Part shown: positions 1 to 64,000 of the stretch, piece after piece
Position numbering within the stretch: the stretch's first letter is position 1
Layout of the letters: each line of letters starts with the position of its first letter
Assembly (NCBI RefSeq): GCF_900116175.1
Contig: NZ_FPCH01000003.1
Coordinates: forward strand, 124,001-188,000
From: Hyphomicrobium facile
Lineage (GTDB): Bacteria; Pseudomonadota; Alphaproteobacteria; Rhizobiales; Hyphomicrobiaceae
Direction: 5' to 3'
DNA length: 64,000 bases
Made by a program: the position numbers and the translations under genes
Notes under the pieces: generated by a model
What the model was told of the DNA's origin: nothing
The model's database searches: none
The model's input: only the letters and a program-made list of their open reading frames with translations

Positions 1-276
1 ATCCGGCGACGGATCTGGAAGCAACGTTTCGAGCGTCGCGCGGTATTCGCTCACCTCGGGGACAGTGGATGCGCTCAGCGCGTTGGCAAGAGCAAGCGAA
101 CGGGCGAGCGCTGCGCCGACTTCTGCGGCCGCAATGGGTCGTGGCGGCGACAGCACGTCCTGGTCGCCCGATGGCGCCAGGGGCGCGGCAGTTGAGCCCG
201 ATGTTCCGTCCGGCCGATCCATGCTTTGATTCAATCGCTGATAGTGTGATACCGCCTCGGCATAGCGTCTAACCAT
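1..276 (-). CDS. Partial hypothetical protein, 5' end only
   Basis: An open frame on the minus strand runs off the left edge for 92 codons without a stop. It has more natural codon use (GC-rich third positions) than the arginine- and tryptophan-rich frame on the other strand. It can start at an ATG at 276, inside a CCATGG palindrome that also supplies an ATG to the divergent ispA, or at an ATG at 222. The product begins with a charged, tyrosine-containing helix, then a Pro/Ser/Gly-rich stretch, then an Ala-rich helix. I do not recognise a family, and the rest of the gene lies outside the window. Confidence 0.4.
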   Translation of the reverse strand, partial: MVRRYAEAVSHYQRLNQSMDRPDGTSGSTAAPLAPSGDQDVLSPPRPIAAAEVGAALARSLALANALSASTVPEVSEYRATLETLLPDPSPD

Positions 277-322
277 GGCCTTGGTTAAGCGGCTGAACGA
301 TCCCTGGGGAGAGCATAAGGCA

Positions 323-1228
323 GTGTCACCGTTTCTTGTCCAGCTTGGCAACTCAGCAACACTCGTGGAAGCCTTTTTAGCCTCCGTTCTTGCCGAGCAG
401 GAGGCCGCAGGCACGCCTCCGAGGCTGGCTGAGGCCCTTCGCCACGCCGTTCTAGGTGGCGGCAAGCGTTTTCGGCCGTTTCTCGTTTTCCACAGCGCAG
501 CGCTGTTCGGCGCCGATAAAGAAGCCGCCCTTCCTGCTGCCGCCGCGCTCGAGTGCATCCACTGCTATTCGCTGGTGCATGACGACCTTCCTGCGATGGA
601 CAACGATGAACTCCGCCGCGGCCGCCCGACGGTGTGGAAAGCCTACGACGAGTGGACGGCCATTCTGGTGGGCGACGCCCTTCAGGCTCTCGCGTTCGAA
701 CTGATCAGCGGTTCAAAGGGCAGCGGCGATCCGAAGGCGCGGGCGGAGCTCGTCTACCTTCTTGCTGTGGCGTCCGGCGCCAACGGAATGGTTGGCGGAC
801 AGGTTCTCGATCTCGAAGCCGGAAAACTCGGCGCGCGACCCGATCCGACCATCACCGACATCATGCGCTTGCAGGCGCTCAAGACCGGGAAGCTAATCAC
901 GGCGGCCTGTGAAATGGGGGCAATCGTCGGCGGTGCGAGCTTCGAACAGCGCGCGGCGCTCAAAACTTACGGCGAGCATCTCGGCGCCGCGTTCCAGATC
1001 AGCGACGATCTGCTCGATGCGGAAGGGTCAAGCGCGGATGTCGGCAAAGCGACAGGCAAAGACGCTGCCGCGGGCAAAGCGACGTTGATCGGCATGCTTG
1101 GAATTGCGGAGGCGCGTCGCTATCTCGACCGCTCCATCGCGTCCGGCATCGACGCCCTTGCGATATTCGGAGACAAGGCAGAGCCCCTCGTTGAAGCTGC
1201 GCGACTGATGGGCCGTCGCGAAAGCTAG
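323..1228 (+). CDS. ispA: Farnesyl/geranyl diphosphate synthase (polyprenyl synthetase)
   Basis: Condenses isopentenyl diphosphate with allylic diphosphates to make the C10-C15 precursor of quinones, hopanoids and undecaprenyl carriers in the cytosol. The first aspartate-rich motif is DDLPAMD near residue 87 and the second is DDLLD near residue 245. The GGGKRFRP substrate loop lies near residue 45. I prefer the GTG at 323: a GGGGAG sequence lies about 8 bases upstream, and the resulting 301 residues match short-chain synthases. The ATG at 275 has no visible ribosome site and would add 16 residues. The neighbouring genes are not isoprenoid genes, but ispG lies 2.4 kb downstream on the other strand. 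Family is certain; exact product length is inferred. Confidence 0.93.
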   Translation: MSPFLVQLGNSATLVEAFLASVLAEQEAAGTPPRLAEALRHAVLGGGKRFRPFLVFHSAALFGADKEAALPAAAALECIHCYSLVHDDLPAMDNDELRRGRPTVWKAYDEWTAILVGDALQALAFELISGSKGSGDPKARAELVYLLAVASGANGMVGGQVLDLEAGKLGARPDPTITDIMRLQALKTGKLITAACEMGAIVGGASFEQRAALKTYGEHLGAAFQISDDLLDAEGSSADVGKATGKDAAAGKATLIGMLGIAEARRYLDRSIASGIDALAIFGDKAEPLVEAARLMGRRES

Positions 1229-1254
1229 AGCGGAGGCTCTGCTTCAATTCACGT

Positions 1255-1902
1255 TCAGAACTTGTAGTTGAGGCCGAGGCGTACGGTCTGGAAGTCGTTG
1301 TTTACGCCCAATGCATCCTCACCCAAGCCGACGTAGAGATACTCGGCTTTGGCACTCCAGTTCTGAGTGAAGGCCCATTCGATACCGCCGCCGACGGCGT
1401 AGCCGGTCTGCGTACCGGAGCTCTTCCATTTATCGCCGTCGTCGAAGCGAACCTTCGTGTCGACGTCCGCAAACGCGACGCCGCCCGTGCCGTAAATGAG
1501 CCAGGGTCCGGTCGCGATACCGACGCGGCCGCGCACGGTCGAGAACCAGTTGATGTCAGAGCGGACCTTGTCGTCGAAGGCCGTGGTGGTCTGGCCGCCG
1601 ATGTCGCCGCCCTGGAAGTCGCCCTCGATACCAAACACCAAACGCCCGCGCTGCCAGTTGTAGCCGACCTGAGCGCCGCCGTAGCCACCTTCAGGCTTGG
1701 CGATATTCGAATTCGACCAGCCGTAACCGCCGTTGATGCCGACGTAAGCGCCCTGCCAAATCGAAGGCGCCTCGTAGCGCGCTTCCGGCGGCGGAGTGTA
1801 AGACTGGTAGGGACCAAGATCTGCGGCCCAGGCACCGCCGCTGCTTGCGGTGAGCAGGAACACAGCTCCGCCGAACGCGGATTTGACTGGTAGCGATTTC
1901 AT
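1255..1902 (-). CDS. Outer-membrane beta-barrel protein (Omp25/porin-like family)
   Basis: 215 residues. An N-terminal signal peptide ends near residue 26 (A-W-A), followed by a Pro/Tyr-rich linker and an eight-stranded-barrel pattern with alternating aromatic and Gly residues. The protein ends in the typical outer-membrane C-terminal phenylalanine (L-G-L-N-Y-K-F). This matches the OmpA-like-barrel surface proteins common in Rhizobiales (Omp25/Omp31/RopB type), which lack a periplasmic domain. It is convergent with ispA. A short AGAGC-GGAG-GCTCT inverted repeat at about 1228-1241 lies between them. Its role is structural or unknown. Confidence 0.85.
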   Translation of the reverse strand: MKSLPVKSAFGGAVFLLTASSGGAWAADLGPYQSYTPPPEARYEAPSIWQGAYVGINGGYGWSNSNIAKPEGGYGGAQVGYNWQRGRLVFGIEGDFQGGDIGGQTTTAFDDKVRSDINWFSTVRGRVGIATGPWLIYGTGGVAFADVDTKVRFDDGDKWKSSGTQTGYAVGGGIEWAFTQNWSAKAEYLYVGLGEDALGVNNDFQTVRLGLNYKF

Positions 1903-2021
1903 TTTGAACCCCGTTATGTGTTTGGCCGTTCGACCATTCTTGAGCTGGTTAACGTCCTAACGGGATATAGGTTTCCAATTTGGCAACTGGGGTGCGGAAA
2001 CCGGGAAACTGCTATGCATGA

Positions 2022-3386
2022 TTAATTTGATCTAAATTGAGTATTTCCAGACTCTTTATGCGCGTGCCGTAAGGCGGCGTTTGCCGGATTCGAGCCTTTG
2101 TTCACGTGTTTGCGCGCCAATCGCCGGTCGCGCAATTTCAATAGCGGCAAGATCCAATGGGCGAGGCGAATCTCGCGACGCGATTTTTCCGGATCGACCA
2201 GATGTGTCGTCGGCAATCGCTGCGTGAAAGAACTCTCCATGAGAGTTCCGAGAGGAAGCGTAAGCTCGTCCTGCAGCGTGATCATGCGCGCATAGAGATC
2301 GGCCAGCGGCGTAATGAGGCGACCGAAGCCATTTCGCGCCTGAGCCCAGCCGACGATATAAAGTCCGCGAATGCCGGCCGGGAATGCGCCGCCGTAAACC
2401 TGCACCACGCCGTCCTTCACCTTCACGAGGCCATCGCGAAGAAATGGGAACGACGTATTGAAGCCCGTTGCGGCGACGATCAGATCGTACTCACCCGTCG
2501 TGCCATCGACGAACGTCACAGTATTCCCGTCGACACGATCAATCCCCGGTCTCGGGTTGACGCGTCCGAGGCGGATCGCGTTGAGAAGGTCGGTTCCGAA
2601 TGCCGGGTGGCGATCAAAGATCTTGTGGTTCGGCGTTTGCAGACCATAGCGCCGGTAATCGCCGATACTGACGGCGACGATCGATTTCAGAATTGCGCGC
2701 TGAAGAAATATCGGCAGTCCCCAAATCGGAATATCCGTCAGAGGGCGACCTAGAAAGGTTTTCGGCAAATACCAATAACCGGTTTGCAGGCTGATATCGC
2801 AGGCTCGGCCGAAACGACCTGCGTCACACGCCATGTCGACACCGGAATTGCCGCCGCCGATGACAAGCACGCGTTTGTCCTGGAGCTGCTCCGGACCGAC
2901 GTAATCCTTGGAGTGCAGAATTTCGCCGGAGAAGTGGCCGCGGAATTTGGGATAGCGCTTGTCCCAATGATGGCCATTGCAGACGACGACGCCTTTGTAT
3001 TTGCGTTCCTCGCCATCTGCGAATTTGACGTTCCAGTTGCCGCCGCTGTCGGGCGCCGCGAACGCCACGCTCTTGTTGAACTCGCTCGACGCGAGGAGCC
3101 CGCGATCTTCGGCGAAGGCCGTCAGATAGGCGAGCATCTGGTCGGCTGACGGGAAATCGGGATAATCCGCGGGCATCGGATAATCGGTGTATTCCGTCGC
3201 CTTCCTGGAAGAGACGATGTGCGCGTGCCGATAAACGCCGTGAAGCCAGTTACCGCCCACACCGGAAGCGGAATCGACGAGGTCGAAAGGAATACCGTGA
3301 CGCTTCAATGCCGACGCCATCGCGAGACCGACAGGTCCTGCGCCGATCACAAGGTGGCGCTCGAGCGTGCTTATTCCTTCGCTCAT
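2022..3386 (-). CDS. Flavin-containing monooxygenase (FMO/trimethylamine-monooxygenase-like)
   Basis: 454 residues from the ATG at 3386, which has AAGGA about 10 bases upstream; an ATG at 3419 would add 11 residues. An FAD-binding GxGxxG (GAGPVG) lies at residues 15-20. The class B monooxygenase fingerprint FRGHFSGEILHSKDY (FxGxxxHxxxY) is present near residue 160, and a second dinucleotide fold GGGNSG near residue 180. Such enzymes use NADPH and O2 to oxygenate N or S atoms of small amines, sulfides or ketones. The C-terminal 60 residues are basic and variable. In a methylotroph an amine or sulfide substrate is attractive, but the sequence alone does not set the substrate. It stands alone, with about 230 bases without a gene on the 5' side. 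Confidence 0.85.
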   Translation of the reverse strand: MSEGISTLERHLVIGAGPVGLAMASALKRHGIPFDLVDSASGVGGNWLHGVYRHAHIVSSRKATEYTDYPMPADYPDFPSADQMLAYLTAFAEDRGLLASSEFNKSVAFAAPDSGGNWNVKFADGEERKYKGVVVCNGHHWDKRYPKFRGHFSGEILHSKDYVGPEQLQDKRVLVIGGGNSGVDMACDAGRFGRACDISLQTGYWYLPKTFLGRPLTDIPIWGLPIFLQRAILKSIVAVSIGDYRRYGLQTPNHKIFDRHPAFGTDLLNAIRLGRVNPRPGIDRVDGNTVTFVDGTTGEYDLIVAATGFNTSFPFLRDGLVKVKDGVVQVYGGAFPAGIRGLYIVGWAQARNGFGRLITPLADLYARMITLQDELTLPLGTLMESSFTQRLPTTHLVDPEKSRREIRLAHWILPLLKLRDRRLARKHVNKGSNPANAALRHAHKESGNTQFRSN

Positions 3387-3618
3387 TCTACAAATATTCC
3401 TTCGTCGAGGCTGATGCACACGTCCTTAGCAAACTGCGTTCGAAGCGTGGGGGTCCATTCGAAGAGGTGGTAACTTGTCGAAGAGGTGTTAACCGGGCCT
3501 CGATACATCATTAAGGGGGCGCAAGGCGAGCGCAGGATCGTCGCAAAGCGCGGCGAGAGCTGCCACTCTCGCGCTACCATACGAAAAGAACGCGCATTTC
3601 TTGGTTACCGGGGTGGGC

Positions 3619-4884
3619 CTATTCGGCCGCCGCACCACCGGCAATTTCTGTAACGCCGAAGCGGCGCTGAATGTAATCTTCGACGATCGCTTTGAAATCG
3701 CCCGCGATATTCGGTCCGCGGAGCGTCATCGCCTTCTTGCCGTCGATGAAGACGGGCGCAGCGGGGGACTCGCCGGTGCCCGGAAGCGAAATGCCGACAT
3801 CGGCGTGCTTGCTTTCGCCCGGGCCGTTCACGATGCATCCCATGACAGCGAAATTGAGCGTCTCGACGCCGGGGTACTGCGTTTTCCAATCCGGCATACG
3901 ATCACGGATCATATCCTGGATGTCGCGAGCGAGTTCCTGGAACACGGTTGACGTCGTGCGGCCGCAACCGGGGCAAGCCGCGACGACGGGCACGAACGAC
4001 CGCAATCCCATCGTCTGCAGCAGTTCCTGCGCGGCGCGGACTTCCTGCGCGCGGTCGCCACCGGGTTCCGGCGTCAGCGAATAGCGGATCGTGTCGCCGA
4101 TGCCCTGCTGCAGGAGAATGCCAAGCGCCGCCGACGAAGCAACGATGCCTTTCGATCCCATGCCCGCTTCGGTGAGACCGAGGTGGAGCGCGTAACGGCT
4201 GCGGTCGGCAAGCATCGCGTAGACGGCAAGGAGATCCTGAACCGATGACACCTTGCCCGACACGATGATCTTGTCGCGTCCTAGCCCCATCTCCTCCGCG
4301 CGTTCAGCGGAAAGGAGCGCCGATTGCACCATCGCCTCGTGCATGACGCTGCGGGCCGATTTCGGCTCCGGGGAATTAGCGTTCTCGTCCATCAGATGCG
4401 TCAGCAGCTCGGCGTCGAGCGAGCCCCAGTTCACGCCGATGCGGACGGGCTTACCGTGCTTCAACGCCGTCTCGATGATGGCGCCGAACTGACGGTCTTT
4501 TTTGTCTTTGAAGCCGACGTTGCCGGGATTGATACGGTACTTGTCGAGCGCTTCGGCACAAGCAGGGTTATCGCCCAAAAGCTTGTGGCCGATGTAATGG
4601 AAGTCGCCGATGAGAGGCACGTTGACGCCGCGCGCGCGCAACTGGTCGCGAATGTGGGGAACGGCCTTCGCAGCCTCATCACGATCGACCGTGATGCGGA
4701 CGAGTTCGGACCCGGCCCGCGCCAGGTCGGCCACCTGCTTCACTGTCGACGCGATATCGGCGGTATCGGTGTTGGTCATCGATTGAACGACGACCGGCGC
4801 ACCGCCGCCGACCTGGACACCGCCGACGCTGACCGCGACGGTCTCGTGCCTGGCTTTCATCGTGATGCTGCCGCCGTGCGACAT
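3619..4884 (-). CDS. ispG: 4-hydroxy-3-methylbut-2-enyl diphosphate synthase (MEP pathway)
   Basis: 421 residues. Reduces methylerythritol cyclodiphosphate to hydroxymethylbutenyl diphosphate with a [4Fe-4S] cluster. The N-terminal TIM-barrel part is recognisable from [10 protein letters not shown]. Cluster ligands are seen in CPGCGRT and in [10 protein letters not shown], whose final Glu is the fourth ligand in this family. The middle region between the barrel and the cluster domain matches the proteobacterial form. The gene starts 36 bases after the znuB stop on the same strand, so it may be read through from the zur-znuCB transcript. Confidence 0.96.
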
Positions 4885-4920
4885 CGTTGAGGCCTTTCCG
4901 GAACCCTGTGGAGCGAAGTT

Positions 4921-5724
4921 CTAGCGCCGTCTGAGGCTTCCCGCCAGAAGCGATATGGACGCGATTGTGCACAGCGCTATGACGATGCTCGGGCCACCCG
5001 GGGCATCGCTCGAAAGCGACAGCCAAAGGCCCAGGATAACGCCCAAAATCGCCATTGCCCCAGCGAGCACAGCCATCCGCTCGGGCGTTTCGGATAGTGG
5101 CCGCGCGGCAACGGCCGGGACCACAAGAAAAGCCATGACGAGCAAAATGCCGACGATCTTCATCGCGACCGCAATCACCACCGCCAGAAGGAGGTCGAAC
5201 GCCGCGCGCGGCAGCCGGGGGTTGATGCCTTCAGCGGTCGCCAGATCTTCGTGCAACGAAAGCCGCACGAGCGGTTGCCAAAGATAGAGGGTGACGGCGA
5301 CGACGACGGCGCCACCGCCGTAGATCCAATAGAGATCGGTCGCTGTCACCGCGAAAACGTCGCCGAAGAGATAGCTCATCAGGTCGATCGCCGGACCTTT
5401 TACCAATGCGATTGCCGCGATCCCGAGCGCCAGCGTCGCGTGGTGCATCAGGCCCAGGGCGGAATCGAGCGGCACCATTTGCTGGCGCGAGAGAAGCGTC
5501 AGGACGCCCGCCGCGGCGATGGCCGCGAGAATGACCGAAAACGTCAGATCGACGTTGGCCGCGAGGCCCAGCGCGACGCCCAAGAGGCCCGCCTGCGAGA
5601 GCGTCTCGCCGACGTAGGACATGCGCCTCCATACGACGATGCAGCCGAGTGGCGCGGCGATGATTGCTAATCCGACGGCTGCGAATAACGCGCGCCAGAC
5701 GAACGGCTCGGGCCAATCAAACAC
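4921..5724 (-). CDS. znuB: Zinc ABC transporter permease ZnuB
   Basis: 267 residues, ABC-3 (metal) permease family. About eight hydrophobic segments span the whole length, including the conserved early R-R-M-S-Y-V-G-E-T-L-S motif and a G-E-T-L-S/A-G-L-L-G helix typical of ZnuB. It forms the channel for zinc delivered by a periplasmic ZnuA. Its start abuts the znuC stop without a gap, so the two are translated together. No znuA is present next to it or elsewhere in the window. Confidence 0.93.
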   Translation of the reverse strand: MFDWPEPFVWRALFAAVGLAIIAAPLGCIVVWRRMSYVGETLSQAGLLGVALGLAANVDLTFSVILAAIAAAGVLTLLSRQQMVPLDSALGLMHHATLALGIAAIALVKGPAIDLMSYLFGDVFAVTATDLYWIYGGGAVVVAVTLYLWQPLVRLSLHEDLATAEGINPRLPRAAFDLLLAVVIAVAMKIVGILLVMAFLVVPAVAARPLSETPERMAVLAGAMAILGVILGLWLSLSSDAPGGPSIVIALCTIASISLLAGSLRRR

Positions 5725-6627
5725 TCAGGAGCCTCGCCCTGTCGGTGAGGCGCCGGCGAGAGGCTTGGGTTCGCCCGTCAAATCGTGCCGATGGTCGTGG
5801 TGATGGCGGTAGACGCCGAGAACGGTGGCTGCCTGGGGTCCGAAGATGCGGGCGTAGGCGGCGTGTTGCGACACGTCCTCGGGCTTGCCCGAGCAACAGA
5901 CATGGGCGTTCAGGCAAATCACCCGATCGCTGCGCGCCATGACGACGTGAAGATCATGCGACACCAGAAGAACACCGAGGTTATGTTTGTCGCGCAGGCG
6001 GCCGATCAGATCGTAGAGGTCGGCCTCGCCGGTGAAGTCGACGCCGCTCGCAGGCTCATCAAGAATAAGAAGGTTCGGCTTACGAAGCAGCGCGCGCGCA
6101 ATCAAGACCCGCTGGGTTTCGCCACCCGACAATTTCGACAACTGCTGATTGATCGTCTTCGCCGCGCCGGTTTCTTCCAGCGCCGCCTTGATGGCCTTCA
6201 GCGTTGTATGCTCACCTAGCGACAGGAACGACTCGACCGTCATCGGAATCGCCCCGTCGACTTCAAAGCGCTGCGGAACGTAGCCGACGCGCGTCGATGC
6301 CGGTTTTATGATGCGGCCGCGTTCGGGGTGCTCGATGCCGAGCAGAATTCGGACGAGCGTCGTCTTCCCGGCGCCGTTGGGCCCGATCAGCGTGACGATC
6401 TCGCCGCGTCTCACGTCGAGGTTGATGTCGGACAGCACCTCGCGGCTTCCGCGCCACATCGTGACGCCACGGGCGGAAATCAGCGCGCCGGGATCGGGCT
6501 CCGCAGCCAGCTGCTGATCGGTTTGCCGATGGTCATGGTTGTGACCGCAGCTGCAAGGCGCGGCCGCGGCGTCAGTCGCGCTGTTGCCGTTCGGCGAACC
6601 CGTTCCTGGTGCATCACGGGATGACAA
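5725..6627 (-). CDS. znuC: Zinc ABC transporter ATP-binding protein ZnuC with His-rich ends
   Basis: ABC ATPase with Walker A GPNGAGKTT, signature LSGGETQR, Walker B LLILDEP and the switch region VSHDLH. The chain carries a His/Cys-rich N-terminal extension (CSCGHNHDH) and a His-rich tail (YRHHHDHRHD), which probably bind zinc. The start is uncertain: a TTG at 6627 has GGAG 7 bases upstream and is my choice, giving 300 residues; the frame also allows a TTG at 6660. It lies between zur and znuB on the same strand and energises ZnuB. The His-rich ends are seen directly; their role as a zinc sensor or store is inference. Confidence 0.93.
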   Translation of the reverse strand: MSSRDAPGTGSPNGNSATDAAAAPCSCGHNHDHRQTDQQLAAEPDPGALISARGVTMWRGSREVLSDINLDVRRGEIVTLIGPNGAGKTTLVRILLGIEHPERGRIIKPASTRVGYVPQRFEVDGAIPMTVESFLSLGEHTTLKAIKAALEETGAAKTINQQLSKLSGGETQRVLIARALLRKPNLLILDEPASGVDFTGEADLYDLIGRLRDKHNLGVLLVSHDLHVVMARSDRVICLNAHVCCSGKPEDVSQHAAYARIFGPQAATVLGVYRHHHDHRHDLTGEPKPLAGASPTGRGS

Positions 6628-6687
6628 ATACGTTCTCCATGCCCGAAGGCTCGACGACAATTCGGGCCGCGGTCTTGCTGATATTGC

Positions 6688-7179
6688 CTATGCCTTGCGG
6701 CGCGCTGCACATTCCTGGCATGTGCCGGAGACTTCGACAAAGCGCACGCGAGGCTCGAAATTGGCGCCTTCGGCCGCGGTATCGATGGCGTGGAAGATGT
6801 CGTCACCATCGACTTCCTGCACAATCCCGCACTTCTCGCAGCTGAGAAACATCGGACGACGACCGGTTCTCGGCTGATGCAGGCGCCGGCAGGCGAAATA
6901 GGCATTCTTGCTCTCGAGCCGATGGACGACGCCGGCTTCGAGAAGCGCATCCAACGCCCTGTAGACCGAAATCGGCGCGAGCCTCGTGCCTTTTTTGGCG
7001 AGGCGATCCAGGACCTCATAGGCGCCTACGCTTGCGAGCGTCGAGGCGATTTCCTCGAACACTTTACGGCGCAGGTCCGTGAACCTGATGTTCTTCTCCG
7101 CGAAGATGGCGGTTGCCTGCTCGAGCGACGTTTTCACTCGCTCGCGGGCGCGTTGGTCTTCGGCTGCCGTTGTCACCAT
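6688..7179 (-). CDS. zur: Zinc uptake regulator Zur (Fur family)
   Basis: 163 residues. An N-terminal winged helix (R-F-T-D-L-R-R-K-V-F, then recognition helix A-P-I-S-V-Y-R-A-L-D) is followed by a dimerisation domain. Two CxxC pairs, CEKC and CQEC, form the structural zinc site. Position first in a zur-znuC-znuB set identifies the metal as zinc rather than iron. In this family the zinc-loaded dimer represses znu genes. It probably also controls its own transcript: an imperfect palindrome lies about 55 bases upstream of its start (see 7233-7248). Confidence 0.93.
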   Translation of the reverse strand: MVTTAAEDQRARERVKTSLEQATAIFAEKNIRFTDLRRKVFEEIASTLASVGAYEVLDRLAKKGTRLAPISVYRALDALLEAGVVHRLESKNAYFACRRLHQPRTGRRPMFLSCEKCGIVQEVDGDDIFHAIDTAAEGANFEPRVRFVEVSGTCQECAARRKA

Positions 7180-7232
7180 AACAGTCCTCTAAACCCGGCC
7201 AGACGAGCGCTTTGGAAACCCTCAGGCAACGG

Positions 7233-7248
7233 GACAATATAACATGTC
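7233..7248. promoter_or_regulatory. Possible Zur operator upstream of zur
   Basis: The 16 bases GACAATATAACATGTC have inverted ends (GACA/TGTC) and an AT-rich core. They lie in the 297-base gap between zur and the divergent gene at 7477. Alphaproteobacterial Zur sites are AT-rich palindromes containing TGTTATA-like half-sites, and one arm here, read on the minus strand, is ATGTTATATTGTC. The symmetry of the core is imperfect, so this is only a candidate. Confidence 0.3.
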
Positions 7249-7476
7249 GGGGTTACCCGCCATTCGGTTCAAGGCGGCGACGCGATTTTTGTGCGGCGCG
7301 GCTAGGCGCTTGACCGCATTTGGATTATCGCTCCAACCTCCGAATTCTAAAGAGAAGTTCATGCGATGAGCACATTTCGTCTTAATGTTGCCGCCAATCG
7401 GCCAGCTGAGCCGCGCAATTATTAAGGTAAGCGGCGGGCGATTCGCCACAAACGGAAGGCCGGAATCGGGCTCAGG

Positions 7477-10400
7477 ATGGACATCAAGCTTCTGATCGAC
7501 AGGCTGGCGGAGCACGCCCAGCCGATTGGCATCGCAGTTTTCTTGACGTGCAGCCTCGTCCTTCTGCTTCGAACGCGGGTCGCGAGGCGCCTCCGAGCCG
7601 TCGTCGAAGACACCGTTTTCACCAATTGGCGGCTCGCACTGCTCGGTACGACCGGCATCGTCTTGTCGGGCGCGGCGGGCTGGCGAACCTGGGAAGGAAT
7701 GTACAATTTCACCGGCGAGCCCCTGCTCTCCGGCATGGTGACGTTCGGCATTCAAGGCATCATGCTGATCGTCGCGTGGCTGATCGGCGAAAGCTTTGCG
7801 ACCGGAATGAATTCACGGGCGCGGCCGGGCCAATCCTCGCTCGTCAGTTCGGGGGTGCAGCCGTGGATCGGCTCATTCATCGGCCTCCTCCTCTTCGTCA
7901 CGGGGTTCGTTCTTTTCCTGCAATGGTCGGGACAGAGCGGCACGAAACATCCGAGCGTCGAAGACATCAACTGGTCCGCCGCCAGCGACAAGCTCCTGAT
8001 GTTCGCGGCGGGACTGCTCCTTTTCGCGCTTTTCGCACTTTATGCAGCCAGCGACCTGGTGCGGCCGTACGTGCAGGTCATCCGCGTCATCATCCGGAAT
8101 TCGATGCTCTGGGTGATGTTCCTCGCCTGCATGGCGACGAGCGTCTTCTTCTCGTTCGATAGTTTCTTCACCTCTATCTTCCCGCAGTCAGAGCGTGTGC
8201 GCGCGGCCGAACTTCGCGCGCAGAACCAGGTTGCCGGAATCATCACCGACATCGAGCAGGCCATCGCCGCCCGTCGCGCGGTGCTGGCGGAAGAGCTTTT
8301 CACGACGGATGCGTGGAAGGGCTATGAGCAGCAGCTCGACCACGTCGCGAAAGCCGCCGCCCAGTCGCAGGGCGTGATCGAACGCTTCGTCAACGATCAG
8401 ATCGAAGAGCACCGGCGCTCGGTGAAAGAGCAGCAGGAGAGGATATCGTCGGCACAGGCGGGCCAAGCGGGGCTGGCCAATCGCAAGACGTCGCTGACGG
8501 ATGAAAAATCGAATCTTGCCGGGCAGCGGCCGGAACTTGCCGCGGATTATGCGGCCAAGAAGGGCGAGTACGACGCCAAGCTGCGCGACGTCGACGCCAA
8601 GCGCGTCGAGGCACTCGCCGAGGACAAGGGTGTCGAAGGAAGCGGCAAGGCGGGCCGCGGGCCGCTTTATCGTCAGCGTATGGGTGAACTGGCGCAGCTC
8701 CAGGCCGCCGCTCAGATCGCTCAGGAGCGGATGAAGGACGCGCAGAAGCGTCTAGCCACCGTCGAGTCCCGGCTTTCGGCAGTCGACAGAGAGCTCGCCA
8801 CGCTCGACGGCGATCTCGCGAAGTACAAAGGCGAAGCGGAGACCGCCGAGCAGCGCATCAAGCTTGCCGAAGGCAGCGCGCAGACCGATACGGGCCCGAA
8901 GACCGATCCTGCGCGTATTCTGCCTCTCTTCGATCAGACGAAGGCGGAGTTTCGCGCCGACCCGACGGTCGAGCATCTCGGCCAAGTCCAGCGGATGTGC
9001 GGCGAGATCACCGGCGCCATGCAGGCGACGCCAGAGACCCGGGCGCTCGTTTCGACGGTCGATTGCGATCCGAAGTCGACGGCTGACGCGGCGGCGACAC
9101 TGTTCGCGCTGCAGGCGGGCACGAAGATATTCGAGAATGCCTGCGCCGGCGGCGACAAACTCAATGCCAACAAATCGACCGACGATCTCTTCGCCTTCGC
9201 GCGCGGTTGCCTTGCCGACAGCGCGCTTCCAAGCTCAGACACGGATGCGCTGCGGACGAAGATCAACCACATCGAGCTTTCGCGCGATGACAAGGCGCAC
9301 CGCTTCGTCGTAACGCTCAACGCGTTCCAGGACGGAAACCGGCTCGCGTATCTGGCGCTCGCAATTGCGATCGGCCTCGACGGGTTGATCTTCATGTCGG
9401 GCCTTTTCGGCGCCAACGCCGTGCGCTCACCGCTGTCGGATATTCCGAGCTTCAGAGCGCGGTCCGGCGCTCAGCTCGAGGCGACGATCAATGCCGCGCT
9501 CGGAGCGCATCCCTATGAGACAGCGTGGCTGACGCTGACGTCGCTCAAACCCATCACCAACCAGGACGGGTTTTCGGCGCTTGCCGATTTGAGCAACATG
9601 GAGCGATCGCAAGCAGATCGCATCCGCATGGTGCTGACGGCTGGCGCGGATATCGGCGCGGTCGAAAGCGTCAGTCAAAATCCGGAGCGTTACCGGGTTC
9701 GGAGCGAACTGCGCGAATATCTCTCGTCAGTCTGCGATAAGCAGTTCAAAGCCGATTCCAGCGCCAAGGACCGGGCTAAACTCGAGCAACTCGTATCGGC
9801 CGCGCTCGCGCCGCATCCGCGTGAGCATTCCGAAATCGTGCTCAACACGCTGGAGCCGATCCGGGAGACCGAAGGGTTCACGTCGCGCGTGACGCTGAAA
9901 GAGATCGACAACGATTACGATACGCGCGTGGTGCGTCGCGTGATCAATGCCGGTGCCGCGACAAAAGCCGTAGCGCCGGACCGTGATACCGATGATCTCT
10001 ATTACATTCGACCGGCGCTCTACGAGACGCTTCTGACGATCCGTGCGACGGCTCCCGAGAGCACGGGCTATGGCCGTGATCGGGCGCGGTTCGAAGGCGT
10101 GCTGGAACGTCCTGCATTGGAAGGCGGCATGCTTCGCAGTGCGCAGCCGGAATTGCCTTTGCATACGGGAAGCGTTCCGAAAATCGAACGCCGGCGTGAG
10201 CAGCAGCAGGCGCTGCCCGGAATCCAGCCGCTTTCACAGGAAGAGCGTCAACGGCTCATCGCCTACTACCGCGAAGAGTTGCTCGAAGCCGTGAATTTGC
10301 GGTCCGACATCGTCGACACGCGCCTGAGCCTCCCGGAGTCGCGCGACGCAATTCTGGAAGCATGGAAAGCTCTCAACGCACACAGCAAGAAGAACGAGAA

Positions 10401-10824
10401 CCTCGATTTCCTCCTGCGCGAATTTCAGAATGGACAGGACCGCATTCTGAGCGAAGTTTATTCGCGCCTCCGCCGGGAAGCTGGCGGTGACGCGCAAAAA
10501 CTATCGGTGCTTGATGGCGTCGACGGACGCGTGCGCGACGAGCTAACGCTTTATTTGTTGTTCCCGGAAACCGGTCTCATCAGCACCCTGATCGACGATC
10601 TCGAGGCTGCCGCGCAGCCGGACGAGGGCCTTGCCCACGGCGAGCAGGACCTGAAGGATCAGCTCAAATACGTTCAAGAGGCGTTGGGCCGGCTGGACCT
10701 CGACAATCCGCGTTCATGGGACGAGATTCGCCAGAAGCTCGCCATCCGGACCGGAACGGATTTCCGGAGCCTGATGAGGAGGCCGTTAGGTCAGCCTCCT
10801 CCGGAAGAAGATGGCGAGGCTTGA
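7477..10824 (+). CDS. Large membrane/coiled-coil protein with a duplicated domain, function unknown
   Basis: 1115 residues. About six transmembrane helices occupy residues 12-230. A long Glu/Ala/Lys-rich coiled coil follows (about 240-490), then a Cys-containing globular stretch and a single hydrophobic helix near 628-650. Two tandem copies of a domain of about 90 residues follow (666-755 and 768-858), sharing AALxxHPxE, LxxLxPIxxxxGF, an AGA turn and a closing Y-R-x-x-L segment. The last 200 residues are charged and helical. I do not recognise a family. The architecture resembles membrane-anchored scaffold or mechanosensory proteins. It is divergent from zur and convergent with the hydrolase at 10827, with only 2 bases between their ends. 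Confidence 0.85.
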   Translation: MDIKLLIDRLAEHAQPIGIAVFLTCSLVLLLRTRVARRLRAVVEDTVFTNWRLALLGTTGIVLSGAAGWRTWEGMYNFTGEPLLSGMVTFGIQGIMLIVAWLIGESFATGMNSRARPGQSSLVSSGVQPWIGSFIGLLLFVTGFVLFLQWSGQSGTKHPSVEDINWSAASDKLLMFAAGLLLFALFALYAASDLVRPYVQVIRVIIRNSMLWVMFLACMATSVFFSFDSFFTSIFPQSERVRAAELRAQNQVAGIITDIEQAIAARRAVLAEELFTTDAWKGYEQQLDHVAKAAAQSQGVIERFVNDQIEEHRRSVKEQQERISSAQAGQAGLANRKTSLTDEKSNLAGQRPELAADYAAKKGEYDAKLRDVDAKRVEALAEDKGVEGSGKAGRGPLYRQRMGELAQLQAAAQIAQERMKDAQKRLATVESRLSAVDRELATLDGDLAKYKGEAETAEQRIKLAEGSAQTDTGPKTDPARILPLFDQTKAEFRADPTVEHLGQVQRMCGEITGAMQATPETRALVSTVDCDPKSTADAAATLFALQAGTKIFENACAGGDKLNANKSTDDLFAFARGCLADSALPSSDTDALRTKINHIELSRDDKAHRFVVTLNAFQDGNRLAYLALAIAIGLDGLIFMSGLFGANAVRSPLSDIPSFRARSGAQLEATINAALGAHPYETAWLTLTSLKPITNQDGFSALADLSNMERSQADRIRMVLTAGADIGAVESVSQNPERYRVRSELREYLSSVCDKQFKADSSAKDRAKLEQLVSAALAPHPREHSEIVLNTLEPIRETEGFTSRVTLKEIDNDYDTRVVRRVINAGAATKAVAPDRDTDDLYYIRPALYETLLTIRATAPESTGYGRDRARFEGVLERPALEGGMLRSAQPELPLHTGSVPKIERRREQQQALPGIQPLSQEERQRLIAYYREELLEAVNLRSDIVDTRLSLPESRDAILEAWKALNAHSKKNENLDFLLREFQNGQDRILSEVYSRLRREAGGDAQKLSVLDGVDGRVRDELTLYLLFPETGLISTLIDDLEAAAQPDEGLAHGEQDLKDQLKYVQEALGRLDLDNPRSWDEIRQKLAIRTGTDFRSLMRRPLGQPPPEEDGEA

Positions 10825-10826
10825 GG

Positions 10827-11675
10827 TCAGAGCTTGAATTCAACGACCTTCTGACGCTGCGTGCCTAGGCCCTCGATCTTGAGTTCCATGACGTCGCCTG
10901 CCTTCAGGAATTCCTTCGGGTTGCGCGCAGTGCCGACACCCGGGGGCGTGCCCGTCGTTATGATGTCGCCGGGCTCCAGAACCATGAATTGCGTCACGTA
11001 GGCGAGAAGCTCGGGGATCTTGAAGATCATCGTCGACGTCGAGCCCGATTGCTTGCGCACGCCATTGACGTCCAAGGACATAGCTAGGTTATCGGTATCG
11101 GGCACTTCGTCCGGAGTGACGAGCCAGGGACCGATCGGCCCGAACGTTTCTGCCGACTTCCCCTTCACCCACTGACCGGCGCGCTTGCTTTGGAAGACGC
11201 GTTCCGACACGTCATTGCAGATGCAGTAGCCGGCAATGTAGTTCGCCCAGTCCTTGGCCTCCACATATCGCGCGCGCGCGCCGATGACGAAGGCGATCTC
11301 GCATTCCCAGTCGAGATGCCTGGAATTTCTTGGATACATCACGTCGTCGTTGGGTCCGCAGATCGAGGTCGAAGCCTTATTGAAGAGAATGGGCTCGGCG
11401 GGGATTTCCTGGCCGGTCTCCTTGGCGTGGTCGGCGTAGTTGAGGCCGATCGCGACGAAGTTGTGCGTGCCCGCCACCGGGGGTCCGAGACGCGCGCCCT
11501 CAGGTGCTTTCGGCAGCGACGCCAGATCGAGGCCGCGCAGCCGAGCGAGCGCTGCGGGCGCCAGGTGCTCGCCCGATAAATCCGGAATGATTCCTGAAAG
11601 ATCGCGGACGGCGCCCTCGTTATCGAGGATGCCGGGTTTCTCGGCGCCCGGGGCGCCAAAGCGTACGAGTTTCAT
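10827..11675 (-). CDS. Fumarylacetoacetate hydrolase (FAH) family protein
   Basis: 282 residues. The C-terminal FAH fold has the usual metal and substrate motifs: A-I-G-L-N-Y-A-D-H near residue 76, a D-W-E-C-E-I-A metal-binding strand near 122, and G-D-I-I-T-T-G-T-P-P-G-V-G near 237. This group includes 2-keto-4-pentenoate hydratases, ureidoglycolate lyases and acylpyruvases that split or hydrate small keto acids in a Mg/Mn-dependent way. The length and spacing fit the short cytosolic subgroup. Neighbours give no pathway clue, so the substrate is open. Confidence 0.88.
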   Translation of the reverse strand: MKLVRFGAPGAEKPGILDNEGAVRDLSGIIPDLSGEHLAPAALARLRGLDLASLPKAPEGARLGPPVAGTHNFVAIGLNYADHAKETGQEIPAEPILFNKASTSICGPNDDVMYPRNSRHLDWECEIAFVIGARARYVEAKDWANYIAGYCICNDVSERVFQSKRAGQWVKGKSAETFGPIGPWLVTPDEVPDTDNLAMSLDVNGVRKQSGSTSTMIFKIPELLAYVTQFMVLEPGDIITTGTPPGVGTARNPKEFLKAGDVMELKIEGLGTQRQKVVEFKL

Positions 11676-11922
11676 CTACAGGTATCTCCAGAGGTCGCCG
11701 TCGAGCGGGTCGGCGAGCTTCTAAGCAGAAAACGCCTGGGCTGCCAATCGCACGCCCGCGGACCGGGTCGGCCGGGCGGCGGCATCCGTTCTCACAAAGA
11801 TAAAATGCTGCCGGAACTTGCGCCCTTGCCGCTGGTTACAATCGCGCTGTCATGTGCTCTCGCAAAAGCCAGCGAGCACCGCAGAAGCGAAGTCCCGCCA
11901 TATCAGGTCCGAGGATCGATCG

Positions 11923-12465
11923 ATGCGAAAGAGGTTTGCGGCGGGTCTTTGTCTTCTGGCCATCGCAGTCTCGGCGGGCATCGGACCGCGACGCGCAACT
12001 GCGGACACGGCACCAGCCCCTCAGCCCGCTCCCAAATCGGATGCAGCTTCGCCTGCGAAAGCCGAAGAAAAGATTCCGCCGGTCGAGCCGTCGCCCCTCG
12101 GGACGCCTGCAATCGTGGTCGACGACAGCACGGTCGAAACCCTACTTGGAAAGGATGTGAAAAGCACAACCGGGGAAAAGCTCGGGCAAGTTACCGATAT
12201 TATCGTCGGACATTCGGGTGACCTGCGCGCCGCGGTGATCGATTTCGGGGGCTTCCTAGGGGTCGGCTCGCGCAAGATCGCCGTTGCCTGGCCGACATTA
12301 CACTTTTCCTCTGGAGGCATCACCCTCGAGATGGGGCGCGATGAGTTGCGTGTGACGCCGGAATATCATCCGGGTGAACCGATCGTTATTGTCGGGTCTG
12401 CCGGTGCGCCGCCGCCGCTAACCAAGCCTTCGCCTCCCCCGCATTCTCCGGCGTCAACCAAATGA
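11923..12465 (+). CDS. Exported PRC-barrel domain protein
   Basis: 180 residues from the ATG at 11923, which has GAGG 8 bases upstream; an upstream extension to 11818 lacks this. A signal peptide covers about residues 1-28, followed by a Pro/Ala/Lys-rich linker. A PRC-barrel then runs from about 65 to 140 (L-L-G-K-D-V ... G-E-K-L-G-Q-V-T-D-I-I-V ... A-V-I-D-F-G-G-F-L-G-V-G), and the tail is Pro-rich. PRC-barrels in exported alphaproteobacterial proteins are common and of unclear function. Its end is followed by a hairpin and T-rich stretch. Confidence 0.8.
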   Translation: MRKRFAAGLCLLAIAVSAGIGPRRATADTAPAPQPAPKSDAASPAKAEEKIPPVEPSPLGTPAIVVDDSTVETLLGKDVKSTTGEKLGQVTDIIVGHSGDLRAAVIDFGGFLGVGSRKIAVAWPTLHFSSGGITLEMGRDELRVTPEYHPGEPIVIVGSAGAPPPLTKPSPPPHSPASTK

Positions 12466-12500
12466 CGGCGGCGCATTCGTCCGCCGCAGCCGCTTTTTCT
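12466..12500 (+). terminator. Probable intrinsic terminator after the PRC-barrel gene
   Basis: CGGCGG at 12466-12471 and CCGCCG at 12481-12486 form a six-pair GC stem with a 9-base loop. A run of T starts 7 bases later (CTTTTTCTT). It begins directly after the stop codon. The distance between stem and T-run is slightly long. Confidence 0.4.
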
Positions 12501-12518
12501 TGCGCCGCGGATTGAGCC

Positions 12519-13745
12519 ATGCGCGGCTTCAAAGCGCCCTCTAAAAGAAGCCAAATCGGCGTCGACTGGTTTGCATTCTTCCTGGCCGACGCGCAGGTCG
12601 GCTTTGGCCCATTCCTTACCGTTTATCTGACGACCGAAAAATGGACGAACGCCGATATCGGGCTCGTGCTGACAGCCGGTAGCGTCATTGCGCTTCTCGG
12701 CCAGTTGCCCGGCGGCGCGCTGGTCGATGCAGTAGGACGCGAACGAACGCTTGCTGCGGCTTGCACCCTTATCGTCGGCGCCACGGCGCTCTCCATTGCG
12801 ATCTGGCCGACGTTCTACGCTGTCTTTCTAGCGCAAGTGATCCACTCGGTTGCGAGCGTGGTGATCGGGCCTGCGCTTGCCGCGATCAGCCTCGGACTCG
12901 TGGGTCATAATCTCATCGGGGAACGTCTCGGGCGAAATGCCCGCTTTTCTTCGCTTGGCAGCATGTTCGCAGCGGCGAGCATGGGGGGCATCGGCTATTA
13001 CTTATCGAGCCAAGCGGTGTTCTTCGTTTCAGCGACCATGACGGTTCCGGCCGTGATGGCGCTCTACCTGATCATCCCGGCGGACTTTCACCGCGAAGAG
13101 CTCGAGCCGAAACCGGAGCCCGAATATCACTTCGTCCACGCTGCGAAAACTCTTCTGAGTATGCGGCCGCTGCTCATCCTGGCGGGATCCGTCGCTCTCT
13201 TCCATCTTTCCAATGCCGCCGTGCTGCCCCTCGCCGCGAACCTGATTACGTTACGCTCGAGCGAGTCCGCGACCGTTCTCGTTGCGCTGTGCATTATCGT
13301 TCCTCAATTCATCGTTGCGCTGATTTCCCCATGGTTCGGCCGATACGGCGATCGCCACGGCCGTCGTCCGCTTCTGTTGTTGGGATTTGCGGCGCTCCCG
13401 GTTCGCGCGGCCCTGATGTCCTTCAGCTCTGATCCGACAACCATGGTCAGCATCCAATTGCTCGACGGCATATCGGCGACGGCGCTTGGCGTCCTCGTTT
13501 CGGGCGCCGTCGCCGACGTGACCCGTGATACCGGCAACTTCAATCTCGCACTTGCATTCGTCGGGGTTGCGATGGGCGTCGGCGCATCGATCAGTACGAC
13601 GCTCGCGGGCGAGATCGCGCTCCACTTCGGTACTTCGGCCGCGTTTCTGACGCTCGCAATGATCGGATTGTTCGCGTTTCTCCTGGTAACGCTGGCGTTG
13701 CCCGAGACGAGGATCGTCGACGAGCCCGTCGCTGAAGCCGCTTAG
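12519..13745 (+). CDS. Major facilitator superfamily transporter
   Basis: 408 residues with about 12 transmembrane helices. The MFS loop 2-3 signature is seen as G-G-A-L-V-D-A-V-G-R-E-R near residue 68 and its repeat in the second half as F-G-R-Y-G-D-R-H-G-R-R near 271. It has the size and hydrophobic pattern of drug:H+ antiporter-type carriers. It lies just upstream of, and convergent with, an RND efflux pair, which fits export, but no substrate can be read from sequence. Confidence 0.87.
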   Translation: MRGFKAPSKRSQIGVDWFAFFLADAQVGFGPFLTVYLTTEKWTNADIGLVLTAGSVIALLGQLPGGALVDAVGRERTLAAACTLIVGATALSIAIWPTFYAVFLAQVIHSVASVVIGPALAAISLGLVGHNLIGERLGRNARFSSLGSMFAAASMGGIGYYLSSQAVFFVSATMTVPAVMALYLIIPADFHREELEPKPEPEYHFVHAAKTLLSMRPLLILAGSVALFHLSNAAVLPLAANLITLRSSESATVLVALCIIVPQFIVALISPWFGRYGDRHGRRPLLLLGFAALPVRAALMSFSSDPTTMVSIQLLDGISATALGVLVSGAVADVTRDTGNFNLALAFVGVAMGVGASISTTLAGEIALHFGTSAAFLTLAMIGLFAFLLVTLALPETRIVDEPVAEAA

Positions 13746-13763
13746 ATTTCGCCTAGGTTTCTC

Positions 13764-16700
13764 CTAGGTTTCCGCGGCCTTCACACCTTGTGGCGGCGCA
13801 TGCGGCTCGGCATGTTCGGTTTTGCCCGGCGCCGGCGCGGCGGACTTTTCACGCGGGGTGCGCGTCACCCAGTCGGACAGGCGATCCATGTAGAGGAAGA
13901 TGACCGGCGTCGTGAACAGCGTCAGAACCTGACTAATGGCCAAGCCGCCGACCATCGCGTAGCCCAAGGGCTGACGAATTTCCGCGCCTGTTCCCGTTCC
14001 CAGCATCAACGGGACACCGCCGAGAAGCGCTGCGAGCGTCGTCATCATGATCGGCCGGAAGCGCAACAGCGATGCCTTGCGGATCGCTTCACGGGCCGAG
14101 AGATGTTCGTTTCGTTCGGCATGAATGGCGAAGTCGACGAGCATGATGCCGTTCTTTTTCACGATGCCGATCAGCAGGATGATGCCGATCATCGCCACCA
14201 GGTTGAAATCGTATCCAAAGATCATCAGCGTCGCGAGCGCGCCTGCGCCGGCGGACGGCAACGTGGAGAGAATCGTGATCGGGTGAATGTAGCTTTCGTA
14301 GAGGATGCCGAGGATAAGATAGACTACGAAGAGCGCGGCCGCGATCAACAGCGGAATTGTTATCAGCGATTGCTGGAAGGCTTGAGCGTTGCCTTGGAAT
14401 GTCGTCTGCATCGACGCGGGAAGGCGAAGCTCGCGTTCGGCTGCCTTGATCGCGTTCGTCGCGGTGCCGAGGGACACTTCCGGCGCCAGGTTGAAGCTGA
14501 TCGTGACCGCGGGAAATTGCCCCTGATGAGAGATGGATAGCGGCGCGGTTGGGCGCGTTGTCCAACTCGCGAAGGTCGCAAGCGGAACGAGGCCGCCGGT
14601 CGTCGGCGAGCGAATATAGAGATTATCGAGGCTTCCCAAATCGCCCTGGATGGATGGCAGCACCTCCATGACGACGTGGTAGCTGTTCTGCTGCGTGTAA
14701 TACTGAGCGATTTGGCGCTGACCGAATGCATCGTAGAGCGTCGCATCGATTGCATCAGGGGTTAGCCCGAAGCGCGAGGCTTCGTCGCGGTTGATTTCGA
14801 CGGTGAGCGTCGTTCCAGCAAGCTGCTGGTCTGTCGCTACGTCGCGAAGTTCGGGCAAGGTTTTGAGCTTACTGAGAACCCTCGGGGCCCATGTGTTCAG
14901 CTCATTCACGTTCGCATCCTGCAGCGTATACTGGAACTGCGTTCGCGAAGCGCGGCCGCCGACGGTCACATCCTGCGCCGCTTGCATGAAGAGACGCGCC
15001 CCTTCGACTTTTGCAAGCTTCGGCTGAAGCCGGCGAATGACTTCAAATGCCGAAGCCTCGCGCTGGCCCTTTGGCTTCAAGGTTATGTAGACGCGGCCGC
15101 TGTTAAGCGCGGAGGTGGGGCCTCCGGCTCCGATGGCCATGGCGACGGTTGCGACGGCGGGATCGCTTGCGACCACGTCGCCAATCTTCTCCTGGCGGCT
15201 AAGCATAGCCTGGAAGGAAATATCCTGGGCCGCTTCGGAGATGCCGGTAATGAGGCCCGTATCCTGCTGAGGAAAGAAGCCCTTCGGGATCTCGATGAAG
15301 AGATAGGCTGTGAGCGCGAGCGTCGCGAAAAACGTCATCAGCGTGAAGAACTGATGGCGGAGTACAAAGTCGAGGCCGCGGGTATAGCCATTGAGCATCG
15401 CTGCGAAGCCGCGTTCGCTCAGATTGTAAAGCCAGCCGTGCTTGACGTCCTTTTCGCTCTTTAAAAACCGCGATGCCATCATCGGCGTCAGCGTCAACGA
15501 AACGAAGGCGGAAACCGCTATCGTCATCGTAACAGTGACGGCAAACTCACGAAAGATGCGGCCGATGATGCCGCTCATGAGCAATAGCGGGATGAAGACG
15601 GCAACAAGCGAAACGCTGATCGAGATGACGGTGAAGCCGATCTCCTCGGCGCCTTTCATCGCCGCATCGAAAGGTTTGTCGCCGTACTCGACGTAGCGGA
15701 CGATGTTTTCCAGGACGACGATGGCGTCATCGACGACGAAGCCAACGGAAATCGTCAGGGCCATGAGCGAAAGATTATCGAGGCTGTAGCCCATGACGTA
15801 CATCAGAGCGCAGGCGCCGAACAGCGCGAGGGGAACGGTGACGCTCGGAATGACGGTCGCCCACAAGCTGCGCAAAAACACGAAGATAACCGCGACGACG
15901 AGCGCGACCGAAAGGAGAAGCGTGTATTCCACATCGGCGACGGACGCGCGGATCGTTTCCGTCCGATCGCTCAGAATTTCGATTTTGATCGCCTTCGGCA
16001 TCGAAGCCTGAAGGCGCGGCAATTGGGCTTTGATGCGGTCCACGGTTTCGATGACGTTCGCACCGGGTTGCTTGAATACGATGAGAAACACGCCACGCTT
16101 GCCGTTCGTCCACGCGGCCTTTTTCGCATCCTCGGGGCCGCGGATGGCCTTACCCACATCGCGAACGCGGATCGGACTGCCGTTGCGGTAGGCGAGGATC
16201 ACATCGTCCCATGACTTCGCGTCCGTCAGCTGGTCGTTGGTGTAGATCGTGTAGCCGCGATTGGTGCTGTCGAGCGAACCCTTAGGACTGTTGACCGTCG
16301 TGATCGACAGCGGGATGCGGACCTCTTCAAGAGTAAGGTTGCGCGCGTAGAGCTTGGCGGGATCCAATTGAATGCGGATCGCCGGCTTCTGCTCGCCACC
16401 GATCGTCACCTGTCCGACGCCAGTGATCTGGCTGATCTGCTGCGCGAGCTTGGTGTCGGCGTTGTCGTCGACCGCTGTCAGGGGCATTTCGTCGGACGAC
16501 GCGGACAGGATCAAAATGGGGCTGTCTGCCGGATTGACCTTCCGATAGATCGGCGGCTGAGGCAGATTTTGCGGCAGCTGGCCGCTGGCGGCATTAATGG
16601 CCGCCTGGATGTCGTTGGCGGCGCCGTCGATATCGCGATTGAGATCGAACTGCACGACGACCGTTGTGACGGCGAGGCCGCTGGTCGACGTTGTCTGAGT

Positions 16701-16940
16701 GACTCCGGGTATCTGCGCAAACTGGCGCTCGAGCGGTTGCGCCACGTTCGACGCCATCGTTTCAGGGCTGGCGCCGGGAAGCGTGGCGGAGACCTGGATG
16801 GTCGGGAAGTCGATCTGCGGCAGCGGCGCGACCGGCAGGTTCAGGAACGAGACGACGCCGACGAACAGAATGCCCACCATGATGAGCGAGGTGCCGATCG
16901 GATAACGGATAAAGATGCCAGATACGCCGCCGGTCGCCAT
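13764..16940 (-). CDS. RND efflux pump inner-membrane subunit (MdtB/MdtC/AcrB type)
   Basis: 1058 residues, normal length for the HAE1/MdtBC group. The chain begins with the usual I-F-I-R-Y-P-I-G-T-S-L first helix. Large periplasmic loops follow TM1 and TM7, and the G-x-x-x-D-D-A-I-V-V-L-E-N proton-relay helix lies near residue 400. It exchanges protons for drugs, detergents or metabolites and works with an adaptor and an outer-membrane channel. The adaptor gene lies directly upstream with a 1-base gap, so they form an operon. No TolC-like gene is present here. Confidence 0.93.
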   Translation of the reverse strand: MATGGVSGIFIRYPIGTSLIMVGILFVGVVSFLNLPVAPLPQIDFPTIQVSATLPGASPETMASNVAQPLERQFAQIPGVTQTTSTSGLAVTTVVVQFDLNRDIDGAANDIQAAINAASGQLPQNLPQPPIYRKVNPADSPILILSASSDEMPLTAVDDNADTKLAQQISQITGVGQVTIGGEQKPAIRIQLDPAKLYARNLTLEEVRIPLSITTVNSPKGSLDSTNRGYTIYTNDQLTDAKSWDDVILAYRNGSPIRVRDVGKAIRGPEDAKKAAWTNGKRGVFLIVFKQPGANVIETVDRIKAQLPRLQASMPKAIKIEILSDRTETIRASVADVEYTLLLSVALVVAVIFVFLRSLWATVIPSVTVPLALFGACALMYVMGYSLDNLSLMALTISVGFVVDDAIVVLENIVRYVEYGDKPFDAAMKGAEEIGFTVISISVSLVAVFIPLLLMSGIIGRIFREFAVTVTMTIAVSAFVSLTLTPMMASRFLKSEKDVKHGWLYNLSERGFAAMLNGYTRGLDFVLRHQFFTLMTFFATLALTAYLFIEIPKGFFPQQDTGLITGISEAAQDISFQAMLSRQEKIGDVVASDPAVATVAMAIGAGGPTSALNSGRVYITLKPKGQREASAFEVIRRLQPKLAKVEGARLFMQAAQDVTVGGRASRTQFQYTLQDANVNELNTWAPRVLSKLKTLPELRDVATDQQLAGTTLTVEINRDEASRFGLTPDAIDATLYDAFGQRQIAQYYTQQNSYHVVMEVLPSIQGDLGSLDNLYIRSPTTGGLVPLATFASWTTRPTAPLSISHQGQFPAVTISFNLAPEVSLGTATNAIKAAERELRLPASMQTTFQGNAQAFQQSLITIPLLIAAALFVVYLILGILYESYIHPITILSTLPSAGAGALATLMIFGYDFNLVAMIGIILLIGIVKKNGIMLVDFAIHAERNEHLSAREAIRKASLLRFRPIMMTTLAALLGGVPLMLGTGTGAEIRQPLGYAMVGGLAISQVLTLFTTPVIFLYMDRLSDWVTRTPREKSAAPAPGKTEHAEPHAPPQGVKAAET

Positions 16941-16941
16941 G

Positions 16942-18153
16942 TCACTCGGCCTCCAGCACGGTGTGCTTGGATTCGGATACCGGGCCGCCCGGAGGCGTTG
17001 CTTTCTGTTTCTGCTCCTCCTTTTTCCGATCGTCCGGCAGCTCGACCGTCGAGCCGGGTTCCAGGCGATAATATCCGGCGGTAACGACCTGCTCTCCGGC
17101 CTTCACGCCGCTCTTGATGACAGCTTGGCCATCCTGGATTTCGCCGACGACGAGATCGCGCCGTTCGGCCTTTCTGCCGGGCCCGACGACATAGGCGAAC
17201 ATTTTATCGGGCCCGCGCTGGACAGCGGCATCGGGAATAACGACGACATTCTTTTCCGTCGTGATCAGCAGGCGCGTCGCGACGGTCAGTCCGGGCCAAA
17301 GAGTCATTTCGGTGTTCGGGAATCTTCCCTTCAGCTTGATCGAGCCGGTGGTCGTGTCGACTTGGTTATCGACGAGCGAAAGCTGCCCCTTGGCGAGTTC
17401 CTGCTTGCCGTCTGACGTGAATGCGGTGACGGACAACGGTCCGTGCTTCAGCTCATCGAGGATGCGCGGGAGACGCTCTTCCGGCTCCGTGAAGATCACG
17501 GCGATCGGCTGGATTTGCGCGATGGTCGCGACGCCGCCCGTGTCTCCCGCGTGGATGATGTTGCCCTGATCGACGAGACGAAAACCGACGCGGCCGGAGA
17601 TCGGGGCCTTGATGGTCGTGTAGACGACCTGAACCTCTGTATTTGCAATTGCTCCGGCATCCGCCTTGAGGAGCGACTCCTGCTGCGTGATGTTCGACCG
17701 TTGCGTGTCGATCTGCTGTTGCGTGGTCGCGAGGGTGCCGACTTTCTCGAAACGCTGGAGATCGCGCTTCAGGTTGGCAAGGTTGGCTTCGTCCTGCGCC
17801 TTCTTGGCGACGGCCTGATCGAGAGCGGCCTGATATGGCCTCGGGTCAATCTGGATCAGAAGATCCCCAGCTTTGACGAACTGGCCCTCGTCGAAGGCGA
17901 CCTTGGTGATCTCGCCGTCAACGCGCGAGCGAACCGTCACCATATTCCAGGCCTGCGCCGTACCGAGGCTGTCAAAATAGACCGGGAAGTTTCTTGTCTC
18001 TGCGGTCGCGACCGTGACGGGCACGCGCTCGTCCGGATTTTTTTCCACCGTCCGTGTTTCGGCGCGGTGATGCTGCCAGACCCAATAGCCGCCGCCAGCC
18101 AAGCCCGCCAAGAAAACCAGCCAGATAAACGTCTTAACGAGCGACCTCAACAC
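16942..18153 (-). CDS. RND efflux periplasmic adaptor (membrane fusion protein, MdtA-like)
   Basis: About 403 residues from a GTG at 18153, with GGAG 5 bases upstream; the next codon, TTG at 18150, is an alternative. The frame extends to 18288, but the extra residues do not look like part of the family. An N-terminal membrane anchor is followed by a lipoyl half-motif (R-V-D-G-E-I), an alpha-hairpin (about 105-170), a second half (A-P-I-S-G-R-V-G) and beta-barrel domains, ending in a Lys/Glu-rich tail. It links the pump at 13764 to an outer-membrane channel. The two genes are almost contiguous. Confidence 0.9.
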   Translation of the reverse strand: MLRSLVKTFIWLVFLAGLAGGGYWVWQHHRAETRTVEKNPDERVPVTVATAETRNFPVYFDSLGTAQAWNMVTVRSRVDGEITKVAFDEGQFVKAGDLLIQIDPRPYQAALDQAVAKKAQDEANLANLKRDLQRFEKVGTLATTQQQIDTQRSNITQQESLLKADAGAIANTEVQVVYTTIKAPISGRVGFRLVDQGNIIHAGDTGGVATIAQIQPIAVIFTEPEERLPRILDELKHGPLSVTAFTSDGKQELAKGQLSLVDNQVDTTTGSIKLKGRFPNTEMTLWPGLTVATRLLITTEKNVVVIPDAAVQRGPDKMFAYVVGPGRKAERRDLVVGEIQDGQAVIKSGVKAGEQVVTAGYYRLEPGSTVELPDDRKKEEQKQKATPPGGPVSESKHTVLEAE

Positions 18154-18616
18154 GACTGCTCCATGCGTGGCAGCGGAGAAGTTGTGAGACGGACAGCCCG
18201 CCTCGAATAAACGACGGTTCAGGACGGCTGTTCCGTCGGACGTCGTTTCACATTTTCCGTCCGCACACGGCCGAGAAACATTCCGCATCCGGATAATCTT
18301 GGGATTTCAGTCGCCGATGTCGACCATGATGGCGCTTATTTAACGCGGCTCCGCCCTGGGATGATCAGTTTGCGGATCGACGGATCCCTTTCTCGCACCG
18401 GATCGCGCTCGCCGGCTCGCATAGTACTCGCGGTTTACCGTGAGCGGTGGCTCCGTCCCTAGATCTCAATTTGCATGAGCATCGCGGTAAACAACATCCG
18501 GGGATTTTGAGCTTCCTAGGATGGCGGCCTCTCGCGCGGGCATGACGCGTCTCAATGATGAGGCGCGGCCAGTGTTCCGAATGCAGGGCAAGGGCATCGT
18601 TGCCCTTCGTGCGCTG
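18154..18616. other. Region between the efflux adaptor and cysC without a convincing gene
   Basis: About 460 bases. The part next to the adaptor should hold its promoter. The only other notable item is a perfect AGGGCAA/TTGCCCT inverted repeat (18585-18606) lying 11 bases beyond the cysC stop. It could act as its transcript end, although no T-run follows on that strand. Short open frames here have poor codon use and I reject them. Confidence 0.4.
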
Positions 18617-19294
18617 TTATGATGAGCGGGAAGCGCTGACCTGCGTCGGGCGTTCGGAGCGCTCTCCCAAGAACCGCAGAATCCGATCCACAAGCTCGTC
18701 CGGGCAGTTCGAGCCGTTCAGAACAATTTCCGGATTTTTAGGTGGTTCGTATGCGGACGAAATGCCCGTGAAGTTCGGGATGAGGCCTTGACGCGCCTTC
18801 TTGTACAGACCCTTCGCGTCTCGCCTTTCGCACGTTGCCAAAGGCGTATCGAGATAGACCTCGATGAATTCATCCTGATCGAAAAGCTCTCTTGCCTTCT
18901 GTCGCTGCTCGATGAGCGGCGAGATCAGCGAGACGATCACGATCAGTCCCGCGTCAACCATCAGCTTCGCGACTTCGGAGATTCTGCGGACATTCTCCAT
19001 CCGGTCTTCGGACGAAAAATCGAGATCGCTGCAGAGGCCGTTGCGGCAACAATCTCCATCCAGCACGAACGTATGGCGGCCGGATGCGTAGAGCGTCTCA
19101 TCGAGAAGGTTTGCCAGCGTCGTCTTGCCCGCGCCCGATAGGCCGGTGAACCAAATGCAGCATGCCCGCTGTGCCTTCAGATCGGAGCGATGCACCTTGG
19201 TGATGGCAGAATCCTGCCACTGTAAGTTACCCGCTTTGCGCGAGGATCGATTCGGCGCTTCCACTTCAAGTTTATGAGATTGCGCTCTCTGCAT
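18617..19294 (-). CDS. cysC: Adenylyl-sulfate (APS) kinase
   Basis: 225 residues. Phosphorylates APS with ATP to give PAPS. The P-loop GLSGAGKTT lies at residues 51-59. APS-binding motifs follow: L-D-G-D-x-x-R-x-G-L near 80, F-S-x-x-D-R-x-E-N-V-R-R near 95, and the K-x-x-R-x-G lid region. It is the single-domain form without an attached sulfurylase. The next gene (19510-20226, same strand) is a sulfotransferase that would use PAPS, so the pair probably serves sulfation of a cell-surface or secreted molecule rather than assimilation. No cysD/N is nearby. Confidence 0.93.
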   Translation of the reverse strand: MQRAQSHKLEVEAPNRSSRKAGNLQWQDSAITKVHRSDLKAQRACCIWFTGLSGAGKTTLANLLDETLYASGRHTFVLDGDCCRNGLCSDLDFSSEDRMENVRRISEVAKLMVDAGLIVIVSLISPLIEQRQKARELFDQDEFIEVYLDTPLATCERRDAKGLYKKARQGLIPNFTGISSAYEPPKNPEIVLNGSNCPDELVDRILRFLGERSERPTQVSASRSS

Positions 19295-19509
19295 CTGTCT
19301 CCCCTAGTGCTCGGAGGGACAGGCTAGCTGCAAATCGGTCGTCGCGAACTATTTGACCGACGAGAAACCGGATATTTCGGTGGCTATGACGGATCGGCCA
19401 CAACTTCCGGCCGGAAAGAGGAAAAATAATTCTCATCTTCTCGTTCGTTGCCGAAGGTAGCGCATGCGTTAGATCCGGCGGGAAAAAATCCCCGAGAGTT
19501 GCTAACGCC

Positions 19510-20226
19510 TCACCATTCATATCCAAAGTAGTCGATTTCAGCCTTTGCGTGCTTCTCGACATAAGCGCGCGCGGCCGGGTTTAGATAATCCCGATGGCTC
19601 GCCGTGCGCGGGCGCAGCCCCGCCTTGGCGTCGGGCAGCGCGAGCGGCTCTTTGATGCCCAATCGATCGAGGGTCGCGCGGAGACCGGACTCAAGTTCTT
19701 CGTAACGAATGAAGTGGTCGACCAGCACATTTTGCCCCGAAGCATACATGAACCAGTTGGTCAGCATGACAGGCGGGATCTTGTGGAGAATATAGTCGTT
19801 GACCCTCTCCTTGGTGTGATCCGACGTTTTCCGGTTGTTCCAGAAATACTGGCTTATCGCCCGGTCGTAGGGATTACGCACGACGGTGAACTTGAAATAC
19901 TCGTTCCAAATTTTTTTCGGCAACCCGCGCTGAATCCGGAACGCCGGCATGTGATCATAGAAGGTCACGCGGGGACGATGGTGCTTTTCCAGCGGAACGA
20001 ACGGAGGGATCGGCAGAGACACGTACGCAGCCCGGTGAAGCGGGATTCGCAAATTGCGCGGCCTGCGAGATTCCAAGAATTGCGCGTATTTTGGATCCTT
20101 GGCTTCCATGCCTGGCGTGACGATGTCTTCAGGGCCGCAGAAAAGGGAGAGCTGCATCTCCACGCTTGAGCCGCCCGTCTTGCCCGTTTTGACAAAAATG
20201 AACTTGTGACGGTGCGAGACGATCAT
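19510..20226 (-). CDS. PAPS-dependent sulfotransferase family protein
   Basis: 238 residues from the ATG at 20226 (AGGG about 6 bases upstream). This start matches the usual M-I-x-S-H-x-H-K-F-I-F beginning of the family; upstream ATGs at 20292, 20307 and 20328 are possible. The frame stays open far into the next gene, but that part is a shadow of the Nramp-like gene. The 5'-phosphosulfate loop is KTGKTGGSS (13-21), and the 3'-phosphate motif lies around F-T-V-V-R-N-P-Y-D-R-A near residue 120. The acceptor is unknown. Adjacent cysC would supply PAPS. Confidence 0.82.
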   Translation of the reverse strand: MIVSHRHKFIFVKTGKTGGSSVEMQLSLFCGPEDIVTPGMEAKDPKYAQFLESRRPRNLRIPLHRAAYVSLPIPPFVPLEKHHRPRVTFYDHMPAFRIQRGLPKKIWNEYFKFTVVRNPYDRAISQYFWNNRKTSDHTKERVNDYILHKIPPVMLTNWFMYASGQNVLVDHFIRYEELESGLRATLDRLGIKEPLALPDAKAGLRPRTASHRDYLNPAARAYVEKHAKAEIDYFGYEW

Positions 20227-20405
20227 TTCCAACCCTGAGTGCTTGTGTAGTGCCGCGAGGCGGTTGCCGCTTGTTGAGGACGGCAATCGCATGACTCGTG
20301 GGATCATAATGTACTTATTTTTCCTCATCCACGGGGTTGTTCGAGGATGAAGTGAAAATTGCCGCCGCCGAACACAGGAGCGCGCTCCGTCGTTTCGATG
20401 CGGCG

Positions 20406-21725
20406 TCAGATCAACAGGAATACCAGTGTTGCAAGCGCCATTGCGACGGTTGCGATCCAGCCGATTATGAGCAACGGGCGCGGAAGCGTTAGCCGCCCCA
20501 TGATGTGTGGGTTCATCGCCATCACCATCATCACGGCCATGAGCGGCGCTGCCAAAATTCCATTGACCACTGCGGTCCAGTACAGCGCCTTGATGGGATC
20601 GATGGACGTGAAATTCAGCAACACCCCGCCGAGCGTTGCAATCGCTATCGTCGCATAGAACGCCTTTGCTTCTTGTAGCTTGTAATTCAGACCTTGCCTC
20701 CAGGAGAAAAGCTCGCTCACACCATAGGCCGCCGAACCGGCAAGTACCGGTACGGCCAGCATGCCTGTTGAAATGATCCCGATCGCAAAGAGGGCAAACG
20801 TGAATTCGCCCGCTACCGGCCGCAGTGCTTCCGCCGCTTGCGAGGAGGTTTGAATATCGGTCACGCCGGTGGCGTTCAATGTCGCGGCCGTCGCGAAGAT
20901 GATGAACAGGGCGATAAGGTTCGACACGCCCATTCCAACCATCGTGTCGATGCGAATGCGCGAAAGCTCCGGACCCGCATCTCGCGGCGTGACACATAGG
21001 GGCTTGACGTGACGCCGATGCAGCTCTTCCACTTCCTGTCCCGCTTGCCAGAAAAACAGATATGGGCTGATCGTCGTGCCAAGAACAGCGACGAGAGCCA
21101 TGGCATGGGGACCATCAAATTCGAAATGCGGAACAAACGTTCCGAGGAGGGCCGTTCCCCACGGCACATGTGCTGTGAAAGCGACGCCCACATACGTGAA
21201 CAAGCAGAGCGTGGCCCATTTGAGCACGGATGCGTACCTGGCGTAGCTGACGAACGTCTCGAGTAGAATGCACACGATGCCGAACAACACGGTGTAGACG
21301 CGTTCCTGGCCGCCGATCAGCAAACCTAATGCAGCACCCATGGCGCCAAGGTCGGCACCGAGGTTGATCACGTTCGCCACGAGCAACAGAAAGACAACGC
21401 TGCGGAGCAGCCACGGTGAATAGTGGCGTCGCAAATTGTGCGCGATGCCGTGGCCGGTTACGCAGCCGATCCTTGCGGCGATTGCCTGGATGGCGGTCAT
21501 CAGTGGAAAGCTGAACAACATGGTCCACGCAAGGCCATAGCCGAATTGCGCTCCGACCTGGCTGTAGGTCGCGATGCCGCTCGGGTCATCATCGGCGGCA
21601 CCCGTGACCAACCCGGGTCCCAATCTTGCGAAGAACCCCGCCGAAGATGGCGACGCAGCCGCGACTTCATTGGGAGGACTGACGATATCAGCAGTCGTTT
21701 CAGTCGCGTTCGGATCGGTTGACAT
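20406..21725 (-). CDS. Nramp-related membrane transporter lacking the usual metal motif
   Basis: 439 residues, about 11-12 transmembrane helices, Nramp fold. In the first helix the usual D-P-G-N is replaced by D-D-P-S-G (residues 46-50). In helix 6 the classical M-P-H is replaced by S-P-Y (I-S-P-Y-L-F-F-W-Q). In known Nramps the Met of M-P-H coordinates Mn/Fe, so this is unlikely to be a normal MntH. Relatives without that Met have been linked to Mg or other substrates. It is not in a metal-regulated operon that I can see. Family assignment is firm; the substrate is open. Confidence 0.85.
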   Translation of the reverse strand: MSTDPNATETTADIVSPPNEVAAASPSSAGFFARLGPGLVTGAADDDPSGIATYSQVGAQFGYGLAWTMLFSFPLMTAIQAIAARIGCVTGHGIAHNLRRHYSPWLLRSVVFLLLVANVINLGADLGAMGAALGLLIGGQERVYTVLFGIVCILLETFVSYARYASVLKWATLCLFTYVGVAFTAHVPWGTALLGTFVPHFEFDGPHAMALVAVLGTTISPYLFFWQAGQEVEELHRRHVKPLCVTPRDAGPELSRIRIDTMVGMGVSNLIALFIIFATAATLNATGVTDIQTSSQAAEALRPVAGEFTFALFAIGIISTGMLAVPVLAGSAAYGVSELFSWRQGLNYKLQEAKAFYATIAIATLGGVLLNFTSIDPIKALYWTAVVNGILAAPLMAVMMVMAMNPHIMGRLTLPRPLLIIGWIATVAMALATLVFLLI

Positions 21726-22041
21726 AGCCGAGCCCCTTCCTGCGCAGATTTGAGGTCGATATAGCCCGCTTAAGAGGCCAGCAAAATCATTTGCGTGCCG
21801 ACCACTTCAAGCGCGCGATTTGCGACCTCGTCTACGGCAACGATGCGCTGTCGTGAATGTTCGACGCGGGCCGTCCCGTAAAGGCAACATCCAGACACGC
21901 TGGTTCGCGCCAACTGTTAAGCACCAACTGGCTAGGTCGAGCAGTCTATTTGCGGGCTCAGTTCCATCCACATATCCAAATCTTGGGTGGCCTCGGATGC
22001 AGCGCCGGGGTTCGTGCGCTGTAGTTTAATGGAGTTGACCC
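21726..22041. other. Intergenic region with no further feature seen
   Basis: About 316 bases between the divergent Nramp-like gene and the small secreted protein. It must hold both promoters. The right end has a clear ribosome site (TGGAG) 8 bases before the ATG at 22042. I see no RNA gene or strong hairpin. Confidence 0.4.
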
Positions 22042-22326
22042 ATGAAAATCACTTCAAAACACATCGCCGCCGCGGTCGGTTCTCTTGCACTCCTCGCCGT
22101 AGCTGCACCCATCGCGAATGCGAACTATCTGGGCTTGGCTGACGGCAACCCTGGACCTGCCGATATCTGGGCTGCGACACATCCGGAGTTCGGTAAAGTT
22201 GTGCATTCCCATCAGGCAACGATGGGCTTCCGCGGTTCGAGAGATTGTGCGGGCTTGCGCCAAGCCGCAATTGAGACGGGCTCGGGACGCATGTGGCATC
22301 GCTATCAGGTTTGCAGGGGCGGATGA
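22042..22326 (+). CDS. Small secreted protein, unknown function
   Basis: 94 residues. A signal peptide covers about 1-28 (K-I-T-S-K-H, hydrophobic core, A-N-A cleavage). The mature part of about 66 residues contains two Cys, several His and Trp, and no known domain. The start has GGAG at proper spacing. Two Cys in an exported peptide could form one disulfide. It stands alone between divergent and downstream genes. It resembles the short exported proteins elsewhere in the window only in layout, not in sequence. Confidence 0.7.
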   Translation: MKITSKHIAAAVGSLALLAVAAPIANANYLGLADGNPGPADIWAATHPEFGKVVHSHQATMGFRGSRDCAGLRQAAIETGSGRMWHRYQVCRGG

Positions 22327-22742
22327 ACCATGCCTTACGGTCTGCTAAAATGACCGTACGATGAATTTCTTTCCGTGCATTGCCTCGCATCTTTGGACAG
22401 AGGATGGGAGGCAATTGTGCTGAGTCTATTCTTGCCCGGAAGGGATCAAGCACGAGGCCGCTCGCTGGCTAACGATTGCCCATCATGGCCTCACCAACCC
22501 CGTCGCTGTCGAACCGACACGATTTGAGAAATCGCGGCGCGTGCGGTCTGCGACCCGACGTCCGGAACCAATCCCATACCCTGTACTGAACCCAATGTCC
22601 GCAGCCTCCTCGGCAACATGCACGAGGGCGCGTTGCGCAATACCGGTTGACGATCCGTCCGCGTCCGTCGATGAACGCAGAATGCGATCGGTTGCGCAAT
22701 GCGTTGCCGGTCAGACCGGATTTCAATCGGAGAGCGGACTTC
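22327..22742. other. Region upstream of the aldehyde dehydrogenase without a gene
   Basis: About 415 bases with no frame of convincing codon use. It contains GTGCATTGCCTCGCAT at 22375-22390, which partly matches the putative AraC half-site GTGCACT-N5-GCAA found at 25546, but as a single copy only. The promoter of the downstream gene is expected here. Confidence 0.35.
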
Positions 22743-24194
22743 ATGATCATCAGGCGGGAATTTTACATCAACGGATCCTGGTGCTCTCCCTCGCGTCCTC
22801 GCGACTTCGAGGTCATCAATCCCTCGACCGAGGAACCGTGCGCGATCATCTCGCTCGGCTCTCAAGAAGACACAAACGCGGCTGTTGCGGCGGCAAAAGC
22901 GGCATTACCCGCCTGGGCCGCGACACCGCCAAGCGAGCGTGCGCGAATCGTGTCGCGCATTCTCGAGCAGTACGAAGCACGGCTTGCCGAGTATGCTTCC
23001 GTTATTGCGATGGAGATGGGCGCGCCGATCGATTTTGCGCTCTCCGACCAAGCACCCTGCCTGCCGTGGCATACCGGTAATTTTCTCAAGGCGTTCGATA
23101 AGATCGAATGGATCAGGCCGCTCGGCCCCCACGCGCGCCGGGTTGCGGTGACGCTGGAGCCGATTGGCGTCGTCGGCCTCATTACGCCTTGGAACTGGCC
23201 GGTCAATCAAATCGCGCTGAAAGCAATCCCGGCGATGCTGGCCGGCTGCTGTTGCGTTTTGAAGCCGTCCGAAGAAGCGCCGCTCAATGCCATGCTGTTC
23301 GCCGAGTTTTGCCATGATGCGGGCGTTCCGGCCGGGGTCTTCAACCTGGTCAACGGGGACGGTGAGGGCGTTGGCACCCAACTTTCGACCCACCCGGACG
23401 TCGAGATGATCTCTTTCACCGGGTCGACGCGAGCCGGCAAGGCGATCACTCGAGCCGCGGCCGACACGCTCAAGCGCGTCGCCCTCGAACTTGGTGGTAA
23501 AGGCGCAAATCTCGTTTTCGCCGACGCCGACGAGCAAGCGGTCGCGCGCAGCGTACGCCGGATGATGGAAAATTGCGGCCAATCCTGCAACGCGCCTTCG
23601 CGAATGCTCGTCGAACGCAGCGTGTATGTGCAGGCGATTGAAAAAGCTGTCGCGACTGCGGAGTCGATCAAAGTTGGGCCTGCCGATGAACACGGCCCCC
23701 ACATAGGACCGCTGGTCAACAAGCGGCAATGGGATCAAGTCCAGGGCTACATCCAGAAAGGTTTGGAGGAGGGTGCAAGGCTGGTCTGTGGAGGCTTAGG
23801 CCTGCCGGAGGGCTTCAATCGGGGTTACTTCGTCAAACCCACAATCTTCGCCGACGTTAAGCCCGGCATGACGATCGAACGCGAGGAGATTTTCGGCCCC
23901 GTGATGGCAATGATCCCGTTCGACACCGAGGATGAGGCCGTCCGCGTCGCTAACGATACGCCTTATGGCCTTACCAACTATGTGCAAACCGGCGACGCGC
24001 GAAGGGCAAACCGTCTTGCGCTCAAGCTGAAGGCCGGAATGGTGGAGATGAACGGAAAGTCCCGTGGAGCCGGGTCGTTTTTCGGCGGCATGAAGCAATC
24101 CGGGCGAGCGCGCGAGGGCGGCGTCTGGGGGATTGAAGAATTCCTCGAGTCAAAAATCGTTTCCGACTACGATTTTTCGCTTGAAGACGCTTAG
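22743..24194 (+). CDS. Aldehyde dehydrogenase family protein
   Basis: 483 residues from the ATG at 22743 (GGAG 10 bases upstream); the frame extends to 22647, but the first 32 residues are not family-like. NAD(P) fold motifs G-V-V-G-L-I-T-P-W-N-W-P (near 130) and F-T-G-S-T-R-A-G are present, with the catalytic Glu in L-E-L-G-G-K and the catalytic Cys in G-Q-S-C-N-A (near 280). It oxidises an aldehyde to an acid with NAD(P)+. It precedes the AraC regulator and the import/monooxygenase genes in the same direction, so an aldehyde released by C-S or C-N oxygenation is a plausible substrate. The exact one is unknown. Confidence 0.93.
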   Translation: MIIRREFYINGSWCSPSRPRDFEVINPSTEEPCAIISLGSQEDTNAAVAAAKAALPAWAATPPSERARIVSRILEQYEARLAEYASVIAMEMGAPIDFALSDQAPCLPWHTGNFLKAFDKIEWIRPLGPHARRVAVTLEPIGVVGLITPWNWPVNQIALKAIPAMLAGCCCVLKPSEEAPLNAMLFAEFCHDAGVPAGVFNLVNGDGEGVGTQLSTHPDVEMISFTGSTRAGKAITRAAADTLKRVALELGGKGANLVFADADEQAVARSVRRMMENCGQSCNAPSRMLVERSVYVQAIEKAVATAESIKVGPADEHGPHIGPLVNKRQWDQVQGYIQKGLEEGARLVCGGLGLPEGFNRGYFVKPTIFADVKPGMTIEREEIFGPVMAMIPFDTEDEAVRVANDTPYGLTNYVQTGDARRANRLALKLKAGMVEMNGKSRGAGSFFGGMKQSGRAREGGVWGIEEFLESKIVSDYDFSLEDA

Positions 24195-24202
24195 CGATCA
24201 AA

Positions 24203-24248
24203 CGCACGCGCGCCGCCCACACTTTGCCGACTGTGCGACGCGCGTGCG
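24203..24248 (+). terminator. GC-rich hairpin after the aldehyde dehydrogenase
   Basis: A perfect 10-base inverted repeat, CGCACGCGCG (24203-24212) and CGCGCGTGCG (24239-24248), encloses a second small CACA/TGTG stem. It starts 9 bases after the stop. There is no T-run, so termination would need Rho, or the hairpin protects the mRNA end. Confidence 0.4.
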
Positions 24249-24436
24249 GGGTCTGTTACGAAAGCGCGAAATTCTCGCGATCCGCCAAAATTTCGAGCAG
24301 CCGAAGAGATGAGCTTCTACTGATCTGGCGGAGCCGCGCCAGAAGGGGCCCCGGTTCACGCAGTATTCCTGACGTTTGCCCATCTGGCATCGAAGTTGCA
24401 CCACCTTCCGTCGAAGCTCATTTTGCAAGATGACGG

Positions 24437-25420
24437 ATGTATCGGGAATTCTCAGTCCAAAGCACGCCTCTGCCGCAACGGGCCCGGTCATGGCAGGAAG
24501 CCGTATCCCAAATTATCTTGCCGTTCGAAGCGTCGTTTCGGCATCCAGACAGCTTCAACGCAATCTTGAGAAGTTGGGACCTTGGAACTGCGTCGCTGAC
24601 GTGGATGCGCACAGATTCGGTCCGTTACATTAGAAGAGTCGGCCACGTCCAAAGCGATCACGAAGAGAATATTCTGGTTTCCTTCTCATCGCATTCCGAC
24701 GTCTGCTTCGAGCAAGACGGCATTCGGCTTCAATGTCCGAAGAAGCAGTTCTTCATCGAAAAGGGCCGAGAACCCTCGGATTTTCTGCAAACCGACAGCA
24801 ACGAAATTTGGGTGCTCAAGATACCTCTCGCATCCGTCAAAAGGCACATCCGATCCCTAGATCCCTTCTACGGAAGACTATTCGATGGGGATTCAGGCGT
24901 CGGCGGCCTCTTGTTCGACATGGTGCAGCAAGTGCCTCACCGGTTTGGATTTTCGGATGACCGCTCGGCGGAAGGGGTCGGCAATACTTTCATCGAGCTT
25001 CTCGTCCTTGCGATCGAGTCGCACAATCGAGCGGTGAATAGCTCCCAATCTTCGGTGCAACGCGCGCACCTGAGCCGCGTCGAGCGCTTCGTGAAGCAAA
25101 ACATCGGCAATCCCAACCTTTCGCTCGAGATGATTGCGGGCGCCTGCAATATCTCCGTGCGCTACCTGCACACGCTTTTTCAAGGGAGCGGGACCTCGAT
25201 AGCGCATTGGATCAGGGACATGCGGCTGGAGGCTTGCCGGGCGCAACTTTCGGAAACAAATCGACGGGAGCGCATAAGCGAGATCGCATATCGGTGGGGC
25301 TTCAGCGATCAAGCTCAATTCAGCCGGCACTTCAAATCGCGTTATGGAATGACACCGCGAGAAATGCGCGCGACCGCAGTACAAGACACACTGAACAAGT
25401 GCTCACCGATCATCCCTTAG
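24437..25420 (+). CDS. AraC-family transcriptional regulator
   Basis: 327 residues. The N-terminal 200 residues match the AraC-binding-like cupin region found in FeaR-type regulators. The C-terminal DNA-binding domain has two helix-turn-helix units (L-S-L-E-M-I-A-G-A-C-N-I-S-V-R-Y-L-H and I-S-E-I-A-Y-R-W-G-F-S-D-Q-A-Q-F-S-R-H-F-K) followed by the usual G-M-T-P-R-E-M. Family members activate catabolic genes in response to a substrate or intermediate. It lies between the aldehyde dehydrogenase and the ABC importer, all reading right. A pair of 16-base direct repeats 22 bases apart begins 125 bases after its stop and is the likely binding site. Confidence 0.92.
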   Translation: MYREFSVQSTPLPQRARSWQEAVSQIILPFEASFRHPDSFNAILRSWDLGTASLTWMRTDSVRYIRRVGHVQSDHEENILVSFSSHSDVCFEQDGIRLQCPKKQFFIEKGREPSDFLQTDSNEIWVLKIPLASVKRHIRSLDPFYGRLFDGDSGVGGLLFDMVQQVPHRFGFSDDRSAEGVGNTFIELLVLAIESHNRAVNSSQSSVQRAHLSRVERFVKQNIGNPNLSLEMIAGACNISVRYLHTLFQGSGTSIAHWIRDMRLEACRAQLSETNRRERISEIAYRWGFSDQAQFSRHFKSRYGMTPREMRATAVQDTLNKCSPIIP

Positions 25421-25545
25421 CATCGCAAATTACTGTCCGATCGAGTGCGCGGCCGCCAACTGCTCGCGAGCTCACCGATGCTGCGCGTTCATTCTCATTT
25501 GACATGCCGGCCGGGGCGTTCGTTCGGCAAATTCAAAACTCAGCG

Positions 25546-25583
25546 GTGCACTATCGCGCAATGGTTTGTGCACTCATTTGCAA
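25546..25583 (+). promoter_or_regulatory. Tandem direct repeat, candidate AraC operator for the importer operon
   Basis: GTGCACT-N5-GCAA occurs twice, at 25546-25561 (GTGCACTATCGCGCAA) and 25568-25583 (GTGCACTCATTTGCAA). The 22-base repeat distance equals two helical turns. AraC-family proteins typically bind tandem direct repeats about 21 bases apart, next to or overlapping the -35 element. The site lies between the AraC gene and the binding-protein gene at 25769. Confidence 0.6.
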
Positions 25584-25584
25584 G

Positions 25585-25613
25585 TTGACGCCGGTCAGAC
25601 TGCTATCGTGTCA
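25585..25613 (+). promoter_or_regulatory. Possible promoter of the ABC importer operon
   Basis: TTGACG (25585-25590) begins one base after the second operator repeat and matches a -35 element in five of six bases. The region 13-17 bases further holds TGCTATCGT, which could be a weak extended -10 but is too close for the normal 17-base spacing. A strong -35 joined to a poor -10 suits an activator-dependent promoter. The exact -10 is unresolved. Confidence 0.3.
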
Positions 25614-25768
25614 ACCAAGTCGACCGGCACCTGAGACGATGGTCTCGCCAATCGGACAAAGCACACCACGACTTCCCAAATACCCGAGCCATCTTGGCTG
25701 TTCGGCATCGCCGGCGGCTTGCTGGACATGTGTATCAATTCTCGATTGAGGCAACCCAGGAAACATCG

Positions 25769-26839
25769 ATGTACAAGCGCTTCCTCACGACCTTCATCGC
25801 TATCACAGCATGCTTGGCCTTCTCTTTGACGCCGGCGCGTGCCGAAAAGAAGGATCACTTTCGGGTCGCATGGTCGATCTACGCGGGGTGGATGCCGTGG
25901 GGTTATCTAAAAGACCAGGGCATTTTGAAGAAGTGGGCGGACAAGTACAACATCACCATCGAACTCGTCCAACTCAACGACTACATCGAATCCATCAACC
26001 AATACACAGCCGGCAAGTTTGACGGATGCGCCATGGCGACCATGGACACGCTGACGATCCCGGCTGCGGGCGGCGTCGACACGACCATCCTGATCATGGG
26101 TGATTACTCGAACGGCAACGACGGCATGGTTCTGAAAACCGGCAAATCCGTTGCCGACCTCAAGGGACAGAAAGTCAATCTCGTCGAGTTCTCCGTGTCG
26201 CATTATCTGCTTGCCCGTGCGCTGAGCAGCGTCGGCCTGACAGAGCGCGATGTGACGACCGTCAACACATCCGAAAGCGACTCGGTCGCTGCATTCACCG
26301 GCTCGAACGAAATTCAGAACATCGTAAGCTGGAACCCGATGTTGAGCGACATCAAGAAAGTGCCCGGCGCTACCTCCGTATTCGATAGCTCCCAGATTCC
26401 CGGCGAGATCATGGACGTCATGACCGTGAATTCGGAAACGCTAAAAGACAATCCCGCTCTGGGCAAAGCACTCACAGGCGCTTGGTACGAGATGTTGGCT
26501 TTGATGAATTCCGGGACGCCGGAAGCGGAAAAGGCCATCGCATCGATGGCGGCGGCGTCTGGCACCGATGCCGCGGGATTCAAGGCGCAACTCGCCATGA
26601 CCTACATGTTCAACACGCCGGCTGATGCACTCAAGTTCCAGGACTCCGCTTCTTTGAAGAAGACGATGGAACTGGTCCGCTCTTTCTCATTCGATCACGG
26701 ACTGCTGGGTCAAAACGCAAAGTCGAAGGACGTCGTCGGAATCCAATTCCCGGATGGATCAACGATTGGCGATCCCAACAACATCAAGTTCCGCTTCAAC
26801 ACGACCTTCACAGCGATGGCTGCAGAAGGAAAGTTGTGA
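25769..26839 (+). CDS. ABC transporter substrate-binding protein, urea-carboxylase-associated type
   Basis: 356 residues from the ATG at 25769 (AGGAAA upstream); a longer frame to 25694 lacks this signal. A signal peptide of about 25 residues ends in A-R-A. The mature protein belongs to the NMT1/SsuA-like clan. It resembles closely the group annotated as putative urea/urea-carboxylase-region binding proteins, as I recall it (W-S-I-Y-A-G-W-M-P-W-G-Y, I-P-A-A-G-G-V-D-T-T, Q-I-P-G-E-I-M-D). In that group the ligand has been proposed to be urea or guanidine. No urea carboxylase or allophanate hydrolase is here. The neighbours are monooxygenases and an amidase, so another small N- or S-compound is possible. 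Confidence 0.88.
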   Translation: MYKRFLTTFIAITACLAFSLTPARAEKKDHFRVAWSIYAGWMPWGYLKDQGILKKWADKYNITIELVQLNDYIESINQYTAGKFDGCAMATMDTLTIPAAGGVDTTILIMGDYSNGNDGMVLKTGKSVADLKGQKVNLVEFSVSHYLLARALSSVGLTERDVTTVNTSESDSVAAFTGSNEIQNIVSWNPMLSDIKKVPGATSVFDSSQIPGEIMDVMTVNSETLKDNPALGKALTGAWYEMLALMNSGTPEAEKAIASMAAASGTDAAGFKAQLAMTYMFNTPADALKFQDSASLKKTMELVRSFSFDHGLLGQNAKSKDVVGIQFPDGSTIGDPNNIKFRFNTTFTAMAAEGKL

Positions 26840-26840
26840 G

Positions 26841-27656
26841 TTGACTCGCATCATCAATAAAAAGCCCAACCCGAGGATCACACGCTTCCTCGGGTTGGTG
26901 CCATTCGGCGCGGTCCTCATCCTGTATGTCATCTGCTCGGACATACGACTGCACGAAAATCCCAATGACAAGCTCCTGCCTTCCTTCGGTTCGATGTGGT
27001 CGGCAATCGGCCAACTTGCCTTCACCCCGGACGTCCGCACCGGCAACTATCTGTTTTGGGCCGACACTCTTTCCAGCCTGAAGAGACTCGCGTGGGGAAT
27101 GGGCGCTTCATTCGTCATTGCAATCGTATTTGGCATTGCTTTGGGACTGATCCCCTACGCTGCCTCTCTGGCTAATCCATTCGTCGCCGCACTGTCACTG
27201 GTGCCGCCCCTCGCACTTCTCCCAATCCTATTCATCGCCTTAGGGCTCGACGAGCTTTCCAAGATTGTCCTCATCATCCTGGGCGTTGCGCCATATCTCA
27301 TTCGCGAGCTGGCATTGCGCATCGAGCAGATGCCATACGAGCTGTTGGTGAAGGCTCAAACGATGGGAGCATCGACGTTTCAAATCATCGTGCGGATCGT
27401 TCTGCCGCAAATGCTTCCACGCGCGCTTGACGGGCTTCGCTTTTCGATCGGGCCCGCGTGGCTGTTTCTTATCGCCGCCGAGGCGATCGCGTCGACGGAC
27501 GGTCTTGGCTACCGCATTTTTCTCGTCCGAAGATATCTGGCGATGGACATCATCATCCCTTACGTCGCGTGGATAGCGGCACTCGCATTCCTCATGGATT
27601 TGGGACTTAGAGTTCTCAGCCAACGATTGTTCCCGTGGGCGAGGGCATCGATCTGA
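26841..27656 (+). CDS. ABC transporter permease (nitrate/sulfonate/urea-type)
   Basis: 271 residues from a TTG at 26841, one base after the binding-protein stop, with AAGGAAAG 7 bases upstream; earlier ATGs lie inside the previous gene. It has about six transmembrane helices. The BPD_transp_1 EAA-like loop reads A-Q-T-M-G-A-S-T-F-Q-I-I-V-R-I-V-L-P. It forms the channel for the ligand of the preceding binding protein. Its TGA overlaps the ATG of the ATPase gene (TGATG), so all three are translated together. Confidence 0.9.
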   Translation: MTRIINKKPNPRITRFLGLVPFGAVLILYVICSDIRLHENPNDKLLPSFGSMWSAIGQLAFTPDVRTGNYLFWADTLSSLKRLAWGMGASFVIAIVFGIALGLIPYAASLANPFVAALSLVPPLALLPILFIALGLDELSKIVLIILGVAPYLIRELALRIEQMPYELLVKAQTMGASTFQIIVRIVLPQMLPRALDGLRFSIGPAWLFLIAAEAIASTDGLGYRIFLVRRYLAMDIIIPYVAWIAALAFLMDLGLRVLSQRLFPWARASI

Positions 27657-28468
27657 TGAGCCAAATATCGATCAAGAACGTCTGGAAGGAATACGGCGAC
27701 GTCACCGTGCTGGAGCGGTTGGACTTCGAGATCCAGAGCGGAGAGTTTTGCGTTCTTGTCGGACCATCGGGTTGCGGGAAGACGACTTTCCTCCGTCTAC
27801 TCCTTTCGATGGAGCCTATTACCCGCGGCGAAATTCTGATCGATGGAGTCAGAATCGCCTCGGAGCCAGCGAGGGACCGCGGCATTGTCTTCCAGCGGTA
27901 TTCCGTCTTCCCTCACCTGACGGTTCTCGGCAATGCGATGCTGGGGGTGGAACTCGCCGAGGCGAAGTTCAGCGGGCATCTCTTTGGTGGGAAGCGTGGT
28001 CGCGCTCGAAACGCTGCAACCGAAATCTTGGGCCGCGTTGGCCTCGGCCATGTCCTGAACCATTATCCCGCTCAATTGTCCGGTGGCATGCAGCAGCGTT
28101 TGGCAATCGCGCAAGCTCTTCTCTGCCAACCCAAGATTCTGCTGCTCGATGAAGCCTTCGGCGCGTTGGACCCTCCGACCAAAGCCCAAATTCACTCGTT
28201 GATGCTGGAACTTTGGAAAGACCGGGGCATGACCGTATTCATGGTCACCCACGATTTGGACGAAGGCTTCTCATTGGGCACGCGCGTCATTGAATTCGGG
28301 AAGGTCAGACGCGATCCTCAGGCGCCGGACGCGTTCGGCGCGACGCTCGTTCGCGATGTCGATCTGAGGGGCCAAACAGACAAGGAACGGCATCAGTCGC
28401 TCGCGTCGTGGGAGCGCAACACGAAGAGTCCTTCCGTAGTCGACATGCTTCAGCGCGGGCGAAATTAG
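27656..28468 (+). CDS. ABC transporter ATP-binding protein (SsuB/TauB/NrtD-like)
   Basis: 270 residues. Walker A GPSGCGKTT at 36-44, Q-loop F-Q-R-Y-S-V-F, signature LSGGMQQR, Walker B ILLLDEAFGALD and the switch His in M-V-T-H-D-L-D-E are all intact, so it is functional by sequence. The last 50 residues are a charged extension after the core fold. It powers the importer. A hairpin with six T's spans its stop codon, which may separate it from the monooxygenase gene downstream. Confidence 0.92.
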   Translation: MSQISIKNVWKEYGDVTVLERLDFEIQSGEFCVLVGPSGCGKTTFLRLLLSMEPITRGEILIDGVRIASEPARDRGIVFQRYSVFPHLTVLGNAMLGVELAEAKFSGHLFGGKRGRARNAATEILGRVGLGHVLNHYPAQLSGGMQQRLAIAQALLCQPKILLLDEAFGALDPPTKAQIHSLMLELWKDRGMTVFMVTHDLDEGFSLGTRVIEFGKVRRDPQAPDAFGATLVRDVDLRGQTDKERHQSLASWERNTKSPSVVDMLQRGRN

Positions 28469-28480
28469 CGCGCATTTTTT
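28453..28480 (+). terminator. Possible terminator at the end of the importer operon
   Basis: GCGCG (28453-28457) and CGCGC (28469-28473) pair around an 11-base loop, followed by A and TTTTTT (28475-28480). The hairpin overlaps the ATPase stop codon. The stem is only five pairs, so it may allow partial read-through to the monooxygenase at 28614. Confidence 0.4.
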
Positions 28481-28613
28481 GAAGCGAGAATGATCTTTTG
28501 TCGATTAGCGTAGAGTGCGCAGAATCTCATTGGGACGATCCGCCAGTAGCTCTAATCCTGCTCGATACAGAGGCGAGCTATTCGACGGCAGCGTCGCAAG
28601 GAGATACTGATAA

Positions 28614-29930
28614 ATGCCTGCAAAGCCCTTCCATCTTGGCTGGTTCACGAACTTCACGTCCGATGAGTGGAACGGACCATTCTCCAACGGCGGTGCACCT
28701 TGGGACGGCAAGTTCTACGTTGAAATGGCGCAGTCGTTGGAGCGTGCGTGCTTCGACTACATCATGTTCGAAGACAAACTCGCGATTTCAGAATCCTACG
28801 GTGGGACAGCCGAGATCTCTCTGAAACATGCGCTCGGATTTTCCCCGAAGCATGACCCCGTCCCTCTTGCGGCGATGATCAGCGCGGCAACGAAGCATAT
28901 CGGCGTCGTCGCAACGATGTCGACCTTGTCATATCCTCCCTTTTTGCTGGCGCGTCTCGCGTCGACCGTCGACAGCATCGCCGGCGGTCGCTTCGGCTGG
29001 AACATCGTCACATCGGCGGAGAACGCCGCGGCGCAGAATTTCGGAATGGATGCTCTCCCGCCACGTGAGCTTCGCTACGAAATGGCGGATGAGTACATGG
29101 ACGTTTGCTATAAACTTTGGAATTCGTGGGAGCCCGATGCCGTCGTTCGCGATCGCGCAACCGGCACGTATGCCGATTACAAAAAGGTGCACACGGTCAA
29201 CTTCGAAGGAAAGTATTTCAAGTGCCGTGGGCCGCTCAACACTGTTCGGTCACCGCAGGGCGTTCCGGCACTCGTGCAAGCCGGCGGCTCGCCGAAGGGA
29301 CGCGACTTTGCTGCGAAGCATGCGAATGCCATCGTCGCGGTTGCGCCAGGCATCGAGAAAATGAAGGAGTACCGGGACGACATACGGGCGCGCGCAAAAG
29401 CCCACGGACGTAATCCGGATGACATCAAGGTGCTCTTCCTGATCGCTCCCATCCTCGCCGAGACGGAAGAAGAAGCGTTTGCCAAGGCCAAGCGCAAGTC
29501 TTCCGATCCCGTATTCCTCGAACAGTGCCTCGCCCTCATATCGGCAATTACCGATATCGACTTCAAGAAGTACGAGCTCGATAAGCCGTTGCCGGAGAAA
29601 CTCCGCACGAACGGCGAGCAAGGCTCACTCGACATGTTCCAACAGTGGGGATCGAACAAAACCCTCCGTCAGCTTGTCGTGGAAGCCTCCGGTGGCATTG
29701 TCGGTTCGGTAGAGCTCATCGGCACGCCAGAGCAGGTCGCGGATAAGATGGCTGACGCCATGGCGCAAGTCGGCGGTGACGGGTTCCTCATCACGACGCC
29801 CGTACAATCCACCAACCGCCGCACGATCATCGAGGTGTGCGACGGGCTCGTTCCCGCTCTGCAGCGCAAGGGATTGGTTCGCACCGAATACACGGGCAAG
29901 ACGCTGAAAGAGAACCTTGTGGCGTTCTAA
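28614..29930 (+). CDS. FMNH2-dependent monooxygenase of the NtaA/SnaA/DszA group
   Basis: 438 residues, start with AAGGAG 10 bases upstream. It is a luciferase-like TIM barrel of the two-component type. Segments equivalent to DszA (dibenzothiophene sulfone monooxygenase) are clear: S-Y-P-P-F-L-L-A-R, G-G-R-F-G-W-N-I-V-T-S, L-W-N-S-W-E-P-D-A and the closing R-T-E-Y-x-G-K-T-L. The same family contains NtaA (nitrilotriacetate) and DmoA (dimethyl sulfide). It needs reduced FMN from a separate reductase; the SsuE-like gene at 30024 faces it tail to tail. The substrate is probably what the upstream importer brings in, but I cannot choose between C-S and C-N cleavage. Confidence 0.88.
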   Translation: MPAKPFHLGWFTNFTSDEWNGPFSNGGAPWDGKFYVEMAQSLERACFDYIMFEDKLAISESYGGTAEISLKHALGFSPKHDPVPLAAMISAATKHIGVVATMSTLSYPPFLLARLASTVDSIAGGRFGWNIVTSAENAAAQNFGMDALPPRELRYEMADEYMDVCYKLWNSWEPDAVVRDRATGTYADYKKVHTVNFEGKYFKCRGPLNTVRSPQGVPALVQAGGSPKGRDFAAKHANAIVAVAPGIEKMKEYRDDIRARAKAHGRNPDDIKVLFLIAPILAETEEEAFAKAKRKSSDPVFLEQCLALISAITDIDFKKYELDKPLPEKLRTNGEQGSLDMFQQWGSNKTLRQLVVEASGGIVGSVELIGTPEQVADKMADAMAQVGGDGFLITTPVQSTNRRTIIEVCDGLVPALQRKGLVRTEYTGKTLKENLVAF

Positions 29931-29946
29931 GACGGGGGCGCCAAGT

Positions 29947-29974
29947 GGCGGAGGGGATGCGTCAACCCTCCGCC
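29947..29974. terminator. Strong hairpin between convergent genes
   Basis: A perfect nine-base inverted repeat, GGCGGAGGG (29947-29955) and CCCTCCGCC (29966-29974), lies 16 bases after the monooxygenase stop and 50 bases before the end of the convergent reductase gene. There is no T-run on either side. It could serve both strands as a transcript end. Confidence 0.45.
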
Positions 29975-30023
29975 GCCTTCGCTCAGGGTATACTTCACGA
30001 ACGCCTTATCGAGGCAGCGGCTC

Positions 30024-30566
30024 TCAAGCTGCCTTCCTGGCGTAATTTACCGCGCCATCGAACTGGCCGATCACCTCTGCAAGCATGTCCCCATAACGTT
30101 TGTCTGTGATCGGCTCCCGAGAGGCCGGATCAATTACGCTTTCTATGACAAAGTGGCCCTGAACGCAGTGACGCGCGCCGAGCGAATGAAGGACAGGCCG
30201 CAAGGCGTAATCGAGCATGAGCGCATGCGCTAAGGTTCCCCCGGTTGCCAATGGAAGTATGGCTTTGCCGGCGAGCGCGTATTGCGGAAGCAGATCGAGA
30301 AATACCTTCAACAGTCCAGAGTAAGACGCCTTATACGTTGGCGTGACGAGCACGACGCCGTCGGCGGATTTCACAAGCGCCGCAGCCTCAGCAATAGCCG
30401 GATCGCTCGTATCGGCCCGGACGAGCGCCGCCGGTGGCAAATTTCGCAGTCGCAGGTGCCGAGCATCCATAGCGATCGACGACAAATGGTCTGTGACATA
30501 CTGCGCTAAGGTCGCGGTTTTCGACTTCTCGGATGGGCTGGAAGAAATGACAAGGACTGTTGGCAT
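30024..30566 (-). CDS. ssuE: NAD(P)H-dependent FMN reductase, SsuE family
   Basis: 180 residues with a flavodoxin-like fold. S-S-S-P-S-E-K-S-K-T is the phosphate loop for FMN, and T-P-T-Y-K-A-S-Y-S-G-L-L-K-V-F-L-D and P-L-A-T-G-G match SsuE. It supplies free FMNH2 to flavin-dependent monooxygenases. It is the only gene of the region on the minus strand and lies beside the DszA-like enzyme; SsuD (38951) is a second likely partner. It differs from the MsuE/SfnF-type reductase at 32969, so two reductases serve three monooxygenases. Confidence 0.88.
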   Translation of the reverse strand: MPTVLVISSSPSEKSKTATLAQYVTDHLSSIAMDARHLRLRNLPPAALVRADTSDPAIAEAAALVKSADGVVLVTPTYKASYSGLLKVFLDLLPQYALAGKAILPLATGGTLAHALMLDYALRPVLHSLGARHCVQGHFVIESVIDPASREPITDKRYGDMLAEVIGQFDGAVNYARKAA

Positions 30567-30807
30567 CGAAATCTCGCAAACTTGCTGGGTTGGACTGGTG
30601 TCTCATAACGACGATAAATGTTGCCTTAAGCAGATCTTGCGGCTGAACGCATAAGGTCTTGCAGTTCAGCGCACGCCGAAGCCGTCAGCCAAGTCGACGC
30701 TTGAACTCGCGAACGTTTCTCAAGAAACTTGGTCATCGGCGCGTGACATCTCGTGCAGAATTGGGCGCGCCGAACTCATTAACGCTTCTGCAAGAGAACC
30801 CGGCCCA

Positions 30808-31581
30808 ATGCGAATCGCGGTTTGCCAAACGAGCTCCAATCCTGGAGACAAAGCGAAAAACATCGAGACCATTCGCGCGACTGCCCGGACGGCTGCGTCT
30901 TGGAAGGCGGATCTCCTCGTTCTGCCGGAATTGTTTTTGACCGGGTACAACGTCGGCTCGCGCCTACGAGATCTTGCGGAAACGAGGGACGGTCCATCTC
31001 TCAGATCGATCGGAGAGATCGCACGCAATGTAGCCTGCGCTATTGCCGTCGGCTTTCCCGAGATAAGCGGCGACGAACTCTTCAACTCTTCCGCGTTATT
31101 CGATGCGCAGGGCAATCTCACTGCCGTCTATCGAAAAATCCACCTGTTCGGCCCCGACGAAAAGAACCTCTTCGCTCCCGGCAACGAACTGATCGTCGCG
31201 CGCCTAGGAGATCGCGTTCTCGGCATGGCGATCTGCTACGACATCGAATTCCCCGAGATGGCGCGCGAACTGAAGCGACGTGGAGCACACATCATCATCG
31301 TTCCGACGGCGAACATGGCTCCGTATTTTGAAGTGCCAACCACCTTCATTCGCGCGCGCGCTCTCGAGAATGGCGTGTTTGTGGCTTACGCGAACCTCTG
31401 CGGGAGTGAGGGGGATCTCGAGTACACCGGACTGAGCGGCATCACCGGGCCTGATGGGATCGATTTGGCGAGAGCAGGCCCTCGTGGGGAGGCATTGCTG
31501 CTCGCAGAACTGCCGGACAAGAGGCCGGGCGATCTCTTCTCGACGCAGATCGAGGACTTGCAGCTGCCCTTTTCCCGGTAG
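30808..31581 (+). CDS. Carbon-nitrogen hydrolase (nitrilase/aliphatic amidase superfamily)
   Basis: 257 residues. The catalytic triad is visible: Glu41 in L-P-E-L-F-L-T-G-Y, Lys110 in Y-R-K-I-H-L-F, and Cys143 in I-C-Y-D-I-E-F-P-E. The length fits the small amidase/carbamoylase branches, which hydrolyse amides or N-carbamoyl compounds to acid and ammonia. Being beside a urea-type importer suggests that the imported molecule or its oxidation product contains an amide or nitrile. It is followed by the LuxR-type gene in the same direction after 132 bases. Confidence 0.88.
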   Translation: MRIAVCQTSSNPGDKAKNIETIRATARTAASWKADLLVLPELFLTGYNVGSRLRDLAETRDGPSLRSIGEIARNVACAIAVGFPEISGDELFNSSALFDAQGNLTAVYRKIHLFGPDEKNLFAPGNELIVARLGDRVLGMAICYDIEFPEMARELKRRGAHIIIVPTANMAPYFEVPTTFIRARALENGVFVAYANLCGSEGDLEYTGLSGITGPDGIDLARAGPRGEALLLAELPDKRPGDLFSTQIEDLQLPFSR

Positions 31582-31713
31582 AACCGGCTTTCGGCACCAA
31601 CCGCGCGTCCAAAATCGCAGATAAGCTTTCCTGAATTTCTTATTTGGGACGCGGAGCCGGCTCGTGTTTAGTCGTGGCAAGTCTCTCGCCCACGCACTCT
31701 GCTATCCGAGACG

Positions 31714-32790
31714 ATGCGCGGCATTTTGGCGGCTGCCGATGTTTTCACACTAGATTTGCCGGTCATGTCTGAAGTCCTCAATGACGCCAACTGGTACGTC
31801 AATCTCGGCACCGCTGCAAAATCCGCTGGCACACCCGCGTTCTACGAGAACATGCTCCGCCTTTTCGGATCGGGGGTCTCGCATGATTATGGGTTTGCGG
31901 TCCGCTACGGAAATCCAGAATCGACGGACGTTCTTTGCACGACCGGACATCCTGATTTCATCGTCGATGAGTACAAAACGACTTACCACCAGGTCGATCC
32001 GTTCGGCAGCTTCTGGCGCTCGACGCGCCGGAAAGGTCTGGTGACTTCGGAGGAAGCGATAAGCGATACGGCGGAGACCCGCCTATATACGAGCGTATTC
32101 CTCCGGCGGGCTAAAGTCGCCGACGAAATCGGAATTGTATTTCCGTCGCCTGGTAAAACGTGCATCGCGCTATTTCTAGAAAGCTCCGATCGGAAATTCT
32201 CGGCGGAATTGGCGGCCCATATAGAGAGGATCTTTCCGGCATTGGAGGGTCTTCATTTCGCGCATCTCGCCCGATCCTTCGGAAAATTGTGCGACTTCGC
32301 GCCCGGTGCGGATGAAGGAGTCACACCGCCCCTCCTGCTTACCGACCGCCACGGTAACGTCATCTACCGCAGTGTCAGCTGGCGCGAAGCCGAGGATCGA
32401 GAGCCACGCCTCGTCAATCTTCGCAAAGATGTTCGTACGATCGACAGAGACGATATCGAGATTTCGGAAACCATGCGCCTCAAGGTTGCGCGGCTTCCGG
32501 ATGACTTCTCCATCGCTCCGGAAGGCCATATTTACCTACTGAATTGGCGCTCCATTCGTCAGCCTGCCGAGAACTTGGCTGCGACTGACGACCTCGCAAT
32601 CGCGCCGCTTACGAAGCTCGAAAATGACGTTCTGGCGCTGATCAAACTGACGAAGTCGTCCGGCCAGATCGCTGTCGAGCTCGGGATCGCCAAGGGCACC
32701 GTCAAGAACTACAAGCAGCGGCTCTATCGCAAGTTTGCGGTCAACTCCGAGCGCGAGCTGCTGGGCTTACTCTCCAAATCGCAAGCCTAG
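31714..32790 (+). CDS. LuxR-type (GerE helix-turn-helix) transcriptional regulator
   Basis: 358 residues; an ATG at 31765 is an alternative start. The C-terminal 60 residues form a LuxR-type helix-turn-helix (L-T-K-L-E-N-D-V-L-A-L-I ... I-A-V-E-L-G-I-A-K-G-T-V-K-N-Y-K-Q-R-L-Y-R-K-F). The first 290 residues are a sensor part that I cannot assign; it lacks an obvious receiver domain with phosphorylation site. It directly precedes the FMN reductase-sfnG-sfnB set. A perfect palindrome lies between them at 32866, so it probably controls that operon in place of the sigma54 activator SfnR known from Pseudomonas. Confidence 0.85.
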   Translation: MRGILAAADVFTLDLPVMSEVLNDANWYVNLGTAAKSAGTPAFYENMLRLFGSGVSHDYGFAVRYGNPESTDVLCTTGHPDFIVDEYKTTYHQVDPFGSFWRSTRRKGLVTSEEAISDTAETRLYTSVFLRRAKVADEIGIVFPSPGKTCIALFLESSDRKFSAELAAHIERIFPALEGLHFAHLARSFGKLCDFAPGADEGVTPPLLLTDRHGNVIYRSVSWREAEDREPRLVNLRKDVRTIDRDDIEISETMRLKVARLPDDFSIAPEGHIYLLNWRSIRQPAENLAATDDLAIAPLTKLENDVLALIKLTKSSGQIAVELGIAKGTVKNYKQRLYRKFAVNSERELLGLLSKSQA

Positions 32791-32865
32791 TTTCGCGCCG
32801 GATATATCGTCTGCAAAGCATAGCGGATATTTGTATAAGCCGTAATTGCTGAAGAACCGACGGTT

Positions 32866-32881
32866 AGTGCCATTCGGCACT
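32866..32881. promoter_or_regulatory. Perfect palindrome, candidate LuxR-type operator
   Basis: AGTGCC-ATTC-GGCACT is a perfect six-base inverted repeat. It lies 76 bases after the LuxR-type gene and 88 bases before the FMN reductase start. A possible -35 TTGCTC (32883-32888) and weak -10 TAAATC (32907-32912) follow with an 18-base spacer. That would place the palindrome at about -45, the usual place for a LuxR-type activator site. Confidence 0.5.
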
Positions 32882-32968
32882 ATTGCTCTAGAAAAAGCGA
32901 CAATCCTAAATCGTCCCGGAATTAATTCGAACGCGCGAGCGCAATCTCGCACAAGACCGGGACGCAAT

Positions 32969-33553
32969 ATGACCACTCTATCGATTGTCGGAATATCGGG
33001 AAGTCTATCAAATCCCTCGCGCACGACCGTGCTCGTCGAGGCCATCCTGAAAGCCATCGCCGACCGCAGCGGCCATAAGACGAAACTTCTAAGGCTGTCG
33101 GACTCCGCGCCCGCGCTGTTTGCCGCTACTTCGCCGGCAGACATCGGCAAGGACGCGCGGCAATTCTTGGATCTGATCGAGGGCGCCGATCTGCTCGTGG
33201 TTGGAACGCCGGTCTATCGGGCCTCTTATACCGGTGCCTTGAAACACGTTTTCGATCTGGTCGATCACCGGCGTTTCGGCAGCAAGCCGGTTGCGCTCGC
33301 CGCGACCGGCGGCAGCCCGCTGCACGGCCTCGTGATCGAGCATCAGCTTCGCCCGCTGTTCGGCTTCTTGAACGCCCTCACCCTGCCGACATCAGTCTAT
33401 GCGGTCGAAGGCGACTTCTCGAACTATGCCATCAGCAGCACCGCCATTCACGAGCGCATCGAACGTGTCGTCGCCGAGGCATTGACCCAGCTGGCGCGAT
33501 CCCGCCCCGAACCTCTCGACGCACGATCGGCCGCCACAGCGGCAATCGCCTGA
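32969..33553 (+). CDS. NAD(P)H-dependent FMN reductase, MsuE/SfnF type
   Basis: 194 residues from the ATG at 32969; the longer frame from 32846 would read through the palindrome and lacks a ribosome site. It has a flavodoxin-like fold with the FMN phosphate loop S-G-S-L-S-N-P-S-R-T, then G-T-P-V-Y-R-A-S-Y-T-G-A-L-K-H-V-F-D and A-L-A-A-T-G-G-S-P. In Pseudomonas the related MsuE and SfnF make FMNH2 for MsuD/MsuC and SfnG. The gene ends 32 bases before sfnG, supporting the same role. Confidence 0.9.
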   Translation: MTTLSIVGISGSLSNPSRTTVLVEAILKAIADRSGHKTKLLRLSDSAPALFAATSPADIGKDARQFLDLIEGADLLVVGTPVYRASYTGALKHVFDLVDHRRFGSKPVALAATGGSPLHGLVIEHQLRPLFGFLNALTLPTSVYAVEGDFSNYAISSTAIHERIERVVAEALTQLARSRPEPLDARSAATAAIA

Positions 33554-33585
33554 GCGTCAATCCAAGAAATTTCAGGAGATCCCCG

Positions 33586-34704
33586 ATGACAAATTCGGCG
33601 ACCACCACTTCACCTTCGGCTGATCCGGTAAAATTCGCCTACTGGGTTCCCAACGTGTCCGGCGGCCTTGTGATCAGCAAGGTCGAGCAAAGGACGAGTT
33701 GGGATTTCGACTACAATCGCAAGCTCGCGCAAATCGCAGAGCAAAGCGGCTTCGAATATGCGCTGAGCCAGATCCGATTCACCGCCGGGTATGGTGCGGA
33801 GTTCCAGCACGAACCCGTTACGTTCAGCCAGGCACTGTTGTCCGAAACGAAGAAGTTGAAGGTGATCGCCGCACTTCTTCCGGGTCCATGGAATCCGGCT
33901 GTCGCTGCCAAGCAGATCGCGACGATAAATAATCTCTACGGTGGCCGCATCGCGATCAACGTCGTCAGCGGATGGTTTCGCGGAGAGTTTGCGGCCATCG
34001 GCGAACCTTGGCTCGATCACGACGAGCGATACAGGCGGTCGGAAGAATTCATCCGGGCGCTGCGCGGAATCTGGTCGGAAGATAACTTCACGTTCCGCGG
34101 CGACTTCTACCGCTTCAACAATTACAATCTGAAGCCGAAGCCGATCGATCCGCAGCCCGAGATTTTCCAGGGGGGATCATCGCGCGCCGCGCGCGACATG
34201 GCCTCGCGGGTATCGGACTGGTACTTCACCAACGGCAACACGCCCGAAGAGATACGAAAGCAGGTCGACGATATTCGCGCGAAGGCTGCTGCAAACGGCC
34301 ACTCGGTGAAGGTTGGCGTCAATGCATTCGCCATTGCGCGCGAAACGGAGAGCGAAGCCCGCAGCGTATTGGCCAAGATCATCGAGCAGGCCGATCCAGA
34401 CGCAGTCAAAGCTTTCGGTCATGAGGTGAAGAACGCAGGCAAGGCGGCACCTGAAGGGGAAGGCAACTGGGCGAAGTCAACGTTCGAAGACCTGGTGCAG
34501 TACAATGACGGCTTCCGCTCCAATCTCATCGGAACGCCGCAGCAAATCGCAGAGCGCATCATCGCGCTGAAGACGGCTGGGGCAGATCTCATCCTTCTCG
34601 GATTCCTGCACTTCCAAGAGGAGGTCGAATATTTCGGCCGCCACGTCATCCCGCTCGTACGCGAGTTGGAGGCAGCCCAGCCGTTGGCTGATGCGGCGGA
34701 ATAG
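33586..34704 (+). CDS. sfnG: Dimethylsulfone monooxygenase SfnG
   Basis: 372 residues, start with GGAG 7 bases upstream. It is a luciferase-like enzyme converting dimethylsulfone with FMNH2 and O2 to methanesulfinate and formaldehyde. As I recall the Pseudomonas SfnG sequence, similarity is very high along the whole chain: F-A-Y-W-V-P-N-V-S-G-G-L-V, E-Q-R-T-S-W-D, N-V-V-S-G-W-F, E-I-F-Q-G-G-S-S-R-A-A and L-L-G-F-L-H-F-Q-E-E. An N-terminal Ser/Thr-rich stretch of 14 residues is extra. It lies between its likely reductase and sfnB. This assignment anchors the whole operon in organosulfur metabolism. Confidence 0.95.
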   Translation: MTNSATTTSPSADPVKFAYWVPNVSGGLVISKVEQRTSWDFDYNRKLAQIAEQSGFEYALSQIRFTAGYGAEFQHEPVTFSQALLSETKKLKVIAALLPGPWNPAVAAKQIATINNLYGGRIAINVVSGWFRGEFAAIGEPWLDHDERYRRSEEFIRALRGIWSEDNFTFRGDFYRFNNYNLKPKPIDPQPEIFQGGSSRAARDMASRVSDWYFTNGNTPEEIRKQVDDIRAKAAANGHSVKVGVNAFAIARETESEARSVLAKIIEQADPDAVKAFGHEVKNAGKAAPEGEGNWAKSTFEDLVQYNDGFRSNLIGTPQQIAERIIALKTAGADLILLGFLHFQEEVEYFGRHVIPLVRELEAAQPLADAAE

Positions 34705-34781
34705 TCCGCGCGAACACACGCACATACACGCGCCTTCGCGGCGCCGATCTCTCAACACCCTTATTTTTCAGGATCCACACC

Positions 34782-36038
34782 ATGACAATTACGCTCGACG
34801 CTCCGAAGGCGGCCAAAGCCAAGCCAGAGGCCGTTCCCGGACTTCCGCGTCCGCAAAAGGATGCCCACGTCATCAAGTCAGATCGCGAAGCCATCGAGGT
34901 CGCGACAGAACTTGCCAAGACATTCCTAGAAGGCTCGTCGGAACGTGACCGCACGCGCCGCTGGCCCGTGCAAGAGCTGGATGCGTTCTCGCAAAGCGGT
35001 CTCTGGTCCATCAACGTGCCGAAAAAGTTTGGAGGTCCCGAGGTTTCGTACGTCACGCTCGGAAAAGTCATCGAGATCATTTCGGCGGCCGATCCCTCGA
35101 TCGGGCAGATTCCCCAGAACCATCTCGGGGTGCTCGCTGCGATCCGCACAGTTTCCGACGAGGCCCAGCAGCGCCTGTTGTTCGGCTTGGCGCTCCGCGG
35201 CTTCCGCTTCGGCAACGCGTTTTCGGAGTTTGGCTCCAAGCGGGCTGTCGACTTCGAAACGAAATTCACGGATGCCGGCGACCACGTCATCGTCAATGGA
35301 CGGAAATTCTATTCGTCCGGCGCGCTGCTGGCCCATCTCGTTCCGATCGTCGCCTTGGACGATCAGGGCCGCGCGTGGTACGCCATCGCGGAGCGCGATG
35401 CGCCCGGTCTGACCGTGATCGACGACTGGTCGGCTTTCGGCCAGCGCACGACGCTCAGCGGCACGGTCCTCCTCGATAATGTTCGCGTCCCGAAGACGCA
35501 TCTCGTCCCGGGTTATAAGGGTTATGAGCGGCCGACGGCGGATGGCGCAATATTCCAGATCATCCAGGTCGCGGTCGACAACGGCATCGCCAAAGCAGCA
35601 ATCGACGACACCATCGAGTTCGTGCGGACCAAGTCGCGCGCGTGGGTCGACAGCGGCGTCGAGCATGCCTGGCAGGATCCCTACACGATCCAGGCCGTCG
35701 GAGATCTCAAGCTTCGCTTGCATGCCGCCCAGGCGCTTCTCGAGAAGGCCGGTCAAGCAGTCGATGAAGCAGTCGTCGGCGCCACGGCCGAATCCGTTGC
35801 TCGCGCTCAAATCGCCGTCGCTGAAGCGAAGGTTCTCAGCACCGAAATCGCGATCGCGGCAACGAACAAGCTGTTCGAACTGGCGGGTACGCGGTCGACG
35901 CTCGCGGAACACAATCTCGATCGCCACTGGCGCAATGCGAGAACGCACACGCTGCACGATCCGGTTCGGTGGAAGTACGCGATCCTCGGAAACTACTTCC
36001 TCAATGGTGTGAACCCGCCACTGCACGCCTGGAGCTGA
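34782..36038 (+). CDS. sfnB: SfnB/MsuC-type flavin monooxygenase (acyl-CoA dehydrogenase fold)
   Basis: 418 residues with the acyl-CoA dehydrogenase fold. It is of the SfnB sulfur-acquisition group, as seen from P-S-I-G-Q-I-P-Q-N-H, F-G-N-A-F-S-E, I-D-D-W-S-A-F-G-Q-R-T-T and the closing A-E-H-N-L-D-R-H-W-R-N-A-R-T-H-T. These are two-component oxygenases related to DszC and to MsuC, which oxidises methanesulfinate to methanesulfonate. The catalytic Glu of true acyl-CoA dehydrogenases is not expected here. The gene follows sfnG by 77 bases. In the pathway it would act between SfnG and SsuD; its exact substrate is inferred. Confidence 0.9.
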   Translation: MTITLDAPKAAKAKPEAVPGLPRPQKDAHVIKSDREAIEVATELAKTFLEGSSERDRTRRWPVQELDAFSQSGLWSINVPKKFGGPEVSYVTLGKVIEIISAADPSIGQIPQNHLGVLAAIRTVSDEAQQRLLFGLALRGFRFGNAFSEFGSKRAVDFETKFTDAGDHVIVNGRKFYSSGALLAHLVPIVALDDQGRAWYAIAERDAPGLTVIDDWSAFGQRTTLSGTVLLDNVRVPKTHLVPGYKGYERPTADGAIFQIIQVAVDNGIAKAAIDDTIEFVRTKSRAWVDSGVEHAWQDPYTIQAVGDLKLRLHAAQALLEKAGQAVDEAVVGATAESVARAQIAVAEAKVLSTEIAIAATNKLFELAGTRSTLAEHNLDRHWRNARTHTLHDPVRWKYAILGNYFLNGVNPPLHAWS

Positions 36039-36105
36039 GGCAGACGGCTCTCGCCACCCTACACACCGACTTCCGCTTTCAAAGCCATCGCCTCAAAGGA
36101 ACAGC

Positions 36106-37617
36106 ATGTCCGTATCAACACTCGAAAGTCCGCAGGTCTCTGCGGGAAACCCGCAAGCCCAAATGAAGCGGGTCATCACTTGGAAAGACGCCTTCTGGAT
36201 TACGGCCGGTGCATCACCGTGGATTCTCTTCTCCATCGGAGCCATGGCCGATACTCTTGGCACGGCGTCCATCCTGGTTTGGGGGATTTCCGCTCTCATC
36301 GGCTTCGTGCAGCTTTTTCTGTACGCAGAATTGGCCGGTGTGTTCCCCAACAAGACCGGCGGCGGCTCAGTCTACGCGTCAGTCGCTTGGATCAAGTACA
36401 GTAAACTGTTCGCACCCATAAACATGGGCGCCTACTGGTTCGGAACTTCGACATCGCTGACCGTGCTTTCTTCGCTTTGCGGAAGCTACATCGTTTCCGC
36501 CTTTTTCCAGGGCACGTCATTTGCGTCCTTTTCAGTTACACTGCTCGACCTGTCGTCGATATTGCCTGGGATCGTTCTGCAGCTGAACGCGACGATCATC
36601 ACCGGCATAGTGGTTCTGCTTCTCGTGTTTGCTCTTCAGCACACAGGCATTCTCCGCGCCGCGAAAATCCAGCACGTCATCGCGCTCTTCGCTCTGATAC
36701 CTCTGGTTCTGATTGCAATCGTCCCTCTTTTCAACGGCACGATAAACTATGCGAACTTCCAACCTTTCGAATTGAAGGGTGGCGTCGACTGGTTCAGCAC
36801 CGAAGGCCTGACCCTTTTGGCCGGTGGGTTATTCATCGCAGGATGGAGCACCTACGGTGCCGAACAGGCGGTGTCGTTCGTCAGCGAATTCAAAGATCCG
36901 CATCGCGATAACATTCGGGCAATCGTATCGACTGGGGCGATCGCCTTCGTGTGCTACGTGTTGCTGCCGTTCACATTTCTCGGTGTTCTCGGTCTCACGG
37001 CTCTCACGCAACCCGATTTTGTCGCCGGCTACACACAGCAGGCGGTCGCGGAACTTGCGACCATATCCTTTGGCAACAAAGCTGCCGAAATCGTCACGAT
37101 CGTTCTAATCCTTGCACTGTTGCTGTCGGTTGGAACGCTGTTGGCTGTAAGTTCGAGAACCCTCTACCAGGGATCCGTCGACGGAGTTTTCCCGAAATTT
37201 CTCTCGCGCCTCAACGGGCACCGTGCACCCGTCGCCGGAATGTGGGCTGACATCGTCGTGAACGCGTTCCTGATGCTGCTCGGCGCTCCGCTCTTCGTTC
37301 TGGCGGCAGGCGCAGTCTCCTACCTGTTGAGCATCTCGATGGATCTCATCGCGGTCAGACTGCTGCGCGCACAATATCCTGCGAGCGAACGTCATTTCCG
37401 TGCTCCGGATTTCCTCGTGAACTACGGCGGACCTGCGCTCGCTCTCTTCAACTTCGGGCTCATCATATTTGGCGCCAACACTTTCGCACCGAACGCACTC
37501 TTCTACGGGTTGGGCGTCATCGCTGTGGTCGTGCTGATGTTCATTTATCGCCACTACATCGTCGACAAGGGTGAGTGGCCCGAGCAAGCGAAGAAGGATC
37601 TCGGTATCGCGCGCTGA
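36106..37617 (+). CDS. APC-superfamily amino acid/amine permease
   Basis: 503 residues, start with AGGAA upstream, about 12 transmembrane helices. The first helix reads F-W-I-T-A-G-A-S-P-W-I-L-F-S-I-G-A-M-A, with the broken-helix Gly/Ser pattern of APC carriers. The helix 6 region G-W-S-T-Y-G-A-E-Q and a following conserved E-F-K-D-P are typical of amino acid-polyamine transporters. It lies between sfnB and the GcvT-like gene with short gaps, so it is part of the operon. Members import amino acids, amines and sulfonium amino acids such as S-methylmethionine; the last would suit the neighbours, but that is speculation. Confidence 0.87.
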   Translation: MSVSTLESPQVSAGNPQAQMKRVITWKDAFWITAGASPWILFSIGAMADTLGTASILVWGISALIGFVQLFLYAELAGVFPNKTGGGSVYASVAWIKYSKLFAPINMGAYWFGTSTSLTVLSSLCGSYIVSAFFQGTSFASFSVTLLDLSSILPGIVLQLNATIITGIVVLLLVFALQHTGILRAAKIQHVIALFALIPLVLIAIVPLFNGTINYANFQPFELKGGVDWFSTEGLTLLAGGLFIAGWSTYGAEQAVSFVSEFKDPHRDNIRAIVSTGAIAFVCYVLLPFTFLGVLGLTALTQPDFVAGYTQQAVAELATISFGNKAAEIVTIVLILALLLSVGTLLAVSSRTLYQGSVDGVFPKFLSRLNGHRAPVAGMWADIVVNAFLMLLGAPLFVLAAGAVSYLLSISMDLIAVRLLRAQYPASERHFRAPDFLVNYGGPALALFNFGLIIFGANTFAPNALFYGLGVIAVVVLMFIYRHYIVDKGEWPEQAKKDLGIAR

Positions 37618-37665
37618 AGCACGCTCGCCATTCGTCAAACGAAAGCAATCAGGAAGCAACAAGAC

Positions 37666-38901
37666 ATGTCTCTCAACACTACACGCTTGGTCGTCACCGC
37701 CGACAATGAAGGTGGATGGGACTACGGCACCCTTCGCGGACCCTATTCCGCGTTTCACATCGCGAACGGAGCCAAATACTGCGTCTATAACAATCGCCTT
37801 ATGCCGGTCAGCCAGAAGGTCTCACGCGAGGAGGGTTACTGGACCCTCAAGCAGAAGGCTGGACTGTTCGACACCGGCGAACGTCCGATCCAAATCTCGG
37901 GGCCTGACGCCGAGAAGCTCTGCAATAAAGTCTTCACGCGCAACGTCTCCAACCTGAAACCGTGGCGCGCAGGCTACGCGCTCCTCACCTATCCAAATGG
38001 AAACATTCTGTGCGACGGCGTACTTCTTCGGCTAGCGCCGGATACCTTCTGGTACGTGCAGGCTGATGGCCCAGTATACTCGTGGCTCATCGCACACGCT
38101 CAGGGCCTTGACGTCGAGGTCTCCGATCCCAATTCCTGGGTTTCTCAGGTTCAAGGGCCGGCATCATTGGATGTGTTGAACAACTTGATCGAAGGCGGCC
38201 TGCCTGCCGATTTCAAGTACTTCTCCGTTCGCCGCGCGCGTGTGCGGGGTCAGGATATCATCGTCTCCCGCACGGGCTGGACGAATGAAGCGGGCTTCGA
38301 GTTTTACACGCTGCCGAATGAGCCGAACTACGACGGGGCGGCACTGTGGAACGCGGTGCTCGAAGCCGGCAAGCCATTCGGTCTCGACGTTGCCGGACTC
38401 GACTCGATGGAAATTCGCCGCATCGAGGGAGGCATCCTCAACAACGGTTCCGATATGGATGACACGATGACGCCGTTCGAAGCGGGTCTCGGCGCATTTG
38501 TCGATCTTTCAAAGGACGACTTCATCGGCAAAGCGGCACTCGCGAGCGCGAAAAAGGAATCGCGCCTGATCGGGCTCATTAGCGACGGCGGCGAGCCGGT
38601 GCGCGAAGGACCGGTAACCATCGACGGCAAGAGGATCGGCTTCGTCACCGCGGCCGCGTTCTCTCCATTCTTGAATGCCGGCATCGCGATCGTGCGGCTC
38701 GACCAACCGCATGCCGACGGAACTAAGGTCGAGGTCTTGAGTCGCGACCACAAAACGCATTCAGCCGTGCTCGCGCAGCTGCCCCTCTATGATAAGGAAA
38801 AGAAAATTCCTCGCGGACTTGTCGTCGACATTCCCGAGCGGACGAGCGGCGCGGACAAAAAGCCAGCCAAGTCGCGCAAGCCAGAAGCGGCTCATTCATA
38901 A
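37666..38901 (+). CDS. GcvT-like aminomethyltransferase / possible folate-dependent demethylase
   Basis: 411 residues, start with AGGAAG upstream. Three-part GcvT fold: the folate-binding N-terminal domain (G-Y-W-T-L-K-Q-K-A-G-L-F-D), the G-W-T-N-E-A-G-F-E motif near 200, the G-L-D-S-M-E-I-R-R-I-E-G-G segment, and a C-terminal barrel plus a Lys-rich tail. In glycine-cleavage T protein the strand G-G-x-x-D-D carries the catalytic Asp. Here it reads NGNILCDG (111-118), so one of the two acids is Cys. There are no other glycine-cleavage genes. The same family includes DmdA (DMSP demethylase) and LigM, which move methyl groups to tetrahydrofolate. Between a permease and SsuD, a methyl-sulfur or methyl-amine demethylase is likely. 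Confidence 0.85.
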   Translation: MSLNTTRLVVTADNEGGWDYGTLRGPYSAFHIANGAKYCVYNNRLMPVSQKVSREEGYWTLKQKAGLFDTGERPIQISGPDAEKLCNKVFTRNVSNLKPWRAGYALLTYPNGNILCDGVLLRLAPDTFWYVQADGPVYSWLIAHAQGLDVEVSDPNSWVSQVQGPASLDVLNNLIEGGLPADFKYFSVRRARVRGQDIIVSRTGWTNEAGFEFYTLPNEPNYDGAALWNAVLEAGKPFGLDVAGLDSMEIRRIEGGILNNGSDMDDTMTPFEAGLGAFVDLSKDDFIGKAALASAKKESRLIGLISDGGEPVREGPVTIDGKRIGFVTAAAFSPFLNAGIAIVRLDQPHADGTKVEVLSRDHKTHSAVLAQLPLYDKEKKIPRGLVVDIPERTSGADKKPAKSRKPEAAHS

Positions 38902-38950
38902 CGACCGCCGCGACGCCAACCGTGACACTCAAACATAGTAGGAGACCAAC

Positions 38951-40123
38951 TTGACAAGCCGTGCCCCGGAGAAAATCGACGTCCTTTGGTTTTTGCCGAC
39001 GCACGGCGACAGCCGTTATCTCGGCACGACCGTTGGCGGCCGCGCGGTGGACTTGCCATACTTGCAGCAAGTCGCACACGCGGCCGACACGCTCGGTTTC
39101 TACGGCGTGCTTCTGCCGACCGGCAGAAGCTGCGAAGACAGCTGGATCGTGGCGGCCGCGTTGGCGCCGCTCACCCAGAATTTGCGTTTCCTTGTTGCCG
39201 TCAGGCCAGGTTTGCAACCCCCGGCGTTCGCCGCGCGAATGACCTCGACGCTCGATCGCATTTCCAATGGCCGACTGATGATCAACGTCGTCACGGGCGG
39301 CGATCCTTTGGAGAACAAGGGCGACGGATTGTTCGCCAGCCACGAAGAGCGCTACGAGATCACGCGAGAATTCCTTGACGTCTACAAGCGGATTCTTTCG
39401 GGCGAGACCGTGGACTACCACGGCAAGCACATCCACGCTGAGGATGCGCGCCTTCTGTTCCCGCCGGTCCAAAGCCCCTATCCGCCGCTTTACTTCGGCG
39501 GCTCTTCGGATGCGGCCAACAACGTGGCTGCGACCAGCATCGACAAATATCTGACCTGGGGCGAGCCGCCTGCCAGCGTCGCAGAGAAAATCGAAACCGT
39601 TCGAAAACTCGCGAAGGCGCAAGGCCGCGAGGTTACGTTTGGCATCCGCCTGCACGTCATCGTTCGTGAGACCAACAAGGAAGCTTGGGAGGCAGCAGAG
39701 TCTCTCATCCAATATCTCGACGACGATACGATTGAGGCGGCGCAGAAAGTGTTCTCGCGCATGGACTCCGTCGGCCAACAGCGGATGCGGCAGTTGCACG
39801 GGGGGAGCCGCGGAAAGCTCGAGGTCAGTCCAAATCTATGGGCGGGCGTCGGGCTTGTCCGCGGCGGCGCCGGCACCGCGCTTGTCGGCGATCCCGATAC
39901 GGTCGCTGAGCGAATTGACGAATACCGCCGCCTCGGCGTCGATAGCTTCATTCTCTCGGGCTATCCGCATCTCGAAGAAGCTTATCGCGTTGCAGAACTG
40001 TTGTTGCCGAAGCTGCCGCTTCGCCATGAAACAAAACGTGCCGGCCTCTCTTTGAACACGGGACCGTTCGGTGAAACCATTGCCGGTGATCATCGGCCAG
40101 CAGCGCGCGTGGGCCAATCATGA
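38951..40123 (+). CDS. ssuD: FMNH2-dependent alkanesulfonate/methanesulfonate monooxygenase
   Basis: 390 residues from a TTG at 38951, with GGAG 6 bases upstream. Luciferase-like enzyme that splits alkanesulfonates to aldehyde and sulfite. SsuD/MsuD hallmarks, as I recall them: [37 protein letters not shown] and [12 protein letters not shown]. It is the third enzyme of the dimethylsulfone route (as MsuD) or a general alkanesulfonatase; sequence alone does not fix chain length. Its end overlaps the next gene by ATGA. Confidence 0.94.
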
Positions 40124-41517
40124 ACGCGGAAGTGCGGCGGCCGACCGTCGCAATCGTCGGCGGCGGCTTTAGCGGTGCGGGAGTCGCCTATCATCTGGCG
40201 TGGCTCGGGGCACCGATGAAAATCATCGTCTTCGAGCCGCGCGCTCTTCTCGGCGCGGGTCTCGCGTATGGCGGGAGTGATCCGAACCACCGCATCAACG
40301 TGCCGGCGGCCAAAATGAGCCTCATCCCTGCAGATGAGGGACACTTCCTACGCTGGGTCAACGAGACGGGGGCGATCTCAGATGATCCGGACGCTATCGC
40401 CGGCGACGGATCGGCGTTTCCTCAGCGATCCGTCTTCGGACGCTACGTGAACGAACAACTTCGTCCGTTCCTCGAGTCGGGAGCCGTCGAGCACGTCCGC
40501 GAGGCCGTCACTCAGATCAAGAAGCAGGGACGCCGCTGGACGGTCGAAAGCGACAATACATCGGTGCATGCGGACTTTGTGGTTATCGCCACAACGCATC
40601 CCGAGCCGCGCCTTCCCTCCCCTCTCTTGAGCACACTTGAGAACGACCCGAGATTGATTGCCGATGCGACGGCCCCTCAGGCGCTCGCAGGGGTCAAGAG
40701 GCACGAACGTCTGCTGATCGTCGGCACGGGGCTAACCATGGCCGATATCGTGGCCACCCTCGACGCGCAAGGACACTACGGAAAAATAACTGCGATCTCC
40801 CGCCGTGGCCTTCGCTCGAAGACGCACGCCAAGACCGCACGGGATCCTTTTGGCGATTTTTCCAATCCCTTACCGCAAAGCGCCTCTGAGCTATTGCGGA
40901 GAGTACGGGAGACCGTCAGCCGGGCCGCCGCTCAAGACATACCGTGGCAGGCTGTTATCGATTCGCTGCGCGTTCATGCGCCGCGTTTTTGGCCCGCGTT
41001 GCCGGTTGCCGAGCGACGCCGCATCGTTCGCCATCTCCGGGTCTTTTGGGATGTTCACCGTTTCCGCATCGCCCCACAACCGGAAGCCATCATTCAGAAG
41101 CGCGTCGATGCGGGTGTTCTGCAATTCGTCGCTGCTTCGATAGAGAATCTGGAAGCCTCGGCGAGTGAATTGGAAGTCGTGCTCCGCATTTCGAAATCAC
41201 AGCGGAGGCTCGCTCGCACCGTCGATCGCATTATCCTTGCGACTGGCCCCAACCATGGTGCGATCCTTTCAAGTCAACCATTTTTGAAGGGTTTGTCGGA
41301 CGACGGCTTCTTATGCGCAGATCCTCTTGGACTCGGGATCGCCTGCGACGCTCAGGGGCGGAGCTTAAATATCCAAGGCCATCCGGATGAGACGCTTTGG
41401 ATTGCCGGACCTCTTGCTCGCGCAGCAGTCGGCGAGCTGATGGGAATGCCGCAAATCGCAGAGTTTGCCGCGCGCGTCGCCAACAATGTGTTCGAAGCCG
41501 CGCGCGAATACGCATGA
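40120..41517 (+). CDS. FAD/NAD(P)-binding protein (FAD_NAD_binding_9-like)
   Basis: 465 residues. N-terminal dinucleotide fold with [10 protein letters not shown] near residue 13, a second one ([10 protein letters not shown]) near residue 205, and a late A-T-G-P-N-H motif. Such proteins are often annotated as HcnB-like or hydroxyacylglutathione-type oxidoreductases, but their reaction is mostly unknown. It overlaps ssuD by four bases (ATGA), so it is made together with it and is part of the organosulfur operon. It might reduce flavin or oxidise an intermediate. Confidence 0.87.
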
Positions 41518-41582
41518 ACATTCCGGATGACGCCTGAGCGTCGGTGATCGCCCGACTTTTGTCCGCTAGCCAAGCATCCGGG

Positions 41583-41885
41583 TCACGCGGGGAAGCAAAG
41601 CCAAGCGCCCAAGCAGGTTTTGGGTGTCGTCACTTTGCACGCCGTCTGCGAGGAGTGACACGTCGTTGTACCTGAGCCGTCTTCGCACTTCGTGTGGACC
41701 GGACCCTTGCCCACGCGGCCCTGCCCATAGATGATGTTTGCAAGACCGTGCGTCGAAAAGAGCACGGCGATATCGTGGGTCACGGCTTCGCCGACCGCTC
41801 CAACCTTGACGCAATCAGCCTGAGCCGTTGCTGAAAGTGCGCAGAAGGCCGCCGTGGCGACTAAGCCTAGTTTCAAAGAACGCAT
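41583..41885 (-). CDS. Small secreted cysteine-rich protein
   Basis: 100 residues from the ATG at 41885, which has GGAGG just upstream; an ATG at 41909 would add 8. A signal peptide (M-R-S-L-K-L-G ... A-Q-A) is followed by about 78 residues with six Cys and several Thr/Gly, suggesting disulfides. No family recognised. It faces the FAD protein tail to tail and lies next to an integrase fragment. About 113 bases upstream of its start the minus strand reads TGGCAAATGCGGCA, resembling one arm of the operators at 42323 and 46009. Confidence 0.65.
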   Translation of the reverse strand: MRSLKLGLVATAAFCALSATAQADCVKVGAVGEAVTHDIAVLFSTHGLANIIYGQGRVGKGPVHTKCEDGSGTTTCHSSQTACKVTTPKTCLGAWLCFPA

Positions 41886-42071
41886 TTGCCCCTCCAAAAA
41901 ATGATTCATCCCGTGTGGAAACTAGTTGAGCGCGTAGCCCTCGACAACGGAATCGGCCCGCTGCAAGCCCGTTCTCCCGAAAGGAACCGGAAAGCGTGCC
42001 GCATTTGCCACCCATCCGGCAGCCGGTAATGCCCGGCTCGGCTCATGCGGAGTAAAACCTCATGCCATTGC

Positions 42072-42272
42072 CTAGCCGCTCGGCGCAACGTCATCGATGC
42101 GGACGGCTACGACGTCACAGCCACGCAGCTTGCTATCGATGGCGAGATTGAACAGTGCGAGATCGCGCGTTCGCCCCGTCATCTGAAGCTTGGTTCTTAT
42201 CGACCAGACCTGACTGGGCCTGAGAGGCGACGATTTAAAGCGCGTTCGCGATAGAGCTTTGCCGCTCTTCAT
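42072..42272 (-). pseudogene. Truncated tyrosine-type site-specific integrase
   Basis: A 66-residue open frame. Residues 17-64 read like the part of phage-type integrases just before and including the first catalytic Arg: R-P-S-Q-V-W-S-I-R-T-K-L-Q, R-T-R-D-L-A-L-F-N-L-A-I-D-S-K-L-R-G-C-D-V-V. A stop follows where the family normally continues, and the rest of the catalytic domain (second Arg, His, Tyr) is missing. It is therefore dead. It marks an old integration or recombination event at the edge of the organosulfur region. Confidence 0.75.
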
Positions 42273-42322
42273 CGGGTCGCACGCTTGTGCACTTCGTATC
42301 GATGACTTCAAAAGCGGACGGT

Positions 42323-42338
42323 TGTGGCAAATGCCACC
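42323..42338. promoter_or_regulatory. Palindrome TGTG-N8-CACC, candidate Crp-type operator
   Basis: TGTGGCAAATGCCACC lies 98 bases upstream of the ATG at 42437. It is nearly the same as the site at 46009 in front of the paralogous gene; GGTTGTGGCAAA and a following GCG are shared. Crp proteins with an R-E-x-x-x-R recognition helix, as in the local regulator at 46563, bind TGTGA-N6-TCACA-like sites. Confidence 0.5.
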
Positions 42339-42436
42339 GCGCGGACTTCGATTTCTCGACACCGTGGTTTCATCAGGCACTTGCTTCAGGACCCATGGAG
42401 CGATGCGCCGGACCAAGCGGAAAGGAGAAACGCGCC

Positions 42437-42823
42437 ATGATGTCGATGACGAAAACTGTCATAGCTCTAGCCGTGGGCCTCTGTACCACGCACGTGAACA
42501 AGGCTGCCGAAGCTAACGATCCCACTGCCGCACGAGTGCTCAGACCGAACCAGAGCGTCGCATTCCCGATCGAAGCCAAGGCTACCCTAAGCTATTTCAC
42601 GAATGAGGATCGGATCTGCAAGGCGACCATGTGGGTCGCCGCACCGCCAACGTGGCAAGCAAATGTCGCAACCTTCGCGACAACGAAGTACGAGGCCGAT
42701 ATCCCAGTCGGAAAATCGGGCATAATCGCGCCCGCGCCCGGCAAAGCATTCGCGTTCGAGTGTCAATCGGAAGCACGAACCATGACGATCCGTCCGCTTA
42801 GGCCCACGAGCCTGGAGCGGTGA
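42437..42823 (+). CDS. Small secreted protein, paralogue of the one at 46114
   Basis: 128 residues from the ATG at 42437 (AAAGGAG upstream); the frame is open to 42287, but that part contains the operator. Signal peptide of about 23-27 residues, then a beta-rich domain of about 100 residues with two Cys (I-C-K-A and F-E-C-Q). The pattern P-x-Q-x-x-A-F, Y-F-x-x-E-x-R-C-K, E-A-x-I/D and F-x-C-x-x-x-A-R-T-M is shared with the protein at 46114, including both Cys. The family is unknown to me. The pair flanks the cyclase gene and shares an upstream palindrome. Confidence 0.75.
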   Translation: MMSMTKTVIALAVGLCTTHVNKAAEANDPTAARVLRPNQSVAFPIEAKATLSYFTNEDRICKATMWVAAPPTWQANVATFATTKYEADIPVGKSGIIAPAPGKAFAFECQSEARTMTIRPLRPTSLER

Positions 42824-43107
42824 TCGAAGGCGTCGCTGTCTTGCCACTCGGGGGCGGCAACGCTTCCGGGTGGCAGTATCTGCTTTCGCAGCATCGCTGC
42901 GCCTGAGCGGTGAGACTTGCCACAAGATGAAAGAAATTTCGAAAAAAGCGAAATTAGGAAAGTTGACGACGAACGCCAACAAAACGCCGCCTCTTCGCAT
43001 TGGCCGATTGCTCGATTTACGCTTCCGGGCGTGCTAGCGTGACGCTCTTGCTTTAACGTACCGTACGCTGACGACCTGATGACTCTCCAAAAGTGGAGGC
43101 GGTCGGA

Positions 43108-45981
43108 ATGGACGACCGGGTCAAATCAAGTGAAGAGCTTCTGGAGGAGGTGGCCCGGCTTCGCGACAAGATCGCCGAACTGGAAGCACGTGGCCAGAAC
43201 CGGCAATCCGAAAGCGAACTGAAAAGTGCTCGAGAGCGCTTCGAACACCTGCTCGCGTCGAGCCCTGCCATTATTTACACGACGCTCGCCTCTGGAACTT
43301 ACGCATGCACCTACGTGAGCGAAAACATCCGCACGATTATGGGCTTCTCACCCGATGAAATGACGAGGGATGCAAAGTGCTGGCCGGATCAGCTGCACCC
43401 CGATGATGTTGAACGTGTTCTGAGCGAATTAGGCCCATTGATCGAACACGGTGGCGGAACGGTCGAGTACCGCTTCCGGCACCGCAAGGGGCATTACGTT
43501 TGGATCCAGGATAGCTTTAAGGTCGTCTATGATGAAACGAGCGCCGCGACAGGCGGGTGGCCGAGCAACGCAACTCGTCCTATCGAGCTCATCGGCGCCT
43601 GGGCCGACATCACGGAGCGCAAGGAGGCCGAGCAAGCGGCACTGCGGGCGAACGCCCAGCTCCAGGAAACCAAACGCTCGCTCTCGCGCCTGATTGAAAG
43701 CTCGCCCGACGCAATCATTTCGACAGATAAGGCCGGCCGCATCGTTCTCTTTAATGAAGGTGCAGAAACGCTTCTCGGCTATCGAGCCGACGAAGTCGTG
43801 GGGCAAAGTGTTTCTCGCATTTACGGCGGTGAGGCCGGAGCGAACGAAGTCTTGCGCGAAATGCGCAAGCGCGGCGGCACGGTATCCGGCTTCGATAGCG
43901 TTCTTTGGGCCAAGGACGGCACGTCGATTCCAGTGCTCATATCGGCTTCGATGCTCTTCGGCGATGACGGTGAGCAGATCGGCACCGTAGGCTTCGCGAC
44001 CGATTTGAGGGACCGCAAACGTTCGCAGGAAGAGTTGCAAAATGCCTATGACGAATTGGAGAAGCGAGTTGAAGAGCGGACGACGGAGCTGAATGAAGCG
44101 CGCGGTCGTCTCCAGTATCTTCTCACCGTGACTCCGGGGATCATGTACACAAATCAGGCGACGGACGGCTACAGATGCAGTTTCGTTAGTCGCAACATCG
44201 ATCCCATCATGGGCTTCTCGGAGTGGGAGATGCTCGAGGATCCGGAATTCTGGTTGAAGCGCGTCCATCCGGAGGACACCGAGCGAGTTTTTCAAGAAAT
44301 GGGGCCGCTTGTCGAGCAAGGCGGTGGCTCGATCGAATATCGCTTCCGGCACCGTGATGGCAATTACGTGTGGATTCAAGACACCTTCAAGGTCGTCGCA
44401 GATAGCGCCGGAAAGCCGCTCGAGATCGTGGGGTCGTGGGCGGACATCACGCATCGCAAGCAGGTCGAGCAGGCACTCGGCGAACGCATGGCGCTGATGA
44501 ACGACCTGCAGAACCTCGTCGCGGCGAGTCCCGCAGTCATCTACACGACGAAAGCCTCGGGCAATTTCGCCTGTACATTCGTCAGCGAAAACTTGAAATC
44601 GACGATGGGTTATGCGCCATGGGAAATGCGTGAGGACCCCAAATTCTGGCTGAAGCGGCTGCATCCCGACGATCTCGGCCGCGTATTCGATGAGCTGGGA
44701 AAGCTTATCGAGCAGGGCGGGGGAGCCATCGAATATCGCTTCCGGCACCGGCGCGGCCACTATATCTGGATTCAGGACACCTTCACCGCGACGAAAGACA
44801 AGGATGGCCATCCCATGGAGCTCATTGGCTCCTGGGCCGATATCAGTGACCGAAAAAAGATCGAGGCGGAGCTGAAGAGACTTGCGGGAGAGGTTGAAGT
44901 TCGCAACCGATTTATACGCGATACATTCGGCCGCTATCTGACGGATGAAGTCGTCACGACGCTTCTCGACTCCCCAAGCGGCATGCAGATGGGCGGCGAG
45001 AAGCGCAAAGTTACCATGCTCATGGCAGACTTGAGAGGCTTCACGTCGCTTTCGGAAAGCTTGGATCCGAAGTGGGTCGTGAACATGCTCAATCGCTACC
45101 TGTCGAGCATGGTAACGATCATAAAGAAATACGGCGGCACGATTGACGAGTTCATTGGCGACGCCGTGTTCGTCATCTTCGGCGCACCGACTTGGCACGA
45201 TGATGACGCTCAGCGGGCGGCGGCGTGCGCTGTCGAAATGCAGCTCGCGATGAAGACCGTCAATGAGCATAACCGGATCGATGGCCTCCCCGATATAGAA
45301 ATGGGAATTGGCCTGCACACGGGTCAAGTCATCGTAGGCAATATCGGGTCAGCCGAACGACTGAAGTACGGCGTCGTCGGCAGCCACGTCAATTTAACCT
45401 CCCGCATCCAATCGCTCACGGTCGGCGGGCAAATCCTGGCTTCGGAAAGCACGCGCCGCGAGGTTGGGACGATGCTCAAGATTGCGAAGCAGATGGAGGT
45501 ACGAGCGAAAGGATTCGAGCAGTCGATAACAATCTGCGAAGTCGTGGGCATAGGCGGCCCGCACAAGCTCATGCTCTATCAGTCGAGCGAACCTCTCGTC
45601 GATTTGGCTGAACCTCTTGAATTTACCTATCAGGTCCTCGAATCTGACATGCAGAGCGATGACGTCTTCGGTGGACGCTTTACGAAGCTTGCCTCGAAAC
45701 GAGCCGAAGCTCACTTGGCCAAACCGGTATCCGCTCTCTGCAATCTTAAGATCCGCATTCGGAACGGCGATAGTGGGTCTGCAACAGGAACTCTCTACGC
45801 AAAGGTCGTCGCAACGGGCTCGAGAAACGAGGTGACAGTGCACTTCACGTCGATGCCACGCGAAGAGGAAGCCGTTCTCCGGGCTTTGCGCGGCGAACCG
45901 AAAGAATGCGAGGCTGCTCCGCACCCGGCACCCTCCCAGTCGAATGGGGGGACCGGCGGCATTCAATTGGGTGCCGCCTAG
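43108..45981 (+). CDS. Four-PAS class III adenylate/guanylate cyclase
   Basis: 957 residues from the ATG at 43108 (GGAGG 8 bases upstream); a GTG at 43093 is possible. A short coiled coil is followed by PAS1 (about 44-171), PAS2 (190-304), a coiled coil, PAS3 (334-452) and PAS4 (466-586). Then comes the cyclase domain (596-817) with metal Asp residues in A-D-L-R-G-F-T and I-G-D-A-V-F and transition-state Asn and Arg in H-V-N-L-T-S-R. The last 130 residues may form a PilZ-like domain. PAS1, 3 and 4 are near copies of each other. There is no transmembrane helix, so it senses a cytosolic signal. It makes cAMP or cGMP, probably for the Crp-like protein 580 bases downstream. Confidence 0.92.
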   Translation: MDDRVKSSEELLEEVARLRDKIAELEARGQNRQSESELKSARERFEHLLASSPAIIYTTLASGTYACTYVSENIRTIMGFSPDEMTRDAKCWPDQLHPDDVERVLSELGPLIEHGGGTVEYRFRHRKGHYVWIQDSFKVVYDETSAATGGWPSNATRPIELIGAWADITERKEAEQAALRANAQLQETKRSLSRLIESSPDAIISTDKAGRIVLFNEGAETLLGYRADEVVGQSVSRIYGGEAGANEVLREMRKRGGTVSGFDSVLWAKDGTSIPVLISASMLFGDDGEQIGTVGFATDLRDRKRSQEELQNAYDELEKRVEERTTELNEARGRLQYLLTVTPGIMYTNQATDGYRCSFVSRNIDPIMGFSEWEMLEDPEFWLKRVHPEDTERVFQEMGPLVEQGGGSIEYRFRHRDGNYVWIQDTFKVVADSAGKPLEIVGSWADITHRKQVEQALGERMALMNDLQNLVAASPAVIYTTKASGNFACTFVSENLKSTMGYAPWEMREDPKFWLKRLHPDDLGRVFDELGKLIEQGGGAIEYRFRHRRGHYIWIQDTFTATKDKDGHPMELIGSWADISDRKKIEAELKRLAGEVEVRNRFIRDTFGRYLTDEVVTTLLDSPSGMQMGGEKRKVTMLMADLRGFTSLSESLDPKWVVNMLNRYLSSMVTIIKKYGGTIDEFIGDAVFVIFGAPTWHDDDAQRAAACAVEMQLAMKTVNEHNRIDGLPDIEMGIGLHTGQVIVGNIGSAERLKYGVVGSHVNLTSRIQSLTVGGQILASESTRREVGTMLKIAKQMEVRAKGFEQSITICEVVGIGGPHKLMLYQSSEPLVDLAEPLEFTYQVLESDMQSDDVFGGRFTKLASKRAEAHLAKPVSALCNLKIRIRNGDSGSATGTLYAKVVATGSRNEVTVHFTSMPREEEAVLRALRGEPKECEAAPHPAPSQSNGGTGGIQLGAA

Positions 45982-45982
45982 C

Positions 45983-46003
45983 AAACTTTTTCAAAGTTTT
46001 TTG
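45983..46003 (+). terminator. Likely terminator after the cyclase gene
   Basis: AAACTTT (45983-45989) and AAAGTTT (45993-45999) form a seven-pair stem with a 3-base loop, and T's continue the run. It begins directly after the stop codon. The stem is AT-rich, so it would be a weak terminator. Confidence 0.4.
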
Positions 46004-46008
46004 CGGGT

Positions 46009-46024
46009 TGTGGCAAAGCCCACA
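46009..46024. promoter_or_regulatory. Palindrome TGTG-N8-CACA, candidate Crp-type operator
   Basis: TGTGG-CAAAGC-CCACA has perfectly matching five-base ends and lies 90 bases upstream of the ATG at 46114. It differs from the E. coli Crp consensus only at the inner base of each arm (G/C instead of A/T). A near copy stands at the same distance before the paralogous gene at 42437. Confidence 0.55.
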
Positions 46025-46113
46025 GCGTGTGTTGGCAAAGACCTTCATGATCCATCCAGCATCGAAAGACGATGCGAACCGCAACACAACCGATGGACAT
46101 AAGGAAAATTGCC

Positions 46114-46503
46114 ATGGAAAAGATCACTTCGCTGCTGAAAGCAACGCTCTTGGCCGCCACGATTTCCGCATCGGCGACGGGAATTGCACTGGCGGGAAGC
46201 CCAGCCAGTGGGACGGTCATGAAGCCGTTGCAAGGGATCGCCTTCGCGGCAGGTCCGAAACACGCAGTTGGATATTTCTATCCTAAAGAGAACCGGTGCA
46301 AGCTGGTGGTGACCGTTGCCGATACCCCAAACGGGGCGGGCGAAACCTTCGATGCTCTTCGCCATGAAGCAAATATCGGGCCTGGCGATTTCGATCAGTT
46401 CAACCTGAGCAGCGGCGAGACGCTCGAATTCAACTGTTCAACTGACGCGCGGACAATGGTGATCAAATCCGTCGTGAACATCGCTGCCGGAACAGTCAAG
46501 TGA
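46114..46503 (+). CDS. Small secreted protein, paralogue of the one at 42437
   Basis: 129 residues from the ATG at 46114, with AAGGA 8 bases upstream; an upstream extension to 46072 is not needed. A signal peptide ends near A-L-A-G (residue 26-28). The mature domain has two Cys (N-R-C-K, F-N-C-S) and the same arrangement of motifs as the protein at 42437. It carries its own copy of the TGTG-N8-CACA palindrome. It lies between the cyclase and the Crp-like gene, reading in the same direction as both, so co-regulation is likely. Function unknown. Confidence 0.78.
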   Translation: MEKITSLLKATLLAATISASATGIALAGSPASGTVMKPLQGIAFAAGPKHAVGYFYPKENRCKLVVTVADTPNGAGETFDALRHEANIGPGDFDQFNLSSGETLEFNCSTDARTMVIKSVVNIAAGTVK

Positions 46504-46562
46504 TCGACTTTCTACGGCACTTTCCAATGTGAGTTTCAGACCGCGATTTAGGAAGACGTGAG

Positions 46563-47261
46563 ATGAAACAAGCGACTTCGACCTCATCCGTACCTTCATT
46601 TGCAAAGATTGAGCCGTTCCGCGCCTTGCCTGCGGAAGCAATCGAACGCGTGCAGCAGCATTGCAACTGGAGGCATTACGAGACAGGCGAACTGATCCTC
46701 GACTATCTCGATAAAACGGATGAGGTCTTCTTCATCACAGAAGGCGAAGTTCGAGTGAGTATCTATTCGATCGACGGGAAGGCAATTACGTTCAGTGATC
46801 TCAAAGCGGGCGACATGTTCGGCGAGATCTCCGCGATCGATCACGGACTACGGTCTGCGAGCATTGAGGCGCGATCGCGATGCTGCATTGCTTCGATGAC
46901 TGCCCTCGCCTTCAGTTCATTGTTGAAGACAGAGCCTGATCTGACATTCGAAATGCTGCTACGCTTTGCTCGAAAGATCAGGGAGCTGACGAACCGCGTC
47001 TATGAATTCAGCAGCCTGGACGTTGCCAATCGCACCCGGGCAGAACTTTTACGCCTCGCACGGCTAGGTGCACGTCAGGGTCAATGCGTAAAGATAGAGC
47101 CAGCACCCACCCACGCCGAAATTGCGAGCCGCATAAGTACGCATCGTGAGGCTGTGACACGCGAATTGAACCGTCTTTCCAAGCTTGGCATTGTCGAGCG
47201 GCGAGGCACGTTACTCATCGTAAAAGACATCGAAAGACTAGAGGATATGGTCGAGGATTAG
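46563..47261 (+). CDS. Crp/Fnr-family transcriptional regulator (Crp-like)
   Basis: 232 residues, start with AGGAAG upstream. Cyclic-nucleotide domain (about 15-130) with the phosphate-binding cassette G87-E88 ... R97-S98 (F-G-E-I-S ... L-R-S-A-S), matching the residues that hold cAMP in E. coli Crp. The C-terminal winged helix has a recognition helix with R195-E196-x-x-x-R200, the Crp-type R-E-x-x-x-R. There are no Fnr-type N-terminal Cys ligands. It is thus probably a true cAMP (or cGMP) receptor. It is next to a cyclase gene and to two genes preceded by TGTG-N8-CACA-like sites. Confidence 0.9.
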   Translation: MKQATSTSSVPSFAKIEPFRALPAEAIERVQQHCNWRHYETGELILDYLDKTDEVFFITEGEVRVSIYSIDGKAITFSDLKAGDMFGEISAIDHGLRSASIEARSRCCIASMTALAFSSLLKTEPDLTFEMLLRFARKIRELTNRVYEFSSLDVANRTRAELLRLARLGARQGQCVKIEPAPTHAEIASRISTHREAVTRELNRLSKLGIVERRGTLLIVKDIERLEDMVED

Positions 47262-47886
47262 TTAGGCTTTCCATCACGTGCGTTTTCTTTATAGGAGCAG
47301 TTGTATTCACACGGCCCGGCTGAGACCATCGATGATCCGCTCTTGGCCCGGAGCGCCATCAGGCTGATGGCGGCTTTCGGGCCATCGCGACAGAATGCGA
47401 ACGGCTGAAGATCGATCGACAGTCGATCCCAGAAGCCGATGATAGAGATTGGGAGCTGTGAGCCAGCGGTGTTTTAGAAAGCATCCGCTTCCAAAAAACA
47501 AGTTGCCGTCAAGAGAGCTTCAAGATTGGCACTCAATGACCCGAAGCTAAATTTCTGATCAAGTATGCCGACCGCTGTCCGGTGCTTTGAAATCTAGTAA
47601 AATCGAAAGAAAGTGAACGCTGCATCAGCGACGCCGCATCAAAATGCGAGCGGTGCCCTTAGATTTTTTTCTGCTCGAAGACCGTTCCCTGAGGGAACGA
47701 TCTAGAAGGCCTGATATTGTACCTCCCTATAGCATATGGGCCATGCCTCTGGGGATTACGCCAGCAATTGGCAAATCAATTGTACGAAAATCTACCGGAG
47801 GATTGTGGGTTCGCGACGCATTGAACGCGACACGAGCCTACGCGGGGTGACGCATGACGTGAAGTTCACCCAAAAGGAGTTCTCCC
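47262..47886. other. Long region without a convincing gene
   Basis: About 625 bases with lower GC and no frame of good codon use. It holds a perfect inverted repeat CGTTCCC-TGA-GGGAACG at 47683-47699 with a T-run just before it. It may be decayed DNA; a short minus-strand frame at 47307-47501 is not recognisable. The right end contains GTGAAGTTCAC (a palindrome) immediately before the ribosome site of the next gene. Confidence 0.4.
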
Positions 47887-48216
47887 ATGAGACACTCGAT
47901 CATCAGCCTTCTCATTGCAGCCTCCATAGTAGGATTGCCAACGGGCCGTGCCCTTGCCACAAACCCGCATACCGGTGGCACGACCGGCCAGCCAAGTCAG
48001 TCGTGCGAGGACACCGGTGGCACCGGTGTCAGCACGTTCCGCCCGGGTAACTCTTTTTTCGCGCCGGGTTCGCCTTTCAATGATGTGACACCAGGCAACT
48101 CCACCTTCCACTATGCGGGCCAGCCGGGCACGCCGTCGGCTGCGAACGGAAACCCCAAAGCTGTGGGCCAATACGATGTGGCTTGCTTCCAGCAATCGCA
48201 GAAGCAGCTTCCATAG
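47887..48216 (+). CDS. Small secreted Gly/Thr/Pro-rich protein
   Basis: 109 residues, start with AAAAGGAG 7 bases upstream. A signal peptide covers about 1-24 (A-L-A cleavage). The mature part has repeated G-G-T and P-G-x-S/T-x-F turns (F-R-P-G-N-S-F-F-A-P-G-S-P-F) and two Cys (S-C-E-D and V-A-C-F). It is low in charge and probably extended. No family recognised. It is the last of the short exported proteins near the cyclase/Crp genes and lies just upstream of the MacAB-type pump. Confidence 0.7.
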   Translation: MRHSIISLLIAASIVGLPTGRALATNPHTGGTTGQPSQSCEDTGGTGVSTFRPGNSFFAPGSPFNDVTPGNSTFHYAGQPGTPSAANGNPKAVGQYDVACFQQSQKQLP

Positions 48217-48322
48217 TTTCATATTTTGAACGCATAGTTATTGAACGCGCGGGCGACGCTGCAAAAATTCTTATCGCCCTTCAGCGTCGTCTGCGCTCTT
48301 CCGCTCAACCGGGAGAAGTACG

Positions 48323-49687
48323 ATGTTGCGATTTACTGCCGTCGTTGCCGGAGTCTCCACACTCATTACTGGATTGACGTTCGCTCATAATGACGTTTTG
48401 CCGTCCCAGAAATTCATCACGGCGCGTGTGGAGCGCGGCACGCTATCCAAGACCATTACTGCTACCGGGACTGTCGAGGCGCGTCTAACGGTAGACGTCA
48501 GCTCACAGCTCTCCGGCCGTGTTGGGGGGGTATTCGTCAGTTTCAACGATACAGTTAGAGCGGGACAACCGATTGCGCGCTTGGACCGAGCAATTTTTGG
48601 AGCCCGCGTGACCGAGGCCGCTGCTGCGCTGAACGTCGCAACCGCCTCCACTGAGGTACAACAAGCAGCGGTCGCCCGAGCCGGCCTCGCGGTAAGCAGT
48701 TCGCGCACGGCACAAAAGTTGGCCGAGGCTCAATGCGAGGCAGCAAACGCCAGGCTGGCAGAAGCGGAGCGCGAGCTCAATCGCAAACTCGCCCTCTCAA
48801 AGACTGGTGTCGCATCTGAACGCGAACTCACTCAGACGCAGGCTCTCAAGGAAACGGCAGCTGCCGACGCAAAAGCTGCAGTCGAGGTGATTCATCTCAA
48901 AGAGGAAGCGGTCGCGATCGCAGAAGCCGAACTGCAAATGGCAGGCGCCGAGCTGCACAATGCGCAAGCGACCATCAAACAGCGGCAGGCGGCACTCGAT
49001 CAAGCGAGGCTCGACCTCGATCGCACCGTGCTTCGAGCTCCAATCAATGGCGTCATTTTGAAGAGAGACGTCAATCCCGGCCAAACGATCGCAGTTACAA
49101 TGGAGGCCAAGACGCTCTTCCAGATTGCGAACGACCTCAAGGAAATGGAAATTCATGCGAGGATCGACGAAGCCGACGTCGGCCAACTGAGGCCAGGGCA
49201 AGCGGCGACATTCACTGTCGATGCGTATCCGGATCGAATGTTCAGCGGAGAAGTCCAGCAAGTCAGAAAATCTCCCGAGACCACGCAGAACGTCGTGACG
49301 TATACGGCGATCATATCAGCCCAGAATCCCGATCTTTCACTTCTGCCAGGAATGACAGCAGCTCTTCGCGTTTCTGTAAGCGATGGCGTCGTGGCGCTGA
49401 AAATTCCGAATGAGGCACTGCGTTTTCGTCCGGTGGCGTTCAAGGCCGCGGACTCTTCGGCCCGTCGTCCGCTAACGCAAGACTTGACTGCCACAGGTGC
49501 CGGCTCGCCGGCCCTTGTCTGGATCCCCGACGGAGAGGGAGCCTCCTTGCCTATTGCCGTTCGTATTGGACCGCGAGACGCAAAAGGCGCGCTGCTGTTC
49601 GACGGTCCGCTGACAGAAGGCGAAGCGTTGATCGTCGGCGTACTGAGCCCAGAGCGCAACCTCGCCAATGCACAAATGGGCCTTTGA
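48323..49687 (+). CDS. MacA-type periplasmic adaptor (HlyD family)
   Basis: 454 residues, start with GGGAG upstream. One N-terminal membrane anchor, a first lipoyl half-motif (V-S-S-Q-L-S-G-R-V), a long Ala/Glu-rich alpha-hairpin (about 100-235), the second half (A-P-I-N-G-V-I-L-K-R), a beta-barrel and a membrane-proximal domain with an insertion near residues 375-400. It joins a MacB-type ABC transporter to an outer-membrane channel. Its stop lies inside or next to the start of the macB-like gene, so the two form one operon. Confidence 0.9.
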   Translation: MLRFTAVVAGVSTLITGLTFAHNDVLPSQKFITARVERGTLSKTITATGTVEARLTVDVSSQLSGRVGGVFVSFNDTVRAGQPIARLDRAIFGARVTEAAAALNVATASTEVQQAAVARAGLAVSSSRTAQKLAEAQCEAANARLAEAERELNRKLALSKTGVASERELTQTQALKETAAADAKAAVEVIHLKEEAVAIAEAELQMAGAELHNAQATIKQRQAALDQARLDLDRTVLRAPINGVILKRDVNPGQTIAVTMEAKTLFQIANDLKEMEIHARIDEADVGQLRPGQAATFTVDAYPDRMFSGEVQQVRKSPETTQNVVTYTAIISAQNPDLSLLPGMTAALRVSVSDGVVALKIPNEALRFRPVAFKAADSSARRPLTQDLTATGAGSPALVWIPDGEGASLPIAVRIGPRDAKGALLFDGPLTEGEALIVGVLSPERNLANAQMGL

Positions 49688-51662
49688 TGTGCCTGAGCCA
49701 CTCGTAAACACCATTGGAATTTCGAAACGGTACGCGTCCGGAAGTACGGCCGTCAGCGCTCTTTCGAACATTTCCTTGTCGATTTGCAGAGGCGAGTTTG
49801 CTGCGATCGTCGGCCGCTCAGGCTCGGGCAAATCAACACTCATGCACGTGATCGGACTCTTGGCCAACCCCGACAGTGGGCTCTATCTGCTCAACGGCGA
49901 GGACGTCGCGCGTCTATCCGCAGATGCTCGCGCCGAGATGAGGTGTCGCAGGATCGGCTTCGTATTTCAGCATCCTGCACTGCTGCCGCGCGTCAGCGCG
50001 CTCGAGAACGTTGCGCTACCTCTCGTCTACGCCGGTGTTCCCTTAACCGAGCGCATGAGTCGCGCGAAAGCCGCCCTCGAAACTGTTGGGTTGACCGATC
50101 GACTACATCATTGGCCAAACCAGCTTTCAGGCGGAGAACAGCAGCGCGTGACAATCGCGCGTGCAGTCGTCACCAAGCCTGATCTCATCCTGGCCGATGA
50201 ACCAACGGGCGCCCTTGATAGTACGACGTGCCAAGACGTCCTCTCGATCTTCAGTAAGTTGCACAAGGATGGCCACACGATTGTCGTCGTGACGCATGCA
50301 GATGACGTGGCCGAACGCGCTGAACGCCGCATTCGATTACACGATGGCCAGCTCACAGCGCCCGAAGCAACTGTGGGGCCTCCGCGGTCGGAGGTGTCGC
50401 AAAACCTCACCCGTACAAGGGGTGGCGCCGGTTTCATCGAGAGCTGCAGAGCTGGGCTTCGCGCGCTTAATGCCAACCGGCTGCGAAGCGGCCTGACCGC
50501 TCTTGGTATCGTGATTGGTATCGCCGCCGTGATCTGCATGGTCTCCTTGGCAGAGGGTGCACAAGCAGAGGTGTCTGAAAAAATCAGAACGCTTGGAGCC
50601 AATCTTTTGGTTGTAGTTCCTGGGACGCAGACGTCAGGCGGCGCCCGCCTCGAAGCTGGTTCGGGACGCACATTGACTGAAGATGATGCGAGGGCCATCG
50701 CCGACGAAGTCCAAGGGGCAAAACTGGTAGCACCGCTCATTTCTCGCCCGCTCCAAGTGGTCAACGGAGACAAGAATTGGGCAACGCTCGTCGCCGGGAT
50801 CAATGACGACTATCTCATGGCTCGCGAATGGACGATCGCGAAGGGCCGCGCCTTTACTGCTGATGAACTCGCCGTGGGCGCCAAAGTCGCGATCGTAGGG
50901 GCGACGATTGTCGATCAAATGTTCGCGGATGATGTCGAACCAGGCGTAACATTGCGAATTGGCGACGTTCCGTTCGAGGTGATCGGCGTCTTAGATAAGA
51001 AAGGGCAAGGCGCGGCTGGCCGTAGTCAAGACGACGTTGTGTTTATTCCGTTGGCCACAGCCAGGAGCCGCGTTCTTGGGAGTGTCCTGGGGGGCCGGCG
51101 CTCGGCGCTCAATTTCATTATCGTGAAGGAGGCAGACCCCGACGATGTACCCGCTCTAATGAATGACATCGGCCAACTTATGCGCCAACGGCATCAGTTG
51201 AGAAACGATGCTGCAGATGATTTTGCAATTCAGAATCCGGCTGACATTCTGACTGCGCGAATGGAGGCGCAACGGGCGCTCACGACGCTTCTCATTTCTA
51301 TCGCGTCGGTATCGTTGTTGGTTGGCGGCATCAGCATTATGAACGTGATGCTCGCATCAGTCATCGAGCGGACACGCGAAATCGGGCTCAGAATGGCGGT
51401 TGGTGCACGCCGGCGTGATATTTTGAGGCAGTTTCTGATCGAAGCGGCAATGATGGCGTTAGCCGGCGGGGCAATTGGTATTGCAGCAGGCATCGCTATC
51501 GCCAGAACGACGGCATGGGCGATGGACTGGCCCGTGTTCATCAGTCCCACCGCAGCGGTTATTGCGTGGGCATTTACAGGAGGTGTCGGAGTCATATTCG
51601 GACTCTATCCGGCCCTTCGGGCTTCGCGGCTTGATCCGATTGCAGCCTTGCGGTGCGAGTAA
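49668..51662 (+). CDS. MacB-type ABC transporter (ATPase fused to FtsX-like permease)
   Basis: 664 residues from the ATG at 49668, which overlaps the adaptor gene by 20 bases. A GTG at 49689 right after the adaptor stop is an alternative (657 residues). N-terminal ABC domain: Walker A GRSGSGKST, signature LSGGEQQR, Walker B LILADEPTGALD, H-loop V-V-T-H-A-D. One transmembrane helix near 285, a large periplasmic domain, then three FtsX-type helices at the C-terminus follow. Such mechanotransmission pumps export peptides, toxins or antibiotics from the periplasm. No outer-membrane channel is present. The small secreted proteins upstream could be cargo, but that is a guess. Confidence 0.92.
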   Translation: MHKWAFDVPEPLVNTIGISKRYASGSTAVSALSNISLSICRGEFAAIVGRSGSGKSTLMHVIGLLANPDSGLYLLNGEDVARLSADARAEMRCRRIGFVFQHPALLPRVSALENVALPLVYAGVPLTERMSRAKAALETVGLTDRLHHWPNQLSGGEQQRVTIARAVVTKPDLILADEPTGALDSTTCQDVLSIFSKLHKDGHTIVVVTHADDVAERAERRIRLHDGQLTAPEATVGPPRSEVSQNLTRTRGGAGFIESCRAGLRALNANRLRSGLTALGIVIGIAAVICMVSLAEGAQAEVSEKIRTLGANLLVVVPGTQTSGGARLEAGSGRTLTEDDARAIADEVQGAKLVAPLISRPLQVVNGDKNWATLVAGINDDYLMAREWTIAKGRAFTADELAVGAKVAIVGATIVDQMFADDVEPGVTLRIGDVPFEVIGVLDKKGQGAAGRSQDDVVFIPLATARSRVLGSVLGGRRSALNFIIVKEADPDDVPALMNDIGQLMRQRHQLRNDAADDFAIQNPADILTARMEAQRALTTLLISIASVSLLVGGISIMNVMLASVIERTREIGLRMAVGARRRDILRQFLIEAAMMALAGGAIGIAAGIAIARTTAWAMDWPVFISPTAAVIAWAFTGGVGVIFGLYPALRASRLDPIAALRCE

Positions 51663-51768
51663 GGGCGCTGATTTTGGAATAATTGCCTAGCAGCTACGTC
51701 CAAGCGAACGCGCGGCACTGGGTCGGTTAATCGCTTGGCGATTATCGCGGGAGCACGTCCAAGCCGAC

Positions 51769-52521
51769 ATGCGTCGGGTCACAGGCATCGACGTCACGGT
51801 GACCGCCCTTCGGCTGGCGACCACCTGGACGGATCGGGCCAATCAAGCGACGGCGTACCGCCACGGGCGGGTGCTGCTCGCCGGAGATGCCGCGCATATT
51901 CATTCGCCCCTTGGCGGCCAGGGCCTCAACCTCGGGGTAGGCGACGCCATGAACCTAGGATGGAAGCTCGCGGCGACGATTCGCGGGGATGCTCCGGCTG
52001 GGCTTCTCGACAGCTACTTCATCGAACGGCATCTGGAAGGAGCGCGGATTCTCGATTGGTCGCGGGCGCAGGTTGCGCTCATGCGGCCCACCCGGAGTAC
52101 CCGCGCACTTGAGACTATCATTCGCGATCTCATGGACACGCGCGACGGCGCAACGTACTTCGCCGAAAAGATGTGGGGGGTATCAATGCGGTATGATCTC
52201 GGCGATGCCCATCCATTAGTTGGCCGTAGCTCCCCCGATTTCGAGCTTGCCGGCGGGACGAGCACCGGCAGCCTCTTGCGCGACGGCAAGGGCCTGCTGC
52301 TCGACTTCGACCCCGGCGCGCCGCGACAGGCGCTTGGGCGCCGCTGGGATGGGCGGATCAACTATATCTCGGGTCGTGCGGAAAACACATTCGGCTTGAG
52401 CGCAATATTTGTTCGACCGGATGGTTTTGTCGCCTGGGCGAGCGAGGGCGTCGATGATGACGAAGGTCTTGCCCAGGCTGCGTCGCGCTGGCTGGGCGAT
52501 CCTGCAACATTGGACCGCTAG
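51769..52521 (+). pseudogene. 5'-truncated FAD-dependent aromatic hydroxylase (PheA/TfdB or rifampicin-monooxygenase-like)
   Basis: 250 residues that correspond only to the C-terminal half of the family: the second FAD motif G-D-A-A-H-I-H-S-P-L-G-G-Q-G-L-N-L-G, N-L-G-W-K-L-A, and the thioredoxin-like tail with P-L-V-G-R-S-S-P-D-F-E-L. The N-terminal GxGxxG fold and substrate-binding part are absent. Homology appears to begin a few codons before the ATG (H-V-Q-A-D-M-R-R-V-T-G-I-D), and an in-frame stop lies at 51688. It therefore cannot bind FAD and is a remnant, possibly created by a deletion or an island boundary next to the macB-like gene. Confidence 0.8.
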
Positions 52522-52699
52522 CGGCGCTTCAGCTGTAGCGTTGGGGCAAGGCGACGCCGCGTAATCGACAAAAAGCGGCGAGGCCCACCCTGCCGCATGT
52601 GAAGGCCAATAGCAGAAGATTCAAAAGATCTGTTCCGCGACCTCCTGAAAGCGATGGGCTCGGTCGCGGGTGTCGGCTTGTTTGTGCGGAATATCAGTT

Positions 52700-52786
52700 T
52701 GGTGCGGACGGAGGGACTCGAACCCTCACGACGTTACCGTCTCAGGATTTTAAGTCCTGTGTGTCTACCGGTTCCACCACGTCCGC
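52700..52786 (-). tRNA. tRNA-Leu (anticodon TAA)
   Basis: Read on the minus strand, the 87-base sequence begins GCGGACG and ends CGTCCGC-A-CCA with a perfect acceptor stem, so CCA is encoded. The anticodon loop is CTTAAAA (anticodon TAA, reads UUA). The long variable arm is present and the T loop reads GTTCGAGTC. The 3' end faces the accessory region to its left, the usual integration side for tyrosine recombinases. Confidence 0.95.
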
Positions 52787-52855
52787 GCCGGTCGGACTTA
52801 TGGCGAGTCGGACGGCCAAGCGCAACATCCTGGATGTAAACATTCGTCGCGGGTA

Positions 52856-53368
52856 TCAGATTGGCTCCTTGTTGGCCGGCGGCGCCGCCGCGGGGGCCAT
52901 GTCGAAGACGCTGCGAGCCTTCTTCATCAGGCCCAGGAGCTCATCGGGCTTTTCGACGTTCAGCGAATGAGGGTACTCCCGGTCTGAGCCGACGAGCTTA
53001 TCGGAAACGTTGCCGTCCGGATCGATGAAGAGCGTGCGCGGCACATACGAACCGTCGGTCGCGAATTCGCTGTTGAGCTCTTTCTCTTTATCGGCGTCCG
53101 CCAGGATCATGACGAAATCGCGCGAGGCTTCGACGATCCTCGGGTCTTTGAAGATTTGCCGGAACTGCTTGCACACCGAACACCACGTCGCGTGGAAGAC
53201 CAGCAAAACGGGTCGCCGTGTCTTCGATGCTTCGTAGATGCCCGAGCGGGCGTCGCGCCAGTTGATCTCAGCGCCATTCCAATCGCGCGCATGGTCTGCC
53301 GTTCGAGCCAGGGCCGCGAACGGCAACGCCGCCAACAAGAGCGCGACGCAGACAAGTGAACGGATCAT
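52856..53368 (-). CDS. Exported thioredoxin-like protein (CxxC)
   Basis: 170 residues. A signal peptide covers about 1-21 (A-L-A-R). The thioredoxin fold carries the redox pair C63-S-V-C66 in H-A-T-W-C-S-V-C-K-Q-F, and the cis-Pro is in Y-V-P-R-T-L-F. The tail is Pro/Ala-rich. It resembles the DsbD C-terminal domain and the thioredoxin_7 group, which reduce or watch over periplasmic disulfides. It stands next to tRNA-Leu; upstream of it is panE on the same strand, about 100 bases away. Confidence 0.87.
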   Translation of the reverse strand: MIRSLVCVALLLAALPFAALARTADHARDWNGAEINWRDARSGIYEASKTRRPVLLVFHATWCSVCKQFRQIFKDPRIVEASRDFVMILADADKEKELNSEFATDGSYVPRTLFIDPDGNVSDKLVGSDREYPHSLNVEKPDELLGLMKKARSVFDMAPAAAPPANKEPI

Positions 53369-53469
53369 GCTTCAGTCTCCAACGCTTGTGCTCTTTTTCT
53401 GCTTTTGCCGGTGGGGCGCAAGGCAGCCCGAATTTAACGACAGGCTATCTGCCCCATTCAACGACCCGG

Positions 53470-54393
53470 CTAGGCGCTTTTCAGAATTTGGCTTTCGTAA
53501 GCTTGCAAATGAATGAAGGCCGTATCGAGAAGGGGCGTTGCGACGTTCCTGGCCCGGCCTCGGCGAATGATGTCTCCGACGATCTGATCGGCCTCGATCC
53601 GCCCGCCGCGTTGGATATCCCGCAGCATCGACGCGGAAATTTTCGAATTCCGGTCGCTCATCAGGGTACGCGCGAAATCGAGCATAGCCTGTTTCGGCGG
53701 GTAACCGTTTGCGGACGCAACGGCTATGCATTCGTTCACCAGGCTGGTCATGAACTCAGGGCCCCCACCGGTGCAATTGATTTCGCCGACAGTTGCGCGC
53801 ATCAGGCATGTGGACGACGCAAGAGCCGCGATGAAAAACCACTTCTCCCACATCGAGGCGATGATGTCGGCTGAGTGACGCGCGTCGCAGCCCTGCGCGA
53901 GGACATCGTGAAGCTTCGCCGATCCGTCCTTCTGTTCGGGAAATCTCGGTCCCTGCGTGACCGTTGCGAAAGGACCGAAGTGGTGGATCGTGCCGTCGTC
54001 GCCCAGCGTGACGCTGATCTGGCACATCCCTCCGAGCACGCGCACGGCTCCGAATGCATCATCGAGAGCTGCGAGATGTTTCATACCGTTGAGCAACGGC
54101 AAGACCAAACTGCTTTCGCCGACGGCGGGCTTGATCGTTTGGATCGCTTCACTCAGATCGTAGGACTTGGCACTTAGAACGACGGCATCGAACGGAGCGC
54201 TGATCTCGTCGCGCGTGATCGCCTTCACGGGCGTCGCCAAATTGCCGACGGGGCTTTCGATCTTGATGCCGTCGCGCAGGAGTTGATCGCGGCGTTTCGG
54301 CCGAACGAGGAACGTCACATCGACGCCGGCCTTTGCAAGACGGCCGCCGAAATATCCGCCGGTTGCCCCGGCGCCGAGGAAGAGAATTCGCAT
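53470..54393 (-). CDS. panE: 2-dehydropantoate 2-reductase family protein
   Basis: 307 residues, ApbA/PanE family. The NADPH fold has GAGATGG at 7-13, and the conserved hinge region reads S-A-K-S-Y-D. The C-terminal helical domain carries the catalytic Lys region (W-E-K-W-F-F) and the R-G-G-R-I-E-A-D-Q-I-V-G-D motif. It reduces ketopantoate to pantoate for coenzyme A, although many paralogues in this family have other substrates, so the symbol is provisional. Confidence 0.85.
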   Translation of the reverse strand: MRILFLGAGATGGYFGGRLAKAGVDVTFLVRPKRRDQLLRDGIKIESPVGNLATPVKAITRDEISAPFDAVVLSAKSYDLSEAIQTIKPAVGESSLVLPLLNGMKHLAALDDAFGAVRVLGGMCQISVTLGDDGTIHHFGPFATVTQGPRFPEQKDGSAKLHDVLAQGCDARHSADIIASMWEKWFFIAALASSTCLMRATVGEINCTGGGPEFMTSLVNECIAVASANGYPPKQAMLDFARTLMSDRNSKISASMLRDIQRGGRIEADQIVGDIIRRGRARNVATPLLDTAFIHLQAYESQILKSA

Positions 54394-54591
54394 CGATCGC
54401 TAAGCTCGCTTTCTGTCTAGACGGTAATGTCCCGAAAAGTCCGGCGTGGCGGGATGGCTAACGCCATGATCACATCATTTCACGATTGGCAAGTTTTCAA
54501 GCACGGTGAGTTGTTTGGCGGAAAGGCGAGAAGCTTCCTATTTGAAGTTTGACGCGGAGAGAGATCCGCAGCGAAACATAATGGAGTTTAC

Positions 54592-54882
54592 ATGATCCGC
54601 ATAATCTCAATTGGACTGGCAACCGCCTGCTTTGCGCTTCCGGCCCTTGCGGAAGAGGCTTCCTCGATCGACGCCGGGAAATCGGCGGCATTTAGCGCCG
54701 AACTTGCAAGCGCCGCCAATTCCGAGCAGGCGCGGTTGCAGCTGGCTCACCAGGGCTATACGGCGATTTCACCGCTTCACCGCGATGATTCCGGCCGCTG
54801 GGTGGGCACAGCAACAAAGGACGGAAAGACCGTAGTCGTCACAGTCGTCGCGCCGCGTGCCGCGACGGTCACGACGGAATAA
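54592..54882 (+). CDS. Small secreted protein, unknown function
   Basis: 96 residues, start with TGGAG 7 bases upstream. A signal peptide covers 1-21 (L-P-A-L-A-E-E). The mature domain of about 70 residues has the order helix (S-A-A-F-S-A-E-L, A-R-L-Q-L), then Q-G-Y-T-A-I-S-P-L, a turn with R-D-D-S-G-R-W-V-G and two strands (K-D-G-K-T-V-V-V-T-V-V). This recalls a single PepSY-type repeat. It has no Cys. A strong terminator follows it directly. Confidence 0.72.
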   Translation: MIRIISIGLATACFALPALAEEASSIDAGKSAAFSAELASAANSEQARLQLAHQGYTAISPLHRDDSGRWVGTATKDGKTVVVTVVAPRAATVTTE

Positions 54883-54902
54883 TCTTCCGTTCACACTCAA
54901 AA

Positions 54903-54941
54903 AAAATCGGCGCCCTCTGTTCGTGGAGGGGTGCCGATTTT
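54903..54941. terminator. Bidirectional intrinsic terminator
   Basis: AAAATCGGCGCCCTC pairs with GAGGGGTGCCGATTTT around a short TGTTCGTG loop, with A's on the left arm and T's on the right. It lies between the convergent small gene at 54592 and the gene ending at 54942 and would end both transcripts. Confidence 0.8.
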
Positions 54942-55508
54942 CTACCACTGCGATTTATTTGAGCCCGTCTCAAAACTGACGCTCGCCGCATAGTTAAGGT
55001 CTCGCCCAGTGCGCGCCCTCCAGACGTCCCTAGCAACAAAAATCAGTGGCTCGCACCATTGCTCGACGGACTTTGGCATCAGGCTGGGATCGCGCAAAAC
55101 ACGCTCATAATAGTCTTTGCCGTTTGCGACCACGTAAGCCCGCGCGTACAGAAAGCTATCCGAACTACCATTCATCCCGGCAGCCTCTGCAAAGCGCCTT
55201 CCATCGAGCGCGTAAAGGACCTGCGCCATACGCTCTTCGAACGCTTCCAGGTCTTCTTTCGAGTGGCTGGAAAGAGCTAGAGCAAGCGGTGCCACCGCTT
55301 GGCGATCGAAACCCTCGCCCATGCGAAGGGAGTCATGATCTACTTTTTCTATCAAGCTCCAAAACTCTTCCAGCGGCATGGCCACTATCCCGTTTCCGTT
55401 GGAGGTTTTGTCTGCAATCTCGATGATTAGACTCTTGGCTGTGCCAATATCGGGTACAAAAATGATGCTCAGGCAAATTGCGAGATTTATCGCAACTGCT
55501 CTGAGCAC
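54942..55508 (-). CDS. Exported DUF4240-like protein
   Basis: 188 residues. Signal peptide of about 24 residues (T-A-K-S), then a helical domain that matches the DUF4240 pattern: M-P-L-E-E-F-W-S-L-I-E near 43, L-E-A-F-E-E-R-M near 85, G-S-S-D-S-F-L-Y-A-R-A-Y near 115 and G-K-D-Y-Y-E-R-V-L near 130. Most DUF4240 proteins are cytosolic, and an N-terminal signal sequence is less usual. Function unknown. It follows aspS on the same strand with 5 bases between them. Confidence 0.75.
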   Translation of the reverse strand: MLRAVAINLAICLSIIFVPDIGTAKSLIIEIADKTSNGNGIVAMPLEEFWSLIEKVDHDSLRMGEGFDRQAVAPLALALSSHSKEDLEAFEERMAQVLYALDGRRFAEAAGMNGSSDSFLYARAYVVANGKDYYERVLRDPSLMPKSVEQWCEPLIFVARDVWRARTGRDLNYAASVSFETGSNKSQW

Positions 55509-55513
55509 TTTGC

Positions 55514-57325
55514 TTACCCCTTCTTTTCCGGCGCGACGACGCGGATGGAGAGTTCGCGGAGCTGCTTCGGCGCGGCTTCGCTCGGGGCACCCATCAGCAG
55601 ATCGGCTGCTTGCTGGTTCATCGGGAACAGTGCCACTTCGCGAACGGTCTTGCCGCCCGTCAGCAGCATGACGATGCGCTCGATGCCAGCCGCCATGCCG
55701 CCGTGCGGAGGCGCGCCGTACTGGAAGGCGCGGAAGAGACCGCCGAAGCGCTGCTCGACAACCTCCGGACCGAGCCCCGCAATGCCGAACGCCTTGATCA
55801 TATCGTTCGGCTTGTGATTGCGGACGCCGCCCGACGCGATCTCATAGCCGTTGCAGACGATGTCGTACTGGTAGGCTTTGAGCTTCAGGCGCTCTTCGGT
55901 CGTCGTCGCCGCGTCGAGCGCCTCGCCGCCGCCTTGCGGCATTGAGAACGGGTTGTGCGAGAAGTCGATCTTCTTCTCTTCCTCGTTCCATTCGTAGAAC
56001 GGGAAGTCGACGATCCATGCGAGCGCGAACCGGTTCTCATCGACGAGCTTCAGCTCTTGGCCGACGCGGTCGCGTGCGAGACCTGCGAATTTGTAGAAGT
56101 TCGCCGGGTTGCCGGCGACGAAGAACGCAGCGTCGCCTTCCTTCAGGCTGAGCTGCGATTTTATCGCGGTCGCGCGTTCCGGGCCGATGTTTTTTGCAAC
56201 GGGACCGGCTCCGCCTTCCTCGCCTTCACGCCAGAAGATGTAGCCGAGGCCCGGCTGGCCCTCGCTCTGCGCCCATGAGTTCATGCGGTCGCAGAACGCG
56301 CGGCTGCCGCCCGTCGGCGCGGGGATGGCCCAGATGCGCGCCTTCGGGTCCTTCTCGATCATGCCCGCGAAGACCTTGAAGCCCGAACCGCGGAAGTGCT
56401 CGGTGACGTCTGCCATCTCGATCGGGTTGCGCAGATCCGGCTTGTCAGAGCCGTACTTGGCGATCGCCGTGTCGTAGGGGATGCGCGGCCAGCCCTTCGT
56501 CACGGGCTTACCCTCCGCGAACTCTTCGAAGAGGCCAGTGATGACCGGCTCCATCGTCGCGAAGACGTCTTCCTGCTCGACGAAGCTCATCTCGACGTCG
56601 AGCTGATAGAATTCGCCCGGCAGCCGGTCGGCGCGCGGGTCTTCATCGCGGAAGCACGGTGCGATCTGGAAATAGCGGTCGAAGCCCGACACCATCAAGA
56701 GTTGCTTATACTGCTGAGGAGCCTGCGGGAGCGCGTAGAATTTGCCGGCATGGATGCGGCTCGGCACCAGGAAGTCGCGTGCGCCTTCGGGGCTCGAGGC
56801 CGTCAGGATCGGCGTCGGGAATTCGTTGAAGCCTTCGTCGTGCATGCGCCGGCGAATCGATCGCGTGATCTCGAGCCGCTTCATGATGATGGCGTGCAGC
56901 GTCTCGCGGCGAAGATCGAGGAAGCGATATTGCAGGCGCAGATCCTCGGGGTATTCAGGCTCGCCAAAGACCGGAACCGGCAATTCCTTCGCTGCCGAGA
57001 GCACTTCGATCTCGGTTGCGTAAAGCTCGATTTCTCCCGTCGGAAGCTCTGAATTGACCGTGCCTTCGGGCCGGTCGCGCACTTTGCCGTCGATGCGTAC
57101 GACCCATTCCGACCGCAACGTTTCTGCGACCTTGAAGGCGGGGCTGTCGGGGTCTGCGACGACCTGCGTCAACCCATAATGGTCGCGGAGATCGATGAAG
57201 AGGACGCCGCCGTGGTCGCGGACGCGATGCACCCAGCCGGAAAGCCGCACGTGCGAGCCTACGTCGGTTTTCCTCAGAGCGCCGCATGTGTGCGAGCGAT
57301 AACGATGCAGCTTAGCCTCGGCCAT
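55514..57325 (-). CDS. aspS: Aspartyl-tRNA synthetase
   Basis: 603 residues from the ATG at 57325 (M-A-E-A-K-L-H-R-Y); the frame runs up to 57523, but the extra residues are not family-like. An OB-fold anticodon-binding domain ([11 protein letters not shown]) precedes the class II core with motif 2 ([10 protein letters not shown]) and the bacterial GAD insertion. Motif 3 (G-I-E-R-I-V-M) lies near the C-terminus. The length fits bacterial enzymes. Whether it charges only tRNA-Asp or also tRNA-Asn is not decided here. Confidence 0.97.
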
Positions 57326-57550
57326 GGCCGGAAACCCTTTGATCGATGTGGGTGAAAATCGCCGCGGAAAAGCGCATGCGGCCGTTCGAAAGTCAAGGTT
57401 AGCACCCAACACGTTAACTGAGGAAGGTTCCCGGGGCTTCCTTCGAGGCCAAACCTTCGACATAGCGGGCCGTCGCCGCAGCTGCCGGAAACCCCTTGCG
57501 AAAAAACGCCCTACCTCCGGCACCGAACTGATGGCGACAACTTTGAGACC

Positions 57551-58726
57551 ATGCGCTATAGGGCTGCCTTGATGCGAATGATCACGACCACGTCAGAGCT
57601 GGCGGCACTTTGTGAAGTGCTGGCCAAAAGTGAATATGTTGCTGTTGACACCGAATTTCTGCGTGAGCAGACGTTCTGGCCATTGCTTTGCCTCATCCAG
57701 CTCGCGGGCCCCGATGCCGAAGCCGTCGTCGACCCGCTGAGCCCAGGTCTGGACCTGACGCCGTTCTATCAGCTGATGGCTGACACCTCGGTCGTCAAGG
57801 TCTTCCACGCCGCCCGCCAGGATATCGAAATCATCTTCCTGAAGGCGGAGATCGTGCCGACGCCCGTGTTCGACACGCAGGTTGCGGCGATGGTTTGCGG
57901 TTATGGCGACAGCATCAGCTATGTGAACCTCGTCAAGAAGACGACGTCCATCGATCTCGACAAAAGCTCGCGCTTCACCGATTGGAGCCGCCGGCCGCTT
58001 TCGGACAAGCAGCTCGACTATGCGCTCGCGGATGTGACGCATCTCAGAGACGTCTATCAGCGCCTGAAGCAGACACTCGAAAAGACGGGCCGTACCCCGT
58101 GGCTGCAGGAAGAGATGGAAGTTCTCACGAGCCCTGCCACGTACGATGCGAAGCCCGAAAATGCCTGGCAACGCCTCAAGCTTCGCGTCAAAGGGCGGAA
58201 ATCGCTTGCGGTGCTTATTGAACTTGCGGCCTGGCGGGAACGCTTGGCGCAATCGCTCGATGTGCCGCGCGGGCGCGTGCTCCGGGACGACGCTCTGTAC
58301 GACATCGCCAACCAGCTTCCGGCGAGCGCGGATTCACTCGGTCAACTCCGGACGCTTTCGGACGGGTTTGCACGATCGCAGCGGGCGAAGGAAATCGTCG
58401 ACGTCGTCAAGGCGGGTCTCGCGCGCGATCCCAAGACGTTGCCGCAAATCGAACGGAACGAAGCGCTGTCGGCTGAAGCCAGCGCAACACTCGAATTGCT
58501 GAAAGTGCTCCTCAAGGCCGCCGCCGCGGAACACGGCGTCGCGCCTCGCATCATCGCGGACAGCGACGATCTCGAACAGCTTGCAACGTCCGATGAAGCG
58601 AACATCCTGGCGCTTCAAGGCTGGCGACGGACGCTCTTCGGCGAATCCGCACTGAAGCTCAAGCGCGGTGAACTGGCGTTGACGCTGGTAGATGGCGAAG
58701 TTCGCGCGGTGCCTGCCGCGAGGTAG
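57551..58726 (+). CDS. rnd: Ribonuclease D
   Basis: 391 residues (start at 57551; 57572 and 57578 are alternatives). DEDD exonuclease core: V-A-V-D-T-E-F (D and E of Exo I), [10 protein letters not shown] (Exo II), and the late Y-A-L-A-D-V region (Exo III). Two HRDC domains follow (about 205-285 and 290-370). It trims the 3' end of tRNAs and other stable RNAs. It is divergent from aspS, which fits tRNA metabolism. Confidence 0.95.
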
Positions 58727-58781
58727 ATTTTTTAATTGCGCTTGGCGACACGCGTTCCGCGCGCCGGCCGCCAAGCGATGC

Positions 58782-59717
58782 TTACTTCCGGCCCGGGTCA
58801 TAGGCGTGCTTCTGACGCCATTCGGAAAAGAAGTATGAGAGGCTGTCGTCGATATCGTGCGGCAGTACGATCTTGACCGTCACACGCTGATCGCCGTGCA
58901 CGCCGTTTTTGCCGCGAACGCCCTTGCCTTTGAGGCGGAACGTCTTTCCCGAGCTTGTGCCCTTCGGAATATTGAGCTGGACCCGGCCGGTCGGGGTCGG
59001 GACTTCGACCCGGCCGCCGAGGACGGCTTCGTCGACGGTGATCGGCAGTTCGAGCAAAATGTCGTCGCCGTCGCGCTTGAAGTCCGGGTGCTGGCGGATC
59101 TTTATTTCGACAAGAGCATCTCCGGGCTCGGAGCCCGGCCCTCCGGGCGTGCCCTTACCCTTCAGCCGTAGCGTTTGGCCGTCGGTCACGCCTTCCGGCA
59201 CGGCGAGGTCGAGCACGCCGCCATCCGGCAGCGTCACGCGCTTCCTGGCGCCAAGCACGGCTTCGAGAAAATCGACTTCCAGCGAGTAGCGCAGATCCTG
59301 CCCGCGGTGCCCATGACTGGCACGCCGACCGCCTCCGCCCGCGCCGAAGACATCGGAAAAAATGTCGGAAAAGCTGAAATCGTCAAATCCGGTGGCTCCG
59401 GGGCGGCCCTCGAAACCCCGTGCCGAGAACGGGCCTCGCTGGGCGCCTGCAGACCGGTTCCACTGCGGCCGGCGCGGGTCGCCCTTGGCGTCTATCTCGC
59501 CCGCGTCGTACTGGCGGCGCTTTTCGGGGTCGCTCAAGATATCGTTGGCGGCGGTGATCTTCTTAAATCGTTCAGCGGCCCCGGCATTGTGGGGGTTGAC
59601 GTCCGGATGATTGGCTTTGGCCGCCTTACGAAACGCGCTGCGTATTTCATCCTCTGTGGCTCCCCGCGAGACGCCGAGAATGTCGTAAAGATCTTCCGCC
59701 ATGGAGGCTGACTTCAT
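58782..59717 (-). CDS. DnaJ-type co-chaperone without zinc finger (CbpA-like)
   Basis: 311 residues. A J-domain occupies about residues 7-72 with the H-P-D tripeptide (A-N-H-P-D-V-N-P). A Gly/Phe-rich linker (about 75-135) and the C-terminal substrate-binding domain with two beta-barrels follow (G-V-T-D-G-Q-T-L-R-L-K-G-K-G and its repeat G-T-S-S-G-K-T-F-R-L-K-G-K-G). The CxxCxGxG zinc motifs of true DnaJ are absent. It stimulates a DnaK ATPase. It starts with M-K-S or, four codons later, at M-A-E-D-L-Y. Confidence 0.92.
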   Translation of the reverse strand: MKSASMAEDLYDILGVSRGATEDEIRSAFRKAAKANHPDVNPHNAGAAERFKKITAANDILSDPEKRRQYDAGEIDAKGDPRRPQWNRSAGAQRGPFSARGFEGRPGATGFDDFSFSDIFSDVFGAGGGGRRASHGHRGQDLRYSLEVDFLEAVLGARKRVTLPDGGVLDLAVPEGVTDGQTLRLKGKGTPGGPGSEPGDALVEIKIRQHPDFKRDGDDILLELPITVDEAVLGGRVEVPTPTGRVQLNIPKGTSSGKTFRLKGKGVRGKNGVHGDQRVTVKIVLPHDIDDSLSYFFSEWRQKHAYDPGRK

Positions 59718-59779
59718 CCTGGGAACTTTTGTTATAGACTATCAGAAAATGCTGCGTTGCAAGCGAGGCGTACTGCCTC

Positions 59780-61318
59780 TCAACCGGTAATTCGGATTTC
59801 CGGCCTTTTGCCGACCAAAGCCGCAAGTGTCTCGAATCGGCGTCGCAGCCTTTCCCCGTCCAGTGCTGCGTAGGCCGCCGGTATCGTCAAGACAAGCGTG
59901 CCGTTTTCGTAGCTGAGCGACGTTTGGTCGATAACGCCGGCCATGCCGATCGAAAGCATATGGGCAGTCCTGATCGCTGCGCCAACGATCCTCGCCCGCC
60001 GCTGAACGCGTTTAGTGACCAGACTGCGGAGCCGGTCGGAGAGCTGGCCGCCGCCCTCCTCCTCTGACGTCTCATGGCGGTGGAAGACGGAGAGGGCGAG
60101 GAAGATGCGGCCCGGGTGATCGACCCCGCCCAGGCCCGCGTGCGCGATCGTGTTGACGCTTTGCTCGCCGCGGTAGTCGGGATGGGCTCGCCAGCCGACA
60201 TCGGAGAGGATGCATGCGGCGTGGCGGAGACGCCGCTCATCGGCCGTCTCCTCCTGAGCCGGGTCGGCGAAGAGCTGGTCGGTCCAGTCGCAGAGTTCAA
60301 AGGCATGGGCGACGGATCGCGACCGCAGGGCGGCGTAATCTTCGCAGAAGCTGATCAGCGGATCGCGCGCCTTCTCGAATGGCGGCAGGAGACCGTAAAT
60401 CAGTCCCTCGCGAATTCCGAATACGGAGAAGACGATCTGCCGTGGCTCCATCTGGCGCAGCAGCCGCTCCAAGACGAGCGCGCCGAACGGCAGGACTTCG
60501 CGACGCGCTTTGGCGACACCGGCGATGCCTGGAATATCGAGAGGCTTTTTGGCTTTGCGAAACTGCTCGCAGAGGTCGAGCGCTTCCCGCGTCGTCAGCT
60601 TGTATCCCTGCATTACGCGCAGCGGATAATCGACGCGGTCCATTTGCAGCTTGGCGAGCGAACGCCACGTGCCGCCGACGGCATAGAACGTGCGGCCCGC
60701 GCCGTTTCTAACCCAAGGAAGGCTTGCGATGGCGGCGTCGATGACGTCAGTCGCGCGCTCGATCTTGTTGCCGGTCGTGTCGATCAGGCGCAAACCGCCG
60801 AGAGGCAATGTTGCAGCCTCCTTCAATCGCTCCTGCGTGAGATCGATCAGTTCGAGGCTGCCGCCGCCGAGGTCGCCGACGACCCCATCGGGATCGACGA
60901 AACCCATCATGATGCCTTGGGCCGCCAGGCGCGCTTCGGTATCGCCGGACAGAACCTCGATCCTGGCGCCGATGGCCCGCTGGCCCTGCTCGATGAAGTC
61001 ACGGCCGTTCTGCGCATCGCGAACAGCGGCCGTGGCGATGACCTTCAGATTCTTGACGCTCAGAATCTTCGCAATGATCCTGAAGCGCGAGAGTGCTGCC
61101 AGCGCGCGGTCAACGGCCTCAATGCCAAGGCTGCCGGTGGATGCGACCGAGCGTCCGAGACCGCACAGAATTTTTTCGTTGAAGACGGGTGTCGGCGCAC
61201 GAACCGCACCTTCATAGATGACGAGCCGAACCGAGTTGGAACCGATATCGACGACGCCGATAGGTTCCATTTCCGCGGTACGCTCGTTTGCGCCCGAGAG
61301 TTCTTTCCAACGTGTCAA
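59780..61318 (-). CDS. ppx: Exopolyphosphatase / guanosine pentaphosphate phosphatase family
   Basis: 512 residues. Actin-like ATPase-fold phosphatase: V-V-D-I-G-S-N-S-V-R-L-V-I near residue 22 is the phosphate-1 loop, and G-D-L-G-G-G-S-L-E is the second. The C-terminal part is an HD-type helical domain of the long Ppx group. It splits polyphosphate or pppGpp. It ends the pair with ppk1 (61334), which starts upstream on the same strand with 15 bases between them, so synthesis and breakdown of polyphosphate are coupled in one operon. Confidence 0.92.
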   Translation of the reverse strand: MTRWKELSGANERTAEMEPIGVVDIGSNSVRLVIYEGAVRAPTPVFNEKILCGLGRSVASTGSLGIEAVDRALAALSRFRIIAKILSVKNLKVIATAAVRDAQNGRDFIEQGQRAIGARIEVLSGDTEARLAAQGIMMGFVDPDGVVGDLGGGSLELIDLTQERLKEAATLPLGGLRLIDTTGNKIERATDVIDAAIASLPWVRNGAGRTFYAVGGTWRSLAKLQMDRVDYPLRVMQGYKLTTREALDLCEQFRKAKKPLDIPGIAGVAKARREVLPFGALVLERLLRQMEPRQIVFSVFGIREGLIYGLLPPFEKARDPLISFCEDYAALRSRSVAHAFELCDWTDQLFADPAQEETADERRLRHAACILSDVGWRAHPDYRGEQSVNTIAHAGLGGVDHPGRIFLALSVFHRHETSEEEGGGQLSDRLRSLVTKRVQRRARIVGAAIRTAHMLSIGMAGVIDQTSLSYENGTLVLTIPAAYAALDGERLRRRFETLAALVGKRPEIRITG

Positions 61319-61333
61319 AATTGAACTCCCGGC

Positions 61334-63535
61334 TCAACCGGGCTGGCGGAAACGTTGCGGGAAGCTCTCCTTGAGAGATTGCCCGCGTCCCGAAAGCGAA
61401 GGATTGGTCATGAAGTACTTGTGCGCATTGAAGGCTTCCTCACCGGGACCCGGTTGAATCCGGGTCGAGCTACCGTCGGAATTGATCCGCCAGCTCTGTT
61501 GATTGTCTTTCAAGTTCGCAACCATGATCTGTGCCAGCACTTGTTCATGGACGGTCGGGTTCTTGACGGGCGCCAGTGCCTCGACGCGGCGGTCGAGGTT
61601 GCGCGGCATCATGTCGGCGGAGCTGATGTAGACGGCGGCATTGGCCGAAGGCAAGGCCTCACCATTGGCGAAACAGTAAATGCGGGCATGCTCGAGGAAG
61701 CGCCCGATAATGCTTTTCACTCTGATGTTGCTCGAAAGACCCGGGATCCCCGGGCGCAGACAGCAGATGCCGCGCACGACGAGATCGATCGGCACTCCGG
61801 CATTGCTCGCGTCGTAGAGCGCTGAAATGATCTGAGCGTCGACGAGCGAGTTCATCTTCCACCAGATGCCGGACGGCTTTCCGGCCTTGGCGTTTCTTAT
61901 CTCCTCGGCGATGTGCGTCATAATCCGGTTGCGGATGCCGTGCGGGCTCGCCGCCATGCACTCGAGCTCAACCGGCTCGCCGTAACCCGTCACGAAATTC
62001 AGAATTCGGGTGATGTCGCGCGCCATCGCCGGATCGGTGGTGAAGAGCGACAGGTCCGTGTAAACGCGCGCGGTTTGCGGATGATAGTTGCCGGTGCCGA
62101 TGTGACAGTACGTCGTCAGCTCGGTGCCCTCGCGGCGGACGATCAGGCCGAGCTTGGCGTGCGTCTTCAGTTCGGTGAACCCGTAGACAACGTGAACACC
62201 TGCGCTTTCAAGGTCGCGCGCCCAGCGGATGTTTGCTGCTTCGTCAAAGCGGGCTTTGAGCTCGACGACGGCGGTAACGGATTTGCCGGCTTCGACCGCC
62301 TCCTTCAGCGCCTGAATGATCGGGCTATCGCGCGAGGTTCGATAGAGCGTCCATTTGATCGCCATCACGTTCGGATCGGCGACGGCCTGGCGCAAATACT
62401 GAACGACGACGTCGAAGCTCTCGTAGGGATGGTGGACGACGATGTCCTTGTTACGGACAGCTGCGAAGCAGTCACCGCTGAATTCGCGAATGCGCTCGGG
62501 GAAGCGGATCGTGAAGGGCTTGAAGAGAAGATCCGGCCGGTCGGGCACGATCAGCTGCGAGGTATCGGCGAGGGCCAAGATGCCTTCTTTGACGAAAACG
62601 CTTTCTTCGCGAACCTCGAGTTCGTCGATGACGAACTTGCGCAAGCGTTCGTGCATCTTGGCTTCTATTTCGAGCCGGATGACGTTGCCGCGGCGCCGCC
62701 GCTTCAGCTGGCTTTCATAGGAGCGAACGAGGTCTTCGGCCTCTTCCTGCAATTCGATGTCGCTGTCACGGAGGACGCGGAACGTACCCTTGCTCTTGAT
62801 CTCGAAGCCGGAGAACAGCTCGGTCAGAAACATGCCGATGACGTACTCGAGCTGAATGAACCGAATTTCCTTCGGTTTGCCGGGCTCCGCTTCGAGACGA
62901 ATGAACCGCTCCAGCTGACCGGGAATGGGAATGAGCCCATTCATGGTTTTGCCGTCGATCGGGCGCACCATCTCGACGACGATGGTCATCGCCTTATTGG
63001 GAATGAAGGGAAACGGATGGGCGGGGTCGGCTGCGATCGGCGTCAGGATCGGGAAGATTTGCGTCATGAACCGACGCTCGAGCCAATCGCGCTGCGCTTC
63101 CGTCAGATCGTCGGGCTGCAACACAAAAAGACCGGCGCCTGCGAGTTCGGTTTTGATCGTCCGCCAACTCGCCTGCTTATCGGCGACGAGGCCCGTCGCG
63201 AACTTGTTGATTGCTGCAAGCTGCTGCATCGGCGTCGAGCCATCTTGCGACAGCGTCGTGATGCCGGCGCGGATCTGGCCATAAACACCGGCTGCGCGAA
63301 CCATGTAAAATTCGTCGAGGTTGTCTGCCGCTATCGATAGGAAGCGCAGACGCTCGAGGAGCGGATGATGTTCGTTGCCCGCTTCCTCAAGAACGCGGCG
63401 GTTGAACTGAAGCCAAGACAGCTCGCGGTTGTAGAAACGCTCCGGCCCTTGCGGAACGATATCGACATCGGTTTTGGTTCTGCTTTTCGCGGTGGCCATC
63501 TTAGGGGGATTGCTCCGAAAATCCGGTCGAGACAT
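61334..63535 (-). CDS. ppk1: Polyphosphate kinase 1
   Basis: 733 residues. N-terminal domain with [13 protein letters not shown] near residue 38, a head domain, and the two phospholipase-D-like C-terminal domains. The catalytic His lies in [13 protein letters not shown]. It makes polyphosphate from ATP. A start a few codons downstream (M-A-T-A-K-S) is possible. It forms an operon with the ppx-like gene at 59780 and lies downstream of hdaA, as in many alphaproteobacteria. Confidence 0.96.
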
Positions 63536-63594
63536 GTGGGTGTTAGATTACACCCAAATGACGCGCGGGTGTCTTAATCCTCAGTATAAGACGA

Positions 63595-64000
63595 TTAGTA
63601 GCCGAGTACGTCGAGCGTTGCAGCGGCAATGGGGCGCGTTACCCGGCGCTGCAGCACGAGTGCACGACGATCTGCCTCTGCGACGAACCGTTCGGCTGCA
63701 AGCATAGACCGCTCCATCCGCACGAGAACGTAGTCCACCAATTGCGGCTCGACGCTCAACTGGCGGTCGGCGAATAACTTCACCAGGACAGCGCGAAGCA
63801 GGGCGTCATCGGGCGGCTCTATGGTCGCCAAGGGCAGGGCTTTCAACCGCGAGCGCAGATCGGGAAGCGCAATCGCCAAGTCCCCCGGCACGGTTTCAGT
63901 CGTGAGGAGAATTTGCAGCCGCTGTTCACGGACGAGGTTCAAAAGATGGAACAGCGCCGCCTCATCGGTAATCTTCTGGACGTCCTCGATCAGAAGGGCG
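63595..64000 (-). CDS. hdaA: DnaA-like regulatory inactivator HdaA, 3' part
   Basis: 135 codons without start; the gene enters from the right edge. The visible part is the AAA+ lid and sensor region of the short DnaA relatives: L-L-I-E-D-V-Q-K at the Walker B position, T-T-E-T-V-P (sensor 1), D-L-R-S-R-L, and a helical end without the DnaA DNA-binding domain IV. HdaA with the sliding clamp promotes ATP hydrolysis on DnaA to limit replication. Order hdaA-ppk1-ppx is common in alphaproteobacteria. Confidence 0.85.
   Translation of the reverse strand, partial: ALLIEDVQKITDEAALFHLLNLVREQRLQILLTTETVPGDLAIALPDLRSRLKALPLATIEPPDDALLRAVLVKLFADRQLSVEPQLVDYVLVRMERSMLAAERFVAEADRRALVLQRRVTRPIAAATLDVLGY

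What the first reader, a model, noticed from the sequence alone, without database searches (positions are those of the whole stretch)
42323..47261. Self-contained cyclase/Crp circuit with duplicated operator and paralogous secreted targets
A four-PAS class III cyclase and a Crp-type regulator lie within 5 kb. Two paralogous secreted proteins, one upstream of the cyclase and one between it and the regulator, carry TGTGGCAAATGCCACC and TGTGGCAAAGCCCACA at 98 and 90 bases before their starts. Only about 22 bases are conserved upstream, so the site is selected rather than left from a recent duplication. The regulator keeps the cAMP-contact residues and the R-E-x-x-x-R recognition helix that reads TGTG...CACA. 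This looks like a private second-messenger system driving exported proteins of unknown role.
Basis: partly seen in the sequence, partly recalled or inferred. Interest (0 to 1): 0.72.

Follow-up and report, generated by a model that had tools for sequence, protein, structure and literature searches.

The report
Transferable cyclic-GMP switch for exported proteins
A 5-kilobase block in a Hyphomicrobium-like bacterium carries an enzyme that seems built to make the messenger cyclic GMP, a DNA switch that should read it, and that switch's binding sites in front of small exported proteins; three strains carry the block in different surroundings, so a whole signalling circuit may travel as one piece.

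Summary
P1, cyclase, P2 and Crp recur in the same order in 3 of 22 genomes of the genus, with different flanks: a cassette. The specific operator TTGTGGCAAANNYCAC (<=1 mismatch) has 11 places in those 3 genomes, 9 of them in the cassette (3 each); the reversed control has 2. The looser TGTGG-N6-CCACA is not enriched in window or genome.

The tacit cAMP reading is probably wrong. The cyclase is nearest to Cya2, a guanylate cyclase, and keeps its specificity-setting glutamate; 78 of 86 cyclase rows read have lysine there. It falls in a clade of 34 rows (30 E, 0 K; 100/99). A separate lysine-type cyclase lies beside another Crp in 20 of 22 genomes. The cassette Crp keeps GE, RS and RExxxR but has L/T at T127/S128, so its ligand is unproven.

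Best reading: a transferable, self-wired, probably cGMP-driven CRP circuit controlling its own exported proteins and probably crp. Nearest in principle: CgrA of Rhodospirillum centenum. No binding, nucleotide or expression data exist; the exported proteins' role is unknown.

The parts
42285..47298 (.). Cassette shared with L061 (G308) and L062 (G306); the flanks differ in the three genomes
   Evidence: blastn of window 41000-48500: matches from window 42285 (L061) or 42321 (L062) to 47287 or 47298 at 79-88% identity. Seven flank proteins of the window have no match (E<=1e-4) in L061 or L062, which hold 2.2-3.6 kb to the left and 8 kb to the right. G+C 0.562 against 0.587-0.598 elsewhere in the window.
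42322..42338 (+). Operator 1, TTGTGGCAAATGCCACC, 98 bases before P1
   Evidence: 16 of 17 columns identical in three genomes, at 98/97/96 bases.
42437..42823 (+). P1, small protein with a signal-peptide-like start (by eye)
   Evidence: no Pfam or NCBIfam family.
42909..42925 (-). Operator 3, TTGTGGCAAGTCTCACC; in L062 it lies 80 bases before paralogue P3, which window and L061 lack; 167-182 bases before the cyclase start
   Evidence: 15 of 17 columns identical in three genomes.
43108..45981 (+). Four-PAS class III cyclase of the Cya2 (guanylate cyclase) type; possible upstream start GTG at 43093
46008..46024 (+). Operator 2, TTGTGGCAAAGCCCACA, 89 bases before P2
   Evidence: 16 of 17 columns identical in three genomes, at 89/90/88 bases.
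46114..46503 (+). P2, paralogue of P1, signal-peptide-like start (by eye)
46563..47261 (+). CRP-type regulator (cNMP_binding + HTH_Crp_2), 59 bases after P2, probably one transcript with P2

Best explanation
A transferable, self-wired CRP circuit, most likely run by cGMP. The four-PAS cyclase senses an unknown cue and makes a cyclic nucleotide, most likely cGMP. The neighbouring CRP binds it, sits on TTGTGGCAAA-NN-YCAC palindromes and activates the genes of the small exported proteins P1 and P2 (and P3 where present). As crp follows P2 by 59 bases, operator 2 probably also drives crp (feedback); operator 3 may also act on the cyclase. The regulon is essentially the cassette, and it runs beside the genome's core lysine-type cyclase/Crp pair. 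Shown: gene order, conservation, operator positions, residue types, different flanks. Inferred: cGMP, binding, activation, export.
For: Same four genes and operators in 3 genomes with different flanks. Operator nearly confined to the cassette: 9 of 11 places with <=1 mismatch in 3 genomes, control 2. The own paralogue outside the cassette (L112) and 29 homologue loci (of 35 matches outside the own genome) show no site better than shuffles. Cyclase nearest in the PDB to 6FHT (phytochrome-cyclase fusion) and 2W01; Cya2 is a guanylate cyclase and E488K gives adenylate cyclase activity (PMC5995499, passages); this cyclase has that E. E/G in the three cassette cyclases, K in 78 of 86 rows; clade of 34 rows (30 E, 0 K) at 100/99. 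CRP keeps GE, RS and RExxxR. Core cyclase (K/D) beside a Crp in 20 of 22 genus genomes, with helix SRPKVNAA in the 6 core Crps aligned. Precedent: CgrA with cGMP binds TGTGA-N6-TCACA before its own cyclase cluster (PMC4681086, passages).
Against: No experiment. The CRP's ligand cannot be read from sequence: T127/S128 are L/T, which could also mean ligand independence; the core Crp, beside a lysine-type cyclase, lacks T-S there as well. Only three genomes hold the cassette and are 87-88% identical over most of it, so shared descent explains part of the conservation (leaders after the operators: 66 of 95 and 72 of 87 columns identical). Operator 3 has changed in the window. No promoter mapped. 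The operator pattern was written after seeing the cassette sites, and the looser palindrome is not enriched.
Confidence: 0.6

Rival explanations
1. The same local circuit, run by cAMP: the cyclase makes cAMP despite its glutamate, or the CRP answers to cAMP from the core cyclase.
For: The CRP's best PDB matches are E. coli CRP entries; GE and RS are kept; the genome has three other class III cyclases, all with K.
Against: E in place of K and membership of the E clade; T127 lost; the cassette carries its own cyclase wherever found (3 of 3).
Confidence: 0.22
2. The CRP is active without a ligand (as E. coli CRP variants at 127/128 and DdrI are said to be) and the cyclase signals to something else; the two are neighbours in one cassette but not one pathway.
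For: L/T at 127/128; the top PDB match, 1hw5, has L-A there (alignment; that it is an engineered variant is recalled). DdrI binds DNA without cAMP (PMC11253593, start of abstract in the listing).
Against: Phosphate/ribose contacts GE and RS are kept in all three orthologues; cyclase and CRP are together in 3 of 3 carriers.
Confidence: 0.12
3. The repeated block is a leftover of the duplication that made P1 and P2, or a site for another regulator, and the CRP is not involved.
For: P genes and sites always occur together in the cassette; leaders are conserved as well.
Against: P1 and P2 are only 31% identical and share nothing else upstream; the half-sites TGTG/CACA suit the RExxxR helix (established for E. 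coli CRP, recalled); homologues outside the cassette, without the CRP, lack the site.
Confidence: 0.06

Closest known systems
CgrA / Gcy cGMP system of Rhodospirillum centenum
   Same: Alphaproteobacterium; cyclase-subunit genes and a CRP homologue in one cluster; palindrome of the TGTGN-N6-NCACA type; feed-forward on its own cluster; a small ORF (RC1_3784) divergent from the cluster is 60-fold CgrA-dependent (PMC4681086, passages and section 9).
   Different: CgrA has a large regulon (295 ChIP peaks, cyst development) and gcyB-gcyC code for non-catalytic subunits; here one four-PAS Cya2-type cyclase, about three sites, a block with differing flanks, exported targets. Homology of RC1_3784 to P, and of CgrA to this CRP, was not tested.
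Cya2 of Synechocystis (guanylate cyclase, PDB 2W01)
   Same: Closest characterised catalytic domain; same E and G at the two specificity positions.
   Different: Cya2 has a CHASE2 input with a membrane part (PMC5995499, passages); here four PAS domains and a CRP neighbour.
Clr of Sinorhizobium meliloti
   Same: Alphaproteobacterial CRP-family receptor, GE/RS pocket; activated by cAMP and cGMP (PMC10127613, passages).
   Different: Clr has TT at the T127/S128 positions and another DNA motif; here L/T and TGTGG...CCAC.
XC_0250/XC_0249 of Xanthomonas campestris
   Same: Linked class III cyclase for cGMP and a cNMP-binding effector (PMC3770947, passages).
   Different: There the effector is a cNMP-GGDEF enzyme, not a DNA-binding protein.

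Membership tests
Class III guanylate cyclase (Cya2 type) | Class III catalytic domain over Pfam cut-off | tested here: met
   PF00211, 99.2 bits against 21.9.
Class III guanylate cyclase (Cya2 type) | Glutamate at the base-specificity position (E488 of Cya2) | tested here: met
   DEFIGD in the three cassette cyclases, aligned to 2W01.
Class III guanylate cyclase (Cya2 type) | GTP turned into cGMP | not testable with these tools
   Needs an enzyme assay.
Crp-Fnr superfamily | cNMP-binding domain plus Crp-type HTH over cut-off | tested here: met
   PF00027 63.1 bits (cut-off 27.5), PF13545 49.1 bits (cut-off 27).
cAMP-specific CRP (E. coli type) | NCBIfam equivalog cut-off for CRP (NF008732) | tested here: not met
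   86.8 bits against 266.
cAMP-specific CRP (E. coli type) | T127/S128 base contacts | tested here: not met
   L/T in the alignment.
cAMP-specific CRP (E. coli type) | RExxxR recognition helix for TGTG...CACA | tested here: met
   REAVTR against RETVGR.
CgrA-type cGMP circuit | Cyclase and CRP clustered, operator of CRP type before the cluster's genes | tested here: met
CgrA-type cGMP circuit | CRP activated by cGMP | not testable with these tools
   Needs a binding assay; CgrA's sequence was not compared here.

The most novel reading that the evidence does not exclude
A travelling 5-kb plug-in cGMP cassette: sensor-cyclase, a CRP that answers to cGMP with T127 replaced, private operators and private exported effectors, insulated from the host's core cyclase/Crp pair both by messenger and by operator, so that a whole second-messenger circuit moves between strains as a unit.
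Probability: 0.4. Interest if true: 0.7.

Novelty: new variant of a known kind. Interest (0 to 1): 0.52.

Why it matters
Few bacterial cGMP pathways are worked out, and what lets a CRP-type protein choose cGMP over cAMP is open. A compact circuit of one cyclase, one CRP, three sites and two or three targets, beside a separate lysine-type cyclase/Crp pair in the same cell, would make ligand choice and insulation of two cyclic-nucleotide channels directly testable, and would show a second-messenger pathway travelling as a unit.

Tried and rejected
The loose palindrome TGTGG-N6-CCACA as a regulon marker: not above control in window or genome. The pattern TGTGGCAAANNCCAC with <=2 mismatches: 71 places against 86 in the reversed control. 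Its two single-mismatch places outside the cassette: one inside a frame that I read as glmU, the other between the two longest plausible frames of its locus (names by eye).

Operators before P homologues elsewhere: 29 loci (L032-L060) of 35 matches outside the own genome (the other 6 were given no locus and not scanned) plus the own paralogue L112. Lowest shuffle fractions 0.085 (L038) and 0.105 (L037), shuffling two-base blocks: no support. In L035, L040 and L057 the P match was weak (E 0.33 to 3.3) and in L035, L040 and L059 no start codon was found, so those upstreams are unreliable.

A possible fourth site before the minus-strand frame 41583-41909 (GGTGGCAAATGCGG, about 42001-42014): outside the shared block and imperfect; not claimed.

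PilZ identity of the cyclase's C-terminal extension: E 0.05 alone, 2 of 12 members with best E 0.0054, fold model from 4 rows with mean pLDDT 38.3; left open. Fold of P: beta-rich, mean pLDDT 72.6 from 7 rows, best PDB E-value 0.26, nothing at E<=0.001; no function assigned.

Papers: PMC4681086 (passages and section 9), PMC10127613, PMC5995499 and PMC3770947 (passages only); PMC11253593 only in a search listing. Seven paper searches listed no paper that I could recognise as describing this cassette; the library lacks most subscription journals.

Full report
What is there. The window lies in a 4.43-Mb genome (G000:C3:124001-188000). One of the two records with the same cassette is named Hyphomicrobium sp. 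(L061), and its genome G308 is listed as same genus as the window's. P1 and P2 are 31% identical over 98 residues and have no family in Pfam at cut-off or in NCBIfam. The cyclase has four PAS stretches and a catalytic domain. The CRP has both diagnostic domains above cut-off.

Are the sites more than chance? The best ungapped match between the 250 bases before P1 and before P2 is the block GGTTGTGGCAAATGCCACCGCG / GGTTGTGGCAAAGCCCACAGCG. Of 1000 dinucleotide-shuffled pairs, 1 scored as high; of 934 random window segments set against the P1 upstream, 0 did. The looser motif TGTGG-N6-CCACA is not enriched: 19 places in the window against 17.0 expected, and 41 places in the genome with <=1 mismatch against 66 for the reversed control. 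The informative pattern is TTGTGGCAAANNYCAC. With <=1 mismatch it has 3 places in G000, all in the cassette; 4 in G306 and 4 in G308, three of each in the cassette; the reversed control has 2 in the three genomes together. The pattern was written after seeing the cassette sites, which inflates the contrast, but not the scarcity of sites elsewhere.

Relatives. All 22 genomes of the genus have some match to the CRP, but only three have this one: own, G306 at 91% and G308 at 88%; the other matches stand at 24-28%. A scan of genome contigs, which finds close relatives only, gave the same two (L062 = G306, L061 = G308 by coordinates) and then nothing above 36%. Of 103 genomes of the family, three have the cyclase (92-100%); the next best match is 43%. 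Both relatives carry P1 (73-75%), cyclase (93%), P2 (81%) and CRP in the same order. DNA identity runs from window 42285 (L061) or 42321 (L062) to 47287 or 47298 at 79-88% and stops there: seven flank proteins of the window find nothing in L061 or L062, whose left flanks are short (3.6 and 2.2 kb). In L062, P1 is separated from the cyclase by a metallo-hydrolase gene (2833-3696, minus) and a third paralogue, P3 (3880-4266, minus). G+C is 0.562 in the cassette against 0.587-0.598 in the rest of the window. The only tRNA in the window is at 52700. I did not search for mobility genes or boundary repeats, so how the block moves is unknown.

Footprint. Operator 1 is identical in 16 of 17 columns, 98/97/96 bases before P1; operator 2 in 16 of 17, 89/90/88 bases before P2. 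The leaders downstream are conserved too (66 of 95 and 72 of 87 columns), so conservation alone is not proof. At P1, however, the three sequences fall apart just upstream of the operator, and P1 and P2 agree upstream only at the operator. The third site (42909-42925, minus) is identical in 15 of 17 columns. In L062 it stands 80 bases before P3, oriented as the other two are before their genes. Window and L061 lack P3 but keep the site, 167-182 bases before the window's cyclase start. L061 has the full palindrome (TGTGGCAAATCTCACA), the window has changes. It may also serve the cyclase, or be a remnant.

Outside the cassette the link breaks. The own genome has another P paralogue at C5:1204766 (L112) without the site. 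Of 35 P matches outside the own genome in 297 genomes of the order (32 genomes with a match, own included), the 29 with a locus were scanned and none shows a site better than shuffles allow (a few upstreams unreliable, see Tried and rejected). The operator thus goes with the cassette, not with the P family.

Which messenger? The closest solved structures are 6FHT (a bacteriophytochrome-cyclase fusion) and 2W01, with E 2.9e-72 and 1.4e-61 against 6.3e-36 for the next. In the printed alignments 6FHT has K and 2W01 has E at the specificity position; the cassette cyclase has E. PMC5995499 (passages) calls Cya2 a guanylate cyclase and describes E488K as giving adenylate cyclase activity. Reading two specificity positions in 86 rows (several rows are the same gene) gave E/G in 5 (the window twice, G306, G308, and a Crocosphaera cyclase, L081), K in 78, N/S and D/S in one each, unread in one. 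In 398 genomes of the phylum, 50 (own included) had a match at E<=1e-45; of the 29 new loci, 26 have E, and one each N, D and A. So E-type cyclases are not unique to this cassette; they are absent from the other alphaproteobacterial rows read. A tree of 68 rows puts the cassette cyclases in a clade of 34 (30 E, 2 N, 1 A, 1 D, no K) at 100/99; all 33 K rows lie outside.

Neighbours of other E-type cyclases. L081's cyclase is followed by an Apyc1-like hydrolase and an MscS-type channel with a cNMP-binding domain; the CRP match that fetched L081 is that domain, not a DNA-binding CRP. In L213 a cyclase of this clade lies near two genes that I read by eye as a calcineurin-like phosphodiesterase and a cNMP-binding membrane protein. 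A CRP-profile search found such frames in 4 of the 29 phylum loci (L185, L200, L208, L210), which hold only about 1.5 kb on each side. This speaks for cyclic-nucleotide traffic in general, not for cGMP in particular.

The receiver. Against E. coli CRP the HMMER alignment keeps GE and RS of the phosphate/ribose pocket and the REAVTR helix (RETVGR in E. coli), but has L and T at T127 and S128. PMC10127613 (passages) names T127/S128 as cAMP contacts of CAP, and TT in Clr, which answers to both nucleotides. The residues neither prove nor exclude cGMP. The core pair is a contrast: in 20 of 22 genus genomes a CRP match of 24-28% shares its short locus with a cyclase (in G152 and G313 no cyclase was seen, and G313's locus is cut short). 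In these 20 the cyclase reads K/D, and the six core Crps that I aligned have the helix SRPKVNAA, without RExxxR. So the two circuits could be kept apart by operator even if messengers overlapped.

Mechanism proposed. PAS signal, cyclase, cGMP, CRP, activation at sites 80-98 bases before the start codons of P1, P2 and P3, with crp 59 bases after P2 and so probably under operator 2. P proteins have signal-peptide-like starts (by eye), two cysteines invariant in 7 sequences and a beta-rich model without PDB match. Messenger, binding, activation and export are inferences.

Comparison. In principle this works like CgrA of Rhodospirillum centenum, where a CRP homologue with cGMP binds TGTGA-N6-TCACA before its own cluster and a small divergent ORF is 60-fold CgrA-dependent (PMC4681086, passages and section 9). 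It differs in cyclase type, in the size of the regulon, in its occurrence as a block with differing flanks, and in the exported targets. I file it as a new variant of a known kind.

Noticed in passing
L062:2833-3696 (-): Metallo-beta-lactamase-fold hydrolase inside the cassette of one relative, between P1 and P3; NCBIfam matches to RNase Z and to a cyclic-nucleotide phosphodiesterase, all below cut-off. A candidate for ending the signal.
   Followed up: partly
window 45505-45978 and L081:5634-6071: C-terminal extension shared by Cya2-type cyclases of several families, with weak PilZ hits in 2 of 12 members: a possible link to c-di-GMP.
   Followed up: partly
L108 and L113 (G000:C5, about 502220-504183): Core K/D cyclase beside a Crp with helix SRPKVNAA; such pairs were seen in 20 of 22 genus genomes.
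   Followed up: partly
L188, L191, L204: E-type cyclase frames that run on in one frame into what I read as a calcineurin-like phosphodiesterase: making and breaking of the messenger in one protein.
   Followed up: no
window 40578-40593: A perfect TGTGGTTATCGCCACA inside the coding region of the gene at 40120-41517, outside the cassette; probably chance.
   Followed up: no
window 41583-41909 (-) and 47887-48216 (+): Two further small proteins with signal-peptide-like starts (by eye) on either side of the cassette, without Pfam or NCBIfam family and without a match in L061 or L062.
   Followed up: partly
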